A DNA stretch of 32,283 bases from assembly GCF_005239125.1 (NCBI RefSeq), contig NZ_SZYE01000023.1:1-32283 (forward strand), given 5' to 3'. A program made the translations under genes and the position numbers. Numbering within the stretch: position 1 is the stretch's first letter; every line of letters starts with the position of its first letter. Origin of the DNA: Cellulomonas hominis (lineage in GTDB: Bacteria > Actinomycetota > Actinomycetes > Actinomycetales > Cellulomonadaceae). Under the pieces are notes generated by a model that saw only the letters and a list, made by a program, of their open reading frames with translations, was not told where the DNA came from and did no database searches. Shown piece after piece: positions 1-32,283 of the stretch.

Positions 1-1505
1 GTGGCCGCCGCCCGGGACCGGGGCGCCGGCCACGGCAGCGCGTCGCGGTCGACCTTGCCCGACCCGCGGGTCGGGAGCGAGTCGACGACCCCGAGCAGCG
101 GCACCAGCGCCGCGGGGAGCACCGCGCGCAGCCGGGCCCGGGCGTCCGCGAGGTCGAGCGTCGTCCCCTCGGCCGGCACCAGGTACCCGGCCAGCACCGC
201 CGTCCCCGCGGGCGTGCGGCGCACCGCGACGGCCGCGCCGGCGACCCCCCGCAGCCCGCCCAGCGCCGCCTCGACCTCGCCCAGCTCGATCCGCCGGCCG
301 CCGATCTTGACCTGGTCGTCCGCGCGCCCGACGAACAGCAGCCCCGCGCGGTCCAGCCGGACCACGTCGCCGCTGCGGTAGGCGCGGTCCCAGCCGAGCC
401 CGGGCGCCGGCGCGTACTTCTGGGCGTCCTTGGCCGGGTCCAGGTACCGCGCCAGGCCCACGCCGCCGATGATCAGCTCGCCCGTCTCGCCCTCGGCGAC
501 CGGGACGCCGTCCTCGCCGACGACCGCGAGGTCCCAGCCGTCGAGCGCCAGCCCGATCCGGACCGGACCCTCGCCGGTCATCCTGGCCGCGCACGCGACG
601 ACGGTCGCCTCGGTCGGCCCGTAGGTGTTCCACACCTCCCGGTCCGGGGTGACCAGCCGCGCCGCGAGCTCGGGCGGGCACGCCTCGCCGCCGAAGATCA
701 GCAGCCGCACGCCGGCCAGCTCCTCGGACCGCCACAGCCCCGCGAGGGTCGGCACCGTCGAGATCACGGTGATCTGCTGCGCCACCAGCCACGGCCCGAG
801 GTCCATCCCGGTGCGGACCAGCGCGCGGGGCGCGGGCACCAGGCAGGCGCCGTGCGCCCACGCGAGCCACATCTCCTCGCAGCTCGCGTCGAACGCCACC
901 GACAGACCCGCGAGCACCCGGTCGCCGGGGCCGAGCGGCGCGCCGGCGAGGAACAGCCGGGCCTCGGCGTCGACGAACGCCGCCGCGGACCGGTGCGTCA
1001 CGGCCACGCCCTTGGGCGCGCCCGTGGACCCGGAGGTGAAGATGATCCAGGCGTCGTCGCCGAGCCCCGGGCCGCGCACCGCCGCGGCAGCGGCCGCCCC
1101 GCGCCGCCGCCCGGCCGCGACCAGAGCCGGCAGGTCGCCCTCGGCCAGCACCCGGTCGACCGCCGCCTCGGCGAACACGGTCCGCGCGCGCTCGTCCGGG
1201 TCGTCGACGTCCACCGGCACGTAGGCGGCGCCCGCGGCGAGCACCGCCAGGATCGCCGTGTAGAGCTCGGCGGTGCCGGACGGCACCCGCACGCCGACCC
1301 GCGAGCCCGGCCCGATGCCCTCGGCCGCCAGCGCCGCGGCCGCGGCGCGCACCACCGCGTCGAGCCCGGCGTACGTCAGCACGGTCGTGCCGTCGTCGAT
1401 CGCCGGGGCGTCGCCGTGCGCCGCGACCGTCGCCGCCAGCACGTCCACCAGGGTCCGCGGCGCAGGCGCCAGCCCCGAGCGCAGCAGCCCGTCCGGTTCG
1501 CCCAC
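1..1505 (-). CDS. Pls/PosA-like non-ribosomal peptide synthetase, adenylation domain (partial, runs off left edge)
   Basis: Read on the minus strand from a GTG at 1505 with a GGGAGGA ribosome site about 5 nt upstream; 501 residues are visible before the window ends. They form one complete NRPS adenylation domain: FTSGSTGAPKG (A3) near residue 155, NTYGPTEATV (A5), YRSGDVVRL (A7), GRADDQVKIGGRRIELGE (A8) and the A10 lysine in SGKVDRDAL near residue 483. There is no condensation domain before it; the protein starts directly with the A domain. Stretches such as LSVAFDASCEEMWLAW match my memory of the Pls/PosA family (epsilon-poly-lysine synthetase-like: A domain, carrier, then membrane-bound acyltransferase-like C domains). 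Carrier and membrane parts would lie outside the window. The substrate amino acid cannot be told from here. It is divergent from valS with 180 bp between. A plain NRPS module is the alternative. Confidence 0.8.
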   Translation of the reverse strand, partial: MGEPDGLLRSGLAPAPRTLVDVLAATVAAHGDAPAIDDGTTVLTYAGLDAVVRAAAAALAAEGIGPGSRVGVRVPSGTAELYTAILAVLAAGAAYVPVDVDDPDERARTVFAEAAVDRVLAEGDLPALVAAGRRRGAAAAAAVRGPGLGDDAWIIFTSGSTGAPKGVAVTHRSAAAFVDAEARLFLAGAPLGPGDRVLAGLSVAFDASCEEMWLAWAHGACLVPAPRALVRTGMDLGPWLVAQQITVISTVPTLAGLWRSEELAGVRLLIFGGEACPPELAARLVTPDREVWNTYGPTEATVVACAARMTGEGPVRIGLALDGWDLAVVGEDGVPVAEGETGELIIGGVGLARYLDPAKDAQKYAPAPGLGWDRAYRSGDVVRLDRAGLLFVGRADDQVKIGGRRIELGEVEAALGGLRGVAGAAVAVRRTPAGTAVLAGYLVPAEGTTLDLADARARLRAVLPAALVPLLGVVDSLPTRGSGKVDRDALPWPAPRSRAAA

Positions 1506-1663
1506 GTGTTCCTCCCGCCCGTCGGCCGCGCCACGTCCCGGGCGGCCGACGGGCACTGTGACACACGGTCCGCGCAGCCGCCGCGTCGGCCCGCGGCCGT
1601 TCACCGGCACGTCGCCCGGTGTTCGCGTCCCGGCAATCCCCCGCCGCGTCGGGAAGGGCCCCG

Positions 1664-1679
1664 ACATCTGGGAAGATGT
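1664..1679 (+). promoter_or_regulatory. Small hairpin/dyad in front of valS
   Basis: ACATCT-GGGA-AGATGT is a perfect 6-bp dyad ending 6 nt before the valS ATG. The only Shine-Dalgarno-like sequence (GGGAAG) lies in its loop and 3' arm. The GAAGAT inside it also fits a weak leaderless -10 (A at position 2, T at position 6, 8 nt before ATG). No T-box leader is visible in this 180-bp gap. It could be an operator, a weak translational hairpin or chance. Confidence 0.35.
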
Positions 1680-1685
1680 GTGCCC

Positions 1686-4394
1686 ATGACCGACCTGTCC
1701 CCCGCCGCCACGCCCGCCGCCACCCCGACGACCGCCGCCGCGGCCGTACGCGCGGTGCGCGAGGTACCGGACCGGGTGTCGCTCGACGGCGTCGAGGACC
1801 GCTGGGACGGCGCGTGGACCGAGCAGGGCACGTACGCGTTCGACCGGTCGAAGACCCGCGAGCAGGTGTACTCCATCGACACCCCGCCGCCCACCGTCTC
1901 CGGCTCGCTGCACGTGGGCCACGTGTTCTCCTACACGCACACCGACGTCGTCGCCCGGTACCGCCGGATGCGCGGCGCCGAGGTGTTCTACCCGATGGGC
2001 TGGGACGACAACGGCCTGCCCACCGAGCGCCGCGTGCAGAACTACTTCGGCGTCCGCTGCGACCCGTCCCTGCCCTACGACGAGGGCTTCGAGCCGCCGC
2101 ACGTCGGCGGCGAGGGCAAGAGCGTCAAGGCCGCCGACCAGGTGCCGATCAGCCGCCGGAACTTCGTCGAGCTGTGCGAGCGCCTGACGGTCGAGGACGA
2201 GCAGCAGTTCGAGGCGCTGTGGCGCCGGCTCGGCCTGTCCGTCGACTGGTCGCGGACCTACCAGACCATCTCGGCCGAGGCGCGCGCCGTCGCGCAGCAG
2301 GCGTTCCTGCGCAACCTCGCCCGCGGCGAGGCGTACCAGGCCGAGGCCCCCGGCCTGTGGGACGTGACGTTCCAGACCGCCGTCGCGCAGGCCGAGCTCG
2401 AGGCGCGCGACTACCCCGGCGCGTTCCACAAGGTGGCGTTCCACCGCGACGGTGCCGAGCCGGTGCACATCGAGACCACCCGCCCCGAGCTGCTGCCCGC
2501 CGTCGTCGCGCTCATCGCGCACCCCGACGACGAGCGCTACCAGCACCTGTTCGGCACCACGGTGACCAGCCCGCTGTTCGGCGTCGAGGTCCCCGTGCTC
2601 GCGCACCCGGCCGCCGAGCCGGACAAGGGCGCGGGCATCGCGATGTGCTGCACCTTCGGCGACCTGACCGACGTGCAGTGGTGGCGCGAGCTGCAGCTGC
2701 CGACCCGCTCGGTGATCGGCCGCGACGGCCGCCTGGTCCGCGACACCCCGGACTGGATCACGGACGAGGCCGGCCGCGCCCTGTACGGCGAGCTGGCCGG
2801 CAAGACCACGTTCTCCGCGCGCGAGCTGGTCGTGGCGGGCCTGCGCGAGTCCGGCGACCTGGACGGCGAGCCGCAGGCGACCCAGCGCAAGGCGAACTTC
2901 TTCGAGAAGGGCGACAAGCCGCTCGAGATCGTCACGTCCCGCCAGTGGTACATCCGCAACGGCGGCCGCGACGCCGACCTGCGTGCGCAGCTGCTCGCCC
3001 GCGGTGCCGAGCTCGGGTTCCACCCCGACTTCATGCGGGTGCGGTACGAGAACTGGGTCGGCGGCCTGAACGGCGACTGGCTCGTCTCCCGCCAGCGGTT
3101 CTTCGGCGTGCCGTTCCCGGTCTGGTACCCGGTGACCGACGCGGGCGAGGTCGACCACACCCGCCCGATCCTCCCGACCGAGGACCAGCTGCCGGTCGAC
3201 CCGTCCTCCGACGTGCCGGCCGGCTACACCGCGGAGCAGCGCGGCGTCGCGGGCGGCTTCGTCGGCGACCCGGACATCATGGACACCTGGGCGACGTCGT
3301 CGCTGTCCCCGCAGATCGCGGGCGGCTGGCGGTCCGACCCCGACCTGTTCGAGCGGGTGTTCCCGATGGACCTGCGCCCGCAGGGCCAGGACATCATCCG
3401 CACCTGGCTGTTCTCGACGGTCGTCCGCTCCCACCTGGAGCACGGCAGCCTGCCGTGGAAGGACGCGGCCATCTCCGGCTGGATCCTGGACCCCGACCGC
3501 AAGAAGATGTCGAAGTCCAAGGGCAACGTCGTGACCCCGATGGGCCTGCTCGAGGAGCACGGCTCCGACGCGGTCCGGTACTGGGCGGCCTCGGCGCGGC
3601 TCGGCACCGACGCGGCGTTCGAGGTCGGCCAGATGAAGATCGGCCGCCGCCTGGCGATCAAGGTGCTCAACGCCTCGAAGTTCGCGCTGTCCTTCGGCCC
3701 GGCCGCGCAGGGCGCGTCCGCGCTCGACGCCTCGCTGGTCACCGTGCCGCTGGACCGGGCGATGCTCGCCGGCCTGGCCGACGTGGTCGACCGCGCGACC
3801 GCGGCGCTGGAGGCGTACGACCACACCCGGGCGCTGGAGCTGACGGAGACGTTCTTCTGGACGTTCTGCGACGACTACCTGGAGCTGGTGAAGGACCGTG
3901 CGTACGGCGCCGGCGCCGAGGCGTCGGACGTCACGCCGGAGACCGCCTCGGCGCGCGCCGCGCTGAACGTGGCGCTCGACGTGCTGCTCCGGCTGTTCGC
4001 GCCGGTGCTGCCGTTCGCCACCGAGGAGGTCTGGTCCTGGTGGCGCGAGGGCTCGGTGCACCGCGCGCCGTGGCCGGTCGCCGAGCCGCTGCGGGCCGCC
4101 GCGGGCGACGGGGACCCGGCCGTGGTCGCCGCCGCGGGCGCCGCGCTCGCCGCGCTGCGCAAGGTGAAGTCCGAGGCCAAGGTCTCGATGCGGACCGAGA
4201 TCCTGCGGGCCCGCCTCGAGGTGCCGGCGGCGCTGCTGCCGGGCGTGCGGGTCGCGCTCGGCGACGTCCGCGCCGCGGGCCGGGCTACCGGCGACCTCGA
4301 CGTCGTCGAGGTGCCGGACGCCCCGGACGCCGCGGTCGTCGCCCGCGACGCCGAGCTGCTCCCGCCGGAGCCGAAGCAGAAGCCGACGGCCTGA
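1686..4394 (+). CDS. valS: Valine--tRNA ligase
   Basis: Cytoplasmic class I aminoacyl-tRNA synthetase that charges tRNA-Val with valine and edits mischarged threonine. The 902-residue product has the HIGH signature as HVGH (residues 76-79, in PPPTVSGSLHVGH) and KMSKS at 607-611 (DRKKMSKSKGN). GWDDNGLPTERRVQNYFGVR near residue 102 is diagnostic for the ValS subtype resembling archaeal enzymes, which lacks the long C-terminal coiled-coil arm of E. coli ValS; the C-terminus here is indeed short. The ATG at 1686 is chosen because an open frame extends much further upstream only as antisense to the synthetase gene, and because homologues begin with a short Ala/Thr-rich head before VSLDGVEDRWD. It is a single gene with a strong terminator 20 bp after its stop. 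Confidence 0.97.
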   Translation: MTDLSPAATPAATPTTAAAAVRAVREVPDRVSLDGVEDRWDGAWTEQGTYAFDRSKTREQVYSIDTPPPTVSGSLHVGHVFSYTHTDVVARYRRMRGAEVFYPMGWDDNGLPTERRVQNYFGVRCDPSLPYDEGFEPPHVGGEGKSVKAADQVPISRRNFVELCERLTVEDEQQFEALWRRLGLSVDWSRTYQTISAEARAVAQQAFLRNLARGEAYQAEAPGLWDVTFQTAVAQAELEARDYPGAFHKVAFHRDGAEPVHIETTRPELLPAVVALIAHPDDERYQHLFGTTVTSPLFGVEVPVLAHPAAEPDKGAGIAMCCTFGDLTDVQWWRELQLPTRSVIGRDGRLVRDTPDWITDEAGRALYGELAGKTTFSARELVVAGLRESGDLDGEPQATQRKANFFEKGDKPLEIVTSRQWYIRNGGRDADLRAQLLARGAELGFHPDFMRVRYENWVGGLNGDWLVSRQRFFGVPFPVWYPVTDAGEVDHTRPILPTEDQLPVDPSSDVPAGYTAEQRGVAGGFVGDPDIMDTWATSSLSPQIAGGWRSDPDLFERVFPMDLRPQGQDIIRTWLFSTVVRSHLEHGSLPWKDAAISGWILDPDRKKMSKSKGNVVTPMGLLEEHGSDAVRYWAASARLGTDAAFEVGQMKIGRRLAIKVLNASKFALSFGPAAQGASALDASLVTVPLDRAMLAGLADVVDRATAALEAYDHTRALELTETFFWTFCDDYLELVKDRAYGAGAEASDVTPETASARAALNVALDVLLRLFAPVLPFATEEVWSWWREGSVHRAPWPVAEPLRAAAGDGDPAVVAAAGAALAALRKVKSEAKVSMRTEILRARLEVPAALLPGVRVALGDVRAAGRATGDLDVVEVPDAPDAAVVARDAELLPPEPKQKPTA

Positions 4395-4413
4395 CCGCCG
4401 CCCGGCACCCGCT

Positions 4414-4451
4414 CGCGAGGGCGCACCCCCACCCGGGGGTGCGCCCTCGCG
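4414..4451 (+). terminator. Intrinsic terminator after valS
   Basis: Perfect 17-bp stem (CGCGAGGGCGCACCCCC, loop ACCC, exact reverse complement) 20 bp after the valS stop. There is no T tract, as is usual in high-GC actinobacteria. Confidence 0.85.
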
Positions 4452-4491
4452 GCGTCGTGGCACCCTGGGACTCTCGTCCCACCCCGGTGGG

Positions 4492-4522
4492 TTATGCATA
4501 CGTATCCTCGCCCATGTATAGT
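4492..4522 (+). promoter_or_regulatory. Promoter of the amino-acid ABC operon with an ArgR-box-like palindrome
   Basis: A locally AT-rich patch. TATAGT at 4517-4522 is a near-consensus -10; transcription would start near 4529, leaving about 29 nt of leader. A weak -35 (TTATGC, 4492-4497) lies upstream. TGCATA-CG-TATCCT at 4495-4508 resembles TGCATA-type half-sites of actinobacterial ArgR boxes, with a good left and a poor right half, and it covers the -35/spacer region where a repressor would act. The overlapping palindromes TATGCATA and ATACGTAT are also visible. The promoter call is fairly safe; the ArgR assignment is speculative. Confidence 0.55.
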
Positions 4523-4557
4523 TGTGCGGCCGTCCTTCCCCCACGAGGAGTCACTCC

Positions 4558-5382
4558 ATGCGCACCCGCACCCTCGCCGCTCTGCCCGCCGCCGTCGCGG
4601 CGGCGCTGCTGCTCGCCGCCTGCGGCGGGAGCGGCGACGACACCGCCGCGTCCGACGGCGGGGTCCAGCTCGTCACGGACGGCACCCTGACCGTCTGCAC
4701 GAACCCGCCGTACGAGCCGTTCGAGTACGAGGAGGACGGCGAGGTCGTCGGGCTCGACATCGCGATCGTCAACGAGGTCGCCACCGACCTGGGCGTCACG
4801 CTCACCACCAAGGTGACGCCGTTCGAGGGCATCCAGTCCGGCGCGGACCTCAACACGAACAACTGCGACGTCGTCGCCTCGGGCATCACCATCACGCCCG
4901 AGCGCCAGGAGAAGATCGACTTCTCCGACCCGTACTTCGACGCCGACCAGGGCCTGCTGGTCCCGGAGGGCTCCGACCTCGACAGCGTCGAGGCCCTCGA
5001 GGGCAGGACCATCGGCGTGCAGCAGGCGACGACGGGCGAGACGTGGGCCACCGACAACGGCCTGCAGACCGTCCAGTTCGAGGACCTGGGCCTGCAGATC
5101 CAGGCGCTCAAGACCGGCCAGGTCGACGCGGTGGTCAACGACATCGCCGTGCTCGGCCCGTACGTCTCCGAGGGCTTCGAGGTCAGCGCGAACTTCTCCA
5201 CCGGCGAGCAGTACGGCCTCGGCGTCAAGCAGGGCAACACCGCCCTGCTCGACCAGATCAACGCCACCCTCGAGCGGATCCGCCAGGACGGCACCTACGA
5301 CGAGCTGTACACCCAGTTCATCGGCACCGCGCCCATGACCTCGGACACCGCCTCGGCCGAGCCGAGCCCGTCGGACGGCTGA
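4558..5382 (+). CDS. Amino-acid ABC transporter substrate-binding lipoprotein
   Basis: Extracytoplasmic solute-binding protein of a polar amino-acid importer (SBP_bac_3 family). The 274-residue protein starts at the ATG at 4558, behind GAGGAG at 4545-4550. An ATG at 4522 in the same frame is rejected because it overlaps the -10. Residues 1-22 are a lipoprotein signal ending in the lipobox LAAC (Cys22). After a Gly/Ser/Asp-rich linker comes the typical opening TVCTNPPYEPFEYEEDGE, then GLDIAIVNEVA and the conserved SGITITPERQEKIDFSDPYF. The exact amino acid is not identifiable; glutamine, glutamate, arginine or cystine are all possible. First gene of a tight operon with permease and ATPase. Confidence 0.93.
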   Translation: MRTRTLAALPAAVAAALLLAACGGSGDDTAASDGGVQLVTDGTLTVCTNPPYEPFEYEEDGEVVGLDIAIVNEVATDLGVTLTTKVTPFEGIQSGADLNTNNCDVVASGITITPERQEKIDFSDPYFDADQGLLVPEGSDLDSVEALEGRTIGVQQATTGETWATDNGLQTVQFEDLGLQIQALKTGQVDAVVNDIAVLGPYVSEGFEVSANFSTGEQYGLGVKQGNTALLDQINATLERIRQDGTYDELYTQFIGTAPMTSDTASAEPSPSDG

Positions 5383-5383
5383 C

Positions 5384-6229
5384 GTGACGACCACGTCGAC
5401 CACCCCGGCGCCCGGGACGCTGCCCGCGTCCCGGCGCCGGTGGAGCCCGCGCCGGCGCGCGCGGGTCTTCCGGCTCGCCCAGTACGCGCTGCTCCTGGTC
5501 GCCCTGGCGGCGGTCGCGCTCGCGATCGACTGGCAGAACGTCGGCACCAACTTCTTCAACGCCCAGGCGGCGAGCGACATCGCCGCGCTGATCCCGGCGG
5601 CGTTCCTCAAGACGCTCGAGTACACGCTCGCCGGGTTCGCCGTCGGCCTCTCCCTCGGCACCGTGCTCGCGCTCATGCGGCTGTCGTCGGTCGGGCTGTA
5701 CCGCTGGCTCGCGATCGTCTACATCGAGTTCTTCCGCGGCATCCCCGCCCTGCTGGTGGTGATCTCGTTCGGCTACGCCGTGCCGATCGCGTTCGGCGTG
5801 AACATCCCCTCGGTCACCCTGAAGGCCGCGCTCGCGCTCGGCCTGGTGTCGGCCGCGTACATCGCCGAGACGCTGCGCGCGGGCCTGCAGGCCGTCCCGA
5901 AGGGGCAGGTCGAGGCAGCCCGGTCGCTGGGCATGTCCCACGGGCGCACGCTGCGCCAGGTCGTCGTCCCGCAGGCGTTCCGGATCGTGCTCCCGCCGAT
6001 GACGAACGAGTTCATCCTGCTGACCAAGGACACCTCGCTGGTGTTCCTCCTCGGCCTGTCGACCACGCAGTACGACCTGACCAAGATCGGCCGCGACGCG
6101 CTGAACAGCGCGCAGGGCGGCCTGACGCCGCTGTTCGTCATCGGCGCCTGCTACCTGCTCATCACGCTCCCCCTGGGCCAGCTCGCGCGGTACCTGGAGA
6201 AGCGCACCGGCGCGAGGAGCCGCACATGA
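5384..6229 (+). CDS. Amino-acid ABC transporter permease
   Basis: Membrane subunit of the same importer, 281 residues, GTG start one base after the lipoprotein stop, so probably translationally coupled. A basic N-terminal tail ([14 protein letters not shown]) precedes about five hydrophobic segments. The HisM/GlnP-type core is clear: [11 protein letters not shown] near residue 115, and the cytoplasmic EAA loop [20 protein letters not shown] followed by LGMS near residues 165-190, which docks on the ATPase. Only one permease is present, so the channel is presumably a homodimer. It overlaps the next gene by ATGA. Confidence 0.93.
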
Positions 6230-7002
6230 CCGCCGCCGCACCCACCGGCGCCCCCGTCGTCCGCATCGCCGGGCTCCGCAAGGCGTTCGGCGAGCGCGAG
6301 GTCCTCACCGGCATCGACCTGGACGTGCACGCCGGCGAGGTCGTGTGCGTCATCGGCCCGTCGGGCTCCGGGAAGTCGACGCTGCTGCGCTGCGTCAACC
6401 TGCTCGAGCAGCCGACCGGCGGCGCCGTCGAGGTGCTGGGCGTCGACGTGACCGACCCGGACGTCGACATCGACCAGGTCCGCACGCACGTCGGCATGGT
6501 GTTCCAGCAGTTCAACCTGTTCGCGCACAAGACCGTGCTGGAGAACTGCACCATGGCGCAGCGGGGCGTGCTCCGGCGCTCCGCCGCGGAGGCGGACCGG
6601 ATCGCCCGCGCCAACCTCGAGCGCGTCGGCCTCGCGGACCGCGCGGACGCGCACCCGGCGCAGCTGTCCGGCGGCCAGCAGCAGCGGGTCGCGATCGCCA
6701 GGGCCCTGTCGATGGACCCGCAGCTCATGCTGTTCGACGAGCCGACCTCCGCCCTCGACCCCGAGCTGGTCGGCGACGTCCTCGGCGTCATGCGCGACCT
6801 CGCCGACGCCGGCATGACGATGATCGTCGTGACCCACGAGATGGCCTTCGCCCGGGACGTCGGCGACCGGGTGGTGTTCATGGACGGCGGCGTCATCGTC
6901 GAGGACGGCCCCGCGGACCAGGTGATCGGGGCACCCCGCGAGGCGCGCACCCGCACGTTCCTGCAGCGGGTGCTCGACCCCACGCACACCGACGTGGCCT
7001 GA
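6226..7002 (+). CDS. Amino-acid ABC transporter ATP-binding protein
   Basis: Cytoplasmic ATPase that powers the importer, 258 residues. The ATG overlaps the permease stop (ATGA) and has GAGGAG at 6214-6219. Visible motifs: Walker [10 protein letters not shown] (44-52), Q-loop MVFQQFNLF, signature LSGGQQQR (from 147), Walker [15 protein letters not shown], and the H-loop [10 protein letters not shown]. This is the GlnQ/ArtP-type family. The motif [10 protein letters not shown] near the Q-loop is usual for polar amino-acid importers. A terminator follows 16 bp after the stop, closing the operon. Confidence 0.95.
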
Positions 7003-7017
7003 CCGCCGCGCACGACC

Positions 7018-7055
7018 GCCGGGTCGTCGGGATCCCACGATCCCGGCGGCCCGGT
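7018..7055 (+). terminator. Intrinsic terminator of the ABC operon
   Basis: The 16-nt arms 7019-7034 and 7039-7054 pair completely with two G-U wobbles around a CCAC loop; an extra wobble extends the stem. The short T-rich run TCTTGT follows. Confidence 0.8.
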
Positions 7056-7095
7056 CTTGTCGCCGGGGGCCCCGGGGCGGTACCCGGGTGGCCGA

Positions 7096-7101
7096 TAGCA
7101 T
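7096..7101 (+). promoter_or_regulatory. -10 element of the acyl-CoA synthetase gene
   Basis: TAGCAT fits the TANNNT -10 hexamer and is the same hexamer found at two leaderless genes elsewhere in this window. Here it would give a leader of about 65 nt, and the gene has its own ribosome site. No convincing -35. Confidence 0.45.
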
Positions 7102-7173
7102 GGCGCGAACGGTCGTCGCCGCTCGTCAGCGTGGTGCGGCCCCGTCCCCCCGACGCCCGCACCTGGAGCACCG

Positions 7174-8988
7174 ATGCGCGAGTTCAGCGCCGACACGCCC
7201 GCCCCGCACGACCCCGCGCTCAACGTGCCCGGCCTGCTGCTGAAGCGGCTCGCGCGCGGCGCGTCGGGCGTCATCTTCGAGCGGTCGGCGGGCCTCGGCG
7301 GCTCGTGGGCGCCGGTGACGGTCGCCGAGTTCGTCCGCGAGGTCACCGCGCTGGCCAAGGGCCTCGTCGCGCAGGGCCTCGAGCCGGGCGACCGCGTGGC
7401 GATCATGTCCCGCACCCGGTACGAGTGGACGCTCACCGACTTCGCCGTGTGGTTCGCCGGCGGCGTCGGGGTGCCGGTCTACGAGACCTCGTCCGCCGAG
7501 CAGGTCGAGTGGATCCTGTCGAACTCCGGCGCGTCCATCGCGGTCGTGGAGACCGCCGCGCACGCCGCGGTGGTCGCCCAGGTCCGCGCGGCCGTGCCCG
7601 CGGTGCGCGACGTCGTGGTGATCGACGAGGGCGGCCTCGCCGACCTGGTCGCCGCGGGCGCGGACGTCGACGACGCCGAGATCGAGCGCCGCCGGTCCCT
7701 GGCGAGCGCCGCCGACCTCGCGACGATCATCTACACCTCCGGCACCACCGGCCGGCCCAAGGGCGTCGAGCTCACCCACGGCAACTTCGTGGACAACGCC
7801 CGCAACGGCGTCGCCGCGCTCGCCGAGGTCTGCGCCACCCCGGGCTCGCGGACCCTGCTGTTCATGCCGCTCGCGCACGTGTTCGCGCGGTTCATCCAGA
7901 TGGTCGCGATCGAGGCCGGCTCGCCGCTGGGCCACACCCCGGACACCCGCAACCTGCTCGCCGACTTCGCCTCGTTCCGGCCGACGTACATCCTCGCGGT
8001 CCCGCGGGTGTTCGAGAAGGTCTACAACTCCGCCGAGCAGAAGGCCGGGCACGGCGCGAAGCTCAAGCTGTTCCGCTGGGCCGCGAAGGTGTCGATCACC
8101 TACTCCCGCGCCCTCGACACGGCGGCCGGGCCGTCCGCCCAGCTCAAGGCCGCGCACGCGCTCGCGAGCACGCTCGTGCTGCGGAAGCTCAAGGACGCGA
8201 TGGGCGGCGACCTGCGGTACGCGATCTCCGGCGGCGCCCCGCTCGGCGAGCGCCTGGGCCACTACTACCGCGGCCTCGGCCTGGTCGTGCTGGAGGGCTA
8301 CGGCCTGACGGAGACCACCGCGCCGTCGGCGGTGAACCGCCCCGGCCTGATCAAGATCGGCACCGTCGGCCCCGCCTACCCGGGCACGTCGTTGCGGGTG
8401 GACGACGACGGCAACGTGTTCGCCAGGGGCCCGCACGTGTTCCGCGGGTACCACGACAACCCCGACGCGACCGCGGAGGTGCTGGACGCGGACGGCTGGT
8501 TCGCGACCGGCGACATCGGCCGGCTCGACGACGACGGCTACCTGCGCCTGACGGGCCGCGCGAAGGAGCTCATCGTGACCGCCGGCGGCAAGAACGTCGC
8601 GCCCGCCGTGCTCGAGGACCGGTTCCGGGGTCACCCGCTGGTCAGCCAGGTGGTCGTGGTCGGCGACGGCCGCCCGTTCATCGGCGCGCTCGTCACGCTC
8701 GACGCCGACATGCTCCCGGGCTGGCTGTCGATGCACGGGCTGCCCGCGATGGACGTGCGCGCCGCCGGGAAGCACCCCGAGGTGCTGGCGGCCCTGGACC
8801 GCGCCGCCGCGCGCGCGAACGAGGCCGTGTCCCGCGCCGAGTCCATCCGCAAGGTGCGGGTGCTCGACGGCGACTTCACCGAGGCGAACGGCTACCTGAC
8901 CCCGTCGCTCAAGGTGAAGCGCGCGCTCGTGCTCCAGGACTTCGCGGCCGACGTCGAGGAGCTCTACGTCGACACCCGCGAGCACTGA
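7174..8988 (+). CDS. Long-chain fatty-acid--CoA ligase (AMP-forming)
   Basis: Activates long-chain fatty acids to acyl-CoA through an acyl-AMP intermediate, for degradation or lipid building. The 604-residue length suits the FAA1/FadD15-type branch. ATG at 7174 with GGAG 5 nt upstream. Motifs: P-loop IIYTSGTTGRPKG (around 187-197), FMPLAHVFARF, VPRVFEKVY, GYGLTETTAPSAVN, GWFATGDIGRLDDDGY and the hinge/lysine region GRAKELIVTAGGKNVAP. The linker with SITYSRALDTA between the P-loop and the TE motif is typical of the long-chain enzymes. It stands alone between two terminators, so its exact pathway is not indicated by neighbours. Confidence 0.93.
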   Translation: MREFSADTPAPHDPALNVPGLLLKRLARGASGVIFERSAGLGGSWAPVTVAEFVREVTALAKGLVAQGLEPGDRVAIMSRTRYEWTLTDFAVWFAGGVGVPVYETSSAEQVEWILSNSGASIAVVETAAHAAVVAQVRAAVPAVRDVVVIDEGGLADLVAAGADVDDAEIERRRSLASAADLATIIYTSGTTGRPKGVELTHGNFVDNARNGVAALAEVCATPGSRTLLFMPLAHVFARFIQMVAIEAGSPLGHTPDTRNLLADFASFRPTYILAVPRVFEKVYNSAEQKAGHGAKLKLFRWAAKVSITYSRALDTAAGPSAQLKAAHALASTLVLRKLKDAMGGDLRYAISGGAPLGERLGHYYRGLGLVVLEGYGLTETTAPSAVNRPGLIKIGTVGPAYPGTSLRVDDDGNVFARGPHVFRGYHDNPDATAEVLDADGWFATGDIGRLDDDGYLRLTGRAKELIVTAGGKNVAPAVLEDRFRGHPLVSQVVVVGDGRPFIGALVTLDADMLPGWLSMHGLPAMDVRAAGKHPEVLAALDRAAARANEAVSRAESIRKVRVLDGDFTEANGYLTPSLKVKRALVLQDFAADVEELYVDTREH

Positions 8989-9010
8989 CCGGCCCGCTCC
9001 GGCAGCGGGA

Positions 9011-9047
9011 GGTCCGGCCCGGCACGCCGCGCGCGCCGGGCCGGACC
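9011..9047. terminator. Bidirectional terminator between convergent genes
   Basis: GGTCCGGCCCGGC at 9011-9023 pairs perfectly (13 bp) with 9035-9047 around an 11-nt loop. It lies in the 76-bp gap between the converging acyl-CoA ligase and Vms1-like genes and can serve both. Confidence 0.75.
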
Positions 9048-9064
9048 GTCCGCTCGTGCCGGCG

Positions 9065-10264
9065 TCAGACCACGTCGTGCAGCCGGCGCTGGTCGGCCGA
9101 CTGCGACGGCACCGCCTCGCTGGGCGTGGAGCCGTCCGTGTAGCGCAGCACCGCGCCGACGCCGTCGACCGCCTCGACCTGCCCGTCCCGCGCGATCGCG
9201 AGGCCGGCGTCCTGCGCGAGCGCGGCCCGCAGCAGCGCCACGTCGGCGGGCATCCTGCGCGCCCCGGTCACGCCGATCCCGGCCAGGTCGTCCTCGCTGG
9301 TGGCGATCTGGAGCGGGTCCGGGCCGACCCACAGCTGCCGGTCGCCGAGCGCGGAGCCCGGCAGGGTGACGTCCTCGTGCAGCACCAGCGCGCGGACCTG
9401 GCCGCGCTGCAGCACGGTCACCACGTCGTCCAGGGACGTCACCGCCGCTCCCCCGCGGCCGAGCTCCTCGCGGTACCGCGCGAGCGTCTCCTCGCGCCGG
9501 CGCTGCCGGAACGCCTCGAGCGCCTCCGCGACCCGCTGGTGGAACACGTCCTGCTTCACGCCGTCGGCGCGCGAGCCGCCCGGGACCTCGACGACCAGGT
9601 CCTTCGTGCGCGGGGCCACCGCGTGGCACAGCAGCGACACGGCGCGCACGTCGCCCGTGACCAGCACCACCTCGGGCTTCTTCTCCACCACCTGGCGGTC
9701 GAGCTCCGCCGCGACCGTCTCCGCGTTGCGCTCCCAGGAGTCCTCGGCGCGCATCTGCACCCGCCGGGCCTTCCAGCCGTCGCCGGTCTCCTTGACCTTG
9801 CGCAGCTCGTCGTGGCTGCCCTCGACGCTCTCCTTCTGCGCCGTGCGCAGGCCGGAGCCGTCCGACCAGGTGAGGTCCGCGCCCTGGCGGTCGACCTCGA
9901 CCAGCAGGAACCGGGTCGCCTGGTCCGCGGCGCGCACGGCCGGCAGCAGCACCGGCACGTCGCCGAGGTGCGCCGTCGACTGCGCGGGGGCCTCCTTGAG
10001 CACCCGGTCCACCACGACGCCCTCGGCGTCCGCGACGACCACGCGCCCGTGCGGGCCGGCCACGCCGGTGGGCCGGGTGACCCGCTCCTCGATGTCGTCG
10101 AGCACCGTCGCCGACGCCCCGGAGCGCTCGAGCTCCCTGCGCAGGGCCCGCCACCGCCCCGCGACCTCCTCGTCGCCCGACGCGTCGGCGCGGGTGGCGT
10201 CGAGATGGATCGTCACGAACGGTGCGGGACGTCCGAGCAGGGGCTTGAGCCAGTGCAGTTCCAC
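9065..10264 (-). CDS. Vms1/Ankzf1-family (bacterial eRF1-like) protein
   Basis: 399 residues, GTG start at 10264 with GGAGGT 5 nt before it. It resembles the actinobacterial eRF1-like proteins related to Rv2629, annotated as Vms1/Ankzf1 family peptidyl-tRNA hydrolases. Support: a middle region with GGxxxRR-like GDGWKARRVQMRAEDSWERNAE (residues about 160-180), a nucleotide/RNA-fold segment PEVVLVTGDVRAVSLL, and a C-terminal L7Ae-like segment GGAAVTSLDDVVTVLQRGQV. No GGQ tripeptide is visible, so peptide release of the eRF1 type is not demonstrated. Family role is thought to lie with stalled or hibernating ribosomes; the actual substrate is unknown. It stands alone downstream of chorismate mutase, close to the Clp genes, which fits a stress or quality-control job by inference. 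Confidence 0.75.
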   Translation of the reverse strand: MELHWLKPLLGRPAPFVTIHLDATRADASGDEEVAGRWRALRRELERSGASATVLDDIEERVTRPTGVAGPHGRVVVADAEGVVVDRVLKEAPAQSTAHLGDVPVLLPAVRAADQATRFLLVEVDRQGADLTWSDGSGLRTAQKESVEGSHDELRKVKETGDGWKARRVQMRAEDSWERNAETVAAELDRQVVEKKPEVVLVTGDVRAVSLLCHAVAPRTKDLVVEVPGGSRADGVKQDVFHQRVAEALEAFRQRRREETLARYREELGRGGAAVTSLDDVVTVLQRGQVRALVLHEDVTLPGSALGDRQLWVGPDPLQIATSEDDLAGIGVTGARRMPADVALLRAALAQDAGLAIARDGQVEAVDGVGAVLRYTDGSTPSEAVPSQSADQRRLHDVV

Positions 10265-10377
10265 GAGCGACCTCCGGGGGTCCGGTTGCGTGGGTCGTGC
10301 CGGCGCAGCGCTGTCCGGGCCGCACCGACCGACCGGTCCTGACCCCTCCCACCCTCTGACAGCCGGTCGCAGGACGC

Positions 10378-10393
10378 CACCCCGGCGGGGGTG
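10378..10393 (-). terminator. Possible weak terminator after chorismate mutase
   Basis: CACCCC-GGCG-GGGGTG, a 6-bp stem with a 4-nt loop in the 187-bp gap between the eRF1-like and chorismate mutase genes. No other strong hairpin is seen in that gap. Confidence 0.35.
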
Positions 10394-10451
10394 CGAGTTC
10401 GCGTACCGGTCGCCGCCGTCCCGGATGCCGGGCGCGCGCGGGGCGGGGCGG

Positions 10452-10802
10452 TCAGTCCGTGACCGGGTCGTCCGAGGCGGTCACGGGCGCGCGCTGCCCG
10501 TCCGGGCCCGCGGCGATCGCCTCGTGGTGCCGGATGACCTCCTCCACGATGAACGCGAGGAACTTCTCGGCGAACACCGGGTCCAGGTCCGCGGCGTGCG
10601 CCAGGTCCCGCAGCCGTGCGACCTGCTGCGCCTCGCGGCCCGGGTCCGACGCGGGCAGCCCCAGGCGGGCCTTGAGCACGCCGACCTGCTGGGTCGCCTT
10701 GAACCGCTCCGCGAGCAGGTGGATCAGGGCGGCGTCGATGTTGTCGATGCTGCCGCGCAGGCGCGCGAGCTCGGGCGGGGGTCCGGCGGGAGGAGTCGTC
10801 AC
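10452..10802 (-). CDS. Chorismate mutase (AroQ class)
   Basis: Converts chorismate to prephenate at the phenylalanine/tyrosine branch. 116 residues, almost all alpha-helical, with the AroQ pattern LRGSIDNIDAALIHLLAERF in helix 1 (start near residue 15), then VGVLKARLGLP, the DPGREAQQVARL segment and a C-terminal helix IVEEVIRHHE. A helix-1 arginine (LRGSIDNID), the loop basic residues (KARLGLP..D..RE) and a C-terminal helix glutamate/glutamine match the active-site plan. GTG start at 10802 has no ribosome site but a -10 7 nt upstream, so it is probably leaderless. It follows clpX by 31 bp and may be read both from its own promoter and from clpX. Confidence 0.88.
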   Translation of the reverse strand: MTTPPAGPPPELARLRGSIDNIDAALIHLLAERFKATQQVGVLKARLGLPASDPGREAQQVARLRDLAHAADLDPVFAEKFLAFIVEEVIRHHEAIAAGPDGQRAPVTASDDPVTD

Positions 10803-10809
10803 GCCCCCG

Positions 10810-10815
10810 ATCGTA
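10810..10815 (-). promoter_or_regulatory. Leaderless -10 of chorismate mutase
   Basis: TACGAT on the minus strand, 7 nt before the GTG, inside the 31-bp gap after clpX. Spacing equals that of the other leaderless genes in the window. Confidence 0.55.
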
Positions 10816-10833
10816 GGGGGCCCGGCGGTCCGC

Positions 10834-12120
10834 TCAGGCGCTCTTCTCGCGCGGCGTGCGCTTGGCGGGCGCCTGCCGCGGGACCAGGGTCGGGTTGACG
10901 TTCTCCAGCACCACGCCGCGGTTCACCACGACGCGCTCGACGTCGTCCCGGCTCGGCACCTCGAACATCACCTGCTGGAGGACCTCCTCCATGATCGCCC
11001 GCAGGCCGCGCGCGCCGGTGCCGCGCAGCAGCGCCTGGTCGGCGATGGCCTCGACGGCGTCCTCGGTGAACTCGAGCTCGACGCCGTCGATCTCGAACAT
11101 CCGCTGGTACTGCTTCACCAGGGCGTTGCGCGGCTCGGTGAGGATCCGCACCAGCGCCGACTGGTCGAGCGGCGACACCGTGGTGATGACGGGGACGCGG
11201 CCGATGAACTCGGGGATGAGCCCGAACTTCAGCAGGTCCTCCGGCATGACGTCGCCGTAGACGTCCTTGTCGTCCGCGCTGTGCAGCGGCGCGCCGAACC
11301 CGATGCCCTTGCGGCCGGAGCGGCTGGTGATGATCTCGTCCAGGCCGGCGAACGCGCCCGCCACGATGAACAGCACGTTCGTCGTGTCGATCTGGATGAA
11401 CTCCTGGTGCGGGTGCTTGCGCCCGCCCTGCGGGGGCACCGAGGCGGTCGTGCCCTCGATGATCTTCAGCAGCGCCTGCTGCACGCCCTCGCCGGACACG
11501 TCCCGCGTGATCGACGGGTTCTCGCTCTTGCGGGCGATCTTGTCGATCTCGTCGATGTAGATGATCCCGGTCTCGGCCTTCTTCACGTCGAAGTCGGCGG
11601 CCTGGATGAGCTTGAGCAGGATGTTCTCGACGTCCTCGCCGACGTAGCCCGCCTCGGTGAGGGCCGTGGCGTCCGCGATCGCGAACGGGACGTTGAGCAT
11701 CCGCGCGAGGGTCTGGGCGAGGTACGTCTTGCCGCAGCCGGTGGGGCCGATCAGCAGGATGTTCGACTTCGCGATCTCGACCGAGTCCTCGGCCTGCGCG
11801 GTGCCGACCGACGGGGTCGCCTCGCCCGCCTGGATGCGCTTGTAGTGGTTGTAGACGGCGACCGCGAGCGACCGCTTGGCGGGCTCCTGGCCGACGATGT
11901 ACTGCTCGAGGAACGCGAAGATCTCCTTCGGCTTGGGCAGCTCGACCATGCCGATCTCGGTGGCCTCCGCCCGCTCCTCCTCCATGATCTCGTTGCACAG
12001 CTCGATGCACTCGTCGCAGATGTAGACGCCCGGCCCCGCGATGAGCTTCTTGACCTGCTTCTGCGACTTCCCGCAGAACGAGCACTTGAGAAGGTCGGCG
12101 CCGTCCCCGATGCGAGCCAC
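10834..12120 (-). CDS. clpX: ATP-dependent Clp protease ATP-binding subunit ClpX
   Basis: AAA+ unfoldase that recognises and threads substrates into the ClpP1P2 chamber in the cytoplasm. 428 residues, GTG start. Features in order: N-terminal zinc finger with Cys13, Cys16, Cys35, Cys38 (CSFC...CDEC); Walker A GPTGCGKT (125-132); pore-1 loop GYVGED (158-163); Walker B IIYIDEID (186-193); the pore-2 RKH tripeptide in GGRKHPHQ; ClpP-docking IGF loop in KGIGFGAP; sensor region [10 protein letters not shown]; sensor 2 GARGLRA. Length is normal. An AGGGGA ribosome site precedes the start. It is separated from clpP2 by a very strong terminator, so it should have its own promoter in 12121-12247, where I find no clear -10. 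Confidence 0.97.
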
Positions 12121-12247
12121 GTGCGTCCCCTTCCCTCGGTGCGACCGGGCGGTCGCGAGTCACTGCGCTCTCGGGCGGACCGGCCACGGCCGGCCGCCCA
12201 TCGGTCCATTGCACACCACGTCGGGCCCGGTGTCAGCCCGCCACGCA

Positions 12248-12301
12248 CCGGGGGCCGGGCGTGTCGGCCGGGTTCCCCCGTCCGCCACGCCCGGCCCCCG
12301 G
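12248..12301 (-). terminator. Terminator after clpP1-clpP2
   Basis: 16-bp perfect stem (12248-12263 with 12286-12301) and a 22-nt GC-rich loop, starting 5 bp beyond the clpP2 stop. It separates clpP1P2 from clpX transcriptionally. Confidence 0.8.
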
Positions 12302-12306
12302 GCTCG

Positions 12307-13017
12307 TCACGGCTCGACGCGGGTCGCGATCGCGCCCTTGCGGCTCTCGAGCACCTGGTCGACGATCCCGTACTCGTGCGCCTGCGCGGCGGTGAGGATC
12401 TTGTCGCGCTCGATGTCCTGGCGGACCTTGTCCAGCGGCTGGCCGGTGTGGTGCGCGATGGTCTCCTCGAGCCACTCGCGCATCCGGATCAGCTCGTTGG
12501 CGTGGATCTCGATGTCCGACGCCTGGGCGTAGCCGCCGCCCTCCATCGCGGGCTGGTGGATCAGCACGCGGGCGTTCGGCAGCGCCAGGCGCTTGCCCGG
12601 GGTGCCGGCGGCCAGCAGGACCGCCGCGGCGGACGCCGCCTGGCCCAGGCACACCGTCTGGATCTGCGGCTTGATGTACTGCATCGTGTCGTAGATCGCG
12701 GTCAGCGCGGTGAACGAGCCACCGGGCGAGTTGATGTAGAGCGTGATGACGCCGTCGGGGTCGGTCGACTCCAGGACCAGCAGCTGGGCCATGATGTCGT
12801 CCGCGGAGGCGTCGTCCACCTGCACGCCGAGGAAGATGATCCGGTCCTCGAACAGCTTGGTGTACGGGTCCTGCCGCTTGTAGCCGTAGGCCGTGCGCTC
12901 CTCGAACTGGGGCAGCACGTAGCGGGACGACGGCGAGGTCGCGACGGACCCGGCGGTGCCGCCCCAGCCGCCGGCGAGGCGCCCGGCGCGGGCGATGAAC
13001 TGCGACTCGGTGCTCAC
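12307..13017 (-). CDS. clpP2: ATP-dependent Clp protease proteolytic subunit ClpP2
   Basis: Serine peptidase subunit of the mixed ClpP1P2 tetradecamer. 236 residues, GTG start with AAGGAG 5 nt upstream. Catalytic triad visible: Ser129 (GQAASAA), His154 (LIHQP) and Asp205 (IERDKILTA). The ~30-residue N-terminal extension before [12 protein letters not shown] suits actinobacterial ClpP2, which is processed and docks the ATPase. [22 protein letters not shown] is the family core. It lies 41 bp after clpP1 in the same operon. Confidence 0.95.
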
Positions 13018-13058
13018 GAGTTCTCCTTACGAGGTCTGTGGTGGATCGGCGGGGTCGG

Positions 13059-13679
13059 TCAGGCCGCGGTGCCGCCGCCGCCGGTGACGGCGCCGGCGTG
13101 GGTGACGACCTTGTCGACGAACCCGTACTCGAGGGCCTCGGGGGCGGTGAACCAGCGGTCGCGGTCCGAGTCCGCGGTGATCTGCTCGACCGACTTGCCG
13201 GTCTGCTCGGCGATCAGCTCGGCGAGCACCGTCTTCATGTGCAGGATCAGCTGGGCGTTGATGCGCACGTCGGTGGCCGTGCCGCCGATGCCGCCGGAGG
13301 GCTGGTGCATCATCACGCGGGCGTGCGGGGTCGCGTAGCGCTTGCCCTTGGCGCCCGAGGAGAGCAGGAACTGCCCCATCGACGCCGCCATGCCCATCGC
13401 CACGGTGGCGACGTCCGGCTGGATGTACTGCATGGTGTCGTAGATCGCCATGCCCGCGGTGATCGAGCCACCGGGCGAGTTGATGTACAGGAAGATGTCC
13501 TTGTCCGGGTCCTCCGCCGCGAGCAGCATCATCTGGGCGCAGATGGCGTTCGCGTTCTCGTCCCGGACCTCCGACCCCAGCCAGATGATCCGCTCCCTGA
13601 GGAGCCGGTTGTAGATGGAGTCGTTGAGGCCGAGTCCCCCGGACTCTGCCCGGGCGATGGCCGGCGTCTGGTCGTTCAC
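13059..13679 (-). CDS. clpP1: ATP-dependent Clp protease proteolytic subunit ClpP1
   Basis: Second peptidase subunit, 206 residues. The frame is open further upstream, but the GTG at 13679 ([13 protein letters not shown]) has GAGGGAG 5 nt before it and lies about 30 nt after the promoter, so it is the chosen start. Triad: Ser100 (GMAASMG), His125 (MMHQP), Asp174 (DRDRWF). The [21 protein letters not shown]-terminus matches actinobacterial ClpP1 with its short propeptide. First gene of clpP1-clpP2. ClpP1 and ClpP2 are both needed for an active mixed ring in this phylum. Confidence 0.95.
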
Positions 13680-13716
13680 GAACGCTCCCTCGATCAGGAC
13701 TGGTTGCTTGTCAGCG

Positions 13717-13722
13717 ACCCTA
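13717..13722 (-). promoter_or_regulatory. -10 element of clpP1-clpP2
   Basis: TAGGGT on the minus strand, giving a transcript start near 13710 and about 30 nt of leader. It abuts a 22-bp dyad (AACGCC, 10 nt, GGCGTT; 13722-13743) that spans the spacer and could bind a further regulator. Confidence 0.55.
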
Positions 13723-13764
13723 ACGCCCGGCCCACCCGGCGTTCGTCCCGGTCGGCCCCCGTTT

Positions 13765-13775
13765 CGCTGTCGGCG
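13765..13775 (-). promoter_or_regulatory. ClgR-like activator box upstream of clpP1
   Basis: On the coding strand this reads CGCCGACAGCG followed by AA, a match to the actinobacterial ClgR core CGCYNANRGCG plus WW as I remember it. It lies about 45 bp upstream of the -10, a usual place for an activator. ClgR activates clpP1P2 in other actinobacteria. The regulator gene itself is not in the window. Confidence 0.5.
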
Positions 13776-13801
13776 CAGGGGGGTCGCCCGGGGCGGGAAC
13801 G

Positions 13802-13841
13802 CACGGGGGCCCCGCACCGGCGACGGTGCGGGGCCCCCGTG
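13802..13841 (-). terminator. Terminator after tig
   Basis: Perfect 17-bp stem (13802-13818 with 13825-13841) and a 6-nt loop, 16 bp beyond the tig stop. It insulates tig from the clpP1 promoter. Confidence 0.85.
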
Positions 13842-13857
13842 ACGCGGGTGCCGCGGG

Positions 13858-15252
13858 TCAGGCCTTGGCGTCCTCGGCGGGCGCCTCGGTCGTCGCCTCG
13901 GACGCGTCCTCGTCGCCCTCGGCGGCCGCGGTCACGGCCTCCTCCAGGGCGGACTGGGCCGCGTCCTCCTCGTCCGTGCCGATGTACTCCGACAGGTCGA
14001 CCGCCGCGCCGGCGCCGTCGACGACGGCCACCTGGCGCAGCGCCACCGCGAGCGCCTTGGAGCGCGCGACCTCGGCGACCATCGCGGGGATCTGGCCCTG
14101 CTGGTCGATCGTCTGGATGAAGGTGTTCGGGTCCATGCCGTACTGGCGGGACGCGCTCACCAGGTAGTCGACGAGCTCGCCCTGGCTGACCTTGACCTCG
14201 AGGTTCTCGGCCAGGGTGTCCAGGAGGATCTGGTTGCGCAGCGCGGTCTGCGCCTGCTCCGTCACCTCGGCGCGGTGCACGTCGTCCTCCAGGCGGCCCT
14301 CGGACTCGAGGTGGCGGTGCACCTCGGCCTCGACGGCGCCGGCCGGGACCGGGATCTCGAGCTGCTCGAGCAGCTGCTCCAGGAGCAGGTCGCGGGCCTG
14401 GACGGCCTGGTTCTGCGCCTTGATCTTGGTGGCCTGCTCGCGCAGGTCGGCCAGCAGCTCCTCCACCGTGTCGAACTCCGACGCCATCTGCGCGAAGTCG
14501 TCGTCGGCCTCGGGCAGCTCGCGCTCCTTGACGGAGGACGCGGTCACGGTGACCTCGGCCTGCTCGCCGGCGTGCTCGCCGCCGACCAGCGTGGTCGAGA
14601 ACGTCGTGGTCTCGCCGGCCGACAGGCCGGTCAGCGCCTCGTCCAGGCCCTCGAGCATGTTGCCCGAGCCGATCTGGTAGGACACGCCGGAGACGGTGTC
14701 GACCTCCTCGCCGTCGATCTTCGCGACCAGGTCGATCACCGCGAAGTCCTTGTCGGCGGCCGGGCGGTCGACGCCGACCAGGGTGCCGAACCGCTCGCGC
14801 AGGGTGTCCAGGCGGGCCTGCACGTCCTCGTCGGTGATCTCGGAGGCGTCCACGGTGACGGACAGGCCGTCGAGCGAGGGGATCTCGATCTCCGGGCGGA
14901 CCTCGACCTCGGCGGTGAACACCAGGTCGCCGTCGGTGTCGCCGGCCACGAGACCCGGGACCTTCGTGACGTCGACCTCGGGCTGGCCGAGCGGGCGCAG
15001 CTTGTTCTCGCGGACGGCCTCGGCGTAGAAGCCGGACAGGCCCTCGTTGACGGCGTGCTCCATGACCGCCGGGCGGCCGACGCGCTGGTCGATGATCCGC
15101 GGCGGGACCTTGCCCTTGCGGAAGCCGGGGATGTTCACCTGCTCCGCGATGTGGGCGTAGGCGTGATCGATGCTCGGCTTGAGCTCGTCGTACGGAACCT
15201 CGACGGTCAGCCTGACCTTGGTGGGCTCCAGGGTCTCGACGGCGCTCTTCAC
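13858..15252 (-). CDS. tig: Trigger factor (ribosome-bound chaperone and prolyl isomerase)
   Basis: Binds near the ribosomal exit tunnel and helps nascent chains fold. 464 residues from the GTG at 15252 ([26 protein letters not shown] upstream); the longer upstream frame is non-homologous. The ribosome-docking loop is present as [12 protein letters not shown] (signature G-F-R-x-G-x-x-P) near residue 44. The FKBP-like domain follows at about 150-240 ([13 protein letters not shown]...[20 protein letters not shown]), then the helical arms with [14 protein letters not shown]. The C-terminus is an acidic, Ala/Glu-rich tail of about 50 residues. The tig-clpP1-clpP2-clpX order is classical, but each unit here is separated by its own terminator. 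Confidence 0.96.
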
Positions 15253-15398
15253 TTCAGTGCTCTCCAACTGCTCGGATTCGTCTGCGCCGGGGGTCCGGCG
15301 TGGGCGCTGGGGCGGGCCGGTCGGGCGGTTCCCCGCTCTACCCCGAGGGGCGGCACGCTTCGGCGCGCGCGGGCATGGCTCGCCGCACCGGCCCACGA

Positions 15399-15404
15399 AG
15401 CCTA
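15399..15404 (-). promoter_or_regulatory. Possible -10 of tig
   Basis: TAGGCT on the minus strand in the 184-bp gap between tig and the DoxX-like gene. It would give a roughly 140-nt leader. No clear -35, so tentative. Confidence 0.3.
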
Positions 15405-15436
15405 CGCCACCGCGCCGTACCCCCGCCAAAGCGCCC

Positions 15437-15874
15437 TCAGCGCCGGCGGCGGCCCCGCCACGCCCGCCACGCGCCCGTCGACCACAGGGACCACGCGACC
15501 AGCCCGCCCTGGAACGGCAGCCGGGCGAGCCGCTTGGCGTCGGTGTCCAGCCCGAAGGCGTCGGTGTGCGTGAGGTACTGCGACACGTTGCCCGGGAAGA
15601 CCGCCACGAAGAACGCGGCCGCGACCCACCCGACCGCCGCGCGGTGCCGCGCCGGCGCCACCGCGAGCGCCGTGCCGAGCGCGATCTCCACGACCCCCGA
15701 GCCGAGGACGACCAGGTCCTCGTCCAGCGGCACCCACGGCGGCACCTGCGCCCGGAACTCCTCGCGCGCGAACGTCAGGTGGCTGGTGCCGGCGAACGCG
15801 AGCACCGCCCCGAGCCCGACCCGGCCCACCGTCCGCGCGACGTCGCCGCCCCGCCGCGCCTGCTGCTCCGCCAT
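15437..15874 (-). CDS. DoxX-family membrane protein
   Basis: 145 residues from the ATG at 15874 (MAEQQARRGGDVARTVGR), with GGAG 5 nt upstream. Four hydrophobic segments are visible: VGLGAVLAFAGTSHLT, LVVLGSGVVEIALGTALAV, AAVGWVAAAFFVAVFPGNV and QGGLVAWSLWSTGAW. The motifs FAGTSHLTFAREEF and VFPGNVSQYL are typical of short DoxX-like four-helix membrane proteins. Their function is poorly defined; some are linked to redox or oxidant stress. The gene is divergent from the transketolase pair, and a 28-bp palindrome covers its ribosome site and upstream region, implying specific regulation. Confidence 0.8.
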   Translation of the reverse strand: MAEQQARRGGDVARTVGRVGLGAVLAFAGTSHLTFAREEFRAQVPPWVPLDEDLVVLGSGVVEIALGTALAVAPARHRAAVGWVAAAFFVAVFPGNVSQYLTHTDAFGLDTDAKRLARLPFQGGLVAWSLWSTGAWRAWRGRRRR

Positions 15875-15881
15875 GTCCGCT

Positions 15882-15909
15882 CCTGGGTAGACGAGTTCGT
15901 CTACCCAGG
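15882..15909. promoter_or_regulatory. 28-bp palindrome (TetR-type operator or hairpin) at the DoxX gene
   Basis: Perfect inverted repeat CCTGGGTAGACGA-GT-TCGTCTACCCAGG. Its inner part TAGACGANNTCGTCTA has the look of TetR-family operators. It begins only 7 bp upstream of the DoxX-like start and overlaps the edge of its ribosome site, so it could act as operator or, in mRNA, fold over the ribosome site. Confidence 0.7.
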
Positions 15910-15990
15910 GAAGCACAGGTGCCGGGCGCTGACCACGCGGGCGGGGTCCGGCGTGGCGGGGCGCGGCGTGACGCGGCCCCCGGCGGGGTG

Positions 15991-16021
15991 TTGACCTCAA
16001 CAGCGGTTCAGGACCCAGCGT
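15991..16021 (+). promoter_or_regulatory. MerR-type promoter/operator of the transketolase pair
   Basis: -35 TTGACC (15991-15996), exactly 19 bp, then -10-like CAGCGT (16016-16021). The overlong spacer holds an imperfect dyad ACCTCAAC, 4 nt, GTTCAGGA (6 of 8 pairs), with the ACCTCAA core common to MerR/SoxR-type operators. The start ATG is 7 nt after the -10, so the transcript would be leaderless. No MerR gene is in the window. Confidence 0.6.
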
Positions 16022-16028
16022 GGAGCCC

Positions 16029-16715
16029 ATGACCACGTCACCACCGCTGACCAGCCGCCTGCCCGACACGCTCCTGCGCCACCTCGCCCGGGTCACCGGG
16101 GACGACAAGCACGACCCGGCCGCCCGTTCCACGCTCGACGTCCTGTGGGTGCTCCACGAGCACGTCCTGCAGCTCGCGCCGTGGGAGTCGCGCGACCGCT
16201 TCCTGCTCTCGAAGGGCCACGGGCCGGCCTCCTACTACGCCGTGCTGGCGACCCAGGGCCTCATCCCGGAGTCGTGGCTCGACGACCTCGCGGGCTTCGG
16301 CTCGCCGCTCGGCCACCACCCCGACCGCCTGCTGATCCCCCCGGTCGAGATCTCGTCCGGCTCGCTGGGGCACGGGCTGCCGATCGCGGTCGGCCTGGCC
16401 CGTGGCCTCGAGGTCGCCCGGGCGACGGGCCGGGTCTTCGTGCTGCTCGGCGACGCCGAGCTGGACGAGGGCAGCAACCACGAGGCGATCGCCGTCGCGG
16501 GCCGGTGGTCCCTCGGGAACCTCCACGCCATCGTGGTCGACAACGACTCCGCCTCGCTGGGGTGGCCCGGGGGGATCGGCGCGCGGTTCACCGGGGAGGG
16601 GTGGACCAGCACCGACGTCGCGGGCAGCGACCACGACGCGATCCGCCGGTCGCTGTCCGCCGCGGGCGACCGGCCCCACGTGACGGTCGTCCGCACCGAG
16701 CGGAAGGGGTCCTGA
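16029..16715 (+). CDS. Transketolase-like protein, N-terminal (TPP pyrophosphate-binding) subunit
   Basis: 228 residues from the ATG at 16029; a GTG at 16020 in frame is rejected because it would overlap the -10. With the next gene it makes a split transketolase, a thiamine-diphosphate enzyme that moves two-carbon ketol units. Visible: DRFLLSKGHGPASYYAVLA near residue 60, ISSGSLGHGLPIAVGLA near 105, and the TPP/metal motif GDAELDEGSNHEA followed by IVVDND. The third position of the usual GDGE is Ala here, which is seen in split forms. The chain is shorter than the usual 270-280 residues. It shares one base with the next gene (TGATG). Physiological substrate unknown. Confidence 0.85.
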   Translation: MTTSPPLTSRLPDTLLRHLARVTGDDKHDPAARSTLDVLWVLHEHVLQLAPWESRDRFLLSKGHGPASYYAVLATQGLIPESWLDDLAGFGSPLGHHPDRLLIPPVEISSGSLGHGLPIAVGLARGLEVARATGRVFVLLGDAELDEGSNHEAIAVAGRWSLGNLHAIVVDNDSASLGWPGGIGARFTGEGWTSTDVAGSDHDAIRRSLSAAGDRPHVTVVRTERKGS

Positions 16716-17617
16716 TGCGCGCCCGGTTCTCCACCACGATGGCCGACCTGCTGCGGACGGACGAGCGCACCGCCCTCGTCCTCGCCGACATCGGGCCGCT
16801 CGACCTCGTCGCCGGCGAGCCCGCCGAGGAGCGGGTGGTGAACGTCGGCATCCGCGAGCAGACGATGATCGGCGTCGCCTCCGGCCTCGCCATGGCCGGG
16901 CTGCGACCGTTCGTGCACACCTACGCACCCTTCCTGGTCGAGCGACCCTACGAGCAGATCAAGCTCGACCTCTCCCACCAGGAACGGGGTGCCGTCCTGG
17001 TCTCCGTCGGAGCCAGCTTCGACGCGGCGAGCGAGGGCCGCACCCACCAGGCGCCCGCCGACGTCGCCCTCCTGAGCGCGCTGCCCGGATGGCGGCTACA
17101 CACCCCCGGCCACCCGGACGAGGTGGAGGCGCTCACCCGCGCCGCGGCCCGGACCGACGACCGGCAGTACATCCGGCTCTCGACGCAGACCAACCCCGAG
17201 CCCTGGCCGGCCGACGGCGCGATCCACGTGGTCCGCCCCGGGACCGGGACGCTCGTCCTCGCGATCGGACCCGCGCTGGCCTCGGCCCTGGGGGCGGTCG
17301 AGGGGCACGACGCGACGCTCGCCTACACCGCGACCCCGGTCCCCCTCGATCGCGCGGGCCTGCGCGAGCTCGCCGGGCAGCACGAGCGGGTCGTGGTGGT
17401 CGAGCCGTACCTCGAGGGCACGACGGCCCACGAGGTCGCGGCCGCGCTCCGCGGCCGGGCCGTCGACGTCGAGTACGTGGGCGTCGGCCGGACCGAGCAG
17501 CGCGTCTACGGGACCCCGGCCGACCACGCCCGGCTGCACGGGCTGGACGTCGCGGGAGTCAGGGCGCGGCTGCTCGCGCGCAGCCGCCCACCTCGCCCCG
17601 GCGGCCCGGGGGCGTGA
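16715..17617 (+). CDS. Transketolase-like protein, C-terminal (pyrimidine-binding) subunit
   Basis: 300 residues; ATG overlaps the partner's stop, with GGAAGGGG upstream. It carries the pyrimidine-binding domain with the catalytic glutamate Glu48 (NVGIREQTMIGVASGLA) that activates the TPP ring, FEDFL-like FVHTYAPFLVERPYEQIK and the substrate region EGRTHQAPADVALLSALPG, then the transketolase C-terminal domain with VVVVEPYLEGTTAHEVA. Split transketolases serve as accessory enzymes in sugar or secondary metabolism, or as DXS-like relatives; no pathway gene is adjacent here, so the role is open. Confidence 0.87.
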   Translation: MRARFSTTMADLLRTDERTALVLADIGPLDLVAGEPAEERVVNVGIREQTMIGVASGLAMAGLRPFVHTYAPFLVERPYEQIKLDLSHQERGAVLVSVGASFDAASEGRTHQAPADVALLSALPGWRLHTPGHPDEVEALTRAAARTDDRQYIRLSTQTNPEPWPADGAIHVVRPGTGTLVLAIGPALASALGAVEGHDATLAYTATPVPLDRAGLRELAGQHERVVVVEPYLEGTTAHEVAAALRGRAVDVEYVGVGRTEQRVYGTPADHARLHGLDVAGVRARLLARSRPPRPGGPGA

Positions 17618-17622
17618 CGCGC

Positions 17623-17647
17623 GGGCGGGCCCCGAGCGGGCCCGCCC
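17623..17647. terminator. Terminator between the transketolase pair and tetR
   Basis: 10-bp perfect stem GGGCGGGCCC with a CGAGC loop in the 71-bp convergent gap. Confidence 0.7.
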
Positions 17648-17688
17648 CGGGTCCGCCGACACGTCGCCCGCGAGCTCCGCGAGCCGGG

Positions 17689-18444
17689 TCAGCGACTCGG
17701 GTGCTCCGCGGGCAGCCCGGCGGCGGCCGCGGTGCGCCGGGCGACCGCCTCGAGGTGCGCGCCCGGGTCGCGCAGCACACCGCGGTAGTGGCCGAACAGC
17801 TCGAAGCTCACGCAGCCGTACAGCTCCGTCCAGGCGTCCACGACGGCCAGCGGGAGCGCCGGGTCCACCGGGCCGGCGACGGGTGCCTGCCCCGACGGGC
17901 GGCCCGCGAGGGCGAGGGCGAGCAGGGCGTCGGCGTCCGCCAGGAGCGCCTCGGGCACCCGGTCGACCCCCACCGCGCGATGGCCTGCGGCCCAGGCGTC
18001 CACCGCGACGGCGGCGAGCAGCAGCGGCACCCGGGACGCGGGGGCGGTGGTGTCCTGCGGGGCGGCGTAGCCCGGGACCGGCGAGCCGTAGATCAGCCCG
18101 TACTCGTGCGGGTGCTCCAGCGCCCACCCTCGCACGCCCCGGTGCACGGCCAGCCACCGCCCGAGCAGGTCGGCGCGGTCGGCGCCCCGCTCGGCGTCCT
18201 CGGCGGCGTCCGCGAGACCGGTGTACGCCTCGGTGATCAGCGCCGTGAGCAGCGCGTCCCGGTTCGGGAAGTACCGGTAGACAGCCGACGGGGCCATGCC
18301 GAGCTCGCGGGTCACCGCCCGGACGGACAGCGCCGCCGCACCCACCTCGGCCAGCTGGGCACGGGCCGCGTCGGTGATCTCCCGGAGCAGCTCGCGCCGG
18401 GCGCGGGCGCGGGCGCCCTCGGCGGTCGGCGGGACGGGCGGCAT
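17689..18444 (-). CDS. TetR/AcrR-family transcriptional regulator
   Basis: 251 residues from the ATG at 18444. N-terminal helix-turn-helix: ITDAARAQLAEVGAAALSVR, then AVTRELGMAPSAVYRYFPNRDALLTALI (to about residue 70). The C-terminal ligand domain has RGWALEHPHEYGLIYGSPVPGY and a Trp-Thr-Glu segment near ELYGCVSFELFGHY, typical of the WHG-type TetR C-domain. No ribosome site is seen; a CACCCT hexamer 6 nt before the ATG could be a weak leaderless -10. It is divergent from an SDR epimerase with a palindrome between, so by the usual rule it represses that gene and itself. Ligand unknown. Confidence 0.88.
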   Translation of the reverse strand: MPPVPPTAEGARARARRELLREITDAARAQLAEVGAAALSVRAVTRELGMAPSAVYRYFPNRDALLTALITEAYTGLADAAEDAERGADRADLLGRWLAVHRGVRGWALEHPHEYGLIYGSPVPGYAAPQDTTAPASRVPLLLAAVAVDAWAAGHRAVGVDRVPEALLADADALLALALAGRPSGQAPVAGPVDPALPLAVVDAWTELYGCVSFELFGHYRGVLRDPGAHLEAVARRTAAAAGLPAEHPSR

Positions 18445-18505
18445 GGGCCCAGGGTGGCACGTGCGGCACCGCGCACGCGTGCAGCAGCGCCGGGTCTTGC
18501 CAGAT

Positions 18506-18530
18506 TCGCGAACAGTGTTCACACTTGCGA
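18506..18530. promoter_or_regulatory. Operator between tetR and the epimerase
   Basis: GAACAGTGTTC (18510-18520) is an exact 11-bp palindrome typical of TetR operators, overlapped by AGTGT-TC-ACACT (18514-18525) and flanked by TCGC and GCGA. It is in the 120-bp divergent region, the best candidate site for the neighbouring TetR. Confidence 0.65.
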
Positions 18531-18564
18531 TCACTGATCCGCATCCCGCAGCAGAGGAGCACCC

Positions 18565-19521
18565 ATGGGCGTCCACGTGGTCGTCGGTTCCGGCCCGGTC
18601 GGCACCGCGCTGACCGGCTTGCTCGCCCAGGACGGCGAGCGGGTCGTCGTCGTGACCCGGTCGGGTACCGGCGTCGACCACCCGGCGGTGACCCGCCTCG
18701 CCGCCGACGCGAGCGACGTCGACGCCCTGACCGCCGCCGCCCGCGGCGCGACCGCCCTCTACAACTGCGCGAACCCGGGCTCCTACCAGCAGTGGGCCGC
18801 GCTCTGGCCCCCGCTCGCCGCGTCCGCCCTGGGCGCCGCCGAGCGGTCGGGTGCCGTGCTGGTCACGACGAGCAACCTCTACGGGTACGGGCCCGTGGAC
18901 GTGCCGCTGACCACGGACCTGCCGCTGGCCGCCACCGGGCACAAGGGCCGGCTGCGCGCCGCGATGTGGCGGGACGCCCTGGCGGCGCACACCGCCGGCC
19001 GCGTCCGCGCCACCGAGGTGCGGGCCGCCGACTACCTCGGGCCCGACGTGGTCGCCGCCGGCGGGGTCCTGCGCCGGTACGCCGACGCGACGCTGCGCGG
19101 CCGGCCCGCCCGGGTGTTCGGCGACCCCGACCAGCCGCACAGCTTCACCGCCGTCGAGGACGTCGCGCGGCTGCTGCGCACCGTCGGCGCCGAGGAGCGC
19201 GCCTGGGGCCGGGCCTGGCACGTGCCCAGCCCGGAGCCCGTCACCGTGCGGCGCGCGCTCACCGACCTCGCGGCGGCCGTCCCGCAGGGAGCCCCCGAGC
19301 CGCGGCTGCGCCGGTTCCCGCGCGCCGCGGTCCGGGCCCTCGCCCCGGTGGTGCCGGTGCTGCGCGAGCTGACCGAGGTGCTGTGGCAGTGGGAGCGGCC
19401 GTTCGTGCTGGACGCCCGCGCCACCGAGGCGGCGTTCGACCTGCACCCGACGCCCTGGGAGCAGGTCGTGCGGGCGACGGCGCGGGGGTGGGCGCCCGCA
19501 CGGGGCGGGCGGACGGCGTAG
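18565..19521 (+). CDS. NAD(P)-dependent epimerase/dehydratase (extended SDR-like)
   Basis: 318 residues; ATG at 18565 with GAGGAG 5 nt upstream. The N-terminus VHVVVGSGPVGTALTGLLAQ holds the GxGxxG dinucleotide motif (about residues 8-13). YNCANPGSYQQWAALWPPLA and VLVTTSNLYGYGPVD carry the Tyr region, with a lysine in GHKGRLR about 20 residues later rather than the standard YxxxK, so catalysis as a classic SDR is uncertain. ADYLGPD and GDPDQPHSFTAVEDVARLL are family marks of NmrA/epimerase-type proteins. Probably the target of the divergent TetR; substrate unknown. Confidence 0.85.
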   Translation: MGVHVVVGSGPVGTALTGLLAQDGERVVVVTRSGTGVDHPAVTRLAADASDVDALTAAARGATALYNCANPGSYQQWAALWPPLAASALGAAERSGAVLVTTSNLYGYGPVDVPLTTDLPLAATGHKGRLRAAMWRDALAAHTAGRVRATEVRAADYLGPDVVAAGGVLRRYADATLRGRPARVFGDPDQPHSFTAVEDVARLLRTVGAEERAWGRAWHVPSPEPVTVRRALTDLAAAVPQGAPEPRLRRFPRAAVRALAPVVPVLRELTEVLWQWERPFVLDARATEAAFDLHPTPWEQVVRATARGWAPARGGRTA

Positions 19522-19543
19522 GCGGGATCCGACGACGTGCAGG

Positions 19544-19564
19544 ACCTCGACCGGGCGTCGAGGT
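19544..19564 (+). terminator. Probable terminator after the epimerase
   Basis: Perfect 7-bp stem ACCTCGA / TCGAGGT with a 7-nt loop, 23 bp after the stop and before the opposing tRNA-Pro. Confidence 0.5.
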
Positions 19565-19613
19565 GGTGTGTCCCGCACGAGCCGCCGAGCCGTCGTCGCC
19601 GAGCCGAGTCGAG

Positions 19614-19687
19614 TCGGGATGGCGGGATTCGAACCCACGACCTTCCGCTCCCAAAGCGGACGCGCTACCAACCTGCGCCACATCCCG
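19614..19687 (-). tRNA. tRNA-Pro (anticodon TGG)
   Basis: On the minus strand: 7-bp acceptor CGGGATG/CATCCCG, D-arm GCGCAGGTTGGTAGCGC, anticodon stem TCCGC/GCGGA with loop TTTGGGA (anticodon TGG), and T-arm GTGGGTTCGAATCCCGC. Discriminator is A; CCA is not encoded. Confidence 0.97.
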
Positions 19688-19696
19688 TCGGGCCGG

Positions 19697-19702
19697 AGTC
19701 TA
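19697..19702 (-). promoter_or_regulatory. -10 of tRNA-Pro
   Basis: TAGACT on the minus strand ends 9 nt before the mature 5' end, leaving almost no leader. Confidence 0.5.
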
Positions 19703-19772
19703 GTGGCGGGACGCGCACCCACGGGCGCGCAGCGGCGCCGGCCCCGGTGCGGGCGGTGGTGCTGCGAGCCGG

Positions 19773-19778
19773 TACCCT
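19773..19778 (+). promoter_or_regulatory. -10 of tRNA-Gly
   Basis: TACCCT, TANNNT type, 29 nt upstream of the mature tRNA. Confidence 0.4.
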
Positions 19779-19807
19779 GGTCCGGCGGCCCGTCCCGGCG
19801 GGCCTGC

Positions 19808-19881
19808 GCGGATGTAGCTCAATGGTAGAGCCCCAGTCTTCCAAACTGGCTACGCGGGTTCGATTCCCGTCATCCGCTCCA
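19808..19881 (+). tRNA. tRNA-Gly (anticodon TCC)
   Basis: Acceptor GCGGATG/CATCCGC, D-arm AGCTCAATGGTAGAGC, anticodon stem CCAGT/ACTGG with loop CTTCCAA (anticodon TCC), T-arm GCGGGTTCGATTCCCGT. The discriminator T is followed by an encoded CCA (19879-19881), unlike the adjacent tRNA-Pro. The 3' end overlaps the end of the antisense protein gene by 12 bp. Confidence 0.97.
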
Positions 19882-20292
19882 TCGTGCGACCGCGGCCCGG
19901 TACGGGACCTCGTCGAAGACGAACGGCCCGAAGCCGGCGTACGACCAGCCGCGGCGGTGCGGCTGGGCGAAGTGGGACCAGGTCACCCTGTCCTCGGCGA
20001 CCGTCGCGCGGGCTTCCAGCGGCCAGCAGCCGACCTCGCCGCAGTCGCACCCCAGCAGCCACAGGGGTTCGCCCCGTGGCCACCCGCCCCGGCCGGTGGA
20101 CAAGAAGTAGTCCGCCAGGTCACCAAACCGGAAGCGCTCGAGGTGCAGCCCTCCGTACGCCCCGGCGGGCTCGTACCCGCGCGCCGCCTCGTACTCGGCG
20201 ACGAGGTCGACCAGCGATCGGCCGTCGACGACCGGCAGGAGCACCCGCTCGCCGTCGACGTCCTGCGCGAGCAGCGAGAGCACGTGAGGCAC
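19870..20292 (-). CDS. Conserved hypothetical protein, overlaps tRNA-Gly
   Basis: 140 residues from a GTG at 20292; a second GTG at 20283 is possible and no ribosome site decides. Visible marks are LWLLGCDCGEVGCWPLEA with a CxCxxxxC cluster (possible metal or structural cysteines), then VTWSHFAQPHRRGWSY and FGPFVFDEVPYRAAV near the C-terminus. I remember similar unnamed proteins in actinobacteria but know no function. The last residues and stop codon are antisense to the tRNA-Gly acceptor stem and CCA. It lies about 50 bp after the flavoprotein gene and may be cotranscribed with it. Confidence 0.75.
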   Translation of the reverse strand: MPHVLSLLAQDVDGERVLLPVVDGRSLVDLVAEYEAARGYEPAGAYGGLHLERFRFGDLADYFLSTGRGGWPRGEPLWLLGCDCGEVGCWPLEARATVAEDRVTWSHFAQPHRRGWSYAGFGPFVFDEVPYRAAVARWSG

Positions 20293-20343
20293 CAGGTGAG
20301 CATCTCATCCGGCGCCCCGCCCGGGGGCAGTTCGCCGTCGGCC

Positions 20344-21576
20344 TCACCGCCCCGCGAGCCACCCCAGCATCCCGTGCGCCGCCGCCACCCCGGTGCTGAA
20401 CGACGCCTGCAGCAGGTACCCGCCGGTCGGCGCCTCCCAGTCGAGCATCTCGCCCGCCACGAACGTCCCCGGCAGCGCCCGCAGCATCAGGTGCTCGTCC
20501 ACCTCGGACCAGCGGATGCCGCCGGCGCTGGAGATGGCGCGGTCGATCGGCATCGTCGCGGGCACGGGGACCGGGACCGCCTTGAGCAGCGCCGCCACCG
20601 TGGCGGGGTCGTCCGGCACGGCGTTGCCGGTCGCCTCGCGGAGCAGCCCGACGGCGACCGGGTCGAGTCCGACGGACCGCTGCAGCCACGTGGACCGGGA
20701 GTCCTTCGGCCGACGCCGCGCGAGGCGCTCGGCCAGCCGCTCCACGGGCGTGTCCGGTCGCAGGTCGAGCTCCAGCACGCAGGCGCCGGCGTCCAGCGCC
20801 GCGCGCACCGCCGCGCCGACCGCGTACAGCGGCCCGCCCTCGAGCCCGGTGCGCGTCACCATCGCGTCGCCGCGCACGGCGGGCCGGTCCTGCCCGTGGA
20901 CCGTGAGGGCGACGTGCTTGAGCGGGACGCCCTGGAAGCGCTCGGCGAAGCCCGGCGTCCAGCCGACCCGCACGCCGACGTTGGCCGCGCGCAGCGGCGC
21001 CGTCGCCACGCCGCGCGCCGCGAACGCGGGCACCCACGACCCGTCCGAGCCGAGCCGCGGCCAGGACCCGCCGCCGAGCGCGAACAGCACGGCGTCGTGG
21101 GCGACCTCCCGGCGCTCGCCGTCCACGCCCCCGCCGACGCCCACCAGCCGGAGCCCGGTGCCGTCCTCGGCCCAGCCGTCCCACCGCTGCCGCCGCTCGA
21201 CGCGCACGCCGAGGTCGTCGAGGCGCGCGAGCCACGCCCGCACCAGCGGCGTCGCCCGGAACGACCGGGGGAACACCCGCCCGCTCGTCCCGACGAAGGT
21301 CTCCTCGCCGAGCTCGGCGCACCAGGCGCGCAGGTCGTCCGGGGTGAAGGCGTCGATCATCGGCGCGAGGCGGTCGGCGGCGTCGCCGTACCGGGTCAGC
21401 AGGCGGTCGCGGCCCTCGGAGTGCGTGATGTTGAGCCCCCCGTGGCCGGCCAGCAGGAACTTGCGCGTCGGGGACGGCATCCGGTCGTAGACCGTGACCG
21501 CCACGCCGGCCCGGGCCAGCACCTCCGCGGCGATCAGCCCCGCCGGGCCGCCGCCGACCACTCCCGCCGTTCGCAC
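20344..21576 (-). CDS. BaiN/HI0933-like FAD-dependent flavoprotein (NAD(P)/FAD oxidoreductase)
   Basis: 410 residues from a leaderless GTG at 21576 (VRTAGVVGGGPAGLIAAEVL). The FAD-binding GGGPAG motif is at residues 8-13. Then KFLLAGHGGLNITHSE, typical of the HI0933/TIGR03862 group, SGRVFPRSFRATPLVRAWL, the second dinucleotide patch AVLFALGGGSWPRLGSDG, and the C-terminal FVAGEMLDWEAPTGGYLLQ with ASFSTGVAAA. It is probably a cytoplasmic oxidoreductase; the substrate is unknown (some relatives act on bile acids or tRNA-linked chemistry). Divergent from the phosphatase gene with both promoters visible in an 84-bp gap. Confidence 0.9.
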   Translation of the reverse strand: MRTAGVVGGGPAGLIAAEVLARAGVAVTVYDRMPSPTRKFLLAGHGGLNITHSEGRDRLLTRYGDAADRLAPMIDAFTPDDLRAWCAELGEETFVGTSGRVFPRSFRATPLVRAWLARLDDLGVRVERRQRWDGWAEDGTGLRLVGVGGGVDGERREVAHDAVLFALGGGSWPRLGSDGSWVPAFAARGVATAPLRAANVGVRVGWTPGFAERFQGVPLKHVALTVHGQDRPAVRGDAMVTRTGLEGGPLYAVGAAVRAALDAGACVLELDLRPDTPVERLAERLARRRPKDSRSTWLQRSVGLDPVAVGLLREATGNAVPDDPATVAALLKAVPVPVPATMPIDRAISSAGGIRWSEVDEHLMLRALPGTFVAGEMLDWEAPTGGYLLQASFSTGVAAAHGMLGWLAGR

Positions 21577-21582
21577 CGGCCG

Positions 21583-21588
21583 ACCGTA
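21583..21588 (-). promoter_or_regulatory. Leaderless -10 of the flavoprotein gene
   Basis: TACGGT on the minus strand, 6 nt before the GTG; no ribosome site is present. Confidence 0.6.
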
Positions 21589-21647
21589 GCCCACCCGGCC
21601 GCCGCGCCCGGGCCCCGCCGACCCGGCGCCGTGTCCCCGCACCCGCC

Positions 21648-21653
21648 TACGCT
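21648..21653 (+). promoter_or_regulatory. Leaderless -10 of the phosphatase gene
   Basis: TACGCT, 7 nt before the ATG at 21661; no ribosome site is present. Confidence 0.6.
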
Positions 21654-21660
21654 GCACCGC

Positions 21661-22380
21661 ATGGCCACCGTCCTGCTCGTCCGCCACGGCCGCACCACCG
21701 CGAACGCCGACGGCGTGCTGGCCGGCCGCACCCCCGGCGTCCTGCTGGACGCCGTCGGGCACGAGCAGGCCACCCGCACCGCCGAGCGCCTCGCCGTCGT
21801 GCCGCTGGTCGCCGTCGTCACCAGCCCGCTCGAGCGGTGCCGCGAGACGACCGACGCCCTCCTGGCCCGGCAGGCGCACGCCCCGGCCGTCCGGGTCGAG
21901 GACCGGCTGACCGAGTGCGACTACGGCGCGTGGCAGGGGCGCCCGCTGCGGGAGCTCGCCGGCGAGGCCCTGTGGCGCACGGTGCAGGGCCAGCCGTCCG
22001 CGGCGGTGTTCCCCGGCGGGGAGTCGCTCGCGGCGATGCAGGCCCGCGCGGTGGCCGCCGTGCGGGAGCAGGACGCGGCGGTCGAGGCCGAGCACGGTCC
22101 GGGCGCGGTGTGGGCGGCGGTCACGCACGGCGACCTGGTGAAGGCGGTGCTCGCCGACGCGCTGGGGATGCACCTGGACCTGTTCCAGCGGCTGCACGCC
22201 GGCCCGGCCTCGGTGTCGGTCGTGCGGTACGGGCCGGCGCGCCCCGAGGTCGTCGCCACCAACACCGAGGCGGGCGACCTGTCCTGGCTGCGCGCCGCGG
22301 CGCCCGCGGGCGACGCGGCGGTCGGCGGCGGCGCGGGCGCGGCCGAGGCCGCACGCGACGGTGTCGGTCCGCGCTCCTAG
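21661..22380 (+). CDS. Histidine phosphatase, MSMEG_4193-type putative phosphomutase
   Basis: 239 residues. Branch-1 histidine phosphatase: LLVRHGRTTANADGVLAGR with the phospho-acceptor His9, then TSPLERCRETTDAL with the arginine pocket, ECDYGAWQGRPL and the second histidine VTHGDLVKAVLADALGMHL. This matches the actinobacterial phosphomutase family that regularly precedes DUF3090 and SCO1664-like genes, as here. The substrate is unknown; the neighbourhood in other genomes often includes mycothiol synthesis (mshC). The C-terminal 25 residues are Ala/Gly-rich filler. Its TAG stop is the first half of the next gene's -10. Confidence 0.9.
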   Translation: MATVLLVRHGRTTANADGVLAGRTPGVLLDAVGHEQATRTAERLAVVPLVAVVTSPLERCRETTDALLARQAHAPAVRVEDRLTECDYGAWQGRPLRELAGEALWRTVQGQPSAAVFPGGESLAAMQARAVAAVREQDAAVEAEHGPGAVWAAVTHGDLVKAVLADALGMHLDLFQRLHAGPASVSVVRYGPARPEVVATNTEAGDLSWLRAAAPAGDAAVGGGAGAAEAARDGVGPRS

Positions 22381-22383
22381 CAT
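22378..22383 (+). promoter_or_regulatory. Leaderless -10 of DUF3090 overlapping the phosphatase stop codon
   Basis: TAGCAT; its TAG is the phosphatase stop codon. It is 6 nt before the ATG at 22390, with no ribosome site. Confidence 0.6.
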
Positions 22384-22389
22384 GGGGTC

Positions 22390-22950
22390 ATGGCCACCCT
22401 CCTCCACCTGCACGACTGGCCCGACCGCGCGGTCATCGGCACCGTCGGCCGGCCCGGGGCCCGCACCTTCTACCTCCAGGCGCGCACCGGGCGCCGGCTG
22501 ACCTCGGTCGCCATGGAGAAGGAGTGGGCGTCGACCCTCGCCGAGAAGATCGACGAGCTCCTCGACCAGCTCATGACCACCGACGGCAACCCGTACAGCG
22601 TGCCCGCCGCGGCGTTCCCGGAGCTCGTCGACGCCGACCCGGTCGAGCAGCCCGTCGAGGAGGACTTCCGCCTCGGCCAGATGCGCCTGCACTTCGACAA
22701 GGCGACCGGGCAGATCGTCGTCGAGGCGTTCCCGCTCGTGCTCGTCGACTCCGAGGAGGAGGCCGAACGGCTCGCCGCGGAGGACCCGGAGCCCGAGGAG
22801 GCGATGGTCCTGCGGATGCCCGTCGGCTCGGCCCGGGCGTTCGCCGAGCGGGCGCGCCGGGTCGTCGCGCAGGGGCGCCCCACCTGCCCGCGGTGCGGCG
22901 AGCCCATGGATCCCGACGGCCACGTCTGCGGCGCGGCCGGCCCGCGCTGA
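22390..22950 (+). CDS. DUF3090 family protein with C-terminal zinc ribbon
   Basis: 186 residues. The body matches DUF3090: RTFYLQARTGRRLTSVAMEK near residue 25, EKIDELLDQLM, FRLGQMRLHFDKATGQIVVE and the acidic stretch EEEAERLAAEDPEPEE. It ends with CPRCGEPMDPDGHVC, a short zinc-ribbon knuckle. Function is unknown. It is the constant partner of the upstream phosphomutase-like and downstream SCO1664-like proteins in actinobacteria, so the three likely share one pathway (inference from conserved order). Confidence 0.9.
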   Translation: MATLLHLHDWPDRAVIGTVGRPGARTFYLQARTGRRLTSVAMEKEWASTLAEKIDELLDQLMTTDGNPYSVPAAAFPELVDADPVEQPVEEDFRLGQMRLHFDKATGQIVVEAFPLVLVDSEEEAERLAAEDPEPEEAMVLRMPVGSARAFAERARRVVAQGRPTCPRCGEPMDPDGHVCGAAGPR

Positions 22951-23009
22951 CCGGCCCGGACCGGCGCAGCCACTCGGCGCGGGTGATGCCGCCGCTCCCC
23001 GCCCCTCCC

Positions 23010-23015
23010 TAGCGT
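23010..23015 (+). promoter_or_regulatory. -10 of the DUF7144-like gene
   Basis: TAGCGT, same hexamer as at two leaderless genes, but here followed by a leader of about 50 nt with a perfect CGGGCCC-ACC-GGGCCCG hairpin and a GGGAGGGAA ribosome site. Confidence 0.45.
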
Positions 23016-23071
23016 CGGTCCCGGCAGCGGGCCCACCGGGCCCGATCGGCCCGGAGCGGGAGGGAACCGCG

Positions 23072-23470
23072 ATGAGCGAGCGTCGCAGCGGCCTGGCGGT
23101 CGGCATGACCGTCTTCGCCGGCACCATCATGATCATGATCGGCGTCATGCACGTCTTCCAGGGCATCGTCGCCCTGGTCAACGACACCTTCTACGTCGCC
23201 GGCGAGGAGTGGGTCCTCCAGCTCGACGTCACCTCGTGGGGCTGGGTGCACCTGATCCTCGGGGCGGTGGTCGTACTCGCCGGGTTCTTCGTGTTCCGCG
23301 GCGCGGTCTGGGCCCGGACGGTCGGCGTGATCATGGCCGTCCTGAGCGGCCTCGCGTCCTTCGCCTGGTTGCCGTACTACCCGGTGTGGGCGCTGGTCGT
23401 GATCGCGCTGGACGTGTTCGTGATCTGGTCCCTGACCGTGCACGGGCGCGAGATCGCCGAGCCGGTGTGA
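23072..23470 (+). CDS. DUF7144-like small four-helix membrane protein
   Basis: 132 residues; ATG preceded by GGAGGGAA. Four hydrophobic helices: AVGMTVFAGTIMIMIGVMHV, the WGWVHLILGAVVVLAGFFVF segment, ARTVGVIMAVLSGLASFAWL and YPVWALVVIALDVFVIWSL. FQGIVALVNDTFYVAG and DVTSWGWVHL are diagnostic of actinobacterial membrane proteins now called DUF7144. Function unknown. It sits inside the phosphomutase/DUF3090/SCO1664 set as an extra gene with its own promoter, so it is probably an insertion rather than a member of that pathway. Confidence 0.88.
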   Translation: MSERRSGLAVGMTVFAGTIMIMIGVMHVFQGIVALVNDTFYVAGEEWVLQLDVTSWGWVHLILGAVVVLAGFFVFRGAVWARTVGVIMAVLSGLASFAWLPYYPVWALVVIALDVFVIWSLTVHGREIAEPV

Positions 23471-23484
23471 CGGGCGCGGGCGGC

Positions 23485-23509
23485 CTCGGGTCCGGCGCGC
23501 GGGCCCGGG
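23485..23509 (+). terminator. Terminator after the DUF7144-like gene
   Basis: 10-bp stem with G-U pairs (arms 23485-23494 and 23500-23509) and a GCGCG loop, 15 bp after the stop and just before the next promoter. Confidence 0.5.
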
Positions 23510-23523
23510 CCGGCGCCCGCTCC

Positions 23524-23529
23524 TAGCAT
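23524..23529 (+). promoter_or_regulatory. Leaderless -10 of the SCO1664-like gene
   Basis: TAGCAT, 6 nt before the ATG at 23536, the same arrangement as at DUF3090. Confidence 0.6.
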
Positions 23530-23535
23530 GGGCGC

Positions 23536-24306
23536 ATGCCCGTGACGCCGCCCGACCTCGAGTCCGGCCCGCTCGAGGTCCTCGGCCGGATCACGGTGGC
23601 GTCCAACGCGACCTTCCTCGCGGAGGTCGGGGGCGCGCGGGTCGTCTACAAGCCGGTCGCGGGCGAGAAGCCGCTGTGGGACTTCCCCGACGGCACGCTC
23701 GCGAACCGCGAGGTGGCGGCGTACCTGGTGTCGGAGACGACGGGCTGGGGCGTGGTCCCGCGCACCTGGCTCCGCGACGGCCCGCTGGGCCCCGGGATGG
23801 TGCAGCTCTGGCAGGAGCCCGACGCCGCCCAGGACCCCGTCGACGTGGTGCCCTCGGACGCGGTGCCCGACGGGGTGCGCACCGTGCTGGAGGGCGGGGA
23901 CGGCGAGGGCCGGCCCGTCACGCTCGTCCACGAGGACACCCCCGCGCTGCGCCGGATGGCGGTGCTCGACGTGCTGCTGAACAACGCCGACCGCAAGGGC
24001 GGGCACGTGCTGCCGCTGCCCGACGGCCGGCGGCTCGGCGTCGACCACGGGGTGACGTTCCACGTCGAGCCCCGGCTGCGCACGGTGCTGTGGGGCTGGC
24101 TGGGCGACGACCTGTCACCGGACGAGGTCGCGGGGGTCGAGCGGGTGCGCGCGTCGCTCGGCGCCGACCTCGGGCGGCTGCTCGGGGCGCTGCTCGACCC
24201 CACCGAGGTGGCGGCGCTCGCGGCGCGGTGCGAGCGCCTGCTGGCAGCGCCCCGGTTCCCCGGGCCGGAGGGCGAGATGCCCGCGGTGCCCTGGCCGCTG
24301 TTCTGA
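23536..24306 (+). CDS. SCO1664 family (PI3/4-kinase-like fold) protein
   Basis: 256 residues. The N-terminal ITVASNATFLAEVGGARVVY followed by KPVAGEKPLWDFPDG is the nucleotide-lysine region of SCO1664-like proteins, followed by REVAAYLVSETTGWGVVP and, in the C-lobe, the catalytic-loop-like VLLNNADRKGGHVL and the metal-loop-like GVDHGVTFH. These resemble kinase-fold HD/NxD and DxG positions, so a kinase-type activity is plausible but not shown. Third member of the conserved trio with the phosphomutase-like and DUF3090 proteins. It converges on the tyrosine phosphatase with only 28 bp between and no obvious terminator. Confidence 0.88.
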   Translation: MPVTPPDLESGPLEVLGRITVASNATFLAEVGGARVVYKPVAGEKPLWDFPDGTLANREVAAYLVSETTGWGVVPRTWLRDGPLGPGMVQLWQEPDAAQDPVDVVPSDAVPDGVRTVLEGGDGEGRPVTLVHEDTPALRRMAVLDVLLNNADRKGGHVLPLPDGRRLGVDHGVTFHVEPRLRTVLWGWLGDDLSPDEVAGVERVRASLGADLGRLLGALLDPTEVAALAARCERLLAAPRFPGPEGEMPAVPWPLF

Positions 24307-24334
24307 CGCCCGCGCGGCCGTCCCGCGCCGCCTG

Positions 24335-25063
24335 TCAGGCCGGCACGAGCAGCGTGGCGCGCAGCCGGTCCAGGTCGTCCGCGCCGACCCCCACCGACGC
24401 GAGGTAGCCCGCGACCCCGCCCCGCTCGCGGTCGAGCCACTGCAGCTCGTCCCGGAGCACGGCGGCCGGGCTGCTGCCGATCATCGCCCGCAACCGCGCG
24501 TCGGGCCGCACGCCCATCAGGCGCAGCCGCCGGACCATGCGGTCGGTCCACTCCCCCGCGAGGTGCCCCTCGCTCGCGGCGTAGTCCGCGACCACCTCGT
24601 CCCGGTCGGCGCCGAGGACGAGGAGCACGAGGGCGATCACGATCCCCGTGCGGTCCTTGCCGGCGGTGCAGTGCACGACCACCGGCCCGGGCGACCCCGC
24701 GACGGCGCGCACCGCGGCCCGGATCTCCGGCCCGTGCCCGACCAGGATCTCCCGGTAGACGTCCCGCAGCTCCCAGCCGCCCAGGAAGCTCGCCGCGGAC
24801 CCGCCGAGCATCGGGACGCGCACCACCTCGACGTCCGCACCCGGCCGGTCCCGGCCACCGAGCCGGCGGTCGCGGTCCGAGCGCAGGTCCACGACCCGCC
24901 GGACCCCGAGCCCCGTCAGCGCGGCGCGCCCCTCGCGGCCGAGCCGGGACAGCGCGTCGGAGCGGAACAGGTACCCCGGGCGGAGCCGGTACCCCCCAAC
25001 CACGGCCGCGCCGACCTCGCGGAAGTTCGCGGTCCCCGGGACCCGGACGCCGATCTCGCTCAT
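24335..25063 (-). CDS. Tyrosine-protein phosphatase (Tyr_phosphatase3/DSP-like)
   Basis: 242 residues from the ATG at 25063; a GTG at 25078 is possible. Starts with VRVPGTANFREVG and YLFRSDALSRLG, typical of the bacterial PtpB/LipA-type lineage, followed by VVDLRSDRDR. The signature loop is HCTAGKDRTG with nucleophile Cys132 and Arg138, the KD/RTG variant seen in enzymes acting on phosphotyrosine and sometimes phosphoinositides. No signal peptide, so cytoplasmic or non-classically exported. It follows the alpha/beta hydrolase by 82 bp and may be cotranscribed with it. Confidence 0.9.
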   Translation of the reverse strand: MSEIGVRVPGTANFREVGAAVVGGYRLRPGYLFRSDALSRLGREGRAALTGLGVRRVVDLRSDRDRRLGGRDRPGADVEVVRVPMLGGSAASFLGGWELRDVYREILVGHGPEIRAAVRAVAGSPGPVVVHCTAGKDRTGIVIALVLLVLGADRDEVVADYAASEGHLAGEWTDRMVRRLRLMGVRPDARLRAMIGSSPAAVLRDELQWLDRERGGVAGYLASVGVGADDLDRLRATLLVPA

Positions 25064-25145
25064 GGTCGACCAGTACACGGGCCGTGGGGCGCTGGGTGGT
25101 GCGCCCGCCGCGCCTGCGTGGGTACCGGCCCGCGCCGGGCGTCGC

Positions 25146-26111
25146 TCAGCCGCGGGCGAGCGTCACGTCCAGCCAGCCCACGACCCGGTCCAGGTACCGG
25201 GTGCGGGCGGGCAGCGGGGACAGCGCGAGGTCGTGCGCCCCGCCCGGCACCTCCTCGAACGTGACGTCCCGGCCCAGCCGCGGCGCGAGCCGGCGCATGT
25301 CCGCCGGGTCGAGCACCGAGTCGGTGGTGAGCAGCCCGTCGTGCCAGCGGTCGTCCGGGCCCGCCGCGTCCGAGGCGAGCACCAGCACCGGCACGTCGAT
25401 GTCCAGGCCGCGGGCGACCTCGGCCTGCCCGCGCTTGATCGCGCGGACGAACCCCGCCCGCGCCGGGAACCCCGCGTAGGGCTTCCAGGCCAGGTCGTAG
25501 GACCACTCGCCGCCGCCGTCCGCGTGCAGCGCGCGGCCGTAGTGCTCACCGACGTGCGACACCACCAGGCGCGGGGCGACCCGGCCGACGACGTGCTCGA
25601 CGGCCCACGCGAGAACCGTCCGCTCGACGAACGAGCCGCGGACGTCCAACCACGGCGAGTTGAGCACCACCGCGTCGACCAGCCCCCGGCCCCGCCGGTG
25701 CTGCGCCCACAGCGCCGCGATCAGCCCGCCGGTCGAGTGCCCGAGCAGGACCACCCGGTCGTGCCGGTCCCGGACCAGGCGGACCGCGGCGTCGATCTCC
25801 TCGGCGTAGACCGCCAGCGACCGGGTGTCGTTCGGCTCCCGGCCGGGGCGGATCGACCGGCCGTAGTCCCGCAGGTCCAGGGCGTACAGGTCGTAGCCGC
25901 GGTCCGCGAGCGCGTCGGCGACGTGCGTCTGGAAGAAGTAGTCGACGAACCCGTGCACGTACAGCACGGCGGGCCGGGCCCTGTCGGCCCCCGCGTCGCC
26001 CCGGTGCACCAGGGTCGCGACCGCGTCCCCCTGGGCGTCCGGGCGCAGGTGCAGCGTGCGCTGCACCCAGTCGCCGCCGAGCACGTCCTGAACCGCGTCG
26101 TCCACCCGCAT
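25146..26111 (-). CDS. Alpha/beta hydrolase (lysophospholipase-like, Hydrolase_4)
   Basis: 321 residues from the ATG at 26111; CAGGAT 7 nt upstream could be a leaderless -10 and no better ribosome site is seen. Oxyanion-hole region VLYVHGFVDYFFQ near residue 50, LDLRDYGRS near 79, nucleophile elbow GHSTGG with Ser126, candidate acid in LASDAAGPDDRWH and catalytic His293 in PGGAHDLALSP. This is the monoacylglycerol lipase/lysophospholipase branch. No signal peptide or membrane segment, so probably cytoplasmic. Substrate not identifiable. Confidence 0.88.
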   Translation of the reverse strand: MRVDDAVQDVLGGDWVQRTLHLRPDAQGDAVATLVHRGDAGADRARPAVLYVHGFVDYFFQTHVADALADRGYDLYALDLRDYGRSIRPGREPNDTRSLAVYAEEIDAAVRLVRDRHDRVVLLGHSTGGLIAALWAQHRRGRGLVDAVVLNSPWLDVRGSFVERTVLAWAVEHVVGRVAPRLVVSHVGEHYGRALHADGGGEWSYDLAWKPYAGFPARAGFVRAIKRGQAEVARGLDIDVPVLVLASDAAGPDDRWHDGLLTTDSVLDPADMRRLAPRLGRDVTFEEVPGGAHDLALSPLPARTRYLDRVVGWLDVTLARG

Positions 26112-26317
26112 GGCGGCGATCCTGCCACCCGCGCCCGCCCCCGGGGAGGTCCCCGCGCGGCCCCGGCGCCGGGACCCGCACCGGCCGCCCGGAGCGTCGC
26201 CGCTGCTCCGGGTGGCGGCGACCGGGGCCGTGCCGCACGGTGGAGGCGTGGAAGCCGGCCGTCGACCGGGCCCGCGCCGGGGCCCGGGGACCACCCGATC
26301 GGGGCGCCCGGGCATCT
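26112..26317. other. Non-coding stretch upstream of the cysK promoter
   Basis: No gene is convincing here; open frames are Pro/Arg-rich and lack homology marks. Two mutually exclusive 8-bp hairpins are present: CCCGGAGC (26188-26195) with GCTCCGGG (26205-26212), or GTCGCCGC (26196-26203) with GCGGCGAC (26215-26222). They lie upstream of the predicted cysK promoter, so their relevance is uncertain. Confidence 0.4.
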
Positions 26318-26347
26318 TTGTGGGGCCGCGTGCGTTGGCGCTACTGT
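26318..26347 (+). promoter_or_regulatory. Promoter of the cysK-cysE leader transcript
   Basis: -10 TACTGT (26342-26347) with a weak TTGTGG -35 18 bp upstream. Transcription would begin near 26354, giving a 5' leader of about 270 nt before cysK. Confidence 0.5.
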
Positions 26348-26389
26348 CGGCGCTGTCGGGTGCCGACCACCAGGGAGAGGGGACCGGGC

Positions 26390-26485
26390 ATGCGCCTCGC
26401 GCCGAGCACCGCGTCCACCTCGCCGCGCCCCGCCCCCGCGCGCACGCGCACCGCGTCCGCCGCGCCCCGCTGTCGCTGTCTGTAG
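26390..26485 (+). CDS. Candidate cysteine leader peptide (31 aa, ends Cys-Arg-Cys-Leu)
   Basis: ATG at 26390 is preceded by AGGGGA with 6-nt spacing, a good ribosome site. The product is 31 residues of Ser/Thr/Pro/Ala/Arg-rich sequence with its only two cysteines at positions 28 and 30 (PRCRCL, then TAG). Cysteine is rare, so two Cys codons right before the stop, upstream of the cysteine synthase gene, is the pattern of a ribosome-sensing leader peptide. Cysteine-responsive upstream ORFs are known in mycobacteria. The peptide itself is expected to have no other function. Chance ORFs of this size are common in GC-rich DNA, hence moderate confidence. Confidence 0.6.
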   Translation: MRLAPSTASTSPRPAPARTRTASAAPRCRCL

Positions 26486-26549
26486 AGCGCTGGCCGCACC
26501 GCCGCACGCCGGCGGCAGCCCGACCCGGGCCCGGCCCGGGCCAGCGCTC
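26485..26549 (+). promoter_or_regulatory. Candidate attenuator hairpin in the cysK leader
   Basis: GAGCGCTGGCC (26485-26495) pairs perfectly with 26539-26549. The left arm starts at the last base of the leader-peptide stop codon, so a ribosome halted at either Cys codon would cover it and stop the hairpin forming. Inside are alternative stems GCCGC/GCGGC and CCCGGG/CCCGGG. Whether the effect is on transcription or on cysK translation cannot be told; CCGTC at 26586-26590 could pair with the GACGG of the cysK ribosome site. Confidence 0.55.
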
Positions 26550-26626
26550 GCCCTCGACCCACGGCCGCGCGCGCCGGCGCCGCGACCGTCGCACCCCCCG
26601 ACACCTCGACCCCAGGACGGACTGAC

Positions 26627-27562
26627 ATGGCACGCATCTACGACGACGCGACGCAGCTCATCGGCAACACCCCGCTGGTGCGGATCAACAAGCTGACGGA
26701 GGGCGTCGGCGCGACGATCGTCGGCAAGCTCGAGTTCTACAACCCCGCCAGCTCCGTGAAGGACCGGATCGGCGTCGCGATCGTCGACGCCGCGGAGCGC
26801 TCCGGGGAGCTGCAGCCGGGCGGCACCATCGTCGAGGCCACCTCCGGCAACACCGGCATCGCGCTCGCGTTCGTCGGCGCGGCCCGCGGCTACGACGTCG
26901 TGCTGACCATGCCCGAGTCCATGTCGAAGGAGCGCCGCGCGCTGCTGCGCGCCTACGGCGCCGAGCTCATCCTCACCCCCGCCTCCGAGGGCATGAAGGG
27001 CGCCGTCAACCGCGCGAACGAGATCGTCGCGGAGCGCCCGGGCGCCGTCCTGGCCCGCCAGTTCGCGAACGAGGCCAACCCGGAGATCCACCGCCGCACC
27101 ACCGCCGAGGAGATCTGGGCCGACACCGACGGCGAGGTCGACATCCTGGTCGCCGGCATCGGCACCGGCGGCACCATCACCGGTGTCGGCCAGGTGCTCA
27201 AGGAGCGCAAGCCGGGCGTGCAGGTCGTCGGCGTCGAGCCGGCCGAGTCGCCGATCCTCAACGGCGGGGCGCCCGGCCCGCACAAGATCCAGGGCATCGG
27301 GGCGAACTTCGTCCCGGAGATCCTCGACACCACCGTCTACGACGAGATCATCGACGTGGACGCGGACACCGCCGTCACCGTCGCGCGCCGGGCCGCGAAG
27401 GAGGAGGGCCTGCTCGTCGGCATCTCCTCCGGCGCCGCGCTGCACGCCGCGATCGAGCTCGGCAAGCGGCCCGAGAACGCCGGGAAGCTGATCGTCGTGA
27501 TCATCCCGTCGTTCGGCGAGCGGTACCTCTCGTCCATCCTGTACGCCGACCTCCTGGACTGA
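26627..27562 (+). CDS. cysK: Cysteine synthase A (O-acetylserine sulfhydrylase)
   Basis: Pyridoxal-phosphate enzyme that makes cysteine from O-acetylserine and sulfide. 311 residues, usual length. [13 protein letters not shown] at 11-23, PLP lysine Lys45 in [11 protein letters not shown], phosphate/substrate loop [10 protein letters not shown], the PLP-phosphate loop [13 protein letters not shown], and the C-terminal [13 protein letters not shown]. The C-terminal partner peptide of CysE (ending in Ile) can dock in its active site to form the cysteine synthase complex. ATG preceded by AGGACGG. It is 5 bp upstream of cysE in a clear two-gene operon. Confidence 0.97.
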
Positions 27563-27567
27563 TCGCC

Positions 27568-28281
27568 ATGACCTCGACCACGCGACCGCCGCTCACGGGC
27601 GGCACCTCCCGGCCCGGTGGCCGCGGGGTGCCGACCCCGGCGCGCGCGTCCTCCGCCGAGCGCACGGCGACCGGGGCCACCGGCGCCGGCGAGCACTGGC
27701 GCAGCCTGCGCCGGTTCGCCCGCACGCTGCGCGAGGACCTGGAGGCGGCGCAGCGCCGGGACCCGGCCGCGCGGTCGCGGGTCGAGGTCGCCCTGGCGTA
27801 CCCCGGCCTGCACGCGGTGTGGGTGCACCGGGTGGCGCACCGGATGTGGCGGGAGCCGGCGCTGCGGCTGCCGGCCCGGCTGCTGTCCCAGGCGTCCCGG
27901 GCCGTCACCGGGGTGGAGATCCACCCGGGGGCGACCATCGGGCGCCGGCTGTTCATCGACCACGGCATGGGCGTCGTCGTCGGGGAGACGGCCGTGGTCG
28001 GCGACGACGTCGTGCTGTTCCACGGAGCCACGCTCGGCGGCAAGACGATGCGGCGCGGCAAGCGGCACCCGACGGTCGGCAACGACGTCGTGGTCGGCGC
28101 GGGCGCCAAGGTGCTCGGGCCGGTGTGGATCGGCGACGGCGCGCAGATCGGCGCGAACGCGGTGGTCCTCAAGGACGTGCCCGCGGGCGCGGTGGCGGTC
28201 GGCGTCCCGGCGACCATCCGCCAGAAGCCGCGCTCCGCTCCCCCGGAGCCGGAGATCGACGACCCCGCGATCTACATCTGA
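27568..28281 (+). CDS. cysE: Serine O-acetyltransferase
   Basis: Acetylates L-serine with acetyl-CoA to O-acetylserine, feeding CysK. 237 residues; the first ~42 are a Thr/Pro/Gly-rich extension without homology marks, so a later start is possible, but no better ribosome site was found. The core begins at [18 protein letters not shown], then [12 protein letters not shown], and the left-handed beta-helix with [20 protein letters not shown] and [20 protein letters not shown]. The C-terminus ends EIDDPAIYI; the final Ile is what lets CysE insert its tail into CysK. Translation is probably coupled to cysK. Confidence 0.96.
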
Positions 28282-28300
28282 CCGGCACGGCGTCCGCGCC

Positions 28301-28362
28301 GCCCACGGTCTGCGGCCCCGCCACCTGCGATCGCAGGGTGCGGGGCCGCAGAACCGTAGGGC
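28301..28362. terminator. Long terminator between cysE and mgsA
   Basis: One continuous hairpin of about 30 bp per side with only single-base bulges: GCCC+ACGGT, CTGCGGCCCCGC, CAC, CTGCG, tip AT, and the complementary side to 28362. It lies between converging genes and can act both ways. Confidence 0.85.
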
Positions 28363-28409
28363 GGCGCGGGCGGACGGGCGGCGCGGGCGGACGGGCGGCG
28401 CGGGCGGTC
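28359..28409. repeat. Three tandem 17-bp repeats reaching into the mgsA stop codon
   Basis: GGGCGGCGCGGGCGGAC twice, then a third copy ending GTC, head to tail. The mgsA stop codon (28408-28410, minus) lies in the last copy. It looks like slippage-type expansion of GC-rich DNA. Confidence 0.85.
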
Positions 28410-28854
28410 AGGCGGTCGGGGAGCTGCCGTCCCAGGCGCGGGGCGTGATCTCGGGGCGGCTGGTCCACTCCTCGCCGAGCATCGGCGAGGAGATCAGCAT
28501 GTCCGCCGTCGCGACGTTGGCCGCCATGGGGACGTTCCACACCGCGGCGATCCGCAGCAGCGCCTTGACGTCGGGGTCGTGCGGCTGCGGCTCCAGCGGG
28601 TCCCAGAAGAACACCAGCATGTCGATGGTGCCCTCGGCGATCTTGGCGCCGATCTGCTGGTCGCCGCCGACCGGGCCGGACAGCAGCCGCGTCACGGGCA
28701 GCCCGAGCTCGAACTCCAGCATGGTGCCCGTCGTGCCCGTCGCGTACAGGTGGTGCCGGGACAGGGTGCCGCGGTTGAACTCCGCCCAGCGGAGCAGCTC
28801 GACCTTCTTGTTGTCGTGGGCGACCAGGGCGATGTGGTGGGCGGCGCCGGGCAT
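28408..28854 (-). CDS. mgsA: Methylglyoxal synthase
   Basis: Turns dihydroxyacetone phosphate into methylglyoxal and phosphate, a glycolytic bypass when phosphate is short. 148 residues from the ATG at 28854, with GGAAGGA upstream. The family core is complete: [46 protein letters not shown] with the catalytic aspartate, [20 protein letters not shown] with the active-site histidine, and [14 protein letters not shown]. It stands alone between the cysteine operon and the sortase gene. Methylglyoxal is toxic and would need detoxifying enzymes not present here. Confidence 0.96.
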
Positions 28855-28924
28855 GGGCGGGGTCCTTCCGTGGAACGGTGCATCGGTGGGCGGGCAGCGG
28901 CGACGGCGGAGCGCCCGGGGCCAC

Positions 28925-28930
28925 ACCCTA
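28925..28930 (-). promoter_or_regulatory. -10 of mgsA
   Basis: TAGGGT on the minus strand, the same hexamer as at clpP1; leader about 64 nt. Confidence 0.45.
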
Positions 28931-29073
28931 GGGCCCGAGGATGTCGGACCGGTGCGTGCGCCCCGTGCGCGGACCGGACGGGCCACGGACCTGTCCACCC
29001 GGACCCGGCCGCCACCCACCCAGGCACCCGCCCCGCGCCACTCAGCCGCGTCCTGAGTGGTGCGCGTGGCGCC

Positions 29074-29079
29074 TAGCGT
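29074..29079 (+). promoter_or_regulatory. Leaderless -10 of the sortase gene
   Basis: TAGCGT, 7 nt before a GTG at 29087; no ribosome site. It rules out the longer in-frame start at 29057, which would lie upstream of this -10. Confidence 0.6.
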
Positions 29080-29086
29080 CGCTGCC

Positions 29087-29869
29087 GTGACCCCGCCGCC
29101 CGTCCCCGCGCCCGCGCACGCCGCCGCGCCCTCCCGGGCCCGCGCCCGCCGGGCTCCCGCCGTGTCGGCCGTCGGGGTCCTCGGCGAGCTGCTGCTGACC
29201 CTCGGCGTGCTGCTGGCGCTGTTCCTGGTCTGGCAGCTGTGGTGGACGACGGTCACGGCCCGGCAGGACGCCGACGCCGTGCTGGCCGAGGTGCGCGCCG
29301 CCCTGCCGGCAGCCGCGGCCACGACCGCCGAGCTCCGCACCGACGACCCACCGGTCCCCGAGCCGGTCGGGCACGGCGAGGTCGTCGGCGTGCTCACGGT
29401 CCCCCGGTGGGAGGGGCTGACCCGCAACGCCATGCCGGTCGTCGAGGGCACCACCCCGGACCTGCTCGACCGCGCCATGGCCGGCCGGTACACCGAGACG
29501 CAGCAGGTCGGCGAGGTGGGCAACGTCGCGCTCGCCGGGCACCGGCGCACCTGGGGCGACTCGTTCCGGCACGTCGACAGGCTCGTCCCCGGCGACCCCG
29601 TCGTGATCGAGACCGCCAGCACCTGGTACGTCTACGAGGTCACGTCCCACGAGATCGTCGAGCCGACGGAGTCGTCCGTGCTGGCGCCGGTCCCGCGGCA
29701 GCCCGGGGTCGCCCCGACCGAGCGGCTGCTCACGCTCACCACCTGCCACTCGCGCACCCTCGGCGAGTACGGCAACGACCAGCGGTGGATCACGTACGCG
29801 ACCTTCGTCGGCTGGCTGGACCGCGCCGAGGGCACGCCCGAGGCGATCCTCGCGATGGGAGGCGTCTGA
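29087..29869 (+). CDS. Class E sortase
   Basis: Membrane-anchored cysteine transpeptidase that attaches surface proteins to the wall. 260 residues from the leaderless GTG at 29087. A Pro/Ala/Arg-rich cytoplasmic head is followed by a membrane helix at about 28-52 ([19 protein letters not shown]), then the sortase domain: active-site His152 ([12 protein letters not shown]), nucleophile Cys220 (LLTLTTCHS) and Arg233 (NDQRW). Class E enzymes usually recognise LAXTG-type signals. No substrate with a sorting signal is in the window. The stop overlaps the start of the next small membrane protein gene by TGATG. Confidence 0.93.
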
Positions 29870-30030
29870 TGTACGCGTGGCTGTTCCGGCGCCTGCCGGG
29901 CCCGCTGCCGGTGCGGCTGCTGCTCGCGCTCGCGCTGCTGGCCGCGGTCCTCGTCGCGCTGTTCGGCTGGGGGTTCCCCGCCCTGGCGCCGCACCTGACC
30001 TGGCTGACCGGGGACCCGGCGCTCGGCTGA
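29869..30030 (+). CDS. Small conserved membrane protein coupled to the sortase
   Basis: 53 residues, ATG sharing a base with the sortase stop, with GGGAGG upstream. One membrane helix, VRLLLALALLAAVLVALFGW, is preceded by [14 protein letters not shown]; the MYxxLxRxLPGP start is a recurring mark of short proteins beside class E sortases in actinobacteria, as I remember them. Function unknown; a sortase partner or stabiliser is a fair guess from the coupling. Confidence 0.82.
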   Translation: MYAWLFRRLPGPLPVRLLLALALLAAVLVALFGWGFPALAPHLTWLTGDPALG

Positions 30031-30044
30031 CCGGCGGCGACGCA

Positions 30045-30067
30045 GCGGCGCGGTGTCCTCGCGCCGC
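30045..30067 (+). terminator. Terminator after the sortase pair
   Basis: 8-bp perfect stem GCGGCGCG / CGCGCCGC with a 7-nt loop, 14 bp after the stop. Confidence 0.55.
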
Positions 30068-30135
30068 GCCCGGTCGCACGGCAGCATGGGCCGCGGCCGC
30101 GCTCACCGGCGAGCGCGCGACCACGAGGAGGCGGC

Positions 30136-31170
30136 ATGCGGCTCGGCTACCACACCGGCTACTGGTCGGCGGGTCCCCCGCCCGGGGCGGCCGAGGCGGT
30201 GCTCGCGGCCGACCGGCTCGGGCTGGACTCGGTGTGGACCGCGGAGGCGTACGGCTCGGACGCGTTCACCCCGCTCGCCTGGTGGGGAGCCTCGACCTCG
30301 CGGGTCCGGCTCGGCACCGCGGTGGCCCAGGTCGCCGCCCGCACCCCGACCGCCACGGCGATGGCCGCGCTCACCCTCGACCACCTGTCGGGCGGGCGGT
30401 TCACGCTCGGGCTCGGGGTGTCCGGGCCGCAGGTCGTCGAGGGCTGGTACGGGCAGCCGTACCCGCGGCCGCTGGCCCGGACCCGGGAGTTCGTCGCGAT
30501 CGTCCGGGACGTGCTGCGCCGCGAGGGACCGGTCCGCGCGTCCGGGCCGTTCTACCGGCTGCCGCTGCCCGAGGAGGAGGGCTCGGGGCTCGGCAAGGCG
30601 CTCCGCTCGACGGTGCACCCGCTGCGCGCCGACCTGCCGATCCACCTCGCCGCGGAGGGACCCCGGAACATCGCGCTCGCCGCCGAGATCGGCGACGGCT
30701 GGCTGCCGCTGTTCTACGCGCCGCGACTCGACGACGAGTTCCGCGGCCTGCTCGCCGAGGGCTTCGACCGCCGGCTCGCCGGCACCCGGCCCGTCGAGGA
30801 CTTCGAGGTCACGGCGACCGTGCCCGTCGTGCTCGGCCCGGACGTCGAGACCGCCGCCGACGCGGTCCGCCCGTTCGTCGCGCTCTACGCCGGCGGCATG
30901 GGCGCGAAGGGCGCGAACTTCCACGCGAACGCCCTGGCCCGGCTCGGCTACGCGGACGCGTGCACGGAGATCCAGGCGCACTACCTCGCGGGCGACCGCG
31001 CGCGGGCGGCGGCGGCCGTGCCGACGGAGCTGGTGCGGGACGTGGCGCTGGTGGGCACGCCCGACGACGTCCGGGAGCAGGCCACGGCGTGGCGGGGCAC
31101 GGCGGTGACGACGCTGCTCGTGCAGGCGGCCCCGGAGCAGCTGGAGCAGATCGCGGCACTGCTGGCCTGA
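30136..31170 (+). CDS. LLM-class F420-dependent oxidoreductase, Rv3520c-like
   Basis: 344 residues; ATG preceded by GAGGAGG. Luciferase-like TIM barrel: MRLGYHTGYW start, VWTAEAYGSDAFTPLAWWGA near residue 35, LDHLSGGRFTLGLGVSGPQV near 90, then EGWYGQPYPRPLARTREFV and IHLAAEGPRNIALAAEIGDG with WLP. YGSDAFTPL and GQPYPRPLARTRE are typical of the Rv3520c group. Uses reduced coenzyme F420 as hydride donor (family knowledge); F420 synthesis genes are not in the window, and the substrate is unknown. A CAGCAT hexamer at 30082-30087 may be its -10. Confidence 0.9.
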   Translation: MRLGYHTGYWSAGPPPGAAEAVLAADRLGLDSVWTAEAYGSDAFTPLAWWGASTSRVRLGTAVAQVAARTPTATAMAALTLDHLSGGRFTLGLGVSGPQVVEGWYGQPYPRPLARTREFVAIVRDVLRREGPVRASGPFYRLPLPEEEGSGLGKALRSTVHPLRADLPIHLAAEGPRNIALAAEIGDGWLPLFYAPRLDDEFRGLLAEGFDRRLAGTRPVEDFEVTATVPVVLGPDVETAADAVRPFVALYAGGMGAKGANFHANALARLGYADACTEIQAHYLAGDRARAAAAVPTELVRDVALVGTPDDVREQATAWRGTAVTTLLVQAAPEQLEQIAALLA

Positions 31171-31172
31171 GC

Positions 31173-31191
31173 CGCCCCGGCCAGGGGGGCG
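31173..31191 (+). terminator. Probable terminator after the LLM oxidoreductase
   Basis: CGCCCC / GGGGCG, 6-bp stem with a 7-nt loop directly after the stop codon. Confidence 0.4.
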
Positions 31192-31269
31192 CGGGGCGAC
31201 GGGCGTGCGCGGGGCGCGGTGGGGTGCTGCCGGCGGGGGCGGCGCAACGCGACGGACACACGGCGCGGC

Positions 31270-31275
31270 TAGCGT
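31270..31275 (+). promoter_or_regulatory. Leaderless -10 of the BenE-like gene
   Basis: TAGCGT, 7 nt before the GTG at 31283, the same design as the sortase gene. Confidence 0.6.
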
Positions 31276-31282
31276 CCGGCGC

Positions 31283-32283
31283 GTGACCCGGCCCGAGACC
31301 CCGCACCCGCGCGAGCCCGCCACCGCGACGCCCCGGGCCGCCGCGCCGCACGACGGCGGGACGCACGACCGCGCGCCCCGGGACGGGGGGACGCACCTCG
31401 CCGCCGGGGTGGTCACCGCGCTCGTCGGCTTCACCAGCGCGTTCGCCGTCGTGCTCGGCGGGCTGCGGGCCGTCGGCGCCACCCCCGCCCAGGCCGCCTC
31501 CGGCCTGCTCGCGGTCACCCTCGCCATGGGCGCAGCGACCATCCTGCTCGCCTGGCGCACCCGGCTGCCGATCACCGTCGCCTGGTCGACGCCGGGTGCC
31601 GCGCTGCTCGCCACGACCGGGGCGGCGGCGGGCGGCTGGCCCGAGGCGGTGGCCGGGTTCGTGCTGTGCGGGGTGCTGCTGGCGGCGGTCGGGCTGTGGC
31701 GGCGGCTCGAGCGCTGGGTGCGGCTGATCCCGGTGGCGCTGGCGAACGCGATGCTCGCCGGCGTCCTGGTCGACCTGTGCCTGCAGCCGGTGCTCGCCGT
31801 GGCCGAGCGGCCGCTGCTCGTCGGGCCGGTCGTCCTGCTCTGGCTGGTGCTGCTGCGGCTGGCCCCGCGCTGGGCGACGCCGGCGGCGATCGGGCTCGCG
31901 GTGGCGATCGCCGTCGGGTCGGGGGTGCGTGCCCTCGACCCGGCCGACCTGCTGCCCACCCTGACCTGGACGACACCGGAGCCGTCGTGGTCGGCGGTCG
32001 TGTCGGTGGCCGTGCCGCTGTTCGTCGTGACGATGGCCTCGCAGAACGTCCCGGGCGTCGCGGTCCTCGCGGGGTTCGGCTACACCGCTCCCCTGCGGCG
32101 GATCATGCTCGTCACCGGCGCCGGGACCGTGCTCGCGGCGCCGTGGGGCGGCCACGCGATCAACCTCGCCGCGATCAGCGCGGCGCTCGCCGCCGGCCCC
32201 GAGGGCGGGCCGGACCCGCGGCGGCGCTGGCGGGCGGCCGTCGTCGCGGGCTGCGGGTACGTGGTGCTGGCGGTGGCGTCGGC
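31283..32283 (+). CDS. BenE-family benzoate/H+ symporter-like transporter (partial, runs off right edge)
   Basis: Leaderless GTG at 31283; 333 residues are visible and the frame is open at the edge. A Pro/Ala-rich head of about 38 residues leads into at least eight hydrophobic segments. The first reads AAGVVTALVGFTSAFAVVLG, followed by GLRAVGATPAQAASGLLAVT; ITVAWSTPGAALLATTGAAA is the most typical stretch. LFVVTMASQNVPGVAVLAGF and APWGGHAINLAAISAAL match the substrate-site regions of BenE proteins, which bring benzoate or similar aromatic acids in with protons. No aromatic degradation gene is next to it in the window, so the substrate is open. Confidence 0.9.
   Translation, partial: MTRPETPHPREPATATPRAAAPHDGGTHDRAPRDGGTHLAAGVVTALVGFTSAFAVVLGGLRAVGATPAQAASGLLAVTLAMGAATILLAWRTRLPITVAWSTPGAALLATTGAAAGGWPEAVAGFVLCGVLLAAVGLWRRLERWVRLIPVALANAMLAGVLVDLCLQPVLAVAERPLLVGPVVLLWLVLLRLAPRWATPAAIGLAVAIAVGSGVRALDPADLLPTLTWTTPEPSWSAVVSVAVPLFVVTMASQNVPGVAVLAGFGYTAPLRRIMLVTGAGTVLAAPWGGHAINLAAISAALAAGPEGGPDPRRRWRAAVVAGCGYVVLAVAS

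Follow-up and report, generated by a model that had tools for sequence, protein, structure and literature searches.

Does the leader in front of cysK and cysE in Cellulomonas hominis sense cysteine and, if it does, by what device would it pass the signal on? An earlier note had read this locus as a cysteine-sensing leader peptide coupled to an attenuator. Here we examine that reading in the window, by which we mean the whole stretch of 32,283 nucleotides that was analysed (contig NZ_SZYE01000023.1, assembly G000, 407 contigs), and in genomes of the same genus, family, order and class. Unless stated otherwise, positions refer to the plus strand of the window.

Leader, Cys codons and stem in the window

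The gene proposed to be controlled, cysK (26627-27562), encodes cysteine synthase A (TIGR01139, 450 bits against a cut-off of 351), in agreement with the earlier statement that it makes cysteine, and its closest named relative is that of Cellulomonas triticagri. It is followed after 5 nt by cysE (27568-28281), encoding serine O-acetyltransferase (TIGR01172, 233 bits against a cut-off of 211), and the two genes presumably form one operon.

Translation of 26390-26485 reproduced the ORF that had been described: 31 codons, with the peptide MRLAPSTASTSPRPAPARTRTASAAPRCRCL, ending Cys-Arg-Cys-Leu-stop and holding Cys only at the fourth-last and second-last codons (TGT at 26471-26473 and TGT at 26477-26479, so that the putative regulatory codons TGT-CGC-TGT occupy 26471-26479), with the stop TAG at 26483-26485. 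The ribosome site is a purine-rich, Shine-Dalgarno-like GAGGGGA (26377-26383) that ends 6 nt before the ATG. The 11-bp hairpin was likewise found to be exact: GAGCGCTGGCC (26485-26495) pairs perfectly with GGCCAGCGCTC (26539-26549), closing 43 nt of variable interior with smaller hairpins (26496-26538), and the first base of the stem is the last base, G, of the leader UAG. From the 3′ end of the stem, a C-rich, G-poor spacer of 77 nt (26550-26626), containing the cysK Shine-Dalgarno sequence AGGACGGA (26614-26621), leads to the cysK start.

A −35/−10-like pair, TTGTGG (26318-26323) and TACTGT (26342-26347) separated by 18 nt, predicts a transcript start near 26354, 36 nt upstream of the ORF, which gives the leader of about 270 nt that had been proposed. 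A CTTTG(T/C)...CTANNGTC block lies at the promoter position in 11 of the 13 relatives inspected (the pattern missed L012 and L028); a scan with consensus promoters found none at this locus. The leader peptide belongs to no known protein family in NCBIfam or Pfam, and the window's copy of the leader matches no family in Rfam 15, where the region 26250-26760 returned one match at chance level and only two tRNAs in the window reached gathering scores. The window also carries divergent genes for tRNA-Pro (TGG; 19613-19687, minus strand) and tRNA-Gly (TCC; 19808-19881, plus strand), 120 nt apart.

Perfect stems of at least 11 bp start at 29 of 21436 positions sampled on both strands of the window, which lends some support to a chance meeting of an ORF and a hairpin in GC-rich sequence; this explanation is refuted by the conservation, frame bias and covariation described below, and we consider its probability negligible. 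When stop codons were taken as starting points, only 1 of 273 on the plus strand (any frame; partner 20-125 nt downstream) began a perfect stem of at least 9 bp, and it was the leader's own. The window's two strands hold 154 short ORFs of 15-60 codons with distinct stops, and in 2 of these, the leader ORF and one ending at 7240, two of the last four codons are Cys. Because window ORFs chosen by codon composition favour TGC over TGT (41 versus 5) and, among the 19 that end inside the window, UGA over TAG (18 versus 1), the second-last UGU and the UAG stop of the leader look like specific choices.

Conservation and covariation before cysK

Loci were gathered by cysK protein similarity alone, and the leader search asked only for Cys near the ORF end. 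The resulting set of 49 loci from Cellulomonas and near genera comprises L001-L051, L056 and L083 minus three duplicates (L031, L040 and L047) and one locus at a contig end (L019, with 183 nt upstream); it was bounded by genus after an earlier result had been seen. The second-last codon of the leader was Cys in 48 of the 49, the exception being L036 from Pseudactinotalea. Within these 48 leaders, for which a second-last Cys was part of the search, this codon was UGU in 47 (UGC in L034), the stop was UAG in 46 (UGA in L038 and L039), and 45 had a stem, 6 bp or longer, whose first base is the final base of the stop. The short Cys-ending ORF that the earlier note had expected an alignment of relatives to reveal is therefore kept before cysK, and the near-invariance of the second-last UGU and of UAG, together with the missing U-tract considered below, goes beyond what that note had described.

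Larger collections gave the same picture, within the limits of how they were assembled. The second-last codon was TGT in all of 84 elements, for which a TGT motif was part of the selection, and the Cys codons ahead of it, within the last six codons, were mixed (89 UGC, 62 UGU). An in-frame start with a Shine-Dalgarno sequence was present in 92 of 114 elements, compared with 4 and 1 elements for the two remaining frames; here the second-last Cys or the motif TGT-C-N-N-TAG was part of the search, and L102, counted among the 114, matched by chance. Many relatives carry contiguous runs of Cys in the leader, where the window has Cys-Arg-Cys.

The compensatory changes that had been anticipated in the 26485-26549 stem were also found. 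They affect 5 of the 11 pairs among 45 aligned loci (43 distinct), and changes on both sides reach 7 of the 11 among 73 distinct sequences from more families. In this alignment of 73, which was fitted to the structure and so favours covariation, 89.1% of the stem cells were paired and 48 cells were compensatory, against a shuffled mean of 17.3 and with none of 500 shuffles reaching that number; sliding the stem alignment by 1-3 columns left 28-43% of the cells paired. Divergent stems start at the same place on the stop codon, as in GAGCGCTGG/CCAGCGCTC, GAGCATTG/CAATGCTC, GAGCGTC/GACGCTC and GAGCGCGGG/CCCGCGCTC, and further stems came from the covariance model matches (GAGCGTTGAC/GTCAATGCTC, GGGCGTC/GACGCCC). 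Stem stability had a mean z of −3.6 (43 loci), and structure prediction recovered the stem in 42 of 44 elements folded alone, but in only 33 of 44 when the folded stretch ran to cysK+30. The strong conservation of both arms within Cellulomonas would suit an inverted repeat acting as the DNA operator of a sulfur regulator, with the ORF incidental. We regard this as very unlikely, because the arms vary in sequence without losing their pairing and accept G-U pairs, the hairpin can be as short as 27 nt or as long as 91 nt, and the stem is locked by its first base to the stop of a Cys-ending ORF.

The last Cys codon stands at a constant spacing from the stem (UGU, one codon, UAG). Of the three stop codons only UAG has a final G, and the need for this G in the first G-C pair explains why UAG is nearly invariant. 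No stop-anchored 6-bp stem was present where the leader ends in UGA, with Cys second-last in L038, L039, L237, L241 and L242 and last in L251 and L252, and UAG occurred with at most 4 bp in L034/L239 and L238 (4 bp). The leader is thus retained in some relatives that have no such stem, whether they use UGA or even UAG, and at those loci the stem is dispensable. The first five of these UGA loci (L038 and L039 being named Cellulosimicrobium) have Cys-rich leaders ending Gly-Cys-Arg and constitute a natural leader without the stem.

The exact core pattern was found in 52 of 60 genomes of the genus, in one copy each, and the reversed pattern in none; G007, a Cellulomonas without this cysK, is also without the element. 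Covariance models matched 153 of 200 genomes and 22 of 25 genera in the family, nearly all with one match, and 55 of 297 genomes and 20 of 94 genera in the order. Forty matches were read, selected because they came from other families, scored weakly or were low in GC. In 37 the element lay immediately before cysK and in the same orientation (5 of these repeat loci already in the set); L156, L157 and L200 were rejected. Outside the window's family the element precedes cysK in order groups f3, f12 and f13 (L149-L155, L163, L164), and Demequina (L044, L046, L048, L049) also carries it there. Forty-seven family genomes had no model match; in 20 of these and four more members of the genus, cysK was found in 18 of 24. 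Among 16 of these cysK loci that were read (L239, L245 and L247 repeating L034, L162 and L045), Cys was second-last in 12, short ORFs of L248, L251 and L252 had Cys last followed by UGA, and L250 had no leader.

Across the class, the model had matches in 4 of 296 genomes. The real matches were the window's own and G082 (L214, cysK confirmed, 83% identity), both from the window's family; L215 and L216 were not real, and another frame of L215 encodes what we take, by its motif, to be a SoxR-type protein. A search by cysK across the class (30 loci, out of 92 genomes with a match) yielded no element besides these two. A short ORF with a second-last Cys was seen in 5 of 57 other cysK loci (Arthrobacter, Microbacteriaceae, Gordonia and others), two of which, from Gordonia (L082 and L089), carry UGU-CNN-UAG and a 7-bp stem that starts on the G of UAG. 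The model had missed both. Gordonia belongs to a different order, and its stems (GAGCGCC/GGCGCTC and GACCCGT/ACGGGTC) keep the same register, with pairing in L082 extending through the whole stop codon (GTAGACCCGT/ACGGGTCTAC); these leaders end ...LTDHC(Q/R), with a single Cys and a Shine-Dalgarno sequence. A third Gordonia locus, L086, lacks the element. Five loci from small genomes (L110, L273, L280, L281 and L286; group f44 and one MAG) have before cysK a distinct conserved short ORF, (W)(Y/F)FTRRRVIDFGRA, with a Cys-rich end and a UAA stop, which looks like another cysteine-leader family.

Within the window's genome, the model found one clear copy (E 4.6e-12). Eight further matches were weak (E 0.03 or worse), and among them no further target was established: the strongest, L217, falls in a frame whose translation we take to be that of a transporter permease, and L218 was scanned for Cys ORFs. 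The regions of a cystathionine beta-synthase-like gene (L234, L235) and of PAPS reductase in relatives held no convincing Cys-ending leader. PF01507 (PAPS reductase) had no match in G000, full matches in four of five relatives and partial matches in the fifth; G000 may lack sulfate assimilation, or its assembly may be incomplete.

Proposed sensing and output

The leader, its codons, the stem, the fixed register and the conservation of all these before cysK are seen directly. From them we infer that the leader is translated, that cysteine is the signal and which way control runs, and we consider it highly probable, on this comparative evidence, that the element is a cysteine-responsive, ribosome-mediated attenuator of cysK-cysE.

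In the mechanism that we propose, transcription would begin near 26354 and a ribosome would translate the 31-codon leader. With plentiful Cys-tRNA, the ribosome would reach UAG and leave, the stem would close and cysK expression would be lowered, most likely through premature, probably Rho-dependent, termination in the C-rich spacer. With scarce Cys-tRNA, it would wait with the last UGU (26477-26479) in its A site; given the usual footprint of a ribosome, it would then reach to about 26489-26491 and cover about 5-7 of the 11 stem pairs, the covered stem could not close, and cysK-cysE would be made, the ribosome itself being the antiterminator. The masking of the stem by a stalled ribosome, already suggested in the earlier note, fits the fixed register of the last Cys codon and the stem. 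A ribosome waiting at the first Cys would reach only the stem base, so the last UGU would be the natural sensor, and it is the only Cys in the Gordonia leaders. Because the stem would equally be masked by a ribosome resting at UAG, the off state would depend on quick release. A further point against the proposed attenuator is that the window's leader holds no more than two Cys codons. A search for a competing antiterminator stem found no conserved alternative, in RNA so GC-rich that it pairs everywhere, and no second, competing stem is needed.

With regard to output, we lean towards transcription termination over translation-level control and other outputs, and weakly favour the Rho type. The stem of the window is followed by GCCCTCGACC, which contains no U-tract, and in most relatives this position is taken by GCCCC or other C-rich sequence; among the elements read, a clear U-tract follows the stem only in L160. 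A plain intrinsic terminator is therefore unlikely in the window and in nearly all relatives read. A classical intrinsic-terminator attenuator, in which the stem would terminate with little or no U-tract and only the output would differ, might be argued from TTTTTCTT after the L160 stem and from the 4 T in 8 of L154 and L195 (also below 60% GC), but C-rich sequence follows the stem even at 56-61% GC (L143, L166, L194) and the interior is long for a terminator; we judge this variant improbable. L160 itself (G146:C3:304673-304735, minus strand) is low in GC, and with its U-tract the element there resembles an intrinsic terminator of the usual kind; in L195, from the same genus, the stem is followed by GTTTCCCT instead.

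The evidence for Rho is one of composition. The spacers of 42 loci are 50% C and 28% G, against 32% C and 27% G in 57 comparison cysK leaders, which come mostly from less GC-rich taxa, and high-GC 5′ leaders may be C-rich generally; in the window, the 78 nt from 26540 to 26617 lie at the 99th percentile for C minus G. This C-richness fits Rho loading. Folding does not point to an open Rho site: with a mean z of −0.83, the spacers are slightly more structured than their shuffled versions.

Translation attenuation, in which the sensing would be the same and the stalled ribosome would free the cysK ribosome-binding site, gains some credit from the closest experimentally studied Cys leaders, which are described as translational in passages of PMC13236596 and PMC9031893. 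However, the cysK start site lies outside the stem, the gap between stem and cysK varies from 43 to 228 nt across loci, and direct hiding of the start site gained no support, as 25 loci showed no conserved pairing of the start region with the core or the 3′ arm, a weak test in GC-rich RNA. The variable gap and the lack of such pairing argue against simple start-site hiding, and we consider translational output unlikely, though a serious candidate. Returning to termination, a fuller version of our proposal would let the stop codon itself form the first pair of the regulatory stem, with the ribosome as sole antiterminator and with U-tract-less termination (by Rho or an actinobacterial U-less mode). 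The near-invariant, wobble-read UGU would be a tuned sensor, preferred to the common UGC because it makes the ribosome wait longer at exactly the stem-blocking register. We offer this combination tentatively, as one that may well fail in some part.

Relation to known leaders and significance

The element resembles amino-acid leaders in the broad sense, with codons for the product near the ORF end and a conserved structure placed for a stalled ribosome, and the window lacks the intrinsic terminator with a U-tract that marks the trp type. The closest studied systems are the polycysteine short-ORF attenuators of Mycobacterium smegmatis (Canestrari et al. 2020, as cited in passages of PMC13236596, PMC9031893 and PMC9094748), cysteine-responsive ORFs for which those passages name translation attenuation as the mode. 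Both they and the present leader place a Cys-codon short ORF before cysteine genes, with ribosome slowing proposed at low cysteine. As described in those passages, however, the M. smegmatis ORFs are leaderless, act on translation of the next gene and have contiguous Cys codons, whereas the Cellulomonas ORF is led by a Shine-Dalgarno sequence and combines Cys-Arg-Cys with a covarying stem anchored on the stop codon. Because the transcript of the window is not predicted to be leaderless (the predicted start is 36 nt upstream and a Shine-Dalgarno sequence is present) and its leader ORF has no contiguous Cys codons, we do not place the element in the mycobacterial group; as read here, the candidate is a stop-codon-anchored, structured variety of leader-peptide attenuation.

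Cys leader peptides were predicted before cys operons of Mycobacterium and P. acnes and before B. longum cbs (Seliverstov 2005, PMC1262725). According to passages of that paper, they share with ours the Cys codons near the stop, the actinobacterial hosts, the cysteine genes and a suggestion of Rho-dependent termination; these passages report no conserved terminator-like hairpin in Mycobacterium, whereas the Cellulomonas-type stem is conserved in several families. The predicted uORFC-8-2 motif before cysS in Rhodobacterales (passages of PMC8632094) likewise combines a conserved Cys-codon uORF with RNA stems and proposed ribosome-mediated attenuation, but it belongs to another phylum and gene, has its Cys codons inside the first stem with UGC dominant, and ends in a terminator with a U run. 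The ilvB-II uORF attenuator of Corynebacterium (excerpts of PMC10272879) is also an actinobacterial leader-peptide attenuator with covarying stems, but it concerns branched-chain amino acids and has a U-tract terminator and a distinct antiterminator. The part of the S. lividans reannotation drawn on here (PMC8079986) names eight leaders, none for cysK. One of them, the metL leader before metNIQ (Table 4), is annotated as methionine-sensing and ends RCMCRRMCAF, with three Cys codons near the end, and might sense cysteine. In a literature search covering titles, abstract starts and some passages, we recognised no paper describing a stop-anchored element before cysK.

If the proposed reading is right, the element would be a structured cis-regulatory RNA for cysteine supply, with model matches in 22 of 25 genera sampled within the family and with confirmed members from further families of the order and from Gordonia. 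Its rigid arrangement of UGU, one codon, UAG and stem geometry would offer a precise, testable case of an RNA that reads the position of a ribosome, and would bear on how attenuation works without U-tract terminators in GC-rich bacteria, a question left open for Cys leaders in the cited passages of PMC1262725.
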